Source of the DNA: Spiribacter curvatus
GTDB taxonomy: Bacteria; Pseudomonadota; Gammaproteobacteria; Nitrococcales; Nitrococcaceae
Direction: 5' to 3'
Assembly (NCBI RefSeq): GCF_000485905.1
Contig: NC_022664.1
Location: 496,001-560,000 of the forward strand
DNA: 64,000 nt
Of this stretch, positions 1 through 64,000 are shown piece after piece; the first letter of the stretch is position 1, and each line of letters opens with the position of its first letter. The position numbers were made by a program, and so were the translations under genes. The notes beneath the pieces are model-generated. The model had not been told where the DNA came from. It did no database searches and saw only the letters and a list, made by a program, of their open reading frames with translations.

Positions 1-1
1 C

Positions 2-235
2 GTCGACGCCCACGGCAAGCCGGATGGCGATCGCGGCGCGAAGATGCTCAAGGCCTGCGAGCACCGGGGACTGCTGATGATCCGTTGCGGTCCATGGGGC
101 GGTAATGTGGTTCGCTGGGTTCCGCCGCTGATCGTCACCGCCGAGGAGATCGACTGGGCAGTGGATCAGTTCGAGGCGGCACTGGTCGAGACCGGTGGCG
201 GTGAACAGAACGCAGCCATCCGCAATACCGGCTAG
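2..235 (+). CDS. class III aminotransferase, C-terminal end (partial)
   Basis: Only the last 77 residues are inside the window; the reading frame is open from base 2. The segment with GLLMIRCGPWGG followed by VRWVPPLIVTAEEID is the conserved C-terminal small domain of PLP-dependent class III (omega) aminotransferases such as GabT, which move an amino group from a terminal amine to 2-oxoglutarate. A GabD-type semialdehyde dehydrogenase lies nearby at 1548-2987, which fits a GABA-like degradation pair, but substrate specificity cannot be read from this fragment. The gene is followed directly by an intrinsic terminator. The family is fairly sure and the substrate is unknown. Confidence 0.8.
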   Translation, partial: VDAHGKPDGDRGAKMLKACEHRGLLMIRCGPWGGNVVRWVPPLIVTAEEIDWAVDQFEAALVETGGGEQNAAIRNTG

Positions 236-268
236 ACACCCCAGGGCTCATCCCAGCCCACGAACTCA

Positions 269-294
269 GGCCCGGGCTTTTGCCCGGGCCTTTT
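269..294 (+). terminator. intrinsic terminator after the aminotransferase
   Basis: A perfect 9-bp stem GGCCCGGGC / GCCCGGGCC with a TTTT loop is followed by TTTT. It lies 34 bp after the stop codon of the aminotransferase and just before the MFS gene. It is the only textbook rho-independent terminator I found in the window. Confidence 0.85.
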
Positions 295-310
295 CATTTG
301 GAGTTAGCGC

Positions 311-1579
311 ATGATTTCGGCCGTTCGGGGGCTTGGAACCCACCGATACCTGCTGTTGTTCGGCTTTTTAATGGTTTTCCTATCGGGGCATGGTCAGACG
401 TTTCTGATCTCGCTCTACGGCGGTGAGCTGCGCGCGACCTTCGATCTCAGCAATGCCGAGTTTGGCGGGCTCTACTCGCTCGCTACCCTCATGAGCGGGC
501 TTCTGGTGATCAGCGTTGGCCGGGGCGTTGATCGGTTGCCGCTGCCCGTGTTTACCGCTGGGGTGATCCTGGGGGCAGCCGCGGGCGGTCTGCTGCTTGC
601 GCTGGCGCCGTTGGCCTGGGTGCTGGTGCCGGCTTTTCTGCTGCTTCGCCTATGCGGGCAGGGGCTGATGGTGCATGTCGCGCAGACCACGGTGGGCCGC
701 CGTATCGAGGCGGGCCGGGGCACGGCGATCAGCATGGTGACGGTTGGTTTCCCGACGGCTGAAGCGGTGATGCCCATGGTGGTGGTGGCGCTGATCGCGT
801 CCTTCGGCTGGCGCGGGAGCTGGCTGCTGCTGGCATTGGTTCTCGTCATTGTTGCCTTGCCCCTCGCGCTCGCGTTGCTCCGGATGGAGGGGCGTTCGAT
901 CCACTCGTCCCGCGATAGGGGATCCGGGGATGCGCTTGCCGGTGAGGAAGAGTCTTTCGACGCGGCGCCAGGACGGCGGGACTGGACTCGGGCCGAGGTC
1001 CTGCGCGATAGCCGCTTCTATCGTATTCTGCCCGCGTTGCTGGCACCGCCTATCCTGATCACAGCGTTGTTTTTCCATCAGGTACCCATCGCCGAGGCTA
1101 AGGGGTGGAGCCTGGAGCTGGTTTCAACGGCGTTTACGGCATTCGCCAGTACGCACGTCCTCTCCCTGCTGCTGAGTGGCCCGTTGGTCGACCGAATCGG
1201 TGCACAGCGCTTGCTTGGCTTTTATCTATTGCCGCTGCTTTTTGCCCTGGCGGTGGTGGGGTTCGTCCCCGGTGTCTGGGCGGCACCGCTGTATCTGGGG
1301 CTCGCCGGGTTGTGCATCGGCACGGCCGGGACCCTTATGGGCGCCCTGTGGCCGGAGCTCTATGGCCTCCGGCATCTGGGCGGCATCCGCGCGATGGCGC
1401 ACGGGGCGATGGTGCTTGGCACTGCCGCTGGCCCCGTGTTGATCGGTTTTCTACTTGATATCGGTATGAACGTTCCAACCCTTGCGCTAATGATGATGGC
1501 CTATATATCCGTCGCGATCCTGCTGGTGCGGCCGGTGGCTGCGGCCGCTAACCGACCGGCACCGTCTGCGTCTCGGTGA
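311..1579 (+). CDS. MFS transporter
   Basis: A 422-residue polytopic membrane protein with about 12 hydrophobic segments and a charged central loop (about residues 195-230), the usual 6+6 layout of the major facilitator superfamily. Loop motifs such as GRGVDRLP and GPLVDRIG correspond to the conserved loops 2-3 and 8-9. A GGAG Shine-Dalgarno at 300-303 lies 7 bp before the ATG, which fixes the start. It sits between an aminotransferase and a GabD-like dehydrogenase, so it may import an amino acid or organic acid, but the substrate is not recognisable. Its last 32 bp overlap the 3' end of gabD on the other strand; the overlapping tail (PVAAAANRP...) looks non-conserved. Confidence 0.85.
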   Translation: MISAVRGLGTHRYLLLFGFLMVFLSGHGQTFLISLYGGELRATFDLSNAEFGGLYSLATLMSGLLVISVGRGVDRLPLPVFTAGVILGAAAGGLLLALAPLAWVLVPAFLLLRLCGQGLMVHVAQTTVGRRIEAGRGTAISMVTVGFPTAEAVMPMVVVALIASFGWRGSWLLLALVLVIVALPLALALLRMEGRSIHSSRDRGSGDALAGEEESFDAAPGRRDWTRAEVLRDSRFYRILPALLAPPILITALFFHQVPIAEAKGWSLELVSTAFTAFASTHVLSLLLSGPLVDRIGAQRLLGFYLLPLLFALAVVGFVPGVWAAPLYLGLAGLCIGTAGTLMGALWPELYGLRHLGGIRAMAHGAMVLGTAAGPVLIGFLLDIGMNVPTLALMMMAYISVAILLVRPVAAAANRPAPSASR

Positions 1580-2987
1580 ACTCGAACAGCCCCTCGAGTC
1601 CACCTTCACGGCCAAAGCCGGACTGTTTCATGCCGCCGAACGGCGCCTCGGGGGTAGGGCCGCTGCCGGTATTGAGGGCGGCGTGGCCGAAGCGAAGGCG
1701 GCTGATGACCTGGTGGCCGCGGGTCTCGTCGCCGGTAAAGACATAGGCAGCGAGACCGAAATCGGTGTCGTTGGCCATCTCGACCACCTCGCGCTCATCG
1801 CCAAAGGTGATGATGGGGACCAGTGGCCCGAACGTCTCCTCGCGATAGCAGGCGGCATTCGCCGGCACGTCGAGCAGTACCGTCGGCGGATAGAAGGTCC
1901 CGGGCAGTCCACTGGCATCGCCCTGGAATACCGGTGTGGCGCCCCTGGCGAGGGCATCGTCGACATGCCGGCGAACCTTCGCCACGGCATTCTCATCGAT
2001 GAGCGGACCCAGCTGGGTGCCCGCCGCCATTCCATCACCGATCGCCAGTGTCTTGACCCGCTCGGCGAGTCGTTCAGCGAAGGCGGCCGAGACATCGCGG
2101 TGGACGAAGATGCGGTTGGCGCACACGCAGGTCTGACCGCCGCCGCGGAATTTGTTGCTGACGAGCTGATCGGCGGCATGATCAAGATCCGCGTCGTCGA
2201 AGATGATATACGGGGCATTACCGCCCAGTTCCAGTGTCAGCCGTTTGATCCCCGGCGCTGATTGCTCGATGAGCGTCCGCCCCACCTCAGTGGATCCGGT
2301 GAAACTGATCACACGCACCGATGCGGCATCAAACAGCGTATCGGTAACGGGACCGGCGGAGCCGAGGACCAGATTGGCCTTTCCGGCTGGCAGCCCGACC
2401 TCGCGGTCGAGCAGCGTGAACAGTGCGATCATTGTGAGTGGGGTCTTTGATGACGGCTTGATCACGCTGGCGCAGTCGGCAGCGAGGGCAGAGGAGAGTT
2501 TCTTGGCGATCATGCCGATGGGGAAGTTCCAGGGCGTGATCAGTCCCACCACGCCCGCCGGCCGATGGTGGATATGCCAGCGGCAGTTGCGGGGCTGCTC
2601 ATCCAGCGTGTGCGAGGCCAGCGCATCGATATGACTGGCGGCATAACGGAAAAATCCGGCGGCATAGTCCGCCTCACCCTGCGCCTCGGCCAGTGGCTTG
2701 CCGTGCTCGAGACACAGGATCCGGCCGATCTCCTCGCGATGCCGGGTCAGCGCCTCGGCAATCGCCTCCAGCCAGTAGCGGCGCTGCTCGAGATCGGCTG
2801 GCTGGGCCAGGGCGGCCTCGGCGGCCGCGATCGCGCGTCGGGTCTCATCGGTCCCCATTGCAGCGACGTCCGCCAGGTGGCCGTGATCGACCGGGTTGGT
2901 CACGGCGAGGGTCCGGCCGTCGTCCGCCATCTGCCATTCGCCATTGATGTAGCCGCCAGAGACGGTGAGGAGGTGAGAGTCGATCAT
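1548..2987 (-). CDS. gabD: NAD(P)-dependent succinate-semialdehyde dehydrogenase family protein
   Basis: A 479-residue aldehyde dehydrogenase that oxidises a semialdehyde to its acid, typically succinate semialdehyde to succinate. The cofactor-binding segment TPWNFP is at 151-156 and FTGSTEVG at 229-236. The general base is Glu253 in ELGGNAP, and the catalytic Cys287 lies in GGGQTCVCANR, wording closely matching E. coli GabD. A GAGG ribosome site precedes the ATG. It is 33 bp downstream of the D-2-hydroxyacid dehydrogenase and probably in one operon with it. With the aminotransferase at the window edge it could complete a GABA-type route. The exact aldehyde is inferred; other short-chain semialdehydes are possible. 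Confidence 0.88.
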   Translation of the reverse strand: MIDSHLLTVSGGYINGEWQMADDGRTLAVTNPVDHGHLADVAAMGTDETRRAIAAAEAALAQPADLEQRRYWLEAIAEALTRHREEIGRILCLEHGKPLAEAQGEADYAAGFFRYAASHIDALASHTLDEQPRNCRWHIHHRPAGVVGLITPWNFPIGMIAKKLSSALAADCASVIKPSSKTPLTMIALFTLLDREVGLPAGKANLVLGSAGPVTDTLFDAASVRVISFTGSTEVGRTLIEQSAPGIKRLTLELGGNAPYIIFDDADLDHAADQLVSNKFRGGGQTCVCANRIFVHRDVSAAFAERLAERVKTLAIGDGMAAGTQLGPLIDENAVAKVRRHVDDALARGATPVFQGDASGLPGTFYPPTVLLDVPANAACYREETFGPLVPIITFGDEREVVEMANDTDFGLAAYVFTGDETRGHQVISRLRFGHAALNTGSGPTPEAPFGGMKQSGFGREGGLEGLFEFTETQTVPVG

Positions 2988-3020
2988 GAACTGCCTCGCT
3001 GTTTCGATTCGTTCGCTGTG

Positions 3021-4001
3021 TCAGGTTCCAGGGACAAAGCCCTGGGCCTTGTCCACCGTATTGTTCAGGGCCTCGCCACGCTGCCAGCGGCGGAAATTGT
3101 CGAGAAACTGCGCCGACAGCGCTTTCTTCCAGCCGATGAAATCGCCAGCCATGTGCGCGGACAGGTGGACGTTGGGCAGATCCCAGAGCGGATGGTCCGC
3201 GGGCAGCGGTTCCTCTTCGAACACATCCAGAGCAGCCCCGTCGATCGCGCCGTCCCGTAGCGCGTCCACCAGCGCTTCGGTCCGCACGATCGGGCCACGA
3301 CCGATGTTGATCAGTCGGGCATGCCCGGCCATGGCATCAAACTCCGCCGCACCGAACAGACCGCGGGTGGCTTCGGTAAGGGGCGCGGCAATGACGACGA
3401 AATCATAGTCGGGCAGGAGCGAGAGCAGATCGGCCTGGGCATAAATGGCAGCGAAGTCCTCGTCACCAGCCCGTGCCCGGCGGCCGACGCCATCGCATTC
3501 AATGCCGATGGCGCCACAGGTGCGCGCGATCCGTCGCCCAATAGCCCCCGCGCCGACGACCAGCATCCGCTGACCGGCCACGGGCTCGGTCTCGCGGTGC
3601 TGCCAGCGATGAGCCTGCTGAAGCTGCCAGTTGCCGGCAAAGTCCTTGCAGAAGGCAATCACCTGGCCGAGCACATATTCGGCGATGCAGCGATCGAAAA
3701 TACCGCGCGCATTGGTGACGGGGATGTCACTGTCACGCACCGCTGGAATCATGAGCGCATCAACGCCGGCGCTGGTGGCATGGATCCACTCCAGGCGATC
3801 GGCGGCGGGCCACGCCTCGGCAAGGGCGTCGGTGCGGAAGTCGGTCACGCACAGCACTCTGGCACCGGGCAGTGCCGATTCAAGACCGGCCATGTCTTCC
3901 GCGACGCGCAATTCGGCCTCATTCTCAAGCGGCTCCATACCCGCCGGCAGCCCCTCGCCGGGGGCGGTCAGAACGACAATTCGTGTCTGCGGCTCGGTCA
4001 T
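3021..4001 (-). CDS. D-2-hydroxyacid dehydrogenase
   Basis: A 326-residue NAD(P)H-dependent 2-hydroxyacid dehydrogenase that interconverts 2-keto acids and D-2-hydroxy acids. The Rossmann motif GAGAIG, the substrate Arg in INIGRGP, the Glu in DVFEEEPLP and the catalytic His in LSAHMAGD are all present. The start at 4001 (MTEPQ) is preferred over one 33 bp upstream because GGAAAGGA lies just before it. The variant HMAGD instead of HxAG is seen in the glyoxylate/hydroxypyruvate and YcdW-like branch. It is first in a two-gene unit with gabD and divergent from the aminotransferase at 4173. The natural keto acid is not determined. Confidence 0.85.
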   Translation of the reverse strand: MTEPQTRIVVLTAPGEGLPAGMEPLENEAELRVAEDMAGLESALPGARVLCVTDFRTDALAEAWPAADRLEWIHATSAGVDALMIPAVRDSDIPVTNARGIFDRCIAEYVLGQVIAFCKDFAGNWQLQQAHRWQHRETEPVAGQRMLVVGAGAIGRRIARTCGAIGIECDGVGRRARAGDEDFAAIYAQADLLSLLPDYDFVVIAAPLTEATRGLFGAAEFDAMAGHARLINIGRGPIVRTEALVDALRDGAIDGAALDVFEEEPLPADHPLWDLPNVHLSAHMAGDFIGWKKALSAQFLDNFRRWQRGEALNNTVDKAQGFVPGT

Positions 4002-4038
4002 GCGCGGATCCTTTCCGAAAGCGTCGTATTGCACGGAC

Positions 4039-4065
4039 GGTATACACCGGTCCCAAGCGGGTCAA
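4039..4065 (-). promoter_or_regulatory. candidate promoter for the hydroxyacid dehydrogenase-gabD unit
   Basis: On the minus strand TTGACC (4065-4060) is followed after 15 bp by TATACC (4044-4039). The -35 is good and the spacer is short, so this is a candidate only. It places transcription start about 30 bp upstream of the chosen ATG at 4001. Confidence 0.4.
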
Positions 4066-4094
4066 CTGCGCCCGAAATGGCCGCCACAGGGGGC

Positions 4095-4123
4095 TTGACC
4101 GACCTATCGACGAAGAATAGCTT
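4095..4123 (+). promoter_or_regulatory. candidate sigma-70 promoter for the class I aminotransferase
   Basis: TTGACC, a 17-bp spacer and TAGCTT, ending 49 bp before the ATG at 4173. It is divergent from the minus-strand promoter in the same 171-bp intergenic region. Confidence 0.5.
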
Positions 4124-4172
4124 CGGTGTGTTGTCCAACGTTTTCCAGACCGCAGCAAAAGGGGATCGGGAT

Positions 4173-5378
4173 ATGGTGAATCCGGTTGAGATGGAGCAGG
4201 GTGATCAGGCCGAGGCGCCGCTTTTCAGTCCGTCTCTGCAGGCGATTCCGATGCCCGGGATCCGGCGGATGATCAATACCGCTGCGGGCATGGATGACGT
4301 TATCCATCTGTCCATCGGTCAGCCCGACTTTCCGACGCCGCAGCACATCGTTGATGCCAACATCGACGCGCTGCGCGAGGGTAAGACTGGGTATACGATG
4401 GATGCAGGTCTGCCGGAACTGCTCAGTGAGCTGGCCCGCTACTACGGTGAGCGCTATGACCGGCCGCTGACCGAGGATAATTTCCTCGTCACCACGGGAG
4501 CGACAGAGGCAATGTACCTGGCGCTGACGGCAACCGCGGCGCCGGGTCGCCAATTCATCGTCACCGACCCGACGTTCCTGCTGTATGCGCCGCTGATCCG
4601 CATGAACGGCGGCGAGGTCAAGGTGATTCCGACGCGCCCGGAGCATGGTCATCAGGTCGACCCGCAGGAGGTGATCGACGCGATTGGCATGCGCACATTC
4701 GCGATCGTGCTCAACTCCCCGAGCAATCCGAGCGGGGCCGTCTATCCGCGCGAGACCATCGAGGCGATCGTCCAGGAGGCAGCGTATCGCGGTGTCTATG
4801 TGTTCGCCGACGAGGTCTACGATCACATCCTGCTCGATGAGGGAATGGAGTTTCCCAGCGTCATCAACTGCGCCTCTGATCTCGACCATGTCATGTCGGT
4901 GTCGAGCTTCTCGAAAACATTCAGCATGGCGGGCTTCCGGATCGGCTGGATGATCTCCAGCCAGGGCGCGATCAAAAAGCTGCGCCGCTACCATATGTTT
5001 ACAACCACGGTGGCAAGCACGCCGGCGCAGTGGGCTGGAGTGGCCGCGCTCCAGGGCAATATGGCCTGTGTGGATGACATGAACGCGGAGTATCGCCGCC
5101 GTCGTGACCGGGTGGTGGAACTGGTCAGCGAGACACCGCACCTCACGGGGTACGTTCCTCAGGGCGCGTTCTACATCTTCCCGTCGCTGCCGCCGCATAC
5201 CGACGCCACCGATCTGTCGTTGCGGATGCTTGAGGAGACCGGGGTGTGCGTGATCCCGGGCGATGCCTTCGGGGATACCTGCAGCAACGCCATCCGGATC
5301 AGTTTCTCCAACTCGATGGAAAACATCGAAGAGGCATTCGCCCGCATGCAGCCATGGCTGGCGAAACAGAGTTTCTGA
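4173..5378 (+). CDS. pyridoxal phosphate-dependent class I/II aminotransferase
   Basis: A 401-residue fold-type I aminotransferase. PLP contacts are visible: Asn185 in NSPSNPSG, Asp213 and Tyr216 in FADEVYD, Schiff-base Lys248 in SSFSKTFSMAG, and Arg256 in FRIGW; a C-terminal Arg in IRISFSNS should bind the substrate carboxylate. The start at 4173 is chosen because AAAAGGGGA lies 8 bp upstream and the homologous region begins shortly after; the frame is open far upstream but that stretch is antisense to the hydroxyacid dehydrogenase. It resembles the aspartate aminotransferase-like group, but the amino acid used is not clear. The stop codon abuts the stop of the convergent nitrilase fusion with no gap. 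Confidence 0.88.
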   Translation: MVNPVEMEQGDQAEAPLFSPSLQAIPMPGIRRMINTAAGMDDVIHLSIGQPDFPTPQHIVDANIDALREGKTGYTMDAGLPELLSELARYYGERYDRPLTEDNFLVTTGATEAMYLALTATAAPGRQFIVTDPTFLLYAPLIRMNGGEVKVIPTRPEHGHQVDPQEVIDAIGMRTFAIVLNSPSNPSGAVYPRETIEAIVQEAAYRGVYVFADEVYDHILLDEGMEFPSVINCASDLDHVMSVSSFSKTFSMAGFRIGWMISSQGAIKKLRRYHMFTTTVASTPAQWAGVAALQGNMACVDDMNAEYRRRRDRVVELVSETPHLTGYVPQGAFYIFPSLPPHTDATDLSLRMLEETGVCVIPGDAFGDTCSNAIRISFSNSMENIEEAFARMQPWLAKQSF

Positions 5379-6923
5379 TCAGTCGTCGAGCCACTGCACA
5401 CGGTAGAGGTCCAGGCGCCGGTCGCGGGCGTTCTGGACCGACCCTTCGGCCCTGAGCTGGGTGAGCTTGTCCATATCCAGGTCCACCACCACCGTCATCT
5501 CGGTATTCGGAGTCGTCTCGCTGACGATACCGTCATGGGGGAATGCAAAGTCAGAGGGTGAGAAAACCGCCGCCTGGGAGTACTGGATCTCGATATTCTC
5601 CACCCGTGGCAGGTTGCCGACGCTGCCGGTGATGGCAACATAGCATTCGTTCTCGATGGCGCGGGCCTGCGCACAACGCCGGACCCGAAGGTAGGCGTTC
5701 TTGGTATCCGTCCAGAACGGTACGAACAGGATCTCCATGCCCTGATCGGCGAGTAGCCGGCAGGCCTCGGGGAATTCGACGTCATAGCATACGAGAATAC
5801 CGATCCGGCCGACGTCGGTATCAAAGGCCTTGAGGGCATTGCCGCCCTGAACACCCCAGTAGAAGCGTTCGTCCGGCGTGGCATGCAGTTTGTAGTGGGT
5901 GTCCATCGTGCCGTCGCGACGGCACAGGTAGGCCACATTATAAAGCGTGTTGTCGTGATAGACCGGCATCGAGCCGGCGATGATATTGATGTTGTAGGAC
6001 ACTGCCATCCGGCTCATCGCATCGGCGATCTCGGTGGTGTACTGGGCCAGCCCGCGCATTGCTTCGGCCGGATCCTCCTGGTTGAACTGCGCGAGCAGCG
6101 GCGCATTGAACAGCTCTGGGAAGAGGATGAAGTCAGAGTTGTAGCCGGCCATGGCATCCACGAAGAACTCGATGTTCGACATCAGATCCTCGAAGTTGGT
6201 CACCCGGCGCATCTGCCACTGTACGGTGCCGACCCGCACTGTCGACTTGCGGCCGCCGATCAGCGACGCCCGCTCATTCTCGTAGAAGATATTGTCCCAC
6301 TGCAGGAGTGTCGCAAAGGCCTCAGAGTCCTGGTCCTCCGGCAGATAGGCGGTGATGACCCGACGGACATGAAAGTCGTTGGCGAGCTGGAATGACAGGA
6401 TCGGATCGTAGAGCTCGCGTCGCCGGACCAGATCGATATATTCTTCCGGCTTCATGTCGCTGGCATGAGAGCGGTAGCCAGGCATACGGCCACCGGCGAC
6501 GATGGCGCGTAGATTGAGGCTGCGGCAGAGCTCTTTACGGGCATCGTAGAGCCGGCGCCCGAGACGGATGCCGCGATATTCCGGGTCGACGAAGATGTCG
6601 ACGCCATAGAGCACGTCGCCGTTGGGGTCGTGGTTGGTCAGATAGCCGTTGCCGATGATGTCGTCGTACTGATGACGGTCGCCATAGCGGTCGTAATCGA
6701 CAATCATCGCAATGGCGCCAGCGACGACCCGGCCATTGTCCTCGATGCAGATCTGGCCCTCGGCGAAGCGGTTGATCTGCGCCGAGAACTGCTTGCGTGT
6801 CCAGGCGCCGCCCAGATCCGGGTAGACGGCGTCCATGATGTGCTTGACGTCGGGGTAATCCGAGAGCCGCAGATGGCGAAGACGCAAGTGGTGTTCTTCG
6901 GTGTTTGTATCCTGTTCACTCAT
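5379..6923 (-). CDS. bifunctional GNAT N-acetyltransferase / carbon-nitrogen hydrolase
   Basis: A 514-residue two-domain protein. Residues about 12-200 form a GNAT-like acyltransferase; the segment VDIFVDPEYRGIRLGRRLYDA (108-128) carries the acetyl-CoA-binding R-G-x-x-x-G/R pattern. Residues about 228-500 form a nitrilase-superfamily domain with the full catalytic triad: Glu270 (FPELF), Lys345 (YKLHA) and Cys379 (LVCYDVEFPEA). Such proteins probably hydrolyse an amide and may couple this to acyl transfer, but the family's substrate is not firmly known. The start at 6923 is a guess between two ATGs 21 bp apart; neither has a good ribosome site. It is divergent from the DksA-like gene. Confidence 0.85.
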   Translation of the reverse strand: MSEQDTNTEEHHLRLRHLRLSDYPDVKHIMDAVYPDLGGAWTRKQFSAQINRFAEGQICIEDNGRVVAGAIAMIVDYDRYGDRHQYDDIIGNGYLTNHDPNGDVLYGVDIFVDPEYRGIRLGRRLYDARKELCRSLNLRAIVAGGRMPGYRSHASDMKPEEYIDLVRRRELYDPILSFQLANDFHVRRVITAYLPEDQDSEAFATLLQWDNIFYENERASLIGGRKSTVRVGTVQWQMRRVTNFEDLMSNIEFFVDAMAGYNSDFILFPELFNAPLLAQFNQEDPAEAMRGLAQYTTEIADAMSRMAVSYNINIIAGSMPVYHDNTLYNVAYLCRRDGTMDTHYKLHATPDERFYWGVQGGNALKAFDTDVGRIGILVCYDVEFPEACRLLADQGMEILFVPFWTDTKNAYLRVRRCAQARAIENECYVAITGSVGNLPRVENIEIQYSQAAVFSPSDFAFPHDGIVSETTPNTEMTVVVDLDMDKLTQLRAEGSVQNARDRRLDLYRVQWLDD

Positions 6924-6991
6924 GGCAAGAGGATACCATTTCACAGGTGTCGGATAGAGCGCTTAGCGACCATGGAAAGAGGAGTGAGGAA

Positions 6992-7387
6992 ATGGACGAT
7001 TACCTGACAGCAGAGCAGCGGCGCGAACTCCGCGAGGCGCTGGAACAGCAGCAGGCGGAGCTGCGGGCCGAGATCCGTCGGGAGGTACTGGCCGCCGACC
7101 TGCATCGCTCCGAGGAGATCGCCGATCGGGTCCGCGATCCGGGTGACGAATCCGTCGTGGATCTGCTTGCCGATATCGAGTACGCCGATATCGATCGCCA
7201 TATTGAGGCACTTCGGACCAATGAGGCGGCGCTGCGGGCCTGGCATCAGGGCGGTTACGGTTGGTGCGCCGACTGTGGTGATCCGATCCCCTTTGCCCGA
7301 CTGCAGGCTCTGCCTTCGGCGTCCCGCTGCGTGGATTGCGAGGCCATTCGTGAAGATCAGGCAGGAGGCCCGCCGCCACGTCTCTGA
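6992..7387 (+). CDS. TraR/DksA family zinc-finger protein
   Basis: A 131-residue protein with a long charged N-terminal helical region and a C-terminal four-cysteine zinc ribbon (CADCGDPIPFARLQ...CVDC). This is the DksA/TraR layout, in which a coiled coil enters the RNA polymerase secondary channel. The coil-tip region has DPGDES instead of the DPADRA pattern I recall for E. coli DksA, so it is more likely a DksA-like paralogue than DksA itself. The start is fixed by GAGGAGTGAGGA before the ATG. tamA follows after 14 bp, so the two may share a transcript. Confidence 0.82.
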   Translation: MDDYLTAEQRRELREALEQQQAELRAEIRREVLAADLHRSEEIADRVRDPGDESVVDLLADIEYADIDRHIEALRTNEAALRAWHQGGYGWCADCGDPIPFARLQALPSASRCVDCEAIREDQAGGPPPRL

Positions 7388-7401
7388 GCCGAATCGGGCG
7401 G

Positions 7402-9135
7402 ATGTTCCTGCCCCGGAATCAAACCCTGGCTGCGGTGCTGATGGGCGTGATGATGACCATCGGGTCGGCCCATGCGGCGATCGAGCTCACCCTCTCCGGG
7501 GCGGAGGGTCAGCTTGCCGATAACATCCGCGCACACATCGATACTGAAACCGTCATCGACTCGGAGCTGGCGGGGCGTTTATATCGGGATAAGGTCATCG
7601 AACAGGTGCAGAACGCGGCCGAGGCACTGGGGTATTACCAGGCGGAGGCCGACGTGACGCTGCGCCGGGTGGACGCTGGCTGGGCCCTGTCAGTCACCGT
7701 GACACCGGGGCCACGGGTTGAGGTGCGTGATGTCAGCCTGCAGGTGACCGGCGCAGGGGCCGACGATCCGGGCCTGGCGCGGATCCGCGGGATCGTGCCG
7801 TTGCACAGCGGTGAGGCGCTCAATCATGCCGACTACGAGGCGAGCAAGCGGGCGATGGCCAATGAGGCGCTGCAGCGGGGCTTCTTTGATTACCGGTTTA
7901 CCACGGCCCGGCTCGCCGTCAATGCCGACGGGGGCTGGGCGGATGCCACCCTGGCGATGGATTCCGGCCGCCGCTACGCGCTGGGGGAAGTCACCTTCTC
8001 ACCCTCACCGTTTCGGCGCCAGTTTCTGGAGCGGCTGGTGCCATTCCGGCCCGGTACGCCCTACACCGCCGAGGCGGTGGCTGACTTCAACCAGCGGCTG
8101 TTCGAGAGCGGTTATTTCGAGGACGCGGTCGTGGAGACCCAGCGTCAGGCGGCTTCCGAGGGACGGATACCGGTCCGCGCCGAGGTGGTGACCGGTGAGC
8201 GCAATACCGTCACCACCGGACTGGGTTTCTCCACTGACGAGGGACCGCGCCTGCGGTTCGGTTACGAGCGTCACTATGTCAACAATCGGGGGCATCGACT
8301 GAGCAGTGAGCTTCGCCTGTCTTCGGCCCGTCAGGGCCTGAACGCCCGTTATGAGATCCCGCTGGCGGATCCGGTCAACGATCACTTGTCGGTGACAACC
8401 GCCTGGCAGAACGAGGACATCGAGGACAGCCGCAGTGAGCGCTACAGTCTGCGTGTCGGGCGCCGCCAGACATTCACCTCCGGCTGGACGCGGACCCAGT
8501 CGCTGCGCGCGCTCTCCGAGCGTTTCACCGCAGGCCTCGATACCGGGCGCAGCCGCCTGCTGCTGCCGGGCATCCGCTTTTCGCGGACCCGCTCCCGGGG
8601 CGGTGTCGATCCCGACTGGGGCGATCATCAACGCTATTCGCTGGAAGTCGCCAGCGAGGACCTGCTCTCGGATGTGGACATCGCCCGGTTGCGGTTGGGC
8701 AACACCTGGCTGCGGACGCTGCGCGACGTCCATCGATTCGAGGTGAGCGCCGATCTGGGTGGCATGGCGACCAGCGACTTTACCCAGACACCCACCTCAC
8801 TGCGCTTTTTCGCCGGCGGTGACCAGAGTGTGCGCGGGTTCGCCTATCGCAGTCTGGGACCGGAAGACGCCAGTGGCGAGGTGACCGGCGGCCGCTATCT
8901 CACCACAGCCAGTGCCGAGTACAGCTACGCGATCACTGGGCAGTGGCGGCTGGCTGGCTTTGTCGATAGCGGTAACGCCTACGAGGCGATTGATGCCTTT
9001 GATCCAGAGGTCGGTACCGGGTTTGGCGTGCGCTGGTCGTCGCCGGTCGGTCCGCTGCGGCTCGACTTCGCCTGGGGCGTCAGCCGTGAAGACGTCCCAT
9101 TCCGCATCCATCTGTCCATCGGTCCACCCTTCTGA
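7402..9135 (+). CDS. tamA: autotransporter assembly factor TamA (BamA/Omp85 family)
   Basis: A 577-residue Omp85-family outer-membrane protein. An N-terminal signal peptide ends near SAHAAIE, about 220 residues of POTRA-like domains follow, and the C-terminal half forms a beta-barrel. FFAGGDQSVRGFAYRSLGP is the conserved VRGF loop motif, and the protein ends with alternating hydrophobic residues and a terminal Phe. With TamB it forms an envelope-spanning assembly that helps insert outer-membrane proteins and has been linked to phospholipid transport. Its TGA stop overlaps the ATG of tamB by one base, so the two are translationally coupled. Confidence 0.92.
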   Translation: MFLPRNQTLAAVLMGVMMTIGSAHAAIELTLSGAEGQLADNIRAHIDTETVIDSELAGRLYRDKVIEQVQNAAEALGYYQAEADVTLRRVDAGWALSVTVTPGPRVEVRDVSLQVTGAGADDPGLARIRGIVPLHSGEALNHADYEASKRAMANEALQRGFFDYRFTTARLAVNADGGWADATLAMDSGRRYALGEVTFSPSPFRRQFLERLVPFRPGTPYTAEAVADFNQRLFESGYFEDAVVETQRQAASEGRIPVRAEVVTGERNTVTTGLGFSTDEGPRLRFGYERHYVNNRGHRLSSELRLSSARQGLNARYEIPLADPVNDHLSVTTAWQNEDIEDSRSERYSLRVGRRQTFTSGWTRTQSLRALSERFTAGLDTGRSRLLLPGIRFSRTRSRGGVDPDWGDHQRYSLEVASEDLLSDVDIARLRLGNTWLRTLRDVHRFEVSADLGGMATSDFTQTPTSLRFFAGGDQSVRGFAYRSLGPEDASGEVTGGRYLTTASAEYSYAITGQWRLAGFVDSGNAYEAIDAFDPEVGTGFGVRWSSPVGPLRLDFAWGVSREDVPFRIHLSIGPPF

Positions 9136-12100
9136 TGCCGCGTCTACGCAGTCTTTTGATCACGCTCGTCCTGGTTGCCGCACTGTCTGGCGCCTGGCTG
9201 ATCAGTACCACCGATGGCGCCCGCTGGCTTGCCGCGCGCGCCGAGGCGATGGTGCCGGCTCTCCAGGTCACGGTGACCTCGGGCAGCCTGTGGGAGGGTG
9301 TCTCGATCACCGATCTGCGTTGGGCGAGCGACAGCCGCCAGATCGCCGTGGATTCGTTGAGGCTGGACTGGACGCCCGGGTGCCTGCTGCGCTGGCGTGT
9401 CTGTGTCGACGAGTTGGCGGTTGAGGGGGTCCGGCTCGATCTGCCAGCGGTTGACGCCAGGCCTCCCAGCGCCGATCCGGCGCCGAAGGCCAATCCCCTT
9501 GAGGCGATCCCGGCGGATATCCCGCTGCCGGTCGTGCAATCCCCCGTCGACGTTAGCCTCGATCGTGTCACGATCAATGGCCTGGCGCTGCGGCGTGGCG
9601 ATCAGCCGCTGGCCGCCGGCCTCTCCTCGATCGCACTCAGCGCCCGTCTGGTGGGCCAACAACTGACTGTTGAGCGCCTGGCCCTGGCGGGTGAGGCGGG
9701 GACGGCCGAGCTCCGGGCCGATGTCACCCTGAATGCCAACTGGCCGGTCGACGCGGATTGGCAGGCGAGTCCCGCTGCCTCGCTGACGGCGGGCGAGGCT
9801 GTGAGCGTTGAGGGGCGCGTGCGGGGATCGATCGCTGATCTCGCCATGAGTGGTTCGGTCTCCGGCGCCCGTTCGGTGGATTTCGCGCTCGAGCTGTCGG
9901 CGTTGGCTGCCCCCCGGCGGCTGGATGCGCGGTTTGAAGCCTCGGGGGGCCATCTTGCTCTCAATGCCCGAATCGATGATGCCATCGATGTAGAGGGCGA
10001 TCTGCAGGCGCCGGCGCTGGATGCCTTCTGGCCCGGTCTGAGTGGCGAACTCACGGGTCGCTTCCGTGTCACCGGCCATCCATTGCGGCCGTCGGTAACG
10101 GCGTCGGTATCGGCCGATACCATTGAATATGCAGGCATTGGACTGACCCGTGCTCGGCTCGAAGCCGATTGGGCCACCCGTCAGGGCGGGCAGGCCAGCC
10201 TCGAGGCCGACGGACTGCGACGTGATGGTGAGGCGCTTGGCAACGCACGCATCGCGATCGATGGACGCCCCGATGATCATCGGATTGAGCTGGCCGTGGA
10301 TAGCGAATCGGCCTCAATGCAGCTCGATCTGACCGGTGCGCTGGATGCAGCGATACCCGCCTGGCAGGGGGCAGTGAGCGACGCCCGTGTCTCCGTGGAC
10401 GGTGAGCAGGCTCGGCTGGTGGGTGCGCCATCACTGTCGGTCAGTCGCGATGCCCTGCGTCTGGGAAGTCACTGCTGGGTATGGGAGGACGTTCGCGCCT
10501 GTACCGAGCCACTGGTGGCCAGCCCGGAAGCGGCACAACTGCGGGTCAGCCTCTCGGCGTTGCCCCTCGCGCTGTTGCAGCCCCGGCTGCCGGCCGGGTT
10601 TCGCCTGCCCGGATCAGTGACGGGCACAGCAACGCTGGAGTGGCAGGCCGAGACGGGGCCCGCCGCCCGGGTGACCCTGGTCAGTCCGGCCAGTCACATC
10701 GAGGTGCCGCAGCGCGAGGCCGATGAACCACTGACGCTGCGCTATGACCGGATCGTGGTCGATGCTGATCTGCGACCGACGAATGCACGCCTGCGGGTCG
10801 GGCTGGCGTCTCCGGCGATCGGCGATGGCGGCTTTGCGGTGGCGACCGATCCGCGCGATGCGCAGCGTCCCCTGACGGGAACGGTCTGGCTCGATGGACT
10901 CTCGATTGCGCCGCTGGCGGGGGCGCTACCGCAACTGCGCCGTGTCGAGGGGCTGCTCAGCGCCCAGGGGGCGGTCGATGGCACGCTGACTGCGCCGCGT
11001 TTTCGCGGATCGGTCGGGCTGCGCGATGGCGTCCTGCTTCCCGCGGCGTTGGCGCTGCCGCTTGAGCAGATCAACGTCAGCGCCGACATCGATGGCCAGG
11101 TAGCAGCCCTCGAGGGTGGCTTCCGGGCGGGCGACGGTCAGGGGGCTATTGATGGACGGCTTGACTGGCAGACCGGCGCCCTGGACGGCGCCGTTGACCT
11201 GACCGGCGAGGCGCTCGATGTGCGTATCGGGACCCTGGCCCGCCTGGCGGTGACGCCGGACATCACCCTCGCCATCAATCCGGATACGCTGAGGCTGACC
11301 GGCTCGGTCACCATTCCATCGGCTCGGATCGAGCCCACCGGATCGTCGGCCGGCGCCATCCGGCGCTCGCCCGATGCCGTCCGGGTGGGAGACGATGGCC
11401 AGCCCCTCACATCGGCAGCGAATGACGGCGGCCGGAGCCTTGAGACGGATCTGCGACTGGTGCTGGGGGATGCGGTGGAATTCTCGGTGCGCGGTGCCAC
11501 GGGGCGGCTGGATGGCGCGCTGCGTCTTCGTCAGATCGGCACCGCGGGTGCCGAGGCGGAGGGCGTGCTGAACCTGATCGACGCGAGCTACGAAGCGTAT
11601 GGCCAGTCGTTGCAGGTGCGTCGGGGTCGACTGATCTTTGCCGGTCCACTGGCGCGACCGCGGCTGGATATCGAAGCGATCCGGGAGGCACCGGATATCG
11701 TCGCCGGGCTTCGGGTAACGGGACGGGTCAATGATCCTCAGGTGCAGCTGTTCTCACGCCCGGCGATGGCACAGGCCGACATCCTCTCGGTGCTCCTGAC
11801 CGGGCGGCCACCCGGTCAGGCCTCCCCGGATGAGGAGGAGCTGTTGAACAATGCGGCCCTGTCGTTGGGTGTATTCGGTGGCGGGCGTCTGGGTGAATCG
11901 CTGGCCGAGGATCTGGGCGTCGAGGACTTCCAGCTCGAGGCCAGCGGCCAGGGCGGCGACGCCCAGGTGTCGGTCAGTGGCTATCTATCACCCAACCTGA
12001 TGGTGCGCTACGGCGTTGGTGTCTTCGAGCCGGAGAACACCGTCAGTCTGCGCTACTACCTCACCAGCCAGCTGTATCTGGAGGCGGTCAGCGGCGCTGA

Positions 12101-12140
12101 GACCGCCTTCGATGTCTTCTACTCGTTCGACTACGACTGA
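9135..12140 (+). CDS. tamB: translocation and assembly module protein TamB
   Basis: A 1001-residue protein with an N-terminal signal-anchor (about residues 5-25), a long repetitive beta-rich periplasmic region typical of AsmA-like bridge proteins, and a C-terminal TamB/DUF490 domain. The C-terminal domain includes LTGRPPGQ near residue 890 and ends in beta strands with a final YSFDYD. It is shorter than E. coli TamB (about 1260 residues as I recall). It partners with TamA, encoded immediately upstream with a one-base stop/start overlap. The last 10 bp overlap the 3' end of rhlB on the opposite strand. Confidence 0.92.
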
Positions 12141-13441
12141 TCGCCGTCGGAGGGCGCTGAGTCATTGCGCTTGCGACTGCCGCCGCTCCGGCGTCCGCCA
12201 TTCCCGCCCGAGCGGCTGCGGTTTGCGCCGTTGCCACTGCGGCGATTGTTCGTCCGTGCCGCGGGTTTGAGGTCCTCGACGATGAGCTCGGCAGGCGCCA
12301 TTTCCGCGGGGATTTTCTGGTCGATGTAGCCCTCGATATCCGGCAGCGAGTAGACATAGGTCTCGCAGGCGAAGCTGATCGCATCCCCGGCAGCGCCGGC
12401 CCGGGCCGTCCGGCCGATGCGGTGGACATAGTCCTCTGCATCCTGGGGCAGGTCGTAGTTGATGACGTGACTGACCTCGGGGATATGCAGGCCACGGGCC
12501 GCTACATCAGTGGCGACGAGGATTGGCAGGTCGCCCCCCTGGAATTTCTCCAGCAACTGCTCGCGCTTGTTCTGCGGGATATCACCGGAAATGACCGCCG
12601 CCTTGATGTCGTTACCGATCAGATAGGCGGCCACCTTGTCGGCGTCACGCTTGGTGTTGACGAACAGCAGCGTCCGGGTCGGTGCCTGCTCGCGCAGGAC
12701 ACCGATCAGCAGACCGATCTTCTGATCGTTCTCGACATGATAGAGGGTCTGGCGGACGCGGTCGGCGGTGATCGTGTCGGATTCGATCTGGACCGACTCG
12801 GGCTCGTTCATGTGCTCGTAAGCGAGCTCGCGGACCCGCTCGGAGAGCGTTGCCGAGAACAGCATATTGAGGCGCTGGTCCGGCGCTGGCATGCGCCGCA
12901 GCAGGTAGCGGATGTCGGCGATGAAGCCCATGTCGAACATGCGGTCGGCCTCATCGAGCACGCAGACCTCGATGTTATCGAGGCTGAACACGCCCTGCTT
13001 GTAGAAATCGATGACCCGACCCGGCGTACCGATGATGATATCAGTGCCGCGCTCCAGCGCCTTGCGCTGGCTCTCATAACCCGTGCCGCCGTAAATACAG
13101 GCGAAGTCCATGCCAGTGAACCAGCCGAGCTTTTCCGCATCCTTGTGGATCTGCAGCGCCAGTTCGCGGGTCGGGGCGATGATGATCGCCCAGGGACCGA
13201 TCCTGTCGGCGGCGACCGGATGCGACATCAACCAGTTCATGGTGGCCAGCAGGAATGCTGCCGATTTGCCGGTGCCCGTCTGGGCCTGACCGGCGACATC
13301 GCGACCCTGCAGCGCGATCGGCAGGGCGGCCGCCTGGATCGGCATGCAGTACTCGAAGCCGGCCTCTTTCAGGCCCGTGAGCAGGGATTCGTGGAGTCCA
13401 AGGGACTCGAAAGTCGTGTCAGAGAGATGATTTTGTTCCAT
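12131..13441 (-). CDS. rhlB: DEAD-box ATP-dependent RNA helicase RhlB
   Basis: A 436-residue DEAD-box helicase. The order is Q motif (GFEYCMPIQ), Walker A AQTGTGKS (53-60), DEAD box in [16 protein letters not shown], and the [17 protein letters not shown] and HRIGRTAR motifs. Wording closely matches E. coli RhlB, a degradosome helicase that unwinds mRNA for RNase E and PNPase. A basic Gly/Arg/Ser tail of about 30 residues follows. The start at 13441 is chosen because a good promoter lies just upstream (13470-13498), which excludes longer versions; no strong ribosome site is visible. The 3' end overlaps tamB by 10 bp. Confidence 0.9.
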
Positions 13442-13469
13442 GGCTGCGGAGGATACCGTATTGATCGCT

Positions 13470-13498
13470 TTTATGCCCCTCGTCGATTGCATGCGCAA
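13470..13498 (-). promoter_or_regulatory. candidate rhlB promoter
   Basis: On the minus strand TTGCGC (13498-13493), a 17-bp spacer, then CATAAA (13475-13470). This predicts a start site about 20 bp before the ATG at 13441. Its -35 touches the -35 of the divergent grxD promoter. Confidence 0.5.
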
Positions 13499-13515
13499 TC
13501 CGTACACTGTAGGTA
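13487..13515 (+). promoter_or_regulatory. weak candidate grxD promoter
   Basis: TTGCAT (13487-13492), a 17-bp spacer and TAGGTA (13510-13515). The -10 is poor. The -35 is adjacent to that of rhlB, so both lie inside the inverted repeat GATTGC-N4-GCAATC (13485-13500). Confidence 0.3.
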
Positions 13516-13536
13516 CGAATTCATAAAGGAGTGGAA

Positions 13537-13860
13537 ATGAGCGACGTACAGGAAAGCATCCGTGAGCAGGTCGAGGGCAACCCGGTCATTCTCTACATGA
13601 AAGGCTCGCCGCAGTTCCCGCAGTGCGGCTTCTCGATGCGTGCCGCCCAGGCGCTGGCGGGCTGTGGGGTCGAGTTCTCCTACGTCAACGTGCTCGAGGA
13701 CGAACAGATCCGTCAGGGGATCAAGGAATACGGCAACTGGCCGACCATTCCGCAGCTCTATGTCAGCGGTGAGTTGCTCGGTGGCTGCGACATCATCATG
13801 GAGATGTATGAGTCGGGTGAGCTTCAGGAAGCGGTCAAGACGGCCGACCCCGACGCCTAG
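13537..13860 (+). CDS. grxD: monothiol glutaredoxin GrxD
   Basis: A 107-residue monothiol glutaredoxin with the signature CGFS active site (Cys30-Ser33 in PQCGFSM), the WPTIPQLYV cis-Pro segment and the GGCDI glutathione-binding motif. These proteins bind a glutathione-ligated [2Fe-2S] cluster and deliver or sense iron-sulfur clusters in the cytoplasm. AAAGGAG at 13526-13531 is correctly spaced for ATG 13537; an in-frame GTG at 13531 falls within this site and is less likely. The stop overlaps the convergent rnt by 4 bp. Confidence 0.93.
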
Positions 13861-14489
13861 TCCGGCCGCGCGTCGTTGGGGTGCCCGTTCAGGGCGTCCC
13901 AGCGATTGACGATCGTGCAGAACAGCTCCGCCGTCTTTTCCGCATCGTAGATCGCGGAGTGGGCCTCGCGCGCATCCCAGTGAATGCCGGCGGCAGCGAT
14001 TCCCCGTGCCAGTACCGTCTGCCCATAGGCCAGCCCCGACAGCGTAGCCGTATCGAAGCATGAAAACGGGTGGAATGGATTGCGCTTGATGCCCGAGCGA
14101 CTCACCGCTGCATTGAGAAACCCCAGATCAAACCATGCGTTGTGACCGACGAGTACGGCGCGGCTGCAATCGGTGGTGCGGATGGCCTCGCGGATCGGCT
14201 GGAAGATGTACTTGAGTGCCTCATCCTCGGGCACCGCCATGCGGAGCGGGTGATCCGGATCGATGCCATTGAACTCCAGCGACTTCGGATCGAGATTGGC
14301 ACCCTCGAACGGCTCGACGTGGGTCGTGAATGTCGGGCCATTATGGAGACGGCCATCATCGTCCATTTCCACGATCACTGCAGCGATCTGCAGCATGGCG
14401 TCGGTGGCGGCATTGACGCCGCCGGTTTCGATGTCGACCACCACGGGCAGAAAGCCGCGGAATCGCTGATTGATGGGTCGGGCGTTCAT
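13857..14489 (-). CDS. rnt: ribonuclease T
   Basis: A 210-residue DEDDh 3'-5' exoribonuclease. The three exonuclease motifs are DIETGG (Asp19, Glu21), [11 protein letters not shown], and [10 protein letters not shown], with the catalytic His and Asp. RNase T trims the 3' ends of tRNA (end turnover) and of other stable RNAs such as 5S and 23S rRNA. It follows pyrC with a 4-bp ATGA overlap, so it is probably cotranscribed. The 3' end overlaps grxD by 4 bp on the other strand. Confidence 0.92.
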
Positions 14490-15541
14490 GCGGTCTCCGG
14501 TTGGGTGTCAGCTGTCAGCGACCAGGGGATTTCATCGCCAGCGCGTAGAGGCACGATACGGGTATCGCCATAGGGCAGGCTGGCCGGCATGGCCCGTGGT
14601 CGGCGCGCCAGCGTCAGGGTGTCGGTGTTACGAGGCAGGCCGTAGAAGTCGGCCCCGTAATGGCTCGCGAATCCGGTCAGTCGATCCAGCGCGCCCGCTC
14701 TCTCAAACGCTTCGGCATAAAGCTCGATGGCGAGCGGCGCGGTGAAGATGCCCGCACAACCGCAGGCGTTCTCCTTGGCATGGCGTGGGTGCGGTGCACT
14801 GTCCGTCCCCAGGAAAAACCGCGGATGACCGGACGTGGCGGCATCGATCAGCGCTTCGCGGTCGCGCTCGCGCTTGAGGATCGGCAGGCAGTAATGATGG
14901 GGCCGGATACCGCCCACCAATAGATCGTTGCGGTTCATCAGCAAATGCTGCGGGGTGATCGTTGCGCCCAGGCGCGTCGGCCCCGAGCGGACGAATTCAA
15001 CGGCATTGGCGGTGGTGAGGTGCTCGAGGACAACGCGTAGCTGACCATGGCGCTCGAGCAGCGGGGCCAGCCGCTCCTCGAGAAAGACGGCTTCCCGATC
15101 GAAGATGTCCGTGTCCGGGTGGGTAACCTCACCATGAATGCAGAGCGTGAGATCGTGCTCGGCAATGGCGGCCAACGCGTCATCACAGCGACGGATATCA
15201 GTGACTCCCGAGTCACTATTGGTGGTGGCACCCGCGGGATACAGCTTGACGGCATGGATCAGGCCGCTCGCCGCAGCCCGCTCGATCTCAGCGGCTGGGG
15301 TGTTATCGGTGAGATACAGGGTCATCAGCGGTTCGAATCGGCTGCCGGCCGGCCGTGCCGCGAGGATGCGCTGGTAATACGCCTCGACCGCCGCCGTGGT
15401 GGTCAGCGGGGGCGTGAGATTGGGCATGATGATTGCCCGCCCGAAGCGCGCCGCACTCCAGTGGACGACATCGGCGAGTGCTGCACCGTCGCGCAGATGC
15501 AGGTGCCAGTCGTCCGGTCGTGTGATCGTCAATGTATCCAT
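14486..15541 (-). CDS. pyrC: dihydroorotase
   Basis: A 351-residue class II dihydroorotase that cyclises N-carbamoyl-aspartate to dihydroorotate in pyrimidine synthesis. Visible metal and active-site motifs are DWHLHLRDG, the carbamylated Lys in [25 protein letters not shown] and the catalytic Asp in GTDSAPH. Length and wording match E. coli PyrC. It is the first gene of a pyrC-rnt unit and is divergent from argG; the 108-bp intergenic region contains no convincing promoter pair. Confidence 0.95.
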
Positions 15542-15649
15542 TCCCCCAGTGTATCAGGGCCGCCGGGCGGCGCCTTGATTCTGCGCGTCGGCGCGCCGAT
15601 CATTGCGTCAGGTTTCCGCCCCACATCCCGACATTCGAGAGAGCAATCC

Positions 15650-16864
15650 ATGAGCGAAATCAAAAAGGTGGTCCTGGCCTACTCCGGTGGTCTCGACACC
15701 TCCGTCATCCTCCAGTGGCTGCGCGACCACTACCAGTGCGAAGTGGTGACCTTTACCGCCGATCTGGGCCAGGGCGAGGAGCTCGAGCCGGCCCGCGCCA
15801 AGGCAAAGGATCTGGGCGTCGGGGAGATCTACATCGATGACCTGCGCGAGGAATTTGTCCGCGACTTCGTCTTTCCGATGTTCCGCGCCAATGCCGTCTA
15901 TGAAGGGGAATACCTCCTCGGGACTTCGATCGCACGGCCGCTGATCGCTAAGCGCCAGATCGAAATCGCCCGCGAGACCGGGGCCGATGCCGTCTGTCAT
16001 GGCGCGACCGGTAAAGGTAACGATCAGGTGCGCTTCGAGCTCGGCTATTACGGGCTCGAACCGGGCATCCACGTGATTGCCCCATGGCGGGAGTGGGACC
16101 TCAACTCCCGTGAGCGACTGCTGGCCTACGCCGAGGATCGCGGCATCCCGATCGAGGGTAAGAAGGAGGGCGGCGGATCGCCTTACTCGATGGACGCCAA
16201 TCTGCTGCATATTTCCTACGAAGGCGGCGTCCTGGAAGATACCTGGACCGCGGCGGAGGAATCGATGTGGCGCTGGAGCGTCGCGCCGGAGGCCGCACCC
16301 GATACCCCTACCGAGATCGATATCGAATTCCGTGGCGGTGATCCGGTCGCGATCGATGGCGAGGCGCTGCTGCCCCACGAGATGCTCTCGCGGCTTAATC
16401 GGCTCGGTAACGACAACGGAATCGGTCGGATCGACATCGTTGAGAACCGCTACGTCGGCATGAAATCCCGCGGCTGCTACGAGACCCCCGGTGGCACCAT
16501 CCTCTTGCGCGCCCATCGTGCGATCGAGTCGATCACGCTGGATCGCGAGTCGGCCCATCTCAAAGACGAGGTGATGCCCCGTTACGCCGAACTGATCTAT
16601 AACGGCTACTGGTGGAGTCCTGAGCGTGATGCGCTGCAGGCGTTGATCGACCGGACCCAGGCGCGCGTCAATGGCGTGGTTCGCCTCAAGCTCTATAAAG
16701 GCAATGTCATCGTCGTGGGGCGGCGGTCGGCGTCCGACAGCCTGTTCGACGACAGCATCGCAACCTTTGAGGACGATGCGGGGGCCTATGACCAGAAGGA
16801 TGCCGAGGGCTTCATCAAGCTCAATGCACTGCGCCTCCGCGTGGCTGCGCGGCGGGGCGAATAG
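15650..16864 (+). CDS. argG: argininosuccinate synthase
   Basis: A 404-residue enzyme that joins citrulline and aspartate using ATP in arginine synthesis. The N-type ATP pyrophosphatase loop AYSGGLDTS is at residues 9-17, and the substrate motifs [13 protein letters not shown] and [11 protein letters not shown] are intact. ATG 15650 starts the conserved sequence ([14 protein letters not shown]); a GAGAG stretch lies upstream. The longer upstream open frame is antisense to pyrC and is rejected. No other arginine genes are nearby. Confidence 0.96.
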
Positions 16865-16904
16865 GCTCGCTTCAGGCGTCGCAGCCCGGTCCCGGGCGGG
16901 TTCG

Positions 16905-16933
16905 TTGACCTGTTCCCGGGGGCGGAGTAGATT
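16905..16933 (+). promoter_or_regulatory. promoter of the metal ABC transporter operon
   Basis: TTGACC (16905-16910), a 17-bp spacer and TAGATT (16928-16933) lie 40 bp upstream of the first ATG. A perfect palindrome begins inside the -10 and covers the expected start site, so the promoter is probably repressible. Confidence 0.6.
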
Positions 16934-16947
16934 GGAATTATTCCAAT
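16931..16947. promoter_or_regulatory. operator-like palindrome at the metal transporter promoter
   Basis: ATTGGAAT-T-ATTCCAAT is a perfect 8-1-8 inverted repeat that overlaps the -10 and the likely transcription start. The position is typical of a repressor operator; in Treponema the metalloregulator TroR also binds a palindrome overlapping the -10 of the tro operon. The binding protein is unknown here and no free-standing mntR/troR/zur gene lies in the window. Confidence 0.55.
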
Positions 16948-16972
16948 ATTCGTTGATCGGGGAGAAGGTTGC

Positions 16973-17968
16973 ATGCCTTTGAAACGTGGCTGGCAAGCCG
17001 TGCGGGTTGCGATGGCCGGGCTGTGCATCGGCCTCGCCCCCACCGCGCTGGCCACTCCCAGCGTTCTGGCGACGACGGGCATGATCGGCGACATGGTGGA
17101 CACTATCGGCGGGTCGTGCGTGAACACCCGGGTGCTCATGGGACCGGGTATTGATCCCCACCTCTACCGCGCCGCGGCCTCGGACGTGCGAGCGTTCCAG
17201 GAGGCGGCGCTGGTGACTTACAACGGGTTTGGCCTGGAAGGTCAGCTCGACAGCGTCCTGACCCGATTCGGTGAACGCCGACCGACCCTGGCCGTTGCCG
17301 AGGCGGCCAGGCGTGAGGGTCCCCGGGGGGTCATCCGGAGCGCGGGTAGCGATGCCGTTGATCCGCACATCTGGATGGATGCACGCCTGTGGGCCCAGGG
17401 CATCGCCCCAACAACGGAGGCGCTGGCCGCGGTCGCACCGAAATGCGCATCGGGTATGCGCGAGCGTGCATCGACCCTCCGCGAGCAGCTTCACGCGCTG
17501 GATGACTGGATCATGGCACGCATCAATAGTATTCCATCGAGCCAGCGGATCCTGCTGACCGCCCACGATGCGTTTCGCTATTTCGGCCGGGCGTACGGCA
17601 TCGAGGTGCGCGGAATCCAGGGGATCAGCACGAGCTCCGAGGCCAGCGTCGCGGACATCCAGTCCATTGCCGGGCTGATCGCCGAGCGCGATATCCCGGC
17701 GCTTTTCGTTGAGACGACGATCAATCCGCGGCCCGTTGATGCGGTGGTTGCGGCCGCTCGTGAACGCGGTGCCGATGTATCCATCGGCGGTTCTATCTAC
17801 GGCGACGCACTGGGTGAGTCCGGGGCGCTCGGTGACCGTCATGTCGGCATGCTGATTCACAATACGGCCGAGATCACCCGGGCGCTGGGTGGTTCGGTCA
17901 AACCACTGCCAGCGTCTCTCACACAGTGGCAGGCGGAGTTGGACATGATGCTCGAGGCGGATCGGTGA
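16973..17968 (+). CDS. metal ABC transporter substrate-binding protein (TroA/YtgA type)
   Basis: A 331-residue periplasmic cluster A-I binding protein with a signal peptide ending near ALATPS. The four expected metal ligands are His63 (DPHLY), His132 (DPHIWMD), His198 (LTAHDAF) and Asp278 (YGDAL), the H-H-H-D set of TroA and YtgA rather than the H-H-E-D set of PsaA and SitA. Segments such as LMGPGIDPHLY are near-identical to TroA as I recall it. The cargo may be zinc, manganese or iron; the ligand set alone does not decide. It is first of four coupled genes. GGGGAGAAGG precedes the ATG, and a promoter with a palindrome lies upstream. Confidence 0.9.
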   Translation: MPLKRGWQAVRVAMAGLCIGLAPTALATPSVLATTGMIGDMVDTIGGSCVNTRVLMGPGIDPHLYRAAASDVRAFQEAALVTYNGFGLEGQLDSVLTRFGERRPTLAVAEAARREGPRGVIRSAGSDAVDPHIWMDARLWAQGIAPTTEALAAVAPKCASGMRERASTLREQLHALDDWIMARINSIPSSQRILLTAHDAFRYFGRAYGIEVRGIQGISTSSEASVADIQSIAGLIAERDIPALFVETTINPRPVDAVVAAARERGADVSIGGSIYGDALGESGALGDRHVGMLIHNTAEITRALGGSVKPLPASLTQWQAELDMMLEADR

Positions 17969-18777
17969 CTGCGCCGCGAACAGGTGACCGGGAGTCGCGT
18001 GACGCCGACTGGGCGCTGCATACCGAGGATCTGACCGTCAGCTACGGTGATCGCCCGGCGCTCTGGGATATTGACCTGAACATCCCGGCGGGGGTGCTGG
18101 CCGGTGTCATTGGTCCCAATGGCGCCGGCAAGAGTACGTTACTGAAGGCGGTGCTCGGTCTGGTTCCGCTGTCGGCCGGCCATGTCCGGCTGTTCGGCCG
18201 GACCTACCGGCAGCAGCGCCAGCGGATCGGTTATGTGCCGCAGCGGTCCTCAGTGGACTGGGATTTCCCCACCACCGCGGTGGATGTTGTCACCATGGGT
18301 CTCTACGGCCGACTCGGGTGGCTGCGCTGGCCGGGTCGGCGGGAGCGTGATCAGGCACTGCGAGCGCTTGAGGAAGTGGGGATGGATCCGCTTGCGGACC
18401 GCCAGATCAGTGAGCTCTCCGGCGGGCAGCAGCAGCGCGTGTTCATCGCAAGGGCGCTCGTCCAGCAGCCGGACATGCTGCTGCTCGATGAGCCGATGGC
18501 CGGGGTTGATGCGACCACCGAGCGCAGCATCATCGAGATCCTTGGCCGGCTGCGCGACCAGGGCCGCACCATCATCCTCGTCCACCATGACCTGCAGACC
18601 GTGCAGCGCTACTTCGACTGGCTGGTCTTTCTCAATGTGCGGGTCATCGACGCCGGACCAATCGACTCGGTCTATACCGCCCGCAACCTGCGCCGCGCCT
18701 ACGGCGGACAGGTCGCGCTGCTGGACGAAGGTGGCCGACCGACGGGAGCGCCGGATGATCACGACGTTACTGACTGA
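17965..18777 (+). CDS. metal ABC transporter ATP-binding protein (TroB/YtgB type)
   Basis: A 270-residue ABC ATPase. Walker A is GPNGAGKST, the signature is LSGGQQQR, Walker B is MLLLDEP, and the switch His is in LVHHDLQ. It energises uptake by the two permeases encoded next. The start is GTG 17965, which shares GTGA with the stop of the binding-protein gene; an upstream in-frame ATG inside that gene is less likely. The 3' end overlaps the next permease by 23 bp. The family match is to manganese/zinc/iron importers of the Tro/Sit/Ytg group. Confidence 0.92.
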   Translation: MTAPRTGDRESRDADWALHTEDLTVSYGDRPALWDIDLNIPAGVLAGVIGPNGAGKSTLLKAVLGLVPLSAGHVRLFGRTYRQQRQRIGYVPQRSSVDWDFPTTAVDVVTMGLYGRLGWLRWPGRRERDQALRALEEVGMDPLADRQISELSGGQQQRVFIARALVQQPDMLLLDEPMAGVDATTERSIIEILGRLRDQGRTIILVHHDLQTVQRYFDWLVFLNVRVIDAGPIDSVYTARNLRRAYGGQVALLDEGGRPTGAPDDHDVTD

Positions 18778-19897
18778 CTACACCCTGCAGAACGTGGTGG
18801 TCGGCGCCGCGCTGATCGGCATCATCAGCGGCGTACTGGGGTCGTTTGCGGTGCTGCGACGCCAGAGCCTGCTGGGCGACACCCTCTCGCATGCGGCACT
18901 GCCGGGGGTCTGTCTGGGGTTCATGGTGGCCGGCGCCCGCGAGATCGGGAGCATTATGGGGGGGGCGCTGGTGACCGCGGTGGCGGCGGCGCTGCTGACG
19001 GTGGCACTGACCCGGAATACGCGCCTGAAGATGGACGCTGCACTGGCCTCCACACTCAGTCTCGGTTTCGCGCTGGGTGTGGTGCTGCTGACCTGGATTC
19101 AGTCCCGCGGCGGGGCCGCCCAGGCGGGACTCGACAGTTTCCTTTTCGGTCAGGCGGCCGCCACGACGCGGGCCGATCTCTATCCGATGATGGCGCTGGT
19201 GGGCCTCAGTCTCGCCGGTGTGGTGCTGCTCTGGAAACCGCTCAAGTTAATGACATTCGATCCCGGCTTCGCGGCGGTGGCCGGGCTGCCGGTGCATCGG
19301 CTGGAGCTCCTGCTGACCGCGATGATCGCGCTGGCAGTGGTCACCGGGTTGCAGATGGTAGGCGTTGTCCTGATGACTGCGATGGTGATCGCCCCGGGCG
19401 CCGCGGCCCGGCAATGGTGTGGGAGTCTGCTGGGGATGGTGCTGCTCTCCGCCGTGCTGGGCGCCCTCGCGGGTGTCGTGGGTGGGCTGATCAGTGCCCT
19501 GGCGCCGGGGCTGTCCACGGGTCCGGTGATCGTGCTCACCGCCACTCTGATCGCGTTGGTCTCACTGATGATAGCGCCACACCGCGGGCTCATCCCACAA
19601 TGGTGGCGGCGGCGCCATCGCCGCAGTCATACCTCAACCGACCGGATTCTCCAGACGCTCTACGAACTGGCGCGCGAGCATGATGACTGGCGATACCGCG
19701 TCGAGCAGGGCGCTGTAGACGCCTATTACGGCATGGTCACCGAGCCGCAGCTCATGACGCTGGCCGATCGCGGGCTGGTCGTCCCGGCCCAGCACATGCC
19801 GGATGAGGGCCAGCACTGGCAGCTTACCGACGCGGGTGTTGCCCACGCTGCCGCCCGCCAAGAGCGTCAGCGCGCCACGACAACGCGGCGGTCGTGA
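18755..19897 (+). CDS. metal ABC transporter permease with C-terminal DtxR-like winged helix
   Basis: A 380-residue protein. Residues about 15-275 form an ABC-3 family permease with roughly 8-9 membrane segments (LGSFAVLRRQSLLGDTLSHAALPG is the usual cytoplasmic coupling region). Residues about 291-370 are a soluble winged-helix domain (TDRILQTLYELARE...LADRGLVV...WQLTDAGVAHAA) resembling the DNA-binding part of DtxR/MntR. The downstream metal-binding and dimerisation region of DtxR is absent, as is its His-x-x-x-Glu pair. Chlamydia YtgCR and Bacillus MntC carry comparable C-terminal extensions. ATG 18755 lies inside the ATPase gene; the stop shares GTGA with the next permease. Confidence 0.88.
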   Translation: MITTLLTDYTLQNVVVGAALIGIISGVLGSFAVLRRQSLLGDTLSHAALPGVCLGFMVAGAREIGSIMGGALVTAVAAALLTVALTRNTRLKMDAALASTLSLGFALGVVLLTWIQSRGGAAQAGLDSFLFGQAAATTRADLYPMMALVGLSLAGVVLLWKPLKLMTFDPGFAAVAGLPVHRLELLLTAMIALAVVTGLQMVGVVLMTAMVIAPGAAARQWCGSLLGMVLLSAVLGALAGVVGGLISALAPGLSTGPVIVLTATLIALVSLMIAPHRGLIPQWWRRRHRRSHTSTDRILQTLYELAREHDDWRYRVEQGAVDAYYGMVTEPQLMTLADRGLVVPAQHMPDEGQHWQLTDAGVAHAAARQERQRATTTRRS

Positions 19898-20793
19898 CGA
19901 TGCTTGCCGAGCCGACGATCGCAATCCTCGTCACCGGCATGCTGGTGGGCATCAGCGCGGCGTTGCTTGGCAGTTTTCTGGTGCTGCGCGGCAACAGTAT
20001 GCTCGCGGATGCGATCAGCCACTCCATTCTCTTCGGTATCGCCGTGGCGTGGATGCTCACCGGCGAGACCAGTGGCCCGATCCAGATCGCTGGAGCGGCA
20101 TTGAGCGGCGTGCTGGCGGTGTTCCTGATCGAAACACTGACCCGCACCCGGCGGTTGCGCGATGATGCCGCGACAGGACTGGTCTTCCCGGCCCTGTTCA
20201 GTGCTGGCGTGGTGCTGATCAATATCACCGCCAGGGATGTCCATCTCGACGAGCATACGGTCCTGTTGGGCGAGGTCGGGTTCGTCTGGCTCGATACCGT
20301 GATCCTGCTGGGAGTCGAGCTGCCGCGGGCGATGCTCGCCACCGGCGTCATGCTGGTGGTGGATGCGATCTTCGTACTGGCTTTCTACAAGGCCCTCAAG
20401 CTCGCGACCTTTGATCCGGACCTCGCCCGTGCGCTGGGGCTTGCCCCGGGGGTCATCTTCTACGCCCATCTGGCCTTGCTCAGTGGCAGTGCGGTGGCGG
20501 CATTCGATGCCGTCGGCGTGGTGCTTTTCATCACCTTTGTGGTGGTGCCACCGGCCACCGCCTACCTGCTGTCACAGCGACTGGTTACGCTGATTGTCCT
20601 TGCGATGCTCATTGCGGCGACGAGCGCTCCGCTGGGTTACGCGCTGGCGATCTGGCTGGATGTATCGATTGGCGGGTCGATGGCACTCGCCAATGGCCCC
20701 TTTTTGATGCTTGCTTACGGTTGGCGCCAGTGGCGGGATCGGCGCCGGTCACAGCCCGGCGCCCGCGTTCAGTCCGCCTCGACCTCGGCGTAG
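19894..20793 (+). CDS. metal ABC transporter permease (TroD/YtgD type)
   Basis: A 299-residue ABC-3 family membrane protein with about 8-9 hydrophobic segments. The cytoplasmic coupling region (LGSFLVLRGNSMLADAISHSILFG) is homologous to that of the preceding permease. It lacks the winged-helix extension. The start is GTG 19894 sharing GTGA with the upstream stop; ATG 19900 is an alternative. The two permeases probably form a heterodimeric channel in the inner membrane. The last 25 bp overlap nth on the other strand. Confidence 0.9.
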   Translation: MTMLAEPTIAILVTGMLVGISAALLGSFLVLRGNSMLADAISHSILFGIAVAWMLTGETSGPIQIAGAALSGVLAVFLIETLTRTRRLRDDAATGLVFPALFSAGVVLINITARDVHLDEHTVLLGEVGFVWLDTVILLGVELPRAMLATGVMLVVDAIFVLAFYKALKLATFDPDLARALGLAPGVIFYAHLALLSGSAVAAFDAVGVVLFITFVVVPPATAYLLSQRLVTLIVLAMLIAATSAPLGYALAIWLDVSIGGSMALANGPFLMLAYGWRQWRDRRRSQPGARVQSASTSA

Positions 20794-21422
20794 TGGTGCC
20801 GCTCGCGGAACTCACAGAGGTCGTAGATGGGACAGGCGCCGCAGCGGGGCTTACGTGCCAGGCAGGTATAGCGGCCGTGCAGGATCAGCCAGTGGTGGGC
20901 ATCGCCAAGGAATGCCCTGGGCGTCCAGCGCATGAGCCGATCCTCGACTGCACGGACGGTCCTGCCGGGCGCCAGGCCCGTTCGGTTGGCGACACGGTAG
21001 ATATGGGTGTCCACCGCCATGGTGGGTTCGCCGAAAGCCGTGTTGAGCACGACGTTGGCGGTCTTTCGACCGACGCCCGGAAGCGCCTCCAGCGCTTTTC
21101 GATCATGTGGGACCCTACCCCCGTGCTTGGTAACCAACGCCTCGCAGGTGGCGATGATATTCTTCGCCTTGCTGTTGAAAAGCCCAATCTTCCGGATGTG
21201 GGCACGCAGACCGTCTTCACCCAGCTCAAGGATGGCATCTGGCGTGTCGGCGACCTCGAATAGGGGGCTCGTGGCCTTGTTCACGCTGCGGTCCGTGGCC
21301 TGAGCCGACAGAATCACCGCCACCAACAGCTCGAACGGCGTCCGGTACTCGAGTTCGGTAGTGGGTTGGGGGTTAGCCTCACGGAGGCGCTCAAAGATCG
21401 CTCGGCGCTTGTCACGGTTCAT
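20769..21422 (-). CDS. nth: endonuclease III
   Basis: A 217-residue base-excision-repair DNA glycosylase/AP lyase for oxidised pyrimidines. The helix-hairpin-helix [14 protein letters not shown] contains the catalytic Lys, the catalytic Asp is in AVDTHIYRV, and the C-terminal [4Fe-4S] loop has C-x6-C-x2-C-x5-C spacing. It is last in an aroK-metG-rsxB-nth series on the minus strand, joined to rsxB by a 4-bp ATGA overlap. Confidence 0.95.
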
Positions 21423-22105
21423 GCGTCGTCACCGGTGTGACGCTGACGCCGCCGGGCGCGGACCCGGGCGAGCGCCGCCTGCGCGGTCTCACGGCGGGTC
21501 GCACGGTCAGGGAGGGCGGAGGCAGTCTCTGTCGGGTGCCCGTCAGCCTTACCCTCATTCGGCTGCCGGCGCCGTGCCCGCTTGTGTTCGCGCTCGTCGC
21601 GGCGCCGGGCGAGACGTTGAGTGCGATTCCGGAACCGCTCCCGGGCCCGATCCCGACGCGCCTGCTGATGGTCTGCGGGCTCCTGCTCGCGATCGGTGGG
21701 CAGCATGTGGATGCAGTCCACCGGGCAGGGCGCAAGACATAGATCGCAGCCGGTACATTCCTCGGCGATCACGGTATGCATGCGCTGACGGGCGCCGACG
21801 ATCGCATCGACCGGGCAGGCCTGAATGCATTTGGTACAGCCGATGCACACCGACTCATCGATCCAGGCAACCCGGGGTGGGCGGTAATCGCCATGCGCCG
21901 GGTCGAGCGTGCGACTGGCCCGATCGAGCAGCCCGACCAGCGCATCGATGGTCGCCTGGCCGCCGGGCGGGCATTGATTGATGTCCGCTTCGCCGGCGGC
22001 GATCGCCTCCGCGTAGGGGCGGCAGCCTGGATAGCCGCACTGCTCGCACTGGGTCTGCGGGAGCAGCGCGTCGATCCGCTCGACCGTAGAAGGATCGTGG
22101 ATCAT
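21419..22105 (-). CDS. rsxB: RnfB/RsxB-like soluble iron-sulfur protein
   Basis: A 228-residue protein. Residues 20-46 carry the RnfB-type cluster motif (CEQCGYPGC...NQC). Two ferredoxin motifs follow: [16 protein letters not shown] and [18 protein letters not shown]. Unlike the RsxB of an Rnf complex it has no N-terminal membrane helix, and no rnfACDGE genes are nearby. The last 75 residues are very rich in Arg, Ala and Gln. Such orphan proteins between metG and nth are familiar in beta- and some gammaproteobacteria. The role is unclear; it may donate electrons or reload the cluster of endonuclease III. It overlaps both metG and nth by 4 bp. Confidence 0.82.
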
Positions 22106-23754
22106 GCCGGCTTCAGGCTCTCCCGCGAGTCCGCGATCATGGCCTCGATGGCGGCCGGATCGACCCGCGTCATCAGAGGCTTGAACGCCGCGATCTCATG
22201 GTCGAGCAGCGGCTGTCCGGCGTCGGACCACTGCATGGCAGGGATCTGCAGGAAACGCTCGGCGGCCGCCGCCGTTTCCGGGAGGACCGGCTTGAGGTAG
22301 AGCATCAGCACCCGGAACAGATTGATTCCGGTGGTGTTGATGGCCTGAACCGCCTCAGCCTGATCCGGATCCTTCGCAAGTACCCAGGGCTTTTTCTCGT
22401 CGATATATTGGTTGGCCTCATCGGCCAGCGACATCACCTCGCGGACCACCCGGGCGTAGGCCCGATTCTCGTAGTAGCCGCCGATCACCTCAGCGCGGGC
22501 GCTCATGCGGCGGAACAGCTCCGGCGCGTCGAGCCGTGGCCCCAGCCGGCCCGCGGATCGCTTGTTGATGAATCCTGCGCATCGGCTCGCGATGTTGACG
22601 AGTTTACCGACCAGATCCGCGTTCACCCGCTGTGTGAAGTCGTCCAGGCTCAGATCGATGTCATGAACGCCCGCCCCCAGCTTGGCGGCAAAGTAGTAGC
22701 GGAGGTACTCGGCATCGAGGTGGCGCAGATAGGTGTCGGCCATGATAAAGGTCCCGCGCGACTTCGACATCTTCTGTCCGTCGACGGTCAGAAAGCCGTG
22801 GGCGCAGACCCGGGTCGGTGTGCGAAAGCCGGCTCCGCTCAGCATCGCCGGCCAGAAAAGCGCATGGAAATAGACGATGTCCTTACCGATGAAGTGATAG
22901 AGCTCGGCGTCTGAATCGGCATTCCACCATTCATCGAAATCCAGCCCCTCGCGATTGCAAAGGTCCTGGAAACTCGCCATGTAGCCGATCGGCGCGTCCA
23001 GCCAGACGTAGAAATACTTGTTGTCGGTGTCTGGGATGCGGAACCCGAAGTAGGGTGCGTCACGGGAGATGTCCCAGGCGCGGAGCCCGGCATCGAACCA
23101 CTCCTGGAGCTTATTCGAGACCTCGTCCTGCAGGCCCTCGCTGGACGCCCAGGTACGGAGCATGTGCTCGAAGTCCTGGAGTCGGAAGAAGTAATGCTCT
23201 GACTCGCGCTGGACGGGTGGCTGGCCGGAGATGACGGAGACTGGATCGCGCAGCTCATCGGGGGAGTAGCTTGCTCCGCAGGCCTCGCAGTTGTCGCCGT
23301 ACTGGTCATCGGCGGCGCAGCGCGGGCAGGTGCCCTTGATATAGCGATCGGGCAGGAACATCCCCTCTTGCTCATCATAGGCCTGAGTGATGGTCTGACG
23401 ATCGATCCAGCCACCGTCCCGCAGCCGCGTATAGATCAGTTCGGAGTAATGGCGGTTCTCGTCGGAGTGGGTGGTGTAGTAGTTGTCAAACCCGATGTTG
23501 AAGCCCGCGAAGTCCCGGCGATGCTCCATGCCCACCTGCTCGATCAGCGCCTCGGGGGTGATGCCACGCTCCCGGGCCTTGAGCATGATGGGGGTGCCAT
23601 GGGCATCATCCGCGCATACATACCAGCACTGGTTGCCCTGTAGCTTTTGGAAACGCACCCAGATGTCGGTCTGGACGTATTCAACGAGATGGCCCAGGTG
23701 GATCGGCCCGTTGGCATAGGGTAGGGCGCTGGTGACCAGGATCTTGCGCGCCAT
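22102..23754 (-). CDS. metG: methionyl-tRNA synthetase
   Basis: A 550-residue class I synthetase that charges methionine tRNAs. The HIGH-type motif is [15 protein letters not shown] is present as KMSKSRG, and the zinc knuckle is [17 protein letters not shown]. It lacks the C-terminal tRNA-binding dimerisation domain found in E. coli MetG (677 residues), a common shorter form. ATG 23754 is chosen because GGAG lies 5 bp upstream; an in-frame GTG two codons earlier is possible. It is 33 bp from aroK on the same strand and overlaps rsxB by 4 bp. Confidence 0.95.
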
Positions 23755-23787
23755 GCACACTCCGCATTCACAATCAGAAAGACATCA

Positions 23788-24330
23788 TTATGCCAGAGGG
23801 GAAGCCAGTCGCGGAGCCCGCGGCTCGCAGAGAGCAGCGATCACTGCCCGCGCGCCGGCGGTCGTGCTGAGCGGGCCGACGTCGACGCTGAGCTCGGCGT
23901 AGTGGCGATAGAGTGCCTCGCGTTCGGCGTAGAGATCCTCCAGCGTCTGGCCGGCAGCCCGGGCCAGACCACGGGTATCCACGTCGGTCACCCGCGCTTG
24001 AATGACGCTGAGATCGGCATGCAGATGAATGATGATCCCATCGACCCGCAGCGCCGCCATGGCGTCGGCGCTGTAGACCGCGCTGCCCCCGGTGGCAATG
24101 ACATGATCGCGACGCTGGAGGTGGATGAGCTGCTCGGCCTCGAGTTGGCGCAGCGCCCGGTGACCGCGCGCATCCACGATGGCCTGAAGTGTGGTCCCTG
24201 CGGCCGACTCGATCACCGAATCGGTATCGGTGAAACCGAATCCCAGCCGCTCCGCGAGATGGCGACCGAGGGTGCTCTTACCGGCCCCCGGCATGCCGAT
24301 AAGCACGAGGTTGTGACGCGCCGCTGTCAT
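23788..24330 (-). CDS. aroK: shikimate kinase
   Basis: A 180-residue P-loop kinase that phosphorylates shikimate in aromatic amino acid synthesis. The Walker A is GMPGAGKST, the shikimate-binding Asp is in TDTDSVIE, and ATGGSAV is the conserved GG motif. The Arg in RGLARAAGQTLEDLYAER fits the lid and partial adenine-binding region. Gluconate kinase-like relatives exist, but the shikimate motifs support this call. It is the first gene of the minus-strand unit with metG, rsxB and nth, divergent from apbC. Confidence 0.85.
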   Translation of the reverse strand: MTAARHNLVLIGMPGAGKSTLGRHLAERLGFGFTDTDSVIESAAGTTLQAIVDARGHRALRQLEAEQLIHLQRRDHVIATGGSAVYSADAMAALRVDGIIIHLHADLSVIQARVTDVDTRGLARAAGQTLEDLYAEREALYRHYAELSVDVGPLSTTAGARAVIAALCEPRAPRLASPLA

Positions 24331-24395
24331 GCCCCGAATCTGCCGGAATGCCGCCGGTCCGACAAGCCGACGGGCGCCAACCCCACCTCACGCGT

Positions 24396-24424
24396 GTTTA
24401 ATGGCGGGCACAGGCTGATTAAAC
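24396..24424. repeat. inverted repeat between aroK and apbC
   Basis: GTTTAAT (24396-24402) and ATTAAAC (24418-24424) are perfect inverted copies 15 bp apart, centre to centre 22 bp, about two helical turns. They lie in the 134-bp divergent intergenic region, 41 bp before the apbC start. A regulatory role is possible but unproven. Confidence 0.4.
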
Positions 24425-24464
24425 TCCCACAATCGTCAATACGGCGGAACAACGGGGGAAATGC

Positions 24465-25559
24465 ATGAGTGAACTCAACCGCGCGGCCGTCGAGCAGGTG
24501 CTGGCCGGCTGGACGGAGCCGGCGCTCGGCTGTGATCTGATCAGCGCTGAAGCCGTGAGCGATATTCAGGTGACTGGCGATACGGTGACGATTGAGCTGT
24601 CGCTCGGCTTTCCAACCCGGCGCTATCAGCAGGCGCTGAAGGAGATCCTTGAGACCCGGGTACGCGAGGCGACCGGTGCCCGCTCGGTCACGGTCTCGGT
24701 GGAATGGTCAGTCGCTGCCCGGCAGGTACAGGCGACCCTGAAGCCGATGGATAACGTGCGCAATATCATTGCGGTGGCGTCGGCGAAGGGCGGCGTCGGC
24801 AAGTCGACCTGTGCCGCCAACCTGGCGCTCGCCCTGGCGGATGAGGGGGCCCGTGTGGGCATCCTTGACGCCGACATCTATGGACCCAGCCAGCCGCGGA
24901 TGATGGGTGTTGCGGGCCGCAAGCCCGACAGCCCGGAAGGCAAGACGATGCATCCGCTCGAAAACCACGGGGTGCAGATCATGTCCATCGGATTCCTCAT
25001 CGAAGAGGATTCCCCGATGGTCTGGCGGGGCCCAATGGTCACCCAGGCGTTGACCCAGCTGCTCAACGACACCCGCTGGGAGGAATTGGATTACCTCATC
25101 ATCGATCTGCCGCCCGGCACGGGTGACATCCAGTTGACACTCTCGCAGAAGGTGCCAGTGGCGGGTGCAGTGGTGGTGACAACGCCGCAGGATATCGCCA
25201 CGCTGGATGCCCGTAAGGGTGTGCGGATGTTCGAGAAGGTCAAAGTGCCGGTGCTGGGTATCCTCGAGAACATGAGCCTGCACATCTGCTCTCACTGCGG
25301 CCACGAAGAAGCGCTGTTTGGCACCGGTGGTGGTCAGCGGCTGGCCGACGAGGAGGGCGTTGCCATGCTCGGCGCATTGCCGTTGGAGCTGGGCATTCGT
25401 GAGCATGCCGACAATGGCGCGCCGACAGTGATCTCAGAACCGGAATCGCAGGCAGCGGAGCGCTTCCGCGAGGCCGCCCGGCGCACAGCGGCACTCCTTT
25501 CACGACAGGATCCGGCGGGCGCGAGCCGGTTCCCGAACATCGTCGTCGACGACGACTAG
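24465..25559 (+). CDS. apbC: iron-sulfur cluster carrier protein ApbC/Mrp
   Basis: A 364-residue ParA-like P-loop NTPase. Residues 1-85 form the MIP18/DUF59 N-terminal domain; the deviant Walker [10 protein letters not shown] follows at about 106-114; the cluster-binding CxxC is CSHC near residue 271. It binds and transfers [4Fe-4S] clusters in the cytoplasm. AACGGGGGAAATGC precedes the ATG. dcd follows after 17 bp, a metG-mrp-dcd neighbourhood that is common in gammaproteobacteria. Confidence 0.93.
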
Positions 25560-25576
25560 GGCAGGGGCGACAGACA

Positions 25577-26143
25577 GTGAGCATCAAATCCGATCGATGG
25601 ATCCGCGACATGGCCGGCAAGGGCATGATCGAGCCATTCGAAGCCGGCCAGGTCCGCGGCGATGCCGAGGGTGGGCGGATGATTTCCTACGGGACCTCGA
25701 GCTATGGCTACGATGTCCGCTGCGCGGATCGTTTCAAGATATTCACCAATATCAGCTCGGCCGTCGTGGATCCCAAGCATTTTGATGAATCGAGTTTCGT
25801 GGATCTGCAGTCAGACGTTTGTATCATTCCGCCGAACAGCTTTGCGCTGGCCAGTACGGTGGAGTATTTCCGTATACCGCGAAACATCCTCACGATCTGT
25901 CTCGGCAAGTCGACCTACGCGCGCTGCGGGATCATCGTCAATGTCACGCCCCTCGAGCCCGAGTGGGAGGGGCATGTGACGCTTGAGTTCTCCAATACGA
26001 CGACGCTACCTGCCAGAATCTACGCCAATGAAGGGGTCGCGCAGATGCTCTTCCTGGAATCCGACGAGGTCTGTGAGGCGTCTTACAAGGATCGGGCCGG
26101 CAAGTATATGGGGCAGCGGGGCGTGACGCTGCCGCGGCCCTAG
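25577..26143 (+). CDS. dcd: dCTP deaminase
   Basis: A 188-residue enzyme that deaminates dCTP to dUTP, feeding thymidylate synthesis. The conserved core [21 protein letters not shown] followed by GHVTLEFSN contains the catalytic Arg and Glu, and SSYGYDVR is also typical. Translation probably starts at GTG 25577 after a GGCAGGGGCGA stretch, because the conserved MSIKSDRWI sequence begins there. It is likely cotranscribed with apbC. The stop overlaps the convergent DUF3108 gene by 4 bp. Confidence 0.95.
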
Positions 26144-26913
26144 GGGGTGTCGGCAGGCAACCCGTCGACCGTGTTCAGCACCATGCGGAAATTGCGATCG
26201 CCATCCTCGCGCTGCTCCACCTGAACGGCGAGATACCCCAGCGCGGGCGCCACCCAGAGGGTTGTCTCGCGATCGCTGTCGGTGTCTGAACGGCGAATCG
26301 TCAGCGCCTCGAAACGGCCTGCCGGTGTATCGACGGTCGTCCTCTCACCGATGCGAAGGACGTAGGTCTTGAGTGTTCCGCCATCGGCGATGCGGTAGAC
26401 CAACTCGTCATCGCCGTCCCGCTCGGTCAGGTCATGCATAAGCTGTAATGGGCTGATCACCCGATCAATCGTGTCCCGGGTGATGTCCATGCGCCAGGGC
26501 CGGTCATCGATATCATTGACCACGCGCAGGGTGTCCCAGTCGAACCGCAGTTCCGCCTTTCGCTGGTCATCGCCGCCGGAGCGATTGTAGCGGTACACAT
26601 CCGGTCGAAACCCATCCGCCTGAATCCGCCCGATACTCATCTCCCGCACCGTGCTCGAGTAGAAAAGCCCGGCGATGCGACTGGGCCGGATGGACAGCCG
26701 GTAGAGATAGCGGGACTCGGCGGGCCGGCGGAATCGCAGCCTGGCATGCCCCAGGGTGAGCCCGGCCTTGCGAACATCATATCGGGCGCTGAACGCGGGT
26801 GGGGGTTCGAACGCCGACTCGGCACCCGCTGCGGCGCTCCCACTCGGGCCGACGCCCACCACGGTCAGCAGCATCGCCAGGCCCGCGGTGATCACTCGCC
26901 GACCCGGCATCAT
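26140..26913 (-). CDS. DUF3108 domain-containing protein
   Basis: A 257-residue predicted periplasmic protein with a signal peptide (about residues 1-32, ending near AAAGAES) and a DUF3108 domain (pattern [21 protein letters not shown], then a beta-rich body with [20 protein letters not shown] near the end). The family's function is unknown; it is often found beside purMN. It overlaps purN by 4 bp and is probably cotranscribed with purM and purN. Nothing suggests a catalytic site. Confidence 0.82.
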
Positions 26914-27581
26914 GACGCGTCCGCGGTGGCCTCGGTGAGACAGGGCGGTACGGGGGGATACTGACCGTCCTGTCGTACCCGATCGCCATCGAGGGCGACG
27001 CGGCCCTCGGCGATCCAGCGGACCACTTCGGGATAGAGTCGGTGCTCCATCGCCTGGACGCGCCGGGCGAGGGTGTCAGCCGTTTCGCCGGACTGTATGG
27101 CAACGGCCGCCTGGGCGATGACCGGCCCCGCGTCGAGTTCGGGGATGACGTAGTGCACGCTGCAGCCATGGTGGCGCTCGCCTGCCTCCAGGGCGCGCTC
27201 GTGGGTATGCAGCCCGCGGTAGGCTGGGAGTAACGATGGATGGATATTGATCAGTCGACCCAGAAAGCGGCCGACGAAAGCATCGCCAAGGATGCGCATG
27301 AACCCGGCGAGAACGATGAGGTCGGGCTGCGCGGTATCGAGTCGCTCGGCGAGTGCCCGATCATAATCCGGACGGCTGGAGAATATCCGGTGGTCGATCA
27401 CTTCGGTGGCAATACCGGCCCGGGCCGCTCGCTCCAGGCCGCCGGCACCCGGTCGGTTGCTGATCACCCGGGTGATTGTGCCGGGGATCGAGCCGTCGCG
27501 GACCGCGTCGATGATCGCCTGCAGGTTGGTTCCGCCGCCCGAGATGAGGACGGCGATGCGGAAGCCCTCCGGATCGCTCAC
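26910..27581 (-). CDS. purN: phosphoribosylglycinamide formyltransferase
   Basis: A 223-residue enzyme that formylates GAR using 10-formyl-tetrahydrofolate in purine synthesis. The phosphate loop is [14 protein letters not shown], and the catalytic Asn-His-Asp set lies in [16 protein letters not shown] and [10 protein letters not shown]. It starts at GTG 27581, which shares GTGA with the purM stop and follows GGAGGGC. A 4-bp overlap links it to the DUF3108 gene. Confidence 0.95.
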
Positions 27582-28636
27582 ACGCCCTCCTGGTAGGTGA
27601 TGCCATCGGCATTGCGGCCGGAGCGCGTCACTTCACCGAGGATCCATGCGGATTCGTCGGCCGCGCGGAGGATATCCAGCGCATGGGTGGCCTCGTCCCC
27701 GGGCACTGCCAGGACCATTCCAACACCGCAGTTGAACGTCCGGCGCATTTCCTCAGTCTCGACATTGCCGGCACGCTGCAACCAAGCGAACAGCGCCGGC
27801 CACTGCCAGCTCCTGGTATCGATGCGGGCCGTGAGCCCCTGGGGCATGATCCGCGGCAGATTCTCGGTCAGTCCGCCGCCGGTGATATGGCTGATGCCAT
27901 TGATCGTCACCTCATTCTGAAGGCGCTGGACGACCTGGGCATAGATGCGGGTGGGTGTGAGCAGCCACTCCTCGATCCGGCGGTCGTCCAGGGACTGCGT
28001 GAGTGCCTCTGGCTCGCGTTCGAGTATACGACGGACCAGCGAATAGCCATTGGCATGAACACCACTGCTGCCGAGCGCAATCAGGGCATCGCCCGGGCGG
28101 ATGTCCGCCCCGTCAATCATTCGATCGCGCTCGACAATACCGACGCAGAATCCCGCCAGGTCATAGTCGCCGTCGCTGTACATGCCAGGCATCTCCGCGG
28201 TCTCGCCGCCGATCAATCCGGCACCGGCCTCTCTGCAGCCGGCGGCGATACCGCGGATGACCCGCGCGGCGATCTCCGGGTCGAGGCGCCCGGTGGCGTA
28301 GTAATCGAGGAAGAACAGCGGTTCGGCGCCGGCGACGATGACGTCGTTGACGCACATGGCCACCAGATCGATCCCGATCCCATCATGGCGACCGGTTTCC
28401 AGTGCCAGCCGCAGTTTGGTGCCGACACCATCGGTGCCGGCGACCAGCAGTGGCTGGCGGTAACGATCCACCGGTAGCTCGAAGAGGCCACCAAATCCGC
28501 CCAGGCTGCCGACCATACCGGGTCGCTGAGTGGCGGCGACATCGCCCTTGATACGCTCGACGAGATCGGCACCGGCGTCGATATCAACGCCGGCGTCGCG
28601 GTAGGTCAGTCCGGTTCGGGAATCGGCGGAATCCAA
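27578..28636 (-). CDS. purM: phosphoribosylformylglycinamidine cyclo-ligase
   Basis: A 352-residue AIR synthetase of purine biosynthesis. The conserved N-terminal [14 protein letters not shown], the substrate loop [33 protein letters not shown] and GGETAEMPG are all present. Translation appears to start at TTG 28636, with AGGGAG 7 bp upstream and no ATG or GTG candidate before the conserved sequence. It is first in purM-purN-DUF3108 and divergent from the DUF2066 gene. Confidence 0.95.
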
Positions 28637-28728
28637 GTGTCTACTCCCTGGTTCGGGTTGGTCGTGCCGGTGGACGCCGTCATGGTACCTTAAAACCTGT
28701 TTTGGTCACGGGCTCGCAATCCAGCGTG

Positions 28729-29778
28729 ATGTCGGTCGTCCTGCGTCTTTTTTTCCAGTTTGCCGTGGTCGTCGGCGGCATTGTGTCCCACACAGCGGTG
28801 GCCGAGAGTGGTCCCGCGTCGGTGCAGGTCCCGGTGGCCAGCGATAGCGAATCGGCGCGATCCGAGGCGCTGGTGCGGGCCATGGACGCAATGCTCGTCC
28901 GGCTCACCGGGGATCCGGCCGTTACCGAGACTGAGCTCGCGACGCGCCTGCGCAGCCGCGTCGGGGAATACCTGAATGGCTTCTCCTACCGTACGGTGAC
29001 CGCGGCGGATGGCGATGGAGCGGGGCGCGAGACCCGCCTGCTGGCGCGGTTCTCGCGGCCGGCGCTGCGTAATGCGCTGGCCCGGGCAGAGATTGCGCTC
29101 TGGCCGCCGTCGCCGCCGACAGTGCTTGTCTGGCTGGGTGCCGAGCGCGATGGTGAGCGCTTCATCGCCGGCAGCGATCAGGGGCGGCCACTACTGGAGC
29201 GGATGCGGACGGCGGCGGCACCATTGGGTATCACGCTGATCACCCCGCTCATGGACCTCGAGGATCGCCGTAATCTCGGTTACGCCGACATCGCGGGTGG
29301 GTTCGTCGATCCGGTCCGCGAAGCCTCGGCGCGCTACGGAGCAGAGGCGGTTGTCGTGGGGCGTCTGCAGGGCGGAGAGACCGGGACGACCCGCGTCCGC
29401 TGGACGCTGCTGGCAGGGGATGAGGGGACGGCCGAGCGCTGGGTCTCGAGCGGTGATGGCGCGCGGTCGGTCCTGGCGTCGGGTGTCCGCGAGATGGCGC
29501 AACGCCTGCGTGCGCCCTTTGCCTACGTCCCTGATCCCGACTCCCGGCGTCGGTTGACGGTCGCGGTCAGGGGTGTGGAGTCGCTGGCGGCCCACCAGGC
29601 AGTGGCTGAACGCCTCGGTCAACAGGTGGGTGTCACCCGTGTCATTCCGGTGGAGATTATCGATGACCGCGTCCGCTGGCGGCTCGCGATCAACGTCGAA
29701 GCGGAGCGGGTGATGCGGGCCCTCGACACCGATCAGCGACTGCGATCCGATGGCGATGGATACCGTTGGCGCCCATGA
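28729..29778 (+). CDS. DUF2066 domain-containing protein
   Basis: A 349-residue predicted exported protein with an N-terminal hydrophobic signal (about residues 4-22). The conserved start of DUF2066 (SESARSEALVRAMDAMLVRLTGDPAV) follows, with a further alpha/beta region to the end. The function is unknown; the family is usually encoded between purM and hda, as here. ATG 28729 is chosen; GTG 28726 and TTG 28702 are possible, and none has a clear ribosome site. The stop overlaps the hda start (ATGA). Confidence 0.8.
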   Translation: MSVVLRLFFQFAVVVGGIVSHTAVAESGPASVQVPVASDSESARSEALVRAMDAMLVRLTGDPAVTETELATRLRSRVGEYLNGFSYRTVTAADGDGAGRETRLLARFSRPALRNALARAEIALWPPSPPTVLVWLGAERDGERFIAGSDQGRPLLERMRTAAAPLGITLITPLMDLEDRRNLGYADIAGGFVDPVREASARYGAEAVVVGRLQGGETGTTRVRWTLLAGDEGTAERWVSSGDGARSVLASGVREMAQRLRAPFAYVPDPDSRRRLTVAVRGVESLAAHQAVAERLGQQVGVTRVIPVEIIDDRVRWRLAINVEAERVMRALDTDQRLRSDGDGYRWRP

Positions 29779-30472
29779 GTCACGAGAACGGACCGCAGTT
29801 GGCGCTGGATTTCCGTTGGAACGATGCGGCGGACCTGGGGGCTTTCGTGTCCTCTGGCAACGAGCAGGCGGTTGCCGCGGTGGAGGCGCTGACCGGTTGG
29901 TTCGCCCAGTCGCTCTACCTGTCAGGGCCGCCGGGGAGCGGACGCAGTCATCTTCTGCAGGCAGCCTGTGGGCGCATGAGCGCAGCCGGCGGCACAGCGG
30001 TGTATATCCCGCTTGCCGACCATATTCACGGGCCGACGGCGCAGCTGGATGGCCTGGAGGCCCTGTCGCTGGTGACCGTTGATGATGTCGATGAGCTTGC
30101 CGGCCACGAGGCTTGGCAGGAGGCGTTTTTCCACCTGTTCAACAGGCTGCGGGATACCGGTGGGCTTTTGGTGGTGGCTGGAGCAGGCGCGCCGGCGGCC
30201 CTGTCGCTCGGGCTCCCCGATCTCGTCTCGCGCTTTGAATCCCTGCTTCGTCTGCGGCTCAGCGTGCCCGATGATGAACGGCGCCGCCAGATTCTGGCTG
30301 TCGCCCTGGCCCGACGCGGGCTGCGGATGCCGGCATCGAGTGTCGATTACCTGCTACGGCATGAGGCGCGTGACATGGATCATTTGCTGGCGGTGGTGGA
30401 TCGGCTTGACTGGGCATCCCTGCAGGCTGGTCGGCGCCTGACCGTGCCGTTCATCAAGTCGGTTCTGGCGGA

Positions 30473-30488
<16 letters not shown>
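29775..30488 (+). CDS. hda: DnaA regulatory inactivator Hda
   Basis: A 237-residue AAA+ protein related to DnaA domain III. QLALDF at residues 8-13 fits the beta-clamp-binding motif that tethers Hda to the sliding clamp. The nucleotide loop is GPPGSGRSHLLQA, with Arg replacing the Walker A Lys as in E. coli Hda, followed by VTVDDVDELAG (Walker B region) and the sensor segment SRFESLLRLRL. It promotes hydrolysis of DnaA-bound ATP after initiation. ATG 29775 overlaps the DUF2066 stop. The 3' end overlaps the DUF2069 gene by 16 bp. Confidence 0.9.
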
Positions 30489-31843
<1,355 letters not shown>

Positions 31844-31857
31844 GGTGGCCTTGGAAA

Positions 31858-31886
31858 TTGACCGCTATCAACTTTCCCGCGATACT
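31858..31886 (+). promoter_or_regulatory. promoter of the cytochrome c pair
   Basis: TTGACC (31858-31863), a 17-bp spacer and GATACT (31881-31886). The predicted start near 31893 leaves almost no leader before ATG 31901 but about 25 bases before ATG 31919, which favours the later start. Confidence 0.6.
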
Positions 31887-31918
31887 TTGCGCAGTCATCA
31901 ATGGCGAGAAGAGAAACA

Positions 31919-32251
31919 ATGATCTGCGGGCGATTGATCGGGGGAGTGTTTCTGGGACTGCTCCTTTTCACCGGGGCAGCCAGCGCCCAGGGCGACATCG
32001 AAGCGGGCCGGGCCAAGGCTTACACGTGCCTGGGCTGTCATGCCGTCGACGGTTACCGGAACGCGTATCCCTCCTACCGGGTGCCGAAGCTCGGTGGCCA
32101 GCATCCTGAGTACATCGTATCGGCGCTCAAGGCCTATCAGAACGGCGACCGTCAGCACACGACCATGCAGGCACTGGCGTCGACGCTGAGCGATCAGGAT
32201 ATTCAGGACATTGCGGCCTATTTCGCGTCACGTGGGCCGGAGGGGCAGTGA
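31919..32251 (+). CDS. small c-type cytochrome (c553/c4-like domain)
   Basis: A 110-residue periplasmic monohaem cytochrome c with a signal peptide (about residues 1-24, ending GAASAQG) and haem site CLGCH at 37-41. The likely distal ligand is Met83 in TTMQALASTLSDQDI. The LSDQDIQDIAAYF ending is typical of class I c553/c4 folds. It should carry electrons in the periplasm. ATG 31901 is an alternative start. It is coupled to a second cytochrome through a TGATG junction. Confidence 0.85.
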   Translation: MICGRLIGGVFLGLLLFTGAASAQGDIEAGRAKAYTCLGCHAVDGYRNAYPSYRVPKLGGQHPEYIVSALKAYQNGDRQHTTMQALASTLSDQDIQDIAAYFASRGPEGQ

Positions 32252-32607
32252 TGAATCGTTTGACGGGATTTCTGGCGGTCGGCCTTCTGCTCACCACCAG
32301 TGGGGTGCCGGCCCAGTCGATCGGGGATGTAGAGGCCGGAAAGGCAAAATCACAGAGCTGTGCGGCCTGCCATGGTGCTAAGGGGGCGTCCGATAACAGT
32401 GGGTTTCCCATGTTGGCCGGCCAGCATGCGGATTATCTGTTGCATGCGCTGAAGGCGTACAAGAGCGGCGATCGGCAGAACGCGATCATGAACGGTCAGG
32501 TGGCGGCACTGAGCGAGGAGGACATGCGCGATCTGGCCGCCTATTTCGCGGCGCAGTCCAGTGCCGTTCAAACGCTTCAGCGGCGCTCCGCGAACAGCGA
32601 CGGGTAG
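32251..32607 (+). CDS. small c-type cytochrome (c553/c4-like domain)
   Basis: A 118-residue periplasmic monohaem cytochrome c with a signal peptide (about 1-22) and haem site CAACH at 37-41. The candidate distal ligand is Met80 in IMNGQVAALSEEDM; Met54 in FPMLAGQ is also conserved in the family. It shares the LKAYKSGDRQ and DLAAYFA segments with the first cytochrome, so the two are probably an old tandem duplication and together resemble the two halves of a dihaem cytochrome c4. GTG 32248 is an alternative start. The last 31 bp overlap the SDR gene. Confidence 0.85.
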   Translation: MNRLTGFLAVGLLLTTSGVPAQSIGDVEAGKAKSQSCAACHGAKGASDNSGFPMLAGQHADYLLHALKAYKSGDRQNAIMNGQVAALSEEDMRDLAAYFAAQSSAVQTLQRRSANSDG

Positions 32608-33434
32608 CCGCGCCGGTAATCCGGGTATACAAGCGCGTAGCCTGATTCGCGCAGGCGTTGGTTGCTGCAGCGTCGACCACCCGCATCGCCGGCGGTTCGT
32701 TCGGGTGGTTCCGCGCCGATGGCCGCGGCCAGCCAGTCCATGATTTCGCACTGGCTGCAGGGCCGGTCATCAACGCCAAGATAGAGCGTTGATGGTCGAT
32801 CCATTCCACCGAGGTGCGCCAACACGCCGACGCAGTCGTCTTCGTGAATGCGGTTGGTGTAGCGGGGTGGATCAGCCTGACAGGTCGACCCTGCCTCGAT
32901 CCGTCGCAGCAGGGATTCCCGGCCCGGTCCATAGATGCCTGCGAAGCGAATGATCACATGCTCCCCGGGGTGCCGGGCAGCGATCGCCTCGGCCTCCAGC
33001 AGTCGCTTGCCAGAAAACCGGGTCGGCTGTGGCGGCGTGTCTTCATCGACCCATGCCCCGGCGTTTTCCCCGTACACCCCGGTGCTGGAGACGAAGATCA
33101 GCCGGACGCCCGCGTTCCCCGATGATTCCAGGGCACCGCGAAGATTCGCCAGTCCATCGACGTAGCGCCGCCGATAGCCATCGTCATCATACTGCGACGG
33201 CGTCAGGATGACGTAGACCTGATCCAGTGCTGCTGGCAGCCGTTCGCCCAGATCGGTGTCATTATCCAGATCAGCGGCGCAGGGAATGATTGCCTGGGGA
33301 AGGCTGTAGGGCTGCCGGCGTAGTCCGAAAACCGTGTGACCCGCCGCCGCGAGCTGCAGACCCAGTCGTGTCCCGATTCGACCGCAGCCGACGATCAGAA
33401 TGCGTTGCGGTGTCCGCTGCCGTGCGGTCATCAT
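32577..33434 (-). CDS. SDR-family NAD(P)-dependent oxidoreductase (YeeZ-like)
   Basis: A 285-residue extended short-chain dehydrogenase/reductase or nucleotide-sugar epimerase relative. The dinucleotide motif is IVGCGRIGTRLG near the N-terminus. The expected catalytic Tyr appears in STGVYGENAG, but the following Lys is not in the usual YxxxK spacing, so catalytic activity is uncertain. FAGIYGPGRES and NRIHEDDCVGVL are typical of the YeeZ-like group. Function unknown. It lies three bases downstream of proS on the same strand. Confidence 0.75.
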   Translation of the reverse strand: MMTARQRTPQRILIVGCGRIGTRLGLQLAAAGHTVFGLRRQPYSLPQAIIPCAADLDNDTDLGERLPAALDQVYVILTPSQYDDDGYRRRYVDGLANLRGALESSGNAGVRLIFVSSTGVYGENAGAWVDEDTPPQPTRFSGKRLLEAEAIAARHPGEHVIIRFAGIYGPGRESLLRRIEAGSTCQADPPRYTNRIHEDDCVGVLAHLGGMDRPSTLYLGVDDRPCSQCEIMDWLAAAIGAEPPERTAGDAGGRRCSNQRLRESGYALVYPDYRRGYPSLFAERR

Positions 33435-33437
33435 CGG

Positions 33438-35153
33438 TTACCCCCGTTCGCCGACTCTTTCCTGCAGCACCTCGACGACATCGTCGATCGGGATCGCCTC
33501 GCTCTCGGCGGCGTCCCGGGCGCGGTATTCGAGCGAGCCGGCCTTGAGGCCGCGCTCGCCGATGACGATCCGGTGCGGTATGCCAATCAGCTCCATGTCG
33601 GCGAACTTCACCCCCGGACGGGCATCACGATCGTCCCAGAGCGGATCCAGGCCAGCATCGCGGAGCGCGTCGTACAGTTTTTCGGTTGCCTCGGCCACCG
33701 CTGGTGCGCGGTCAGCACCGATGCTGACAAGCGCGACATCGAAGGGCGCCAGCGGTGCCGGCCAGGCAATGCCGCTGGCGTCGTGGTTCTGCTCGATGGC
33801 GGCGGCCACGACCCGGGATATACCGATACCATAGCAGCCCATGATCAGGGGCTGGGGATGGCCGTCCTCGTCGAGCACACGGGCATCCATGGCCTCACTG
33901 TACTTCGTCCCCAGCTGGAAGATGTGCCCGACCTCGATACCGCGGTGGATTTCCAGTGTGCCCTCGCCGCAGCGCGGGCAGCCCTCTCCCGCGACGGCGG
34001 TGCGCAGATCGGCGCAGGTCGGCAGGGGCATATCCCGATCCCAGTTCAGGTTGATCCAGTGCCAGTCGGCGCGGCCAGCGCCACTGGAGAAATTCGTCAG
34101 GCCAGCGGCGCGGTGATCGACGCGCTGCGTCAGGTCTGCGGGCAGATCCCGCGGTCCGATGAATCCGCGGGGGACACCTGTAGCCGCCAGTGCTTCCTCG
34201 GGTTCGGCCAGGCGTACCGTCTCGGCGCCCAATGCATGGGCGGCCTTGACCTCGTTGAGCTCGTCGTCACCGGCGACGAACAGCACGGCCGGGGCTTCAT
34301 CCGCCATCACGACGACGCTCTTGAGGACCTGCGAGGGGTGCAGGCCAAGCGCTTCGCACTGTTCGGCGACGCTGTGGACGCCCGGGGTCGATCGCTCCTC
34401 GGCAGGCGCTGGCGCGTTGATCGGCAGGGCCGACGGGCGGCTCGCGGCGAGCTCGGTGTTGGCGGCGTACGCACAGCGGTCACAGCTCGCGATCTCGTCC
34501 TCACCGGAGTCGGCCAGCACCATGAACTCCTCCGATACGCTACCGCCGATGGCCCCGCTGTCGGCGCCTACCGAGCGGAAGCGCAGGCCGAGCCGCGAGA
34601 ATGCCCGGCTGTAGGCGCTGTGCATGTCCTGATAGGTCGCTTCAAGTGAGGCCTGATCGATATGGAATGAATAGGCATCCTTCATCACGAACTCGCGGGC
34701 CCGCATGACGCCGAACCGCGGCCGGATCTCATCCCGGAACTTGGTCTGGATCTGATAATAGGTCACGGGTAGCTGGCGATAGCTGCGCAGTTCCTGGCGG
34801 AGATAGTCGGTGATGACCTCTTCATGGGTCGGCCCAATGCAGAACGAGCGTTTGTGCCGATCCTTAAGGCGCAGCAGCTCGGGGCCATACAGCGACCAGC
34901 GTCCGGACTCCTCCCACAGCTCTGCTGGCTGAACGGCGGGCATCAGCACCTCGAGGCCGTTAATGCGGTTCATCTCCTCGCGCACAATCCGCTCAACCCG
35001 ACGCATCACCCGCAGACCGAGTGGCTGCCAGGTATACAGTCCGGCGCCGAGTTTCTTGATGAGACCCGCGCGGAGCATCAGCTGATGGCTGATGATCTCA
35101 GCGTCTGCCGGTGTCTCCTTGCTGGTGAAAAGGGGAAAGCGGCTGGTGCGCAT
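33438..35153 (-). CDS. proS: prolyl-tRNA synthetase
   Basis: A 571-residue class II synthetase of the bacterial type, with the editing (INS) domain inserted between motifs 2 and 3 (about residues 225-395). MRTSRFPLFTSKETPADAE at the start, FRDEIRPRFGVMRAREFVMKD (motif 2) and GCYGIGISR (motif 3) are diagnostic. ATG 35153 is preferred over an ATG 21 bp upstream because family members begin with MRTS. The SDR gene follows immediately. It is divergent from ilvH. Confidence 0.95.
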   Translation of the reverse strand: MRTSRFPLFTSKETPADAEIISHQLMLRAGLIKKLGAGLYTWQPLGLRVMRRVERIVREEMNRINGLEVLMPAVQPAELWEESGRWSLYGPELLRLKDRHKRSFCIGPTHEEVITDYLRQELRSYRQLPVTYYQIQTKFRDEIRPRFGVMRAREFVMKDAYSFHIDQASLEATYQDMHSAYSRAFSRLGLRFRSVGADSGAIGGSVSEEFMVLADSGEDEIASCDRCAYAANTELAASRPSALPINAPAPAEERSTPGVHSVAEQCEALGLHPSQVLKSVVVMADEAPAVLFVAGDDELNEVKAAHALGAETVRLAEPEEALAATGVPRGFIGPRDLPADLTQRVDHRAAGLTNFSSGAGRADWHWINLNWDRDMPLPTCADLRTAVAGEGCPRCGEGTLEIHRGIEVGHIFQLGTKYSEAMDARVLDEDGHPQPLIMGCYGIGISRVVAAAIEQNHDASGIAWPAPLAPFDVALVSIGADRAPAVAEATEKLYDALRDAGLDPLWDDRDARPGVKFADMELIGIPHRIVIGERGLKAGSLEYRARDAAESEAIPIDDVVEVLQERVGERG

Positions 35154-35224
35154 GGCGGCCTGTCCTGTCATCAATGGAAAGCCGACAGGTTAGCCGACCG
35201 TCGCCGGGTCGCCCACCCCCGTCC

Positions 35225-35253
35225 TTGACGCTCCCATGCGGGCGCCGTAACTT
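35225..35253 (+). promoter_or_regulatory. candidate promoter of the ilvH-ilvC operon
   Basis: TTGACG (35225-35230), a 17-bp spacer and TAACTT (35248-35253), about 50 bp upstream of ilvH. I see no attenuator-like leader peptide or terminator in the short leader. Confidence 0.45.
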
Positions 35254-35305
35254 GCACGGCTTACATCAGATCAATTGCGGATCAAGCGGCGCCAGTCGAC
35301 AAGCT

Positions 35306-36837
<1,532 letters not shown>

Positions 36838-36866
36838 CGGCGGGTCACCGCGACGCAGAGGTCGCC

Positions 36867-37637
36867 ATGACCGACCATCGACCGATGTCGCGCCGCTCCG
36901 GGCGCGGCATCTATCTATTGCCCAATCTGATCACCACGCTGGCCCTTTTCTTCGGGTTCTACGCGGTGGTGGCGGCCCAGTCCGGTGCCTATGAGACGGC
37001 CGCCGTCGCCATCTTCGTGGCGATGGTGATGGACGGGCTGGATGGGCGTGTTGCCCGCCTGACCAATACCCAGACGGATTTCGGGGTCCAGTACGACAGC
37101 ATCGCCGACATGATCTCCTTCGGCATGGCGCCGGCGCTGGTCGTGTTCCTGTGGGCGCTGGATGATCTCGGCGAACTGGGCACCGTGTGGGATAAGCTCG
37201 GATGGGTCGGGGCATTCATTTACACCGCCTGTGCCGGGCTGCGGCTGGCACGCTTCAACACCCAGGTTGGTGTCGCCGACAAACGCTACTTCCAGGGACT
37301 GCCGAGTCCGGCCGCCGCAGCGGTGCTGGCTGGCATGGTCTGGTCAGGCGACCGGCTCGAGTTTGGGGGCTGGCCGGCGGGGATTCCGGCGCTGGCGCTC
37401 ACGATCGCCGCCGGTGTTCTGATGGTCAGTAATGTCCGCTACGACAGCTTCAAGGAAATCGACTTCCGCTACCGGGTGCCGTTTGTCGCCATCGTCCTCG
37501 GTGTGATGGGGGTGGCGCTCATGTCGGTCCACCCGCCGCTGGTGCTGTTCGGCATTGCGTTGACGTACCTGAGCTCGGGACCGATTCTGACGGTGTTGCG
37601 CCGTCGACGGCGTCGCAAACGCCGCCATGCGGGTTAG
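36867..37637 (+). CDS. pssA: CDP-diacylglycerol--serine O-phosphatidyltransferase
   Basis: A 256-residue inner-membrane CDP-alcohol phosphotransferase that makes phosphatidylserine. The signature DGLDGRVARLTNTQTDFGVQ (starting near residue 52), completed by YDSIAD, supplies the catalytic Asp residues. Six to eight hydrophobic segments follow, and a strongly basic tail (RRRRRRKRRH) ends the protein. It lies between ilvC and leuA, an arrangement common in related bacteria. Confidence 0.9.
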   Translation: MTDHRPMSRRSGRGIYLLPNLITTLALFFGFYAVVAAQSGAYETAAVAIFVAMVMDGLDGRVARLTNTQTDFGVQYDSIADMISFGMAPALVVFLWALDDLGELGTVWDKLGWVGAFIYTACAGLRLARFNTQVGVADKRYFQGLPSPAAAAVLAGMVWSGDRLEFGGWPAGIPALALTIAAGVLMVSNVRYDSFKEIDFRYRVPFVAIVLGVMGVALMSVHPPLVLFGIALTYLSSGPILTVLRRRRRRKRRHAG

Positions 37638-37671
37638 ACTGGAATGACGATCACATGTGAGGGGCAGGATG

Positions 37672-39225
37672 ATGAGTGAAGCCGATCGGCTGACCATCTT
37701 TGATACAACACTGCGTGATGGCGAGCAGTCGCCTGGCGCTTCCATGACCCGTGAAGAGAAGGTGCGCATTGCCCGCGCCCTCCAGCGACTGCGGGTGGAT
37801 GTGATCGAGGCTGGGTTCCCGGCCGCCAGCCAGGGCGACTTCGAGTCGGTCCAGGCGGTGGCCGAGACCATCACGGATGCCCGGGTGTGTGGCCTTGCCC
37901 GCGCCAATGAGCAGGACATCGATCGTGCCGGCGCGGCCATCGCGCCGGCCCCGGCGGGACGTATCCATACCTTCATCGCCACCTCGCCGGTGCATATGGA
38001 GAAAAAACTCCAGCTCCGTCCCGAGGAGGTCATCGAGCGGGCAGTGGCGGCAGTCGGTCGGGCCCGTCACCTCTGCGACGATATCGAGTTCTCGCCCGAA
38101 GACGCCGGTCGGTCTGATCCGGATTTCCTCTGCCGGATCATTGAGTCGGCGATCGATGCGGGCGCGACAACCATCAATATCCCGGATACCGTTGGCTATA
38201 ACCTGCCGGCGCAGTTTGCGGGGCTGATCCGCAGCCTTCGTGAGCGTATCCCCAATGCCGATCGGGCGGTATGGTCGGTCCATTGTCACAATGATCTGGG
38301 GCTGGCGGTGGCCAATTCGCTGGCGGCGGTCCGCGAGGGCGCCCGGCAGATCGAGTGCACCATCAACGGCCTCGGCGAGCGGGCCGGCAACGCCGCACTT
38401 GAAGAGATCGTCATGGCGGTGCGCACCCGACAGGACGACCTGCCCTGTGATACGCGGATCGAGACCCGGGAGATCGTGCCCACCTCCAAACTGGTGGCGA
38501 ACATCACGGGTTTCCAGGTCCAGCCCAACAAGGCGATCGTGGGCATCAACGCCTTCGCCCATGAATCGGGCATCCATCAGGATGGCGTGCTCAAACACCG
38601 CGAAACCTACGAGATCATGCGCGCCGAGGATGTCGGCTGGGGCACCAACCGGATGGTGCTTGGCAAACACTCGGGCCGGAATGCCTTTCGCAGCCGTTGC
38701 GACGAGCTGGGGATCCGCTTTGAGACGGCGGCGCAGCTCAACGAGGCCTTCCAGCGCTTCAAGGAACTGGCCGACAAGAAACACGAGATCTTCGATGAAG
38801 ACCTCCAGGCCGTTGCCACCGAGGCGGTCGCCGCCATGGAGGAGGACCAGAGCGTGACGCTGGTGGCGTTCCGCTGCTGCTCCGAGACGGGTGAAACCCC
38901 GGTGGCCGAGCTGACCCTGCAGATCGATGGCGAGGAGCGCCACAACAGTGCCGCTGGTGATGGACCAGTGGATGCAGCGTTCAAGGCGATTGATGGTCTG
39001 CTCAATGTGCAGGCGGAACTGCTGCTCTATTCGGTGAACAACATCACCACCGGGACCGACGCGCAGGGTGAGGTGACTGTCCGCCTGGAGCGCGGCGGCC
39101 GCGTCGTCAACGGGCAGGGCTCGGATACCGATATCGTCATCGCCTCAGCGAATGCCTATCTCAATGCCCTCAACCGGCTTCGCACGACCGGTGGGCGTAC
39201 GCACCCCCAGACCGACGGCGTCTGA
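37672..39225 (+). CDS. leuA: 2-isopropylmalate synthase
   Basis: A 517-residue enzyme for the first leucine-specific step, condensing acetyl-CoA and 2-ketoisovalerate. [15 protein letters not shown] is the catalytic N-terminal signature, [13 protein letters not shown] binds the metal, and the C-terminal LeuA dimer domain (about 390-510) provides leucine feedback. ATG 37672 is chosen with GAGGGG 7 bp upstream; ATG 37669 is an alternative. Confidence 0.95.
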
Positions 39226-39248
39226 ACGGGCGGAACGGCGGTGTCGGC

Positions 39249-39920
39249 ATGATCGATCAGCGACGTCGACGGATGTTGGACGAGATGGGGCTCACGGTCT
39301 GGCGCCGACGGGCAATGACCACCCAGGACGCCGGCGAACCGCGGGAGCCTGACCCGGCGTCCGACTGGTCATCTCTGCTCGCGGGTATCGAGGGCTGTCA
39401 GCGCTGCCCGCTCCACGCCACCCGTCAGCGCGCGGTACCGGGGGTCGGTGACCGGACGGCCCGACTGATGATCATCGGTGAGGCCCCTGGCGCTGAGGAG
39501 GATCGCCGGGGTGAGCCGTTCGTCGGCCGCGCGGGTCAGCTGCTCGATGCAATGCTCGCGGCGATCGGTCTCGACCGGCACAACGACGTTTTCATCACCA
39601 ACGTCGTCAAATCGCGTCCACCGGAAAACCGCGATCCGCATGCCGCTGAGATTGAGGCCTGCCGACCGTGGCTGGATGCGCAGCTCGCGCTTATCCGGCC
39701 GGCGGTCATCCTGGCGGTGGGGCGCGTCTCCGCGCAGTCGCTCACCGGTAGCAGCCGTACGATTGGCAAACTGCGTAATCAGTGGCACGCCATTGGCGAG
39801 ACCGGCATCCCGCTGCGCGCAACCTATCATCCCGCTTACCTGCTGCGGCGTCCGCCGGCCAAGGCACAGGCCTGGGAGGATCTTGTGACGCTCAAGCGCT
39901 ATCTGCGAGCCGCGGCATGA
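39249..39920 (+). CDS. family 4-type uracil-DNA glycosylase
   Basis: A 223-residue uracil-DNA glycosylase of the iron-sulfur family 4 group. Motif 1 is [20 protein letters not shown] (78-97) and motif 3 is YHPAYLLRR. Family members hold a [4Fe-4S] cluster with four cysteines; here Cys50, Cys53 and Cys138 are present but the third position is Ser122 (VVKSRPP instead of the usual VVKCRPP). The N-terminal 40 residues are Arg-rich. It removes uracil from DNA. It overlaps rimI by 4 bp. Confidence 0.88.
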
Positions 39921-40408
39921 GCGCTGCGCCCATGGACTGCCTTCCGGTCATCCGGCCCATGCGGCCGCGGGATGTCACCGCGGTGTACGGCGTAGAGTCG
40001 AATGCCTACGACTATCCCTGGGCGTCGAACATCTTCCGCGATTGCCTGCGCATGGGGTACGAGTGCTGGGTGCAGCTGGCCACCGATCGGGTGGTTGGCC
40101 ACGTCGTCCTTGCCATGGGGCCCGGAGAGGCACACGTGCTCAACCTCGCGGTGCATCCTGACTGGCATGACCGTGGGTTCGGTCGAGCCCTTCTCGAACA
40201 GGCCCTGAGCCGTGCCGAGGAACTGGGGGCTGAGTCGGTGTTCCTGGAAGTGCGGCCCAGTAATGCACCGGCGGTGCATCTCTACTCAGGCTTTGGCTTT
40301 CGCCGTGTCGGCCGTCGGCCGGGTTATTACCAGACCGCGACGGGCCGTGAGGACGCGCTGGTCATGCGTTACGACCTTCGGGAGGTCGCACCGGTCGGAC
40401 GGCGATGA
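39917..40408 (+). CDS. rimI: ribosomal protein bS18-alanine N-acetyltransferase
   Basis: A 163-residue GNAT acetyltransferase. The acetyl-CoA loop is the V-x-P-x-W-x-x-R-G-F-G-R-A-L-L region near residues 78-93, and the family features NAPAVHLYSGFGFRRVGRRPGYY at the C-terminus match RimI, which acetylates the N-terminus of ribosomal protein S18. ATG 39917 overlaps the UDG stop. A UDG-RimI arrangement is common in proteobacteria. Other GNAT substrates cannot be ruled out. Confidence 0.85.
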   Translation: MSAAPMDCLPVIRPMRPRDVTAVYGVESNAYDYPWASNIFRDCLRMGYECWVQLATDRVVGHVVLAMGPGEAHVLNLAVHPDWHDRGFGRALLEQALSRAEELGAESVFLEVRPSNAPAVHLYSGFGFRRVGRRPGYYQTATGREDALVMRYDLREVAPVGRR

Positions 40409-41664
40409 GCGACGCGGCCGGGCAGCGCCGGGTGATCGGGTCCTGGGCGCTCTATGACTGGGCGAACTCGGCGTTTGCCACGGTTGTGATGGCGGGATTG
40501 TTCCCGATCCTGTTCCAGGACTACTGGAATGCCTCGGCGACGCCGGCGGTCGCTAATCTGCGGCTGGGCTGGGCGAACGGCCTCGCGAGTCTGGTCATCG
40601 TGCTCATTGCACCGCTCGCCGGCGCCATTGCCGACCGTGCCGGCCGGCGCAAGGCGGCGCTGCTCGGGTTTGCCTTCCCGGCGGCGACAATCACCGCCTT
40701 GCTGGCCCTTGTCCCCGCGCAAATGGGTTGGCTGGCGGCGTTGCTGTTCGGGCTCGCGACCATCGGCTTTATGGCTGCCAATCTCTTCTATGATGCGCTG
40801 CTGGTGGGTATTGCTCCGCCCGAGCGCTGGCATGCGGTATCCGGTTTCGGGTTCGGGCTCGGGTATCTTGGCGGCGGATTGCTTTATCTCGGTTGTATCG
40901 TCGCAGTGATGCAGCCGCACTGGTTTGGCCTGGCGTCGGGCGTTGATGCAGCCCTCGCGGCATTCGTCGTCACCGGGGTGTGGTGGGCCCTGTTCGCGCT
41001 GCCGCTGGCATACAATGTGCCCGAGCCGCCTGTTCAGTCGCCCCGCTCGGCGGCCGTCTCCGGTGGGCTGCGCCAGCTGCGCTCGACGCTGATCCATCTC
41101 CGTGCCTACCGCCCGGTGTGGCTGTTCCTGCTCGCCTACTTCCTCTATATCGACGGCGTGGGGACGACCATCCGCATGGCGGTGGCCTATGGCCGATCGC
41201 TGGGCTTTGAGCAGAACGATCTGATGCTCGCGCTGCTGATCACGCAATTCGTTGGATTTCCGGCGGCGCTCTTCATGGGGACCATTGGTCAGCGCATCGG
41301 TGCCCGCCGTGGCATCCTGATGGGCCTGTCGCTGTACATTCTGATTGCCGCCTGGGGCGCTTTCATCCACTCGCCCTGGGAGTTCTATGTCATTGCCGGG
41401 CTGGTTGGTGTGGCGCAGGGCGGTGTTCAGGCCCTGAGCCGGTCGTTCTATGCCGGATTGATTCCCGCCAGTCGTGCGGCTGAGTTCTTCGGCTTCTATA
41501 ATGTGCTTGGTAAATCGGCTGCCCTGATCGGTCCACCGTTGTTTGGTGCCCTGGGTGTCTGGTTGGGAGATGTGCGCTATTCGATGCTCGCACTCATTGC
41601 GCTGTTCCTGGCCGGCGCACTCTTGCTCATGCGTATCGATTCCGAGGAGGATGACCCGAAATGA
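40405..41664 (+). CDS. MFS transporter, UMF1/Atg22-like
   Basis: A 419-residue membrane protein with about 12 hydrophobic segments. The N-terminal SWALYDWANSAFATVVMAGLFP and the loop GAIADRAGRRK are the marks of the UMF1 (vacuole effluxer Atg22-like) family of the major facilitator superfamily. The substrate of bacterial members is unknown. It is coupled to rimI and to the DUF2970 gene by 4-bp ATGA overlaps. Confidence 0.88.
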   Translation: MSDAAGQRRVIGSWALYDWANSAFATVVMAGLFPILFQDYWNASATPAVANLRLGWANGLASLVIVLIAPLAGAIADRAGRRKAALLGFAFPAATITALLALVPAQMGWLAALLFGLATIGFMAANLFYDALLVGIAPPERWHAVSGFGFGLGYLGGGLLYLGCIVAVMQPHWFGLASGVDAALAAFVVTGVWWALFALPLAYNVPEPPVQSPRSAAVSGGLRQLRSTLIHLRAYRPVWLFLLAYFLYIDGVGTTIRMAVAYGRSLGFEQNDLMLALLITQFVGFPAALFMGTIGQRIGARRGILMGLSLYILIAAWGAFIHSPWEFYVIAGLVGVAQGGVQALSRSFYAGLIPASRAAEFFGFYNVLGKSAALIGPPLFGALGVWLGDVRYSMLALIALFLAGALLLMRIDSEEDDPK

Positions 41665-41888
41665 CGGACCCGCAACCATCCGAGAACCAGAAATCCCGTG
41701 TCACACTCTGGCAGGCCGTCAAGAGCACCGCCGCCGCGGCTTTTGGTGTCCAGTCCGAAGATGTCCGCCAGCGGGACTTTGCCAACGGTAATGCGGGCAG
41801 CTTCATCATCGCTGGCATACTCTTTACGGTGCTGTTCGTGATCGTCCTGGTGGTGATCGTCAATCTGGTACTGAGCCAGGCCGGCTGA
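41661..41888 (+). CDS. DUF2970 domain-containing small membrane protein
   Basis: A 75-residue protein with a soluble N-terminal half (LWQAVKSTAAAAFGVQSEDVRQRDF is the DUF2970 signature) and one membrane segment (about 48-71). Function unknown. It starts with a 4-bp overlap with the UMF1 transporter, so it may be an accessory of that protein. Its last 29 bp overlap the 3' end of the symporter gene on the other strand. Confidence 0.8.
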   Translation: MTDPQPSENQKSRVTLWQAVKSTAAAAFGVQSEDVRQRDFANGNAGSFIIAGILFTVLFVIVLVVIVNLVLSQAG

Positions 41889-43254
41889 CCGTCGGGCTGT
41901 AGCGGGCTACAACGGCGGTGACGACCGCCGAGGCGCTGAGTGCGCCCAGAAATGGGCCAAGAGTGGGCGCCCCCGCGGGAAAGCTCGCCGCCAACAGGCC
42001 AGCGCCCAGGCTGCCACCCGCCAGCGTGTCGGGCAGGACCGCGCCGATCAGCCCGGCAAGCGCCCCTGTAATTGCGGCACGGGGCGGCACACGGTCGGAC
42101 AGACCGCTCAGCAGTGGAATAACGGCAGTGGCGCAGAGTAGGTCCGCGATCAGGAAAAGCCGGAGCACCGAGACCTGCTGCAGCGCGACGATCACAACCG
42201 GCACCATCAACAGGGCCGACAGCCAACGCGCACCCCGCAGTCCGATCTGCCCGCTCTCGGTGACGCCGAGCGACACCAGGGCGTTCTGCAGGGTGTCCAC
42301 AGACGAGGCTACAAGGGTGATCCCGAGGATCAGTGCGGGCAGCGTCAGCCAGCCGGGCGCGTCACCGATCAGGGCGAAGAACGGGATCGGAGGCGTACCC
42401 AGCGGTAGTCCACGCGCCGCGGCGAGGACGCCTGCGGTGCCGAGGATGGCGACCACAACAACCGTGCTCAGGCCGCCGACCAGCGCACCACGGTGCAGCG
42501 CTCGATCGTCACTGGCGGCCCATACGCGCTGCCAGTAGCCCTGATGGAATAGGTTGGCGGCGGTGACCGCAATGATCAGCGTCAGCGCCACACTGAGGGC
42601 GCTGCCGAGAGGCGTGGCGGGCAGATTGCTGTCGCGGCCGACGGCTGGCGTTGGCGCGAAAACGAGGGCGGCCATGCCCACGGTAGCGATCAGGGCAATC
42701 AGCAGAGCTGCCTGCCAGCGATCGGTGATGAGGCTTGCCCGCAGCCCGCCGGCGGCCGTGTAGACGAGCGTCGTCACCGCGACGGCAATGATCGCATAGC
42801 GCCCATCCACATCGGACAGCAGCTCCGTGATGGCACCCACCGCAGTGAGCTCAGCAGCGAGGAAGCAGAGCATGTAGAGGACCGATAGGACCGCTACCCA
42901 GGCACGGAAACCGGCGCCGAAGCGGCTGGCGGTAAACTCCGTCAGACTGCGTCCGGTCGGCAGCCGCCGGCGTATCGCCGGGCCAACCAGACCGAGAATG
43001 ATGAACGGAAGCGCGGAGCCGATGGCATATCCCGCGATGGCGACCGGGCCGACGAATGCGCCGATTTCCGGTGGCGCGAACAGGATCCACGCCCCCATGC
43101 CGGAGGCGAGGAAGGACAGCCCGAGTGTCGTCCCGGACTGCGTGCGTCGCGCGGTGACGTAGTCGTCGAGTCCCCCGGCGTGACGGGCACTCAGCCCGAG
43201 CAGGACAAACACGATGAGTGCGGCAATGATCGCCGCAAGGGTCAGGCTTGGCAT
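41860..43254 (-). CDS. sodium:solute symporter under TPP riboswitch control (ThiV-like)
   Basis: A 464-residue sodium:solute symporter (SSS) family protein with about 13 membrane segments. The substrate region LSFLASGMGAWILFAPPEIGAF and RSLTEFTASRFG fit the family. A TPP riboswitch directly precedes the start codon, so the cargo is very likely thiamine or a precursor such as HMP or thiazole; PanF-like symporters of this kind have been predicted as ThiV. The start ATG 43254 is fixed by GGAGG 9 bp upstream, inside the aptamer. No thiamine biosynthesis gene is nearby. Confidence 0.85.
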   Translation of the reverse strand: MPSLTLAAIIAALIVFVLLGLSARHAGGLDDYVTARRTQSGTTLGLSFLASGMGAWILFAPPEIGAFVGPVAIAGYAIGSALPFIILGLVGPAIRRRLPTGRSLTEFTASRFGAGFRAWVAVLSVLYMLCFLAAELTAVGAITELLSDVDGRYAIIAVAVTTLVYTAAGGLRASLITDRWQAALLIALIATVGMAALVFAPTPAVGRDSNLPATPLGSALSVALTLIIAVTAANLFHQGYWQRVWAASDDRALHRGALVGGLSTVVVVAILGTAGVLAAARGLPLGTPPIPFFALIGDAPGWLTLPALILGITLVASSVDTLQNALVSLGVTESGQIGLRGARWLSALLMVPVVIVALQQVSVLRLFLIADLLCATAVIPLLSGLSDRVPPRAAITGALAGLIGAVLPDTLAGGSLGAGLLAASFPAGAPTLGPFLGALSASAVVTAVVARYSPTVSRPGSVPD

Positions 43255-43342
43255 GTCGCGCTTCCTCCGCCGGTATCATCCGGTTCAGGTTCCAGGGTCA
43301 GCGCTCGCTGCGCACTCTCAGTCCGAAGACTCCCCTGGCGAC
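43255..43342 (-). ncRNA. TPP riboswitch (THI element)
   Basis: Reading the minus strand, a closing stem GTCGC (43342-43338) pairs with GCGAC (43259-43255). Inside are CAGGGGAGTC, the invariant CTGAGAG (43321-43315), GACCCTGGAACCTGA and CCGGATGATACCGGCGGAGGA, the full conserved THI-box order. The GGAGG ribosome site (43268-43264) is part of the conserved 3' core and the closing stem ends at the base before ATG, so TPP binding should directly block translation. No terminator hairpin is needed. Confidence 0.93.
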
Positions 43343-43366
43343 GTCAGTTCAGATTGTTTCGACAGG

Positions 43367-43395
43367 AGTATGCCCGCGGTGGTCCGTAGCTGCAA
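43367..43395 (-). promoter_or_regulatory. promoter of the TPP riboswitch-symporter transcript
   Basis: On the minus strand TTGCAG (43395-43390), a 17-bp spacer and CATACT (43372-43367). The predicted start near 43360 gives a leader of about 106 bases that contains the whole aptamer. Just upstream, GATGCG-AAG-CGCATC (43402-43416) is a short perfect hairpin of unknown meaning. Confidence 0.55.
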
Positions 43396-43491
43396 TCAGG
43401 AGATGCGAAGCGCATCGCTGGGCTATCTCCGCGCGATGGGGCAGGCTGACACTTTGTACAAGGATTATTCGAGGGCGGACGATGGCGATGG

Positions 43492-44817
43492 ATGGGGGTG
43501 GTGCTGGTCGCGTTGACCGGTGTGGTGGTGGCTGCGTTGCCGGTCATCAATGGCTGGCAGGCCCAGAGGACCTGGGAGCAGGGCGTTGATCGGCTCAGCC
43601 GCCAGGCCGCCGTACACGCCGATGGACAGGCCCGGATGCAGGTCACCGATTATCAGCGCGGGCTCTATCGCTCGTCGGTGCAGTCGCGGTTGGCGCTACC
43701 GGCCGCGGCACTCCCGCCGGCCCTGCGCGGTGCCCTGGGCGTAACCGCTGGCGGCCCGATTGAGCTCGTGCTCGAGCACACTGTGCAGCATGGTTGGCGC
43801 GGCGTCGCGTTCGAGGGGCACGTGCGACCGGTCGGCGCCCTGGCCCGTCCCTTTGAGCGACTCGGTGGCGACGATGGCAGCCTGCAGGTGAATGGGCGAC
43901 TGGGGCTCAGCGATCAATCGCTTGAGTTCCGCTCCGAGGCACTATCCGGCCCCCTGGATCGGCAGGGCAATCTGCGGCTCACGCTGGCGCCTCTCGCGCT
44001 CGACAGCCATTACGACCTGACCCGGGGGCAGTGGGAGGGATCACTCGAGTGGTCCGGCTTCACTCTGGCGCAGGCGGCGAGCGATGCGATGCTGCGGTTG
44101 GGCGGTCTGCGTTTCGAGGCCGACCTGCGGCTCGTCGCCGGGCAGCCCTCACGCGGGATTTGGGTGGGCGATACGGCATTGCATCTCGAGGATATGGCAC
44201 TGAGGCCGATGGCCCAGCCGGCGATGACCGTTGCCCGCGTGGATCTGGAGACGTCCAGCCAGCTGGCCGCTGATGATCTGATGGCGGGCGGTATCCGGTT
44301 TGACTGGCAGGGTCTGGTCATGCCGCGCTCACCCGAGATGCAGGGGACGATGGCGCTCGACTTCCAACGCCTGGATCCGGCGGCATTGTTGACGCTGTCG
44401 CGGCAGACCGCCACCGACCCTTCGCAGCCGATGGCCGAATCCGAGTGGCGGCGACCGCTGGCCGTGCTTGCGGCTGAGGGTCCCCGGCTTGAGCTCTCGA
44501 ATCTGCGCATGGAAACGGCCGATCGCGACGGTCTTGAGGGGCAGGCCGAGCTGTTGATCCGTCCGGCGATGGCCGAGCGGCTTGTGAATGGCGCGGATGG
44601 CATGGGGCTCTGGCAGGCCCTGCGTCTCGACGCAGCGTTTGCGGTTGATGCGGTTCTGATCGATGCGCTGCCCGGCGAGGCGCGTATGTGGGCGGAACAG
44701 GCCAAGGCCTTTGGCATCCTGCGTCGCACCGCTACCCACTGGCGGATGGAAATGTCCGTGGACGAGGGCGCGCTGCGCATTCACGGTGAGCAGCCCTGGT
44801 GGAGCGGCGGCAGCTAG
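43492..44817 (+). CDS. DUF945 (YdgA-like) family protein
   Basis: A 441-residue protein with an N-terminal hydrophobic anchor or signal (about residues 2-18) and a long beta-rich periplasmic region. VTDYQRGLYRSSVQSRL near residue 52 and GWRGVAFEGHV near 100 match the DUF945/YdgA family. Function unknown. Nothing indicates an operon partner; it is divergent from the symporter and convergent with valS, separated from it by 27 bp, the only gap between convergent genes in this window. Confidence 0.75.
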   Translation: MGVVLVALTGVVVAALPVINGWQAQRTWEQGVDRLSRQAAVHADGQARMQVTDYQRGLYRSSVQSRLALPAAALPPALRGALGVTAGGPIELVLEHTVQHGWRGVAFEGHVRPVGALARPFERLGGDDGSLQVNGRLGLSDQSLEFRSEALSGPLDRQGNLRLTLAPLALDSHYDLTRGQWEGSLEWSGFTLAQAASDAMLRLGGLRFEADLRLVAGQPSRGIWVGDTALHLEDMALRPMAQPAMTVARVDLETSSQLAADDLMAGGIRFDWQGLVMPRSPEMQGTMALDFQRLDPAALLTLSRQTATDPSQPMAESEWRRPLAVLAAEGPRLELSNLRMETADRDGLEGQAELLIRPAMAERLVNGADGMGLWQALRLDAAFAVDAVLIDALPGEARMWAEQAKAFGILRRTATHWRMEMSVDEGALRIHGEQPWWSGGS

Positions 44818-44844
44818 GTGCTCCAGCCACCGCCGCTGGTCCGA

Positions 44845-47646
44845 TCATAGCTGCTCGACGCGGGTGATCTGCTCATCAATGCGTGTGAGCGCGGATTGCG
44901 TCTCGGCGAGCTTATCCCGCTCGCGTTGAACCACGTCTGCGGGTGCGCGCTCGACGAATGAGGCGTTGTCGAGCTTGCCCCGGATTCTTGTCAGATCATC
45001 GGCGAGGCGACCGCGCGCCTTTTCCAGTCGCGCGAGCTCAGCGTCGCGGTCGATGAGCCCCGCCATGGGAACACGGATCTCGAGCTCGTCGACCAGTGCC
45101 AGCGCCGACTCCGGGGCTTGCTCATCGGCGTCGAGGATCCGGATCGACTCCAGACGGGCAAGGAAGTCGAGCTCGGCGCGGTGACGTTCGACCCGGCGCT
45201 GATCCAGCGCACTGGCGTTGCCCAGCATCACCGGGAGGCGCCTGCCGGGCGCGATGTCCATCTCGCCCCGAATCCGGCGGATACCCAGGATGAATCGCTG
45301 CAGCCAATCAATCTCGGCCTCGGCGTCGGCGTCGATGCGATCCGGGTCGGCGGCGGGGAAAGCCTGGGTCATGATCGTCTCGCCCTTGATGCCGGCCACC
45401 GGCGCCACCCGCTGCCAGATCGACTCGGTGATGAAGGGCATCATGGGGTGGACCAGCCGCAGCAGCGTCTCCAGCACCCGGACCAGCGTATAGCGTGTGC
45501 CGCGGGCGTGCGGGGTATCGGCATCGCCCTGCAGGGCAGGTTTGCTCAGCTCCAGGTACCAGTCGCAGTACTCGTCCCAGGTGAACTCGTAGATGGCCTG
45601 CGCGGCGAGATCCATACGATAGCTCTGGATCGCCTCGTTGACTGTTTGTGCGGTGCGCTGCAGCCGGGTCACGATCCACCGGTCGGCCGTTCCATACGCC
45701 ATCGATCCCTCATCGATAGCGTCGAGTTTGCCCTCGGCATTCATCAGCACATAGCGCGCCGCGTTCCAGAGCTTGTTGCAGAAGTTGCGATAACCATCGA
45801 CACGGCCCATGTCGAACACCACGTCGCGCCCGGTCGTGGCGAGGCTTGCGAAGGTGAAGCGCAGCGCGTCGGTGCCATGCTCGGCGATCCCGTCGGGAAA
45901 GGCCTCGCGGGTCTGTTTCTCGATGGTTGGCGCGAGCTGGGGCTGCATCAGACCGCTGGTGCGCTTGGCGATCAGGCGCTCGAGGTCGATGCCATCGATG
46001 ATGTCGATCGGATCGAGCACATTGCCCTTGGATTTCGACATCTTGGCGCCGTGACTGTCGCGTACCAGGCCGTGGATGTAGATCTCGCGGAACGGGACGT
46101 CGCCGCGGAACTTCAGCCCCATCATGATCATGCGGGCCACCCAGAAGAAGATGATATCGAAGCCGGTGACCAGCACGCTGGTGGGGTAGAAGGTGTTGAG
46201 CTCGGCGGTCTCTTCGGGCCACCCCAGCGTGGAGAAGGGCCACAGGGCTGAGGAGAACCAGGTGTCGAGGACATCCTCGTCCTGTTGGAGCGTCACCCCG
46301 GCTGAGAGCTCGTATCGAGCGCGGACATCCGCCTCGTCGCTGCCGACATAGATGTTGCCCTCACCGTCATACCAGGCCGGAATGCGATGCCCCCACCACA
46401 GCTGGCGGCTGATGCACCAGTCCTGGATATCCTCGAGCCAGTTGAAATAGGTCTTGGTCCAGTTCTCCGGCACGAATCGAATATCGCCATTGCGGACCGC
46501 GTCGATGGCGGGCTGGGTGATCTCGCGCGCGCCACCGGGACGGCCGTCCGCCTGGGTGTCGCGGGTGAGGTCCACGAACCACTGACGGGTCAGGTACGGC
46601 TCAACGACAACGCCGGTACGATCACAGCGCGGAACCATCAATCGGTGGGGGTCGACACCATCGAGCAACCCGGCCGCCTCGAAATCGGCGACGATGCGAT
46701 CGCGTGCCTCATAGCGGTCCAGTCCCTGATAGGCCGCCGGCGCATTGGCATTGATCCGGGCGTCCTCGGTGAGGATGTTGATCGGGGCACAGCCGTGGCG
46801 GAGTCCGACTTCATAGTCATTGAAGTCGTGGGCAGGGGTGATCTTGAGGCAGCCCGTGCCAAAGGCCGGATCGACGTACTCGTCGGCCACAATGGGGATT
46901 TCCCGATCCACGAGTGGCAGACGCACCGTCCTCCCGATCAGCGACTGGTAACGCTCATCATCCGGATTCACCGCCACCGCCGTGTCGCCCAGCATGGTCT
47001 CGGGCCGGGTGGTCGCCACAACCAGCCAGTCATCGCTGCCGGCAATCGGATAGCGCAGCCGCCAGATCGAGCTCTGCTCCTCCGCCGATTCGACCTCAAG
47101 GTCGGACACGGCCGTCTGCAGGACCGGGTCCCAGTTCACCAACCGCTCACCGCGATAGATCAACCCCTCATCGTAGAGCCGGATGAACACCGCCTGGACC
47201 GCCGCCGATAGCCCGTCGTCCATGGTGAAGCGCTCACGCGACCAGTCCACAGAGGTCCCGAGGCGACGCATCTGATTCTGGATCGTGCCACCGGATTGCG
47301 CCTTCCACGCCCAGATCCGCTCAACGAATGCCGACCGGCCCAATGCGTGGCGGTCACCGCCCTCGGCATTGAGTTGACGCTCCACCACCATCTGCGTCGC
47401 GATACCCGCGTGATCGGTCCCGGGCTGCCAGAGCGTGTTGTCGCCTGCCATCCGGTGGTAGCGCACCAGCACGTCCATGAGTGTGTCCTGAAAGGCATGG
47501 CCCATGTGCAGGGTGCCGGTGACGTTCGGTGGCGGGATCATGATGCAGTAGGGGTCACCGGAACCGCTGGGCCGGAAATAGCCCGCCTGTTCCCATTGCT
47601 GGTACCAGTAGGATTCGATGCTGGCGGGGGTATAGGTCTTGTCCAT
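44845..47646 (-). CDS. valS: valyl-tRNA synthetase
   Basis: A 933-residue class I synthetase. HIGH appears as [15 protein letters not shown] (residues 38-52), [14 protein letters not shown] is the second catalytic motif, a large CP1 editing domain lies between them (about 150-400), and the C-terminal region has the tRNA-binding coiled coil (last 60 residues, [19 protein letters not shown]). The Val/Ile/Leu distinction rests on wording close to ValS. It follows holC by 15 bp on the same strand. Confidence 0.96.
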
Positions 47647-47661
47647 GGGCGGGGAGTGCTC

Positions 47662-48081
47662 CTAGTGTTCGATGCGGTGGGTCTGTGGCATGGCACCGGC
47701 CTGCTGGTAATCGCGATAGCGTCCCCGCCCGGCCTGGCGGGTGGCGTCATCAGCGGTGATGATCTCGGCAATGCGCTCGCGCTGGCCCCAGTCTTCGGGC
47801 AGCGAGTTGGCCAGATTGATCAGCAGAGTGCCCGGGCTGGGCGCCTGACTGATCACGATCGGATTGTCACCATCGAGGGACGTCGTCCCGTGGGGGATGA
47901 AGCTCGCCTCGTCGAACGTCCACAGCGCCTCGTCGAGTTGCTCGCTGGTGCGCTCATCGTCGGTGCGGATCCAGACGCTCAGGCCCTCGCGCCAGGCGCG
48001 CGCCGCCAGTCGACAGCAGAAGTGGGTCCGCTGCGCGGGTAGCGCCTCGTTGAGGATGTAGAAATCGACGCGCGGCATCAT
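47662..48081 (-). CDS. holC: DNA polymerase III chi subunit
   Basis: A 139-residue protein of the clamp-loader accessory family; chi links the polymerase holoenzyme to SSB. VDFYIL near the start, the CRLAARAWREGLSVWI helix and LDEALWTFDEASFIPH are the HolC signature. ATG 48081 or 48078 can be used. It is encoded directly upstream of valS as in most gammaproteobacteria, but the usual upstream neighbour pepA is absent. Confidence 0.88.
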   Translation of the reverse strand: MMPRVDFYILNEALPAQRTHFCCRLAARAWREGLSVWIRTDDERTSEQLDEALWTFDEASFIPHGTTSLDGDNPIVISQAPSPGTLLINLANSLPEDWGQRERIAEIITADDATRQAGRGRYRDYQQAGAMPQTHRIEH

Positions 48082-48188
48082 CCGCTCCGGCGCTGTACCA
48101 TGATCCGGTCACGGCGATCTGGCATGGATACAATCACATTGCATAAACCGCTACAGATTACCGCAGGCACAGGGGCACTGTCGTGGGG

Positions 48189-49265
48189 ATGAACCGGCTG
48201 ACACGTTATGTGCTCCGCGAGGTGCTGTTCGCGTGGCTGGGTGTCACCGTCGTGCTGGTCATCGTCCTGCTCACCAACCGTCTGATCCAGTTCATGGCGG
48301 ATGCCGCGAGCGGCGATATCCCGGCGAACATCATTCTCACGCTACTGGGGCTGAAGGCCGCCGCCAATCTGGGCGTGGTCCTGCCGGGCAGTTTCTTTCT
48401 GGGCGTCGTCATGGCGCTTGGCCGCCTTTACCGCGATTCGGAGATAACCGCTATGGCGGGCTGTGGTATCGGTCCAGGCCGAATCTACGCGGGTATTTTC
48501 GCAGTCGCAGTGCCGCTGGCGGCGTTGGTGGCTCTGCTCTCACTCAGTCTCGGGCCGGGCGCCGAACGCGAGGCCGATCGCATCCTCGCCAATGCAGAGC
48601 AGCAGGCCCGGTTCGGCGGTGTGCAGCCCGGGCGCTTTCTCGCGCTCGGGGATGATGCCACTGTCTATGTAGAGAGCGTGGATAGCGATGGGACGCTGCG
48701 GGGGGTGTTTGCCGAGCGTCGCGTCGACGGGGTCCATCAGGTATGGGTCGCGCCGCGCGCCCGGCGTGAGATCGATGCGGTCGCGCCGGGTGAGTTCCTG
48801 GTCCTGGAGGAGGGCTGGCGCTACGAGGGCCGCGCCGGAAGTGCCGCCTGGCGAGTGATGGACTATGCCGAGCACGGTGTGCGGATCGCCGAACCCGATC
48901 CCATCGATCCCGGCGTCGGCCGGGATGCACAACCGGTGGCGGCGCTACTGGCCGCCGATGATGTGCGGGCGCTCGCCGAGCTGCAACGCCGGCTGTCATT
49001 TCCCGTGATGGTCTTCGTGCTGGCGTTGGGCAGCCTGCCGCTCGCCCGTACCGATCCGCGCAGTGGCCGTTACGGACGGGTGGTAACCGCGGTTCTGTTG
49101 TTCATGATCTATTTCAACCTCCTTTTTACCGCCAGTGACTGGATGGTGACAGGGGCGCTTCCGCAGTGGGTTGGGCTTGGCTGGGTGCATGGTGTGGCGG
49201 TGTTGATTGTCCTTGTGGCGATGCGCCGGCAACTGGGCATGCGCTGGCGGGCGGTTCGGTCATGA
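48189..49265 (+). CDS. lptF: LPS export ABC transporter permease LptF
   Basis: A 358-residue YjgP/YjgQ family permease: N-terminal membrane helices (about 10-115), a periplasmic beta-jellyroll domain (about 125-245), and three C-terminal helices. MNRLTRYVLREVLFAWLG is typical. With LptG it forms the inner-membrane gate that moves lipopolysaccharide to the periplasmic bridge. ATG 48189 is chosen; GTG 48183 is possible. A lone TACAAT at 48129-48134 could be a -10 but has no good -35. The stop overlaps the lptG start. Confidence 0.92.
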   Translation: MNRLTRYVLREVLFAWLGVTVVLVIVLLTNRLIQFMADAASGDIPANIILTLLGLKAAANLGVVLPGSFFLGVVMALGRLYRDSEITAMAGCGIGPGRIYAGIFAVAVPLAALVALLSLSLGPGAEREADRILANAEQQARFGGVQPGRFLALGDDATVYVESVDSDGTLRGVFAERRVDGVHQVWVAPRARREIDAVAPGEFLVLEEGWRYEGRAGSAAWRVMDYAEHGVRIAEPDPIDPGVGRDAQPVAALLAADDVRALAELQRRLSFPVMVFVLALGSLPLARTDPRSGRYGRVVTAVLLFMIYFNLLFTASDWMVTGALPQWVGLGWVHGVAVLIVLVAMRRQLGMRWRAVRS

Positions 49266-50323
49266 TGAAGCGGCTGGATCGTTATATCGCGATAACGGTG
49301 CTGGGCGGGGCCCTCATGGGGCTGGTGGTCATCGTCAGCCTGAGTTTTGTGTTTGAGTTCATCGATGAGGCCGATGATATCGGCCGGGGTGATTATGACT
49401 TCGCCTCGGCGATGCTGGTGGTCGCGTTATCGATGGTGCAGCGCGCCTACGAGGCCTTCCCCATGGCCACGCTGATCGGTGCGCTGGTGAGTCTGGGCGC
49501 ACTGGCGGCGCGGAGTGAACTGGTGGTCATGCGGGCGGTGGGCCGCTCGGTCGGGCAGATCGCACGGGCCGTGGTGATCGCCGGCATCGGCCTCGGCATT
49601 CTGGCGGGCCTGCTCGGCGAGTTTGTCGCACCGCCGGCCAATCAGCTGGCACAGGCCGTGCGTGCGGAGGCCGCCGGCGGTCGCATCGGAACCGCGGCAG
49701 GTGGGCTATGGGCACGGGATGGCGATTACCGCCTGCGGATCGATCGGGTGGTCCGGTCCGATCTGCTCGCGGGGGTCAGGGCCTATGAGGTCCGCGATGA
49801 CCGCCTCATTCGGATACTCACCGCGCCCCGGGCGCGCTTTGTGGACTCGCAATGGCGGCTGAGCGATGTGACTGTCACGGCGCTCGCGGATTTCCCCGTC
49901 GAGGTCGAGTCCCGCGATCGGCTGGTGATGGGTGGCCAACTGCAGCCAGCGACCCTCGAAGTGGTGGTACAGGAGGCGCAGACCCTGCCGGGCCGTGAGC
50001 TGCTCCGCTATATCGACTATCTGGAGGCCAATGATCTGCAGAGTGATCGCTACCGCCTCGCGCTGTGGGTGAAGATCGCAACGCCGCTGGCGACGGTGGT
50101 GATGCTCCTGTTGTCGGTTCCGCTGGTGTTCGGTTCGCAGCGCAGTACCGGTGTCGGCCAACAGATTTTTCTGGGTGTGCTGATCGGGCTGGCGTTCTTC
50201 CTGCTCAACCGCTTTCTTGGGAACGCCGGGCTGGTCTATGGCCTGCCGCCGGCGTTCAGTGCCCTCGCCCCGACCGTTGGATTCCTGCTGCTCGCGCTTG
50301 TCGCTCTGCGACGAATCCGCTGA
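49262..50323 (+). CDS. lptG: LPS export ABC transporter permease LptG
   Basis: A 353-residue YjgP/YjgQ family permease, partner of LptF. MKRLDRYIAITVLGGALMGL is the conserved N-terminus, membrane segments flank a periplasmic jellyroll domain (about 135-255), and VPLVFGSQRSTGVGQQIFLGV belongs to the conserved C-terminal helices. ATG 49262 shares ATGA with the lptF stop. The stop abuts the stop of the convergent RDD gene with no gap. Confidence 0.92.
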   Translation: MMKRLDRYIAITVLGGALMGLVVIVSLSFVFEFIDEADDIGRGDYDFASAMLVVALSMVQRAYEAFPMATLIGALVSLGALAARSELVVMRAVGRSVGQIARAVVIAGIGLGILAGLLGEFVAPPANQLAQAVRAEAAGGRIGTAAGGLWARDGDYRLRIDRVVRSDLLAGVRAYEVRDDRLIRILTAPRARFVDSQWRLSDVTVTALADFPVEVESRDRLVMGGQLQPATLEVVVQEAQTLPGRELLRYIDYLEANDLQSDRYRLALWVKIATPLATVVMLLLSVPLVFGSQRSTGVGQQIFLGVLIGLAFFLLNRFLGNAGLVYGLPPAFSALAPTVGFLLLALVALRRIR

Positions 50324-50755
50324 TCAGCGCCGCTTCGGTTCGAGGTAGAGGTACGTCTTTGACAGGCGGTCATGCCAGGTCAGGCCCTGCCGATCGATCA
50401 GTGCCCACAAAAAACCGAGCCCGGCCGGCAGCCACGAGAGTATTGCCGTGAAGAATCGGTGCGTGGCGGCGCGGGTCGTCACCCTCGCGCCGTCGGCATC
50501 CACCAGTCGCAGGCGCCAGGCTTTCATCCCCAGGGTGTTGCCGCCCCAGACCCAGAAGCCGATGAAAAACGCGTACGCCACCGCCAGCAGATACACGCGG
50601 AACAGCCCGTCGCCGGCGGGTGCGGCTTCGCCCCCCTGAAACGCGATCCAAAGGGCGCCTGCACCCATCCACAGCGCAATCAGCAATAGCCCGTCATAAA
50701 GCACAGCGGCGAGTCGGCGTAGCAGGCTGGGATGGTTATCGGCGGGGAGGGGCAT
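50324..50755 (-). CDS. RDD family membrane protein
   Basis: A 143-residue protein with three or four hydrophobic segments. RRLAAVLYDGLLLIALWMG matches the R-D-D region of the family, and GNTLGMKAWRLRLVD is the second conserved block. Function unknown. ATG 50755 lies only 16 bp after the CCA end of tRNA-Glu on the same strand, with no terminator or promoter between, so the mRNA probably derives from the tRNA transcript. The position next to lptG is shared with many relatives. Confidence 0.82.
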   Translation of the reverse strand: MPLPADNHPSLLRRLAAVLYDGLLLIALWMGAGALWIAFQGGEAAPAGDGLFRVYLLAVAYAFFIGFWVWGGNTLGMKAWRLRLVDADGARVTTRAATHRFFTAILSWLPAGLGFLWALIDRQGLTWHDRLSKTYLYLEPKRR

Positions 50756-50771
50756 AGGGGTACCGGGATAA

Positions 50772-50846
50772 TGGTGCTCCCACGGGGATTTGAACCCCGG
50801 TTTCCGCCTTGAGAGGGCGGCGTCCTTACCGCTAGACGATGGGAGC
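50772..50846 (-). tRNA. tRNA-Glu (anticodon CTC)
   Basis: Reading the minus strand: a 7-bp acceptor stem GCTCCCA / TGGGAGC, anticodon arm CCGCC-CTCTCAA-GGCGG with anticodon CTC (reads GAG), T arm CCGGG-GTTCAAAT-CCCCG, discriminator A and an encoded CCA (50774-50772). The D-arm sequence (CGTCTAGCGGTAAGGACG) is typical of tRNA-Glu. It is upstream of the RDD gene and probably cotranscribed with it. Confidence 0.95.
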
Positions 50847-50902
50847 ATGACCTGTTCTGCTGTGTCGTGACGCCATGATCAACGCCGTCGGCACAGCCTG
50901 TT

Positions 50903-50930
50903 ATTATACGGTCTCGTTTTTGTGGCACAA
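50903..50930 (-). promoter_or_regulatory. promoter of tRNA-Glu
   Basis: On the minus strand TTGTGC (50930-50925), a 16-bp spacer and a perfect TATAAT (50908-50903). The predicted start near 50896 gives a leader of about 50 bases before the mature tRNA end. Confidence 0.65.
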
Positions 50931-50947
50931 GAGGCTGGGTTCACACC

Positions 50948-52255
50948 GTGACTGTCGCGCAAGCCCAGGGGATTACCCCGACCATCATCACCCGCGATCA
51001 GCACGTGATCTCGCGGGCACAGATCAGTGATAAGGCGCTGAGCGTGCTCTATCGGCTGAAGAATGCCGGTTACGGCGCTTATCTAGTCGGCGGCGGCGTG
51101 CGTGATCTCTCCCTTGGCCGCGAACCGAAGGATTTCGACGTCGCCACCGACGCGACGCCCGATGAGGTCAAGGCGCTGTTCCGCAACTGCCGACTGATCG
51201 GTCGACGATTCCGGTTGGCCCATGTCCACTGGGGGCCGGAGATCATCGAGGTGGCGACCTTCCGGGCCCTCACACCCGATGCCGACGCCGCCGCCGACCA
51301 TGTGGTCGAGGACGGCCTCGTGCTGCGCGACAATGTCTACGGCACGATCGAGGAAGACGCCCTGCGCCGCGATTTCACGATCAATGCGCTGTACTACAAC
51401 ATCGCCGACTTCTCGGTGGTGGACTATGCCGACGGCATGGCCGACCTCCGCGCCGGCCGCCTGCGGCTGATCGGTGATCCCGCCGTGCGTTACCGCGAGG
51501 ATCCGGTGCGGATGCTCCGGGCCGTGCGTTTCGCCGCCAAGCTCGGCTTCACGATCGATCCCGGTACCGCCGATCCCATCCCCCGAATGGCAGACTCGCT
51601 TGACGACATCCCGCCAGCGCGGCTCTTCGATGAGGTGCTCAAACTGTTCATGGCCGGGCAGGGGGTGGAGACCTTCGAGTCGCTCCGCCGCCACGGACTG
51701 TTCCGCTATCTCTTCCCCGCCAGTGACACCGCACTGGATGATGATGAGTTCGGCCAGCACATTACATTCGTCGCGCGGGCTCTCGAGAGCACCGATCAGC
51801 GGGTCAACAACGATCGACCGGTTACCCCCGCGTTTTTATTCGCGGCGCTGCTCTGGCCCGCGATTCTCAGCCAGTTGCCCGGTGCGCGTCTCAAACCCGG
51901 GATTGATCCGGAACTCTTTGAGCAGTCGGTGACTGAGGCGCTGGAGCGTCAGCTCCGTCAGGTGGCGATCCCCAAGCGTTTTGCTATGCCCATGCGTGAG
52001 ATCTGGGCCCTGCAGCCGCGCTTTCATTCCGCCTCCGAGAAAAAGGCCCGGCGGCTGTTCTCGCACCCACGCTACCGTGCCGCCTATGACTTCCTGCTAT
52101 TGCGCCGCGAGGCGGGGCTGGTCGATCCTGAGCTGGCCGACGTCTGGCAGCGCTACACCGAAAGCAGTGAGGACGCGCCGCCGCCCACACCGGCCCGGCG
52201 GCGCCGGCGCGGCGGCCGCCGTCGTGGTCCTGCGCCGGATGCGGGGGACGGATGA
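50948..52255 (+). CDS. pcnB: poly(A) polymerase I
   Basis: A 435-residue nucleotidyltransferase that adds poly(A) tails and promotes RNA decay. AYLVGGGVRDLSLGREPKDFDVATDA contains the catalytic Asp pair, and RRDFTINALYYN and RYREDPVRMLRAVRFAAKLGF are family motifs separating it from a CCA-adding enzyme by length and wording. It ends in a basic tail (RRRRRGGRRRG). The start appears to be GTG 50948. folK follows with a 4-bp overlap. Confidence 0.92.
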   Translation: MTVAQAQGITPTIITRDQHVISRAQISDKALSVLYRLKNAGYGAYLVGGGVRDLSLGREPKDFDVATDATPDEVKALFRNCRLIGRRFRLAHVHWGPEIIEVATFRALTPDADAAADHVVEDGLVLRDNVYGTIEEDALRRDFTINALYYNIADFSVVDYADGMADLRAGRLRLIGDPAVRYREDPVRMLRAVRFAAKLGFTIDPGTADPIPRMADSLDDIPPARLFDEVLKLFMAGQGVETFESLRRHGLFRYLFPASDTALDDDEFGQHITFVARALESTDQRVNNDRPVTPAFLFAALLWPAILSQLPGARLKPGIDPELFEQSVTEALERQLRQVAIPKRFAMPMREIWALQPRFHSASEKKARRLFSHPRYRAAYDFLLLRREAGLVDPELADVWQRYTESSEDAPPPTPARRRRRGGRRRGPAPDAGDG

Positions 52256-52737
52256 CCCGGGCGTTTGTCGGCATCGGCAGCAACCTCGATGATCCGGCCG
52301 CCCAGGTCCACCGCGCCATCCAGGCACTGGGTGCCATCGCTGGGTCGAGCTGTGTGGCCGCCTCGCGGTGCTACCGCAATCCGCCCATGGGACCGGCCGA
52401 TCAGCCTGATTACGTCAACGCGGTAGCAGCGCTTGATACCACACTGCCCCCGCATGACCTGCTTGCCGCGCTACAGGCGCTGGAAGCTGAAGCCGGCCGT
52501 GAACGCAATGGCCGTCGCTGGGGGCCGCGACCGCTGGACCTCGATCTGCTGCTCCACGGTGAGTCGCGGATCGACACCGCGGATCTGACGGTGCCACATC
52601 CCGGTCTGACGGTGCGCCCATTCGTGCTGGTGCCACTGGCCGAGATCGAGCCAGACCGGTGGGTGCCCGGTGCCGGGCGCGTCGCTGACCTGGCCGCGAA
52701 GGTGGACGACAGCGGCTTGATGGCCGAGGAGGACTGA
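52252..52737 (+). CDS. folK: 2-amino-4-hydroxy-6-hydroxymethyldihydropteridine pyrophosphokinase
   Basis: A 161-residue HPPK enzyme of folate synthesis, transferring pyrophosphate from ATP to the pterin. The signatures are FVGIGSNLDDP, RNPPMGPADQPDYVNAV, and GRERNGRRWGPRPLDLDLLL with the magnesium-binding Asp pair. ATG 52252 overlaps the pcnB stop. panB follows after 3 bp in the pcnB-folK-panB-panC-pgi operon. Confidence 0.95.
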   Translation: MTRAFVGIGSNLDDPAAQVHRAIQALGAIAGSSCVAASRCYRNPPMGPADQPDYVNAVAALDTTLPPHDLLAALQALEAEAGRERNGRRWGPRPLDLDLLLHGESRIDTADLTVPHPGLTVRPFVLVPLAEIEPDRWVPGAGRVADLAAKVDDSGLMAEED

Positions 52738-52740
52738 GCC

Positions 52741-53541
52741 ATGAATGCAGCCGTGACGCTCGCAACATTGCGCCGGATGAAGACCGAACAGTCTCCCATC
52801 GTGGCGATCACTGCCTACGATTACAGTTTCGCGCGCCTGGTGGACGCCGCGGGTGTGGATGTGGTGCTGGTCGGTGATTCGCTCGGTATGGTCATGCAGG
52901 GTCATGGCAGCACAGTGCCGGTCACACTGTCTGACATGGCCTATCACACCCGCTGTGTGGCTCGCGGGCTGGAGCGTGCCTATCTGATGGTGGACCTGCC
53001 TTTTCTGAGCGATACCGACGACCATACGGCACTCAGGAGTGCCGCTCGGCTGATGAAGGAAGGCGGCGCGGACATGGTCAAGATTGAGGCCCATGCCGCT
53101 CAGGCGCCCGTGGTCGAAGCGCTGTCACACGCGGGTGTGCCGGTCTGTGCGCATTTCGGCCTGCGCCCGCAGCGGGTCGGGCAGCTGGGTGGCTACCGCG
53201 TCCAGGGGCGCGATGAGGCCGGCGCCCGCCAGGTGCTGGAGGACGCTCGGGCGCTCGAGGCCGCCGGCGCTGACATCCTGCTGGTGGAGTGTCTATCGGC
53301 GGCGGTCGCCGCTCAGGTACGTGAGCAGACCACACTGCCGCTGATCGGTATCGGCGCCGGCGTGGACTGTGACGGCCAGATTCTGGTTCTCCAGGACATG
53401 CTGGGCGTAACCCCCGGTCAGCCGCCCCGTTTCAGTCATGACTTTCTGGCCGACACCGGCAGCGCCCAGTCGGCAGTCGAGGCCTATGTCGAGGCGGTGC
53501 GCACGCGTGATTTTCCACGCCGCGAGCATACATTCGAGTAA
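52741..53541 (+). CDS. panB: 3-methyl-2-oxobutanoate hydroxymethyltransferase
   Basis: A 266-residue TIM-barrel enzyme that makes ketopantoate in pantothenate synthesis. VGDSLGMVMQGHGSTVPVTL contains metal and substrate residues, LLVECLS contains the catalytic Glu, and IGIGAGVDCDGQILVLQDML is the C-terminal signature. It is three bases from panC and within the five-gene operon starting at pcnB. panD is not in this window. Confidence 0.96.
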   Translation: MNAAVTLATLRRMKTEQSPIVAITAYDYSFARLVDAAGVDVVLVGDSLGMVMQGHGSTVPVTLSDMAYHTRCVARGLERAYLMVDLPFLSDTDDHTALRSAARLMKEGGADMVKIEAHAAQAPVVEALSHAGVPVCAHFGLRPQRVGQLGGYRVQGRDEAGARQVLEDARALEAAGADILLVECLSAAVAAQVREQTTLPLIGIGAGVDCDGQILVLQDMLGVTPGQPPRFSHDFLADTGSAQSAVEAYVEAVRTRDFPRREHTFE

Positions 53542-53544
53542 CCG

Positions 53545-54420
53545 ATGCAGATTCTGACCGACATTGCGGCGCTGCGTGCGCAGATCGCGAAGTGGCGCCG
53601 CAGCGGCGAGCACATCGGTTTCGTGCCCACCATGGGTAATCTTCATGGCGGCCATCTCAAGCTGGTGGATGAGGCCCGATCCCGGAGCGATCGGGTGGTG
53701 GTCAGCATTTTCGTGAACCCCACGCAGTTCGGACCGGGCGAGGATTATCAAGGCTATCCGCGGACCTGGGCGGCGGACTGCGAGGCCCTGCGTGACCATG
53801 ATGCCGATCTCCTGTTCGCGCCCGAGGTCGATGCCCTCTATCCGGACGGCGCCGGGCTGCGGACCTGCGTGGCGGTGCCGGCGCTCAACGATATCCTCTG
53901 TGGGGCATCCCGCCCCGGACACTTCACGGGCGTGGCCACGGTGGTGACGAAACTGCTCAATCTCGTCCAGCCCGATCTGGCGGTCTTCGGGCTTAAAGAC
54001 TACCAACAGCTGCTGGTGATCCGCCGGCTGGTGCGCGATCTCCACCTGCCCGTGGAGATTGTCGGCGGGGCGATCGCCCGCGAATCCGATGGGCTCGCCA
54101 TGAGCAGTCGCAATGCCTATCTGAGCGAAGAGGAGCGACGCCGGGCCCCGGTCCTGTATCAGACCCTCCAGGCACTGGCGAAGCGGCTTGAGGCCGGCGC
54201 GAGCGATTTCGGGGCGTTGGTCGACGAAGGACTCGGGGAACTGCGCCGGGCAGGCCTCGAGCCCGATTATCTCGAGATCCGCCGGGCCGCCGATCTGGGT
54301 GTCGCGGCAATCGATGATACGGCGCTGGTGATCCCCGCCGCGGTGTATCTGGGGCGCGCGCGATTGATCGATAATGTCCGGGTGCATCGATCCGCGGACC
54401 GCCTCAAGGGAGCCCCATGA
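53545..54420 (+). CDS. panC: pantothenate synthetase
   Basis: A 291-residue adenylate-forming ligase that joins pantoate and beta-alanine. PTMGNLHGGHLKLVDEAR contains the HIGH-type motif, FVNPTQFGPGEDY binds pantoate, GLKDYQQ and AMSSRNAYLS (KMSKS-like) complete the active site. It overlaps pgi by 4 bp. Confidence 0.96.
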   Translation: MQILTDIAALRAQIAKWRRSGEHIGFVPTMGNLHGGHLKLVDEARSRSDRVVVSIFVNPTQFGPGEDYQGYPRTWAADCEALRDHDADLLFAPEVDALYPDGAGLRTCVAVPALNDILCGASRPGHFTGVATVVTKLLNLVQPDLAVFGLKDYQQLLVIRRLVRDLHLPVEIVGGAIARESDGLAMSSRNAYLSEEERRRAPVLYQTLQALAKRLEAGASDFGALVDEGLGELRRAGLEPDYLEIRRAADLGVAAIDDTALVIPAAVYLGRARLIDNVRVHRSADRLKGAP

Positions 54421-56003
54421 CGCCACTGACATCCACACCCGAATGGCAGGCACTGCATTCCGATCGAGCGGCGATCGAGGATCAATCCATCGCTGCACTG
54501 TTCGCTGACGATCCGGATCGGTTCACCGATTTCTCGATCACTGTGGATGGCCTGCTGCTTGATTACAGCAAACAGCCGATCTCGCGTGCAGTTCGTGAGC
54601 AGTTGCTGGCCGTGGCCCGGGCACGGAATGTCGCCGCGCAGCGCGATGCCATGCTGACCGGCCAGCGCATCAATCGCAGTGAGGATCGTGCCGTGCTCCA
54701 TACCGCCCTGCGGGTCCCCGCCGGAGCGCCTGGCTGGGCCGATGCGACCATCGCCCGGGATGTAACGGCTACCCGTTCGAGAATGGCCGAGCTGGCCACT
54801 GCGATTCGTGAGCGGCAACGCACCGGCGCAACGGGCAAACCCATCGAGCATGTGATCAACATCGGTATCGGCGGCTCGGATCTGGGGCCGCGGCTGGTGC
54901 TTGAGGCCCTCGCTCCGCTCAGCGACGGGCCCCGGGTGCATTTCGTTGCCAACATCGATGGTGTCGAGCTGCAGCAGGCGATGGCGGCCTGCGACCCGGA
55001 GCGGACATTGGTGCTGGTGGTCTCGAAGAGCTTTGGGACCGTCGAGACCATGGCCAACGCCCACGAGGCTATGGCGTGGCTGCGCCGGTGTGTGCCGGCG
55101 GATGATGTGCTCGCCCGTCAGGTGCTGGCCGTGACCGCGAACCTCGACTCGGTGCGGGCGCTGGGGCTTGATCCCGATCTTGCGCTGCCCATGCGCGACT
55201 GGGTGGGCGGTCGTTACTCGCTCTGGTCGGCGGTGGGGTTTTCCATCATGCTCGGCCTTGGACCGGCCGCCTTCGAGGCGCTGCTCGACGGCGCCCATGT
55301 CATGGATCGGCATTTCGCCGAGGCCCCCCTCGAATCCAACATGCCGGTCATGCTGGGGCTGGTGTCCGTTCTCAATGCCACTCTGCTGGGGCGGCGCAGC
55401 CAGGCAGTCGTGCCCTATACCGAGCGCCTCGGGCGCTTGTCTGCCTATCTCCAGCAGTTACTCATGGAAAGCAATGGCAAGTCGGTGGATACCGATGGCG
55501 ATGCCGTCAGTCTGTCTACCGCCGCCGCCGTCTGGGGGCAGACCGGCACGCCGGGCCAGCATGCGTTTTTCCAGGCGCTGCATCAGGGCACCGATGTGGT
55601 TCCGGTGGATTTTGTCGGAGTGGCCCGGCCGGTGGCCGGCGAGAAGGGTGACCCGCTGGAGCTGACGGCGCACCTGTTCGCCCAGGGACAGGCACTGATG
55701 CAGGGCCGTTGGGGTGAGGGGCTGTCCGCGATGCAGCGCTGCCCGGGCAATCGGCCCAGCAACACCCTCCTGCTGAGGGCGCTTGACGCTCGCCGTCTGG
55801 GGTCGCTGATCGCGCTCTACGAGCACCGGGCCTTTGTCGAGGCGGCTGTGTGGGGCATCAACGCCTTCGATCAGTTCGGTGTCGAGCTGGGCAAGGGGCT
55901 GGCTGCGGACCTGAAGCCGATCATCGCGGGCGGTCTTGAGCCGGCGGGGCTGGATGGCTCCACCGCCGGGTTGATTGCACGCTATCGCCACTGGCGGGGC
56001 TGA
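54417..56003 (+). CDS. pgi: glucose-6-phosphate isomerase
   Basis: A 528-residue isomerase of glycolysis and gluconeogenesis. IGIGGSDLGPRLV, LLMESNGKSVD, GTDVVPVDFVG and the C-terminal FDQFGVELGKGLA with the catalytic Lys are all in place. Conservation runs to the last residues (GLIARYRHWRG). The last 83 bp overlap queG on the other strand, the longest convergent overlap in the window. Confidence 0.96.
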   Translation: MTPLTSTPEWQALHSDRAAIEDQSIAALFADDPDRFTDFSITVDGLLLDYSKQPISRAVREQLLAVARARNVAAQRDAMLTGQRINRSEDRAVLHTALRVPAGAPGWADATIARDVTATRSRMAELATAIRERQRTGATGKPIEHVINIGIGGSDLGPRLVLEALAPLSDGPRVHFVANIDGVELQQAMAACDPERTLVLVVSKSFGTVETMANAHEAMAWLRRCVPADDVLARQVLAVTANLDSVRALGLDPDLALPMRDWVGGRYSLWSAVGFSIMLGLGPAAFEALLDGAHVMDRHFAEAPLESNMPVMLGLVSVLNATLLGRRSQAVVPYTERLGRLSAYLQQLLMESNGKSVDTDGDAVSLSTAAAVWGQTGTPGQHAFFQALHQGTDVVPVDFVGVARPVAGEKGDPLELTAHLFAQGQALMQGRWGEGLSAMQRCPGNRPSNTLLLRALDARRLGSLIALYEHRAFVEAAVWGINAFDQFGVELGKGLAADLKPIIAGGLEPAGLDGSTAGLIARYRHWRG

Positions 56004-57054
56004 CGAGTCGTGTCAGCGCCCACTGCACATGCTCAGTAACGAGGGCGGAGGGGTGATCGAGGCGCTCGCGTAAAGCCTCGATGGCCGCCGGATCGGCGGG
56101 TCCATTACCGAGGGCGACGGCGAGGTTGCGCAGCCAGCGCTCATGCCCGAGTCGCCGGATCGCCGAGCCCTCGGTGCGCTTGAGAAACGTGGTCTCGTCC
56201 CAGCGGAACAGCTCCACCAGCGAGGCGCTCTCCAGCCCATGGCGGGGGTGGAAATCGGCCTCGTCGGTGGGTTGGGCATAGCGATTCCAGGGACACACGG
56301 CCTGACAGTCATCGCAGCCGAATACCCGGTTGCCAATCGCGGGCCGCAGTTCTTCCGGGATGCTGCCCTCGTGTTCGATGGTCAGATACGAAACGCAACG
56401 CCGCGCATCGAGCTGACCCGGGCCGGTGATGGCGCCGGTGGGGCAGACGTCAATGCAGGCCCGACAGCTGCCACACAGGTCCGCAACCGGGTCACTCGTC
56501 GGCAGCGGCAGATCGGTGAATATCTCGCCGAGGAAGAAATACGAACCGGCGTGGCGGTTGAGCAGTAGGGTGTTCTTACCGATCCAGCCCAGTCCCGCAT
56601 CCCGGCCCAGTGCCTTTTCCAGTACGGGTGCGCTGTCGACGAATACGCGGTAGCCAAACGCCCCCACCGAGGACTCGATTCGTTGCGCGAGCGCCTGAAG
56701 CCGTTTTCGCATCAGCTTGTGATAGTCCCGCCCGAGCGCATAGCGGGCGATGAAGGCACGCCGGCGATCGGCAAGAATCGCGTCATCGGCCTCCAGATCC
56801 GGCGGGCGATAGTCCATGCGCACGCTGATGACGCGGATCGTCCCAGGAACCAGTCGCTCTGGACGGGCCCGCTTGACGCCATGGCGGGCCATCCAGCGCA
56901 TCGTGCCGTGGCGGCCGTCCTGTAACCAGCGAAGCAGATGCTGCTCGTCCCGGGCGAGGGCCGGGCGGGCCACGCCCAGTTCGTCAAAACCGAGTTCACC
57001 GGCCCACTCGCGAATGACCGGCAGGATCTCGCGGCTGTCATGCGTTCGCACCAT
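55921..57054 (-). CDS. queG: epoxyqueuosine reductase QueG
   Basis: A 377-residue cobalamin-dependent reductase for the last step of queuosine synthesis in tRNA. The DUF1730 cobalamin-binding N-terminal part is followed by two [4Fe-4S] motifs: CGSCRACIDVCPTGAI and FGCDDCQAVCPWNR; C-terminal HEAT-like helices end near EHVQWALTRL. The last 27 residues run antisense into the conserved end of pgi and look non-conserved. It is divergent from nnr. Confidence 0.93.
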   Translation of the reverse strand: MVRTHDSREILPVIREWAGELGFDELGVARPALARDEQHLLRWLQDGRHGTMRWMARHGVKRARPERLVPGTIRVISVRMDYRPPDLEADDAILADRRRAFIARYALGRDYHKLMRKRLQALAQRIESSVGAFGYRVFVDSAPVLEKALGRDAGLGWIGKNTLLLNRHAGSYFFLGEIFTDLPLPTSDPVADLCGSCRACIDVCPTGAITGPGQLDARRCVSYLTIEHEGSIPEELRPAIGNRVFGCDDCQAVCPWNRYAQPTDEADFHPRHGLESASLVELFRWDETTFLKRTEGSAIRRLGHERWLRNLAVALGNGPADPAAIEALRERLDHPSALVTEHVQWALTRLVSPASGDSVQSTRRWSHPAPPAQDRPR

Positions 57055-57096
57055 TGTTACAGTCTAACGCCTCGAACCCCCTGATGTGAGCGCGCT

Positions 57097-58581
57097 ATGA
57101 TGCCGGGCATGAACAGGCTCCCCCACAACCTCTACACCCCCGCGCAGGTCCGCGAGCTCGATCGCCGGGCGATTGAAGATCATGGCATTCCCGGTGGTGT
57201 GCTGATGGCGCGGGCTGGACGGTCAGCCTGGCAGCACCTGCGTCAGCGGTTTCCGGCGGCCCATCGCCTGCTGGTGCTCTGCGGCGGTGGCAATAACGGT
57301 GGCGATGGCTATGTTGTTGCCCGGCTCGCCGCTGAGGCAGGGCTTACGGTCGAGCTCTGCCCCATGGCTGATCCGCAGCAGCTGGACGGGCACGCCCGCG
57401 AGGCTGCCGATGCGGCACTCGCGGTGGTGCCGCCGATCGCTACGCCATGGACGGCGATCGGCGAGGCGGATGCGGTGGTGGATGCCATGCTGGGAACCGG
57501 GATCGATCGACCGGTGACGGGGGCGATGGCTGCGGTGATTGATGCCCTCAACGCGCAACACGCCCCGGTGATGAGTATCGATGTGCCGTCGGGGCTCAAT
57601 GCGCGGACTGGCCGCGTCATGGGGACGGCGGTCCGTGCCGCCACCACGCCGACCTTTATCGGTCTTAAACAGGGCCTCTTCACGGGTGAGGCCGCGGACT
57701 TCGTCGGCGAGCTTGCCTTTGACGCGCTGCAGGTGCCGGCGTCGGTTCATGATGGGATCGAACCGTCGTCGATGCGACTGTCGGAGTCTGCCCTGGCGGA
57801 TGGGCTGAGGCCCCGTGCCCGCACCAGTCACAAAGGCGACTTTGGTCATGTCCGAGTCATTGGCGGTGACCACGGCATGGGCGGTGCCGTGCGCATGGCG
57901 GGCGAGGCGGCGGCGCGTGTGGGCGCGGGACGGGTCAGCATTGCCACACGCCCGGCTCATGTCGCGGCTGTGCTGGCGGCGCGTCCGGAATTGATGGTCG
58001 ATGGGGTCGATGATGCGACTGGCCTTGGGGCAACGCTGGCGTCCACGGATACACTCGCCGTCGGTCCGGGGCTTGGGCAGTCGGTCTGGGGCGCGGCGCT
58101 GTTCGAACACACGCTCGGGCATACCGGTCCGATGGTGCTGGACGCCGATGCGCTGAACGGGCTGGCCGGTCGCGGGATGCGCCGCGATGACTGGATCCTG
58201 ACACCGCATCCAGGCGAAGCGGCTCGTCTTCTGGACACAACAGCCGAGGCGATTGTCGATGATCGTTTCGCCGCGGCCCACGCGATCGTCGGGCGCTATG
58301 GTGGCATCGTCGTGCTGAAGGGCGCCGGCACGCTGATCGCCGACGACCGGCGCTGTGTCATCTGCACTGAGGGCAATCCAGGGATGGCGAGCGGCGGCAT
58401 GGGGGACGTGCTGACCGGTGTGATTGCCGGGCTGCGCGCGCAGGGGCTGGATGCATTCGACGCCGCCTGTCTCGGAGTGCAGGCGCATGCCCGGTCCGCT
58501 GATCGGGGCGCGTGCGAGGGCGAGCGGGGTCTACTGGCGGTGGATCTCATCGACCGGCTGAGGGCAGTGATCAACCCATGA
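57097..58581 (+). CDS. nnr: bifunctional NAD(P)H-hydrate epimerase / ADP-dependent dehydratase
   Basis: A 494-residue metabolite-repair enzyme. The N-terminal YjeF_N epimerase domain (about 15-215) has CGGGNNGGDGYVVARL and the catalytic Asp in SIDVPSGLNA. The C-terminal ribokinase-like dehydratase (about 230-490) has NPGMASGGMGDVLTG. It repairs hydrated NADH and NADPH. Several ATGs are possible (57097, 57100, 57109). tsaE overlaps by 4 bp. Confidence 0.93.
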   Translation: MMPGMNRLPHNLYTPAQVRELDRRAIEDHGIPGGVLMARAGRSAWQHLRQRFPAAHRLLVLCGGGNNGGDGYVVARLAAEAGLTVELCPMADPQQLDGHAREAADAALAVVPPIATPWTAIGEADAVVDAMLGTGIDRPVTGAMAAVIDALNAQHAPVMSIDVPSGLNARTGRVMGTAVRAATTPTFIGLKQGLFTGEAADFVGELAFDALQVPASVHDGIEPSSMRLSESALADGLRPRARTSHKGDFGHVRVIGGDHGMGGAVRMAGEAAARVGAGRVSIATRPAHVAAVLAARPELMVDGVDDATGLGATLASTDTLAVGPGLGQSVWGAALFEHTLGHTGPMVLDADALNGLAGRGMRRDDWILTPHPGEAARLLDTTAEAIVDDRFAAAHAIVGRYGGIVVLKGAGTLIADDRRCVICTEGNPGMASGGMGDVLTGVIAGLRAQGLDAFDAACLGVQAHARSADRGACEGERGLLAVDLIDRLRAVINP

Positions 58582-59042
58582 CGCGAGCGGTGGTCAATCT
58601 CGCCGACGAGGCGGCGACCGAGGCCCTCGGCGCCGTACTCCAGGCGTATCGGCCTGAACGCGGCTGCGTGCATCTGATCGGTGACCTCGGTGCCGGCAAG
58701 ACGACACTGATGCGGGGCTTCCTGCGTGCAGCGGGTCACCCGGGCGCCGTCCGCAGCCCGACCTATACATTGGTGGAGCCGTATGCGTTTGGCAGCCGCT
58801 GGGTTTATCACCTTGATCTCTACCGCCTTGCCGATCCGGAAGAGCTCGAGTTCATCGGCCTGCGCGAGCTCGTCGACACCGGTCTGCTGCTTGTCGAGTG
58901 GCCGCTGCGGGGCGAGGGCGTATTGCCAGCGCCGGACCTGAGCGTACGGCTGGAGGCGATGGGTGCCGGGCGTCAGGCGGTGCTGGAGCGCCTGACGCCG
59001 CAGTGGCCTGCACCCGCAGGGATCATTGAGGCGATGGGCTAG
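58578..59042 (+). CDS. tsaE: tRNA threonylcarbamoyladenosine biosynthesis ATPase TsaE
   Basis: A 154-residue P-loop ATPase needed, with TsaB, TsaC and TsaD, to make the t6A37 base in ANN-decoding tRNAs. Walker A is GDLGAGKTTLMRG, RSPTYTLVEPY is the switch region, and HLDLYRLADPEELEFIG and LLVEWPLRG are typical. ATG 58578 overlaps the nnr stop (ATGA). Confidence 0.93.
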   Translation: MTRAVVNLADEAATEALGAVLQAYRPERGCVHLIGDLGAGKTTLMRGFLRAAGHPGAVRSPTYTLVEPYAFGSRWVYHLDLYRLADPEELEFIGLRELVDTGLLLVEWPLRGEGVLPAPDLSVRLEAMGAGRQAVLERLTPQWPAPAGIIEAMG

Positions 59043-59117
59043 CAGGCGGCCCTATCCCGCTATGTATGCAGGATTTTATTGAAATCGAGCCATGCCTATG
59101 GCGTACTCTTGGCCATC

Positions 59118-60404
59118 ATGATCCACCGACGAGTCATCCCTTTCGCGGCTTTCCTGTTATGGGCCGTCGTCGCGCCCGGCGTCGTGGCCGCCGCGACGGT
59201 GGTGGAAGACGTGCGCACCTGGGACGGGCCAACGCACACGCGGGTGGTGTTCGATCTGAGCGGGTCGCCGGATCATCGGCTGTTCACGCTGGATGACCCG
59301 GCGCGCGCGGTCATCGATCTGCGAGCGGGTCGTATCGATCCGGCGCTGGTCGAGGGGATTCGCGACGCCGGTCCGATCCAGCGCGTCCGCACCGGGCGTC
59401 GTGAGGACGGTATCCGGGTCGTTCTCGATCTCGAGCGGACCCTCGAGGCGCAGGCGTTTACGATGTCACCCGACGAAACCCGGGGTCACCGACTGGTGGT
59501 TGATCTGGGTAAAGCCGGTGAGAAACCGCCGCTACGAACCGCAGAGCGGGAGAGTACCGAGCCGTTCGTCGTAGCGATTGATGCCGGCCATGGCGGCAAG
59601 GACCCAGGCGCGATTGGGGCCGCGGGCACCCATGAGAAGGATATTGTGCTGGCGGTCGCGCGCAAGCTCGCCGATCGGGTGAACGCCGTCAGTGGGCTGG
59701 AGGCGGTGCTGGTGCGCGATGGTGATTACTACGTCGGTCTGCGTGATCGCACCCGCAAGGCGCGGGAAGCGGGTGCCGACCTTTTCGTGTCGCTGCATGC
59801 TGATGCCTTCCATGATCGCAGCGTCCGCGGGTCGTCGGTTTTCGTCCTGTCCCGTAACGGCGCCTCGAGTGAGATGGCGCGGATGCTCGCCCGCCGCGAG
59901 AATAAGGCACATCGCATTGGCGGTGTATCCCTGTCGGACAAGGACAAGCAGGTGGCCTCGGTGCTGGTGGATCTGTCGCGGGCGCATACCGTGGAGGAAA
60001 GCCTGGATGTCGCCGATGTGCTGCTCACCGAACTCGATGGTCTCGGTGAGGTGCATGGCAATAATGTGGAGCAGGCTGGCTTTGCGGTACTCAAGTCACT
60101 GGATATGCCGTCGGTCCTCGTCGAGCTCGCGTTTATCTCTAATCCTGCCGAGGAACGCCGCCTGAAGTCCTCCAGTTATCAGCACCAGCTCGCGCTGGGG
60201 TTGACGGAGGGTGTGCGAAGCTATGTGGCCACCACGCGGCCGACGCTGGCGCTCGGGGACAGCACCAAAGAGTATCGGGTGCGGCGCGGCGATACCCTCT
60301 CGGCGATTGCCGAGCGCCATTCGGTCAGTATCGGAGCGCTGCGACGGGTCAATGAGCTTGGCGGTGATACGATCGTCGCCGGCCGTACCCTGCGCATTCC
60401 CTGA
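59118..60404 (+). CDS. N-acetylmuramoyl-L-alanine amidase (AmiB/AmiC type) with LysM
   Basis: A 428-residue periplasmic peptidoglycan amidase that helps daughter-cell separation. Order: a signal peptide (1-28, ending VVAAATV), an AMIN domain (about 30-130), an Amidase_3 catalytic domain (about 150-370; AIDAGHGGKDPGAIG with zinc His, LVSLHADAF-type FVSLHADAF with zinc His, and VELAFISNPAEE with the catalytic Glu), and a C-terminal LysM (YRVRRGDTLSAIAERHSVS). The start ATG 59118 gives a proper signal peptide; a TTG 39 bp upstream does not. It is usually called AmiB in this position. Confidence 0.92.
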   Translation: MIHRRVIPFAAFLLWAVVAPGVVAAATVVEDVRTWDGPTHTRVVFDLSGSPDHRLFTLDDPARAVIDLRAGRIDPALVEGIRDAGPIQRVRTGRREDGIRVVLDLERTLEAQAFTMSPDETRGHRLVVDLGKAGEKPPLRTAERESTEPFVVAIDAGHGGKDPGAIGAAGTHEKDIVLAVARKLADRVNAVSGLEAVLVRDGDYYVGLRDRTRKAREAGADLFVSLHADAFHDRSVRGSSVFVLSRNGASSEMARMLARRENKAHRIGGVSLSDKDKQVASVLVDLSRAHTVEESLDVADVLLTELDGLGEVHGNNVEQAGFAVLKSLDMPSVLVELAFISNPAEERRLKSSSYQHQLALGLTEGVRSYVATTRPTLALGDSTKEYRVRRGDTLSAIAERHSVSIGALRRVNELGGDTIVAGRTLRIP

Positions 60405-60410
60405 TCCCGC

Positions 60411-62177
60411 ATGCCAATCCAGCGCCTCGCCCCCGAGCTCGTCAATCAGATCGCCGCCGGTGAGATCATCGAGCGGCCGGCTTCGGTGTTGAAGGAGCTG
60501 GTCGAGAACGCCCTCGACGCCGGTGCGGAGTCGATACGGATCGATATCGAATCGGGTGGGTTGAGACTGATCCGGGTGCGGGACGATGGGCGCGGCATGA
60601 GCGCTGCCGACCTGCCGCTCGCGGTAACATCCCACGCCACCAGCAAAATCGGTGCCCTTGACGACCTTGAGCACATCGCGACGCTCGGTTTCCGGGGCGA
60701 GGCACTGCCGAGCATCGCCTCGGTGGCGGATTTGCAGATGACCTCGCGATTGGCGCAGGACGACCACGGCCATCATCTCAATCCCGGTCAGTCGATGGTC
60801 CCTGCGCCGGCTCCGCACCCGCCCGGCACCACCATTGAGGTCCGCGATCTTTTCCACGCCGTGCCGGCACGGCGAAAGTTCCTTCGCACCGAGCGCACCG
60901 AGCTGCGTCATATCCAGGATCTAGTGCGCCGGATCGCCCTGGGACGGCCAGAGGTGGCCTTCCGCCTCAGCCATAACAATCGCGAGCTACTGAATCTCCC
61001 GGCGCTGGGCCCGCAGGCCGCGGACCGCCGGGTCAGCGATCTAATGGGGGCGGGCTTTGTCGAGTCGTCGTTACAGATCGACACCGAAGCGGCGGGACTG
61101 CGGCTGCAGGGCTGGCTGGGACTGCCCACGGCATCGCGCGGCCAGCCGGATCTGCAATATGTCTATCTCAATGGCCGAATGATCCGCGATCGGCTGGTCA
61201 TGCAGGCGCTGCGCCGGGCCTATAGCGATGTTCTGTTCAAAGACCGGTTTCCGGCTTATCTGCTGCACCTGCAGATGGATCCGGCGCGGGTGGATGTGAA
61301 TGTCCACCCCACCAAACATGAGGTGCGCTTCCGGGACAGCCGACTGATCTTCGATTTCCTGCATCGCCAGATCGAGCGGGCGCTGGCCCATGGCGGTGTC
61401 CACAGTGATGCCAGTGCCGACACCGATTCGGATGCTGATGCCGGCCCTCGCATGGGAGGTCCGTCAATGGGCGCAGTGCCGCAGACAGCTCCGCTGTCGC
61501 TGCCGGTGGCCGAGGCACGGGCTGTGTATGGGGATCTGCCGACGGAGGCCTCCGCACCGGCCGAACAGCCTGCCAGTGCGTTATCCGACGGAGTGCCTCG
61601 GCTGGGGCATGCGGTCGCTCAGATCCATGGGGTCTATGTGCTGGCGGAATCGGCCACCGGGTTGATCCTGGTGGATATGCATGCCGCCCATGAGCGGATC
61701 GTCTACGAGCGTCTCAAGCGCCAGTACAACGATCAGGGCGTCGCGCAGCAGCCGCTGCTGGTTCCGGTGGCCGTGGCGGTGACGCCGTCTGAGGCGGATC
61801 TGGTGGAAGACAGTCAGCCGCTCCTCCAATCGGTGGGGCTTGAGGTGGATCGCGTCGGTCCCGAGCAGCTGCGGCTGCGCAGTGTTCCGGCACTGCTTGC
61901 CCGGGCCGATGGCGAGGCGTTGCTGCGCGATGTGCTCGCGGATCTGCGCGTCAATCGGGGTGCCGTCGCTATTGAGGAACGCCAGCAACATCTGCTTGGC
62001 ACCATGGGCTGTCATGGCTCAGTGCGTGCCAACCGACGCCTGACACCGGCGGAGCAGGAAAACCTCCTGCGGGACATGGAGAAGACCCCGAATATCGATC
62101 AGTGCAATCATGGCCGTCCGACGTGGGTGTCGCTGCAGATGGCTGACCTCGATCGACTGTTCCTGCGCGGCCGCTAG
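60411..62177 (+). CDS. mutL: DNA mismatch repair protein MutL
   Basis: A 588-residue GHKL ATPase that couples MutS to strand cleavage. The N-terminal motifs are ELVENALDAGA, DDGRGMS and GFRGEALPSIA, followed by a linker (about 335-400) and a C-terminal dimerisation domain. The latter has DMHAAHERIVYE (422-433), which fits the DQHA-x2-E-x4-E endonuclease motif with Met for Gln, plus CNHGRP near the end. This suggests a latent nicking MutL, unlike E. coli MutL that relies on MutH. Confidence 0.95.
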   Translation: MPIQRLAPELVNQIAAGEIIERPASVLKELVENALDAGAESIRIDIESGGLRLIRVRDDGRGMSAADLPLAVTSHATSKIGALDDLEHIATLGFRGEALPSIASVADLQMTSRLAQDDHGHHLNPGQSMVPAPAPHPPGTTIEVRDLFHAVPARRKFLRTERTELRHIQDLVRRIALGRPEVAFRLSHNNRELLNLPALGPQAADRRVSDLMGAGFVESSLQIDTEAAGLRLQGWLGLPTASRGQPDLQYVYLNGRMIRDRLVMQALRRAYSDVLFKDRFPAYLLHLQMDPARVDVNVHPTKHEVRFRDSRLIFDFLHRQIERALAHGGVHSDASADTDSDADAGPRMGGPSMGAVPQTAPLSLPVAEARAVYGDLPTEASAPAEQPASALSDGVPRLGHAVAQIHGVYVLAESATGLILVDMHAAHERIVYERLKRQYNDQGVAQQPLLVPVAVAVTPSEADLVEDSQPLLQSVGLEVDRVGPEQLRLRSVPALLARADGEALLRDVLADLRVNRGAVAIEERQQHLLGTMGCHGSVRANRRLTPAEQENLLRDMEKTPNIDQCNHGRPTWVSLQMADLDRLFLRGR

Positions 62178-62182
62178 CAGCC

Positions 62183-63121
62183 ATGGAAGACACGAAGCGC
62201 CCGGTGGTCTGCCTGATGGGGCCCACCGCTGCGGGCAAGACCGAACTGGCACTGTCGCTCTACGACCGTGGTGGCGTTGATCTGATCAGCGTCGACTCGG
62301 CGATGGTATACCGCGGCATGGATATCGGGACGGCCAAGCCGTCACCGGCCGTGCAGGCACGGGCGCCGCATGCCCTGATCGATATCCGTGATCCCGCGCA
62401 GGCGTATTCCGCGGCTGAGTTCGTGGCCGACGCCAAACCCCTGATCGAGGCCTCGCGCCAGGCGGGACGCATCCCGCTGTTGGTGGGGGGCACGATGCTC
62501 TACTTTCGCTCGTTGCTGTACGGGCTGTCGCATCTGCCGGCTGCGGATACCGGCATCCGGGCACGGATGGAGGCAGAGGCCGACCGACTGGGTTGGCCGG
62601 CGCTGCATGAGCGGCTGTCACAAGCCGATCCCGAGACCGCCGCACGGCTGCATCGCAACGATGCTCAACGCATCCAGCGGGCCCTCGAGGTCTATGTGCT
62701 GACCGGGCAGCCGATCAGTCAACTGCAGGCGAGCACCTCGCTGGAACCGCTGTCCGGCCCTGTAGTCAAAGTGGGGGTGATGCCGGCAGAGCGCCGGATC
62801 CTCCACGAGCGGATCGAGGCGCGTTTCTCGGCCATGTTGGCCGACGGCGTCATCGATGAGGTGGCGGCGCTTAGAGCGCGGGCGGATATCCATCCGGATC
62901 TGCCGTCCATGCGGGCGGTTGGCTACCGGCAGATCTGGGATTATCTGGCCGGGCGGATGCGGCGCGAAGACCTGCTCTTCCGGGGGACGGTGGCGACCCG
63001 TCAGTTCGCCCGCCGCCAGGTGACATGGCTGCGCCGGGAGACGGATCTGGTATGGCTCGATCCCCTGGAGAAAAAGCCTTGTGACCGGCTTAGTGATCTC
63101 ATCAATCGCGTGATAGCGTAG
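62183..63121 (+). CDS. miaA: tRNA dimethylallyltransferase
   Basis: A 312-residue enzyme that adds a dimethylallyl group to A37 of UNN-reading tRNAs. The P-loop is [48 protein letters not shown] and the [12 protein letters not shown] segment are conserved. It is five bases after mutL and followed by hfq after 52 bp. Confidence 0.95.
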
Positions 63122-63173
63122 AGAATCAAGGGATAATAATAACCGCCGCGAAAGACCAAGGAGTCACGGCACC

Positions 63174-63425
63174 ATGTCGAAAGGCCAATCACTGCAGGAA
63201 CCCTTCCTCAATGCCTTGCGCAAGGAGAAGGTGCCGGTGTCCATCTATCTGGTCAACGGCATCAAGCTGCAGGGTCAGGTGGATTCGTTCGACCAGTTCG
63301 TGATCCTGCTCCGCAACTCGATCAGCCAGCTGGTGTACAAGCACGCCATCTCCACGATCGTCCCGTCACGGAACGTGCGCGAGCTTCTGCAGGAGGAGCG
63401 AGATCCCGAAACCGACGAGGACTGA
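63174..63425 (+). CDS. hfq: RNA chaperone Hfq
   Basis: An 83-residue Sm-like hexameric RNA chaperone for small RNAs. The Sm1 motif ([25 protein letters not shown]) and Sm2 motif ([12 protein letters not shown]) are intact, and the proximal-face residues Gln8, Asp/Glu9, Phe42, Lys56 and His57 match the family. The C-terminal tail is short and acidic ([10 protein letters not shown]). AAGGAG at 63158-63163 precedes the ATG. The gap to miaA (63122-63173) contains GATAAT, a possible -10 without a clear -35. Confidence 0.96.
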
Positions 63426-64000
63426 GGCCACGCCGACGCTCGAGACCGCACCGGCCCAGCTGTTCGCCCGCCCCGATGGTGGTGAGCGTGGCGTTCTGGT
63501 GCAGGTGGATGACGGCGTCATTGATGCTGACGAGGCATTGCGGGAATTCGATGCACTGGCCCGCTCGGCCGGGGCTGGCATCGTGGCTCAGCAGACCGGT
63601 CGCCGTCGCAAGCCCGATCCACGCACCTACCTCGGCGCTGGCAAAGTCGATGAGCTGCGTGAGCTGATGCAGACACATGGTGCGGACCTGGTGCTGATCA
63701 ATCACGCGCTGTCGCCCGTGCAGGAACGTAACCTTGAACACGCGCTGCAATGCCGTGTGCTCGACAGGACAGGACTGATACTCGATATCTTCGCCCAACG
63801 GGCACGCTCCCACGAGGGCAAGCTGCAGGTCGAGCTGGCCCAGCTGCGGCACCTCGCCAGTCGTCTGGTTCGAGGCTGGTCGCACCTTGAGCGCCAGAAG
63901 GGCGGCATCGGGCTGCGTGGTCCGGGTGAGACACAGCTCGAACTCGACCGCCGGATGCTCGGCACACGGATCCGGCAGCTGGAAAAACGGCTGGGGCGGG
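63403..64000 (+). CDS. hflX: GTPase HflX (partial, start codon uncertain)
   Basis: The frame containing [59 protein letters not shown] and [19 protein letters not shown] is clearly HflX, a ribosome-splitting GTPase; the GTPase domain lies beyond the window. There is no ATG, GTG or TTG before the homology starts. The only strong ribosome site in reach, AGGAGGAG (63391-63398) inside hfq, faces ATC 63403 with ideal spacing; CTG 63460 aligns with the usual Met-Phe start; GTG 63499 would remove the first strand. The start given is one hypothesis. Confidence 0.85.

Follow-up and report, generated by a model that had tools for sequence, protein, structure and literature searches.

The symporter gene at positions 41860-43254 on the reverse strand of the window (the whole stretch of 64,000 nucleotides of Spiribacter curvatus DNA analyzed here) is best explained, with a probability of roughly 0.7, as encoding a ThiV-type, Na+-coupled importer of HMP, the pyrimidine half of thiamine, or of a close vitamer such as AmMP. 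This reading brings together a genus in which thiC was not found but the thiazole branch and the joining enzymes were, and a TPP aptamer that would hold the Shine-Dalgarno sequence of the gene within its P4 and P1 helices. The carrier appears to be one more ThiV, which most likely imports HMP and is governed by an unusually compact RNA switch, with a ribosome-binding site predicted to lie inside the aptamer as against an extrapolated spacing of 52-198 nt at thiC-linked loci. The SSS fold family, the riboswitch, the monocistronic arrangement, the loss of genes and the putative placement of the ribosome-binding site within the aptamer are all read from sequence. The thi gene content of the genus and the riboswitch at the carrier point to the pyrimidine half as the cargo, rather than to thiazole and probably not mainly to thiamine, with transport presumably directed inwards.

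A symporter gene alone behind a TPP riboswitch

The elements of the locus, with their positions in the window and the basis of each assignment, are the following.

41860-43254, reverse strand: sodium:solute symporter classed as ThiV-type, 464 aa, ATG start (ORF list, Pfam, relatives, AlphaFold)
41661-41888, forward strand: DUF2970 gene, convergent, with a 29-base overlap with the 3' end of the carrier gene (family search)
40405-41664, forward strand: MFS/ATG22-like gene, convergent, beyond the carrier stop codon (ORF list)
43244-43346, reverse strand: TPP riboswitch aptamer, RF00059, the model extending 11 bases into the coding sequence (covariance match)
43338-43342, reverse strand: 5' strand of the P1 helix, GUCGC (predicted fold)
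43255-43259, reverse strand: 3' strand of the P1 helix, GCGAC, immediately before the ATG (predicted fold, alignment)
43264-43268, reverse strand: Shine-Dalgarno core GGAGG, 9 bases before the ATG (sequence)
43264-43266, reverse strand: AGG of the Shine-Dalgarno core, forming the 3' strand of P4 (predicted fold)
43287-43289, reverse strand: CCU of P4, partner of the Shine-Dalgarno AGG (predicted fold, alignment)

The carrier is an SSS symporter, as originally predicted, since it matches the Pfam SSF family (PF00474) at 43.1 bits, over the cut-off of 22.8, and adopts the SSS fold in its AlphaFold model (the best of five reaches a pLDDT of 76.3 and the other four 56.5-68.8; pTM 0.81). The match to the NCBIfam 'sss' superfamily model, at 57.4 bits, falls under its cut-off of 184. 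A structure search with the model returned CHT1, DUR3, vSGLT and SiaT as SSS-fold matches; the structure-library matches listed include no carrier of thiamine or HMP, which excludes nothing. The Ser-Ser pair of TM8, S317-S318, is invariant in all 95 rows of a carrier alignment (15 rows from relatives and 80 from named genomes, with four genomes included twice). This pair would correspond to the sodium site of SSS symporters, and the coupling of transport to Na+ is putative.

The next two genes downstream lie on the forward strand, convergent with the carrier gene, which therefore stands alone behind the riboswitch, in agreement with the claim that it is the only gene so placed. The TPP riboswitch itself was confirmed at 43244-43346 (E 2.1e-8; 56.5 bits, where the gathering score is 54.3), a match that barely exceeds the threshold when taken alone and is made secure by the relatives. 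The interval first assigned to the whole unit, 41860-43395, captured the observation correctly, with an upper bound that takes in 49 bases upstream of the aptamer.

A putative ribosome-binding site within the aptamer

In the predicted fold, the bases preceding the start codon belong to P1 and the AGG of the Shine-Dalgarno sequence to P4. We aligned 38 aptamer sequences: that of the window plus 37 others, picked for variety from a set of 79. The three P4 pairs are identical in all 38 sequences, P1 is paired in 98.9% of cells and the structure as a whole pairs in 92.2% of cells, compared with 30.0-41.5% when the partners are slid. Support for the RNA structure comes from this constancy and not from covariation, which adds little: of 26 pairs, the 12 that belong to P2, P4 and P5 are invariant and those of P1 nearly so, and these helices accordingly give no covariation signal. 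The P3a arm, in the form drawn here, is paired in only 62.6% of cells, and the bare fold energy of the aptamer is no better than that of shuffled sequences (z 0.41).

The start region of 69 of the 80 carrier loci from named genomes presents the motif GGAGGAAGNGCGA, followed by C or T and then by the start codon. A TPP-core pattern, applied as a regular expression and not as a covariance model, was detected upstream of the carrier in 67 of the 80 loci, and two of the 13 pattern-less loci scored over the Rfam threshold, bringing the riboswitch total to 69/80. The riboswitch and motif sets differ by two loci, L172 and L178. At the latter (Marinobacter sp. SS5-14b, 4884-4994) the aptamer has lost its 5' part and no riboswitch is detected by Rfam, while the 3' stretch bearing the Shine-Dalgarno sequence is kept, together with its start position, before a TTG start codon. 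This element is probably a decayed riboswitch, and the retention of its 3' stretch is as expected if that stretch constitutes the ribosome-binding site. Neither the pattern nor Rfam identified a TPP riboswitch at ten further carrier loci, all in Marinobacter (L116, L117, L142, L143, L146, L154, L161, L165, L170 and L173).

The spacing between aptamer and gene was estimated for 30 of the 52 riboswitch hits among relatives, using query proteins that did not include ThiE and extrapolating each start from a single reference. ThiC was the best downstream match at 20 of the 30 loci, with an extrapolated start 52-198 nt past the aptamer. The carrier was found at three loci, at extrapolated offsets of -10, -10 and +4, and a short-chain dehydrogenase at another three, at 71, -1 and 65; ThiG accounted for one locus, and three gave no match. 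The data argue that the 3' part of the aptamer is itself the predicted ribosome-binding site of the carrier gene. TPP would then most likely act on translation directly, with no expression platform apart from the aptamer: at high TPP levels the ligand-bound aptamer would sequester the site in P4 and P1 and translation would stop, and at low levels the site would be free. Rodionov and colleagues reportedly proposed, for some genes, that TPP elements cover the site directly. A similar arrangement is described for the preQ1-I type III riboswitch, in which the Shine-Dalgarno sequence contributes to sensing of the metabolite; that riboswitch, which has a different aptamer and ligand, has been studied by structure and function (PMC10622847), whereas the action of the switch proposed here is deduced. 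With its compact layout, the locus would lend itself to a simple test of whether an aptamer can control translation by itself.

Distribution of the carrier and its riboswitch

The comparative analysis covered 59 relatives, including 14 genomes of the same genus (probably Spiribacter), of which six are in 1-3 contigs and nine reach a completeness of 90% or more with contamination of 5% or less. Close homologues of the carrier, with 57-100% identity, were identified in 15 of the 59: 11 of the 14 genus members and four genomes outside the genus (G015, G017, G018 and G024). Any further matches in this set had 33% identity or less. A TPP match lies at the start of the carrier gene in 14 of these 15 relatives; in G024, the only TPP match is on a contig other than that of the carrier. 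A single TPP riboswitch was found in every genus member, and in all 11 carrier-bearing members it overlaps the start of the carrier gene.

A wider set was obtained from a scan of named genomes, in which 80 of 335 relatives, including halomonads, Marinobacter, Halopseudomonas and others, contributed a carrier locus. Judging by equal thiG places, four of its genomes (G059-G062) correspond to genus members G010, G013, G002 and G009. The neighbours of the carrier differ between genera, with two halomonads sharing the upstream gene, in the seven of 80 loci that were read, without family search. None of thiG, thiS and thiC was found within flanks of up to 5 kb a side, some shorter, at the 80 loci, and the riboswitch is hence what links the carrier to thiamine. 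Adjacency of the SSSP gene to thiG has been reported for several Marinobacters (PMC4260697), an arrangement not reproduced within those flanks.

Thiamine gene content and the cargo of the carrier

The original prediction, which named thiamine, HMP or thiazole as possible cargoes, also pointed to the thi genes of the genome as a check, and these proved informative. Searches for thiC (PF01964) did not detect the gene in any of the 14 genus genomes, but did so in 13 of the 14 genomes used as controls and, over the full set of 59 relatives, in 37. In contrast, thiG, TMP-TENI/thiE and a ThiD-type kinase (Phos_pyr_kin) are present in all 14, as are matches to thiL, 13 of them over the cut-off and the remaining one weak, in the 74% complete G007. 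The genome of the window (1.93 Mb, single contig) carries thiS directly before thiG and, upstream, a gene for an FAD oxidase whose match to ThiO is under the cut-off. Within a search that covered thiC, thiG, thiS, thiE, thiL and the ThiD-type kinase, only the pyrimidine branch would appear to be missing. This strongly favors the pyrimidine half as the cargo and makes thiazole an unlikely one, so that the precursor part of the original prediction holds in a narrower form.

It is well established that the ThiD-type kinase phosphorylates HMP, that ThiE joins it to thiazole and that ThiL finishes TPP. In the proposed mechanism, the carrier would import HMP or a close vitamer, which would pass through the ThiD-type kinase to ThiE, be joined there to home-made thiazole and be converted by ThiL into TPP. 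Uptake of the thiazole half would be compatible with the riboswitch taken by itself, and we consider it exceedingly improbable given thiG in 14/14 genus genomes, thiS beside it in that of the window, and HMP synthesis as the missing part.

Import of whole thiamine, or of thiamine and HMP alike, with the thiazole and coupling genes as a leftover or a second option, is a more serious contender, though still an unlikely one. ThiV is counted as a thiamine carrier in a reconstruction of gut microbes (PMC6593275), and McRose et al. propose thiamine or HMP for this carrier type (PMC4260697). Moreover, thiC was detected in 43 of the 50 carrier genomes tested from the 80-locus set, which would be compatible with a general thiamine-salvage gene, indicates that in this wider set the carrier is not tied to an HMP need and, together with the three thiC-less genus members that lack the carrier, speaks against an HMP-only reading. 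Against whole thiamine as the main cargo stands the retention of thiG and thiE in 14 of 14 small genomes with thiC in none; a small genome importing the whole vitamin would hardly need thiS, thiG and thiE, and HMP would be favored for this reason. In addition, SAR11 bacteria with the same gene pattern are reported to have a requirement that exogenous thiamine does not meet (PMC11452348).

The SSS family transports a wide range of substrates, and the carrier might move another solute handled by its relatives, such as proline, pantothenate or urea, its tie to TPP being indirect. The solved sequences nearest to it are indeed DUR3 urea carriers (profile E 5.3e-10), and CHT1 and DUR3 give the top folds by Z. 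These proteins share the fold of the carrier (VIA Z 23.8-32.8, rmsd 3.4-4.0 Å over 393-440 residues) at only 16-19% identity, and have other substrates. An unrelated cargo is very improbable with the one TPP riboswitch found in the genome placed on the carrier in 11 of 14 genus members, and with the same association at 69 of 80 loci among relatives.

The preferred reading, import of HMP or a close vitamer, is matched by a recurrent gene pattern in which thiC is not found and both thiG and the riboswitch-carrier are kept. This pattern is observed in the genus, in G018, which lies outside it and also has thiE, and in draft genomes of Halomonas (SSL-5 and H. fontilapidosi; G077, G107). The two drafts are among the seven genomes of the 50 tested in which thiC was not found, the others being the four genomes shared with the genus set and a possibly incomplete Competibacteraceae bin, in which thiG was not found either. 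Loss of thiC is not general among carrier-bearing genomes, as G015, G017 and G024 have both genes. In Marinobacter similis A3d10 (L146), thiC appears in four pieces (G086:C1:2872164-2873502), reflecting either sequencing error or a broken gene.

Comparison with known systems

The carrier is of the published ThiV/SSSP type, a class assigned here from its SSS family and the TPP riboswitch at the gene, and not from a sequence clade. SAR11_0811 of SAR11 and thiV of Methylobacillus are reported to share both features, and SAR11 is described as lacking thiC while keeping thiG and thiE, as does the genus analyzed here (PMC11452348, PMC4260697, PMC10881298). In the Pelagibacterales the ThiV/SSSP gene is reported beside tenA (PMC10881298), whereas the carrier gene of the window stands alone. 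A model of HMP import has been published for SAR11 (PMC11452348, PMC10881298, PMC4260697), and HMP uptake has been measured in SAR11 cells, with ThiV as the best candidate carrier (PMC11452348). The view that the cargo of such carriers is poorly established hence needs revision as regards HMP uptake, and stands insofar as the listing of ThiV as a thiamine carrier (PMC6593275) leaves the cargo disputed. A signature for HMP/thiamine carriers has been described as Tyr, an acidic residue and Phe-His at SiaT positions 78, 139 and 254 (PMC11452348). The candidate residues for it in the carrier, Y76, E135 and F236-H237, fitted to SiaT numbering by offset and context and not by residue alignment, are invariant in 95/95 rows, with Glu at E135 where the legend of the signature gives Asp (PMC11452348). 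In our alignment these residues are not unique to the carrier family: the Tyr and His recur in PanF, and the Phe in PutP.

Escherichia coli PanF and PutP belong to the same superfamily and resemble the carrier in their N-terminal half, with 25% identity over 284 positions and 30% over 185, respectively. The TM1 and TM6 motifs of the carrier, GAWILFAPPE and NLFHQGYWQR, are absent from both proteins in the alignment, and we know of no riboswitch link for either. The original description of the carrier as PanF-like is consistent with a report that calls thiV homologous to panF (PMC2211319), and applies at the superfamily level only, given the identity of 25% over 284 positions.

These results would extend the SAR11 pattern, in which a riboswitch-controlled ThiV supplies an HMP auxotroph, to what are probably Spiribacter, small-genome bacteria of salterns, and predict that these strains depend on neighbors for the pyrimidine. 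Our literature search found no paper joining Spiribacter, thiamine and auxotrophy; one paper among the matches listed contains Spiribacter, thiamin and HMP, in passages that concern other motifs. Halomonads and other cultured strains among the carrier-bearing relatives would be suited to tests of ThiV cargo.

Genus members without the carrier

In three genus members (G003, G007 and G011, the last 99% complete) neither thiC nor the carrier was found. Another route for HMP thus exists in the genus and could exist in the genome of the window, which has five matches to the ThiY-like family PF09084. The one TPP riboswitch of these genomes precedes a short-chain dehydrogenase gene, at the following positions.

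G011, L001 1659-2429: riboswitch-linked short-chain dehydrogenase
G007, L007 478-1242: riboswitch-linked short-chain dehydrogenase
G003, L009 672-1436: riboswitch-linked short-chain dehydrogenase

The G007 protein matches NCBIfam NF006393 over its cut-off. The name oarX has been used for a THI-linked reductase; no paper tying oarX to thiamin was found in the literature search. G008 encodes the carrier and, elsewhere, a 75% identical relative of the dehydrogenase. Its one TPP riboswitch is at the carrier, and none was seen in the 200 bases before the dehydrogenase gene. The protein most similar to the dehydrogenase in the genome of the window is 35% identical.

The distribution and layout described above can be accommodated by a broader proposal, to which we give about even weight. 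The thiV-linked aptamers would constitute a distinct, self-contained TPP switch, with sensor and expression platform in a single element of ~95 nt whose conserved 3' core serves as ribosome-binding site, travelling with the carrier gene between neighborhoods in halophilic gammaproteobacteria. The carrier would since have disappeared from part of the genus, where a TPP switch instead precedes the short-chain dehydrogenase.

Two families were considered as alternative routes for HMP and set aside. CytX/NCS1 carriers (PF02133) are found in four of the 14 genus genomes, that of the window not among them, and do not explain G007 and G011, the match in G003 being partial. ThiY-like proteins (PF09084) match in all 14 genus genomes, weakly in G003, G007 and G011. 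Of the five PF09084 matches in the genome of the window, the two that were checked are sulfonate-like and below all the binding-protein cut-offs shown. A PF09084 binding protein with a TAT signal is encoded together with an ABC ATPase at L194 484-2334 (G000), and, the TAT signal apart, reaches none of the NCBIfam cut-offs shown.
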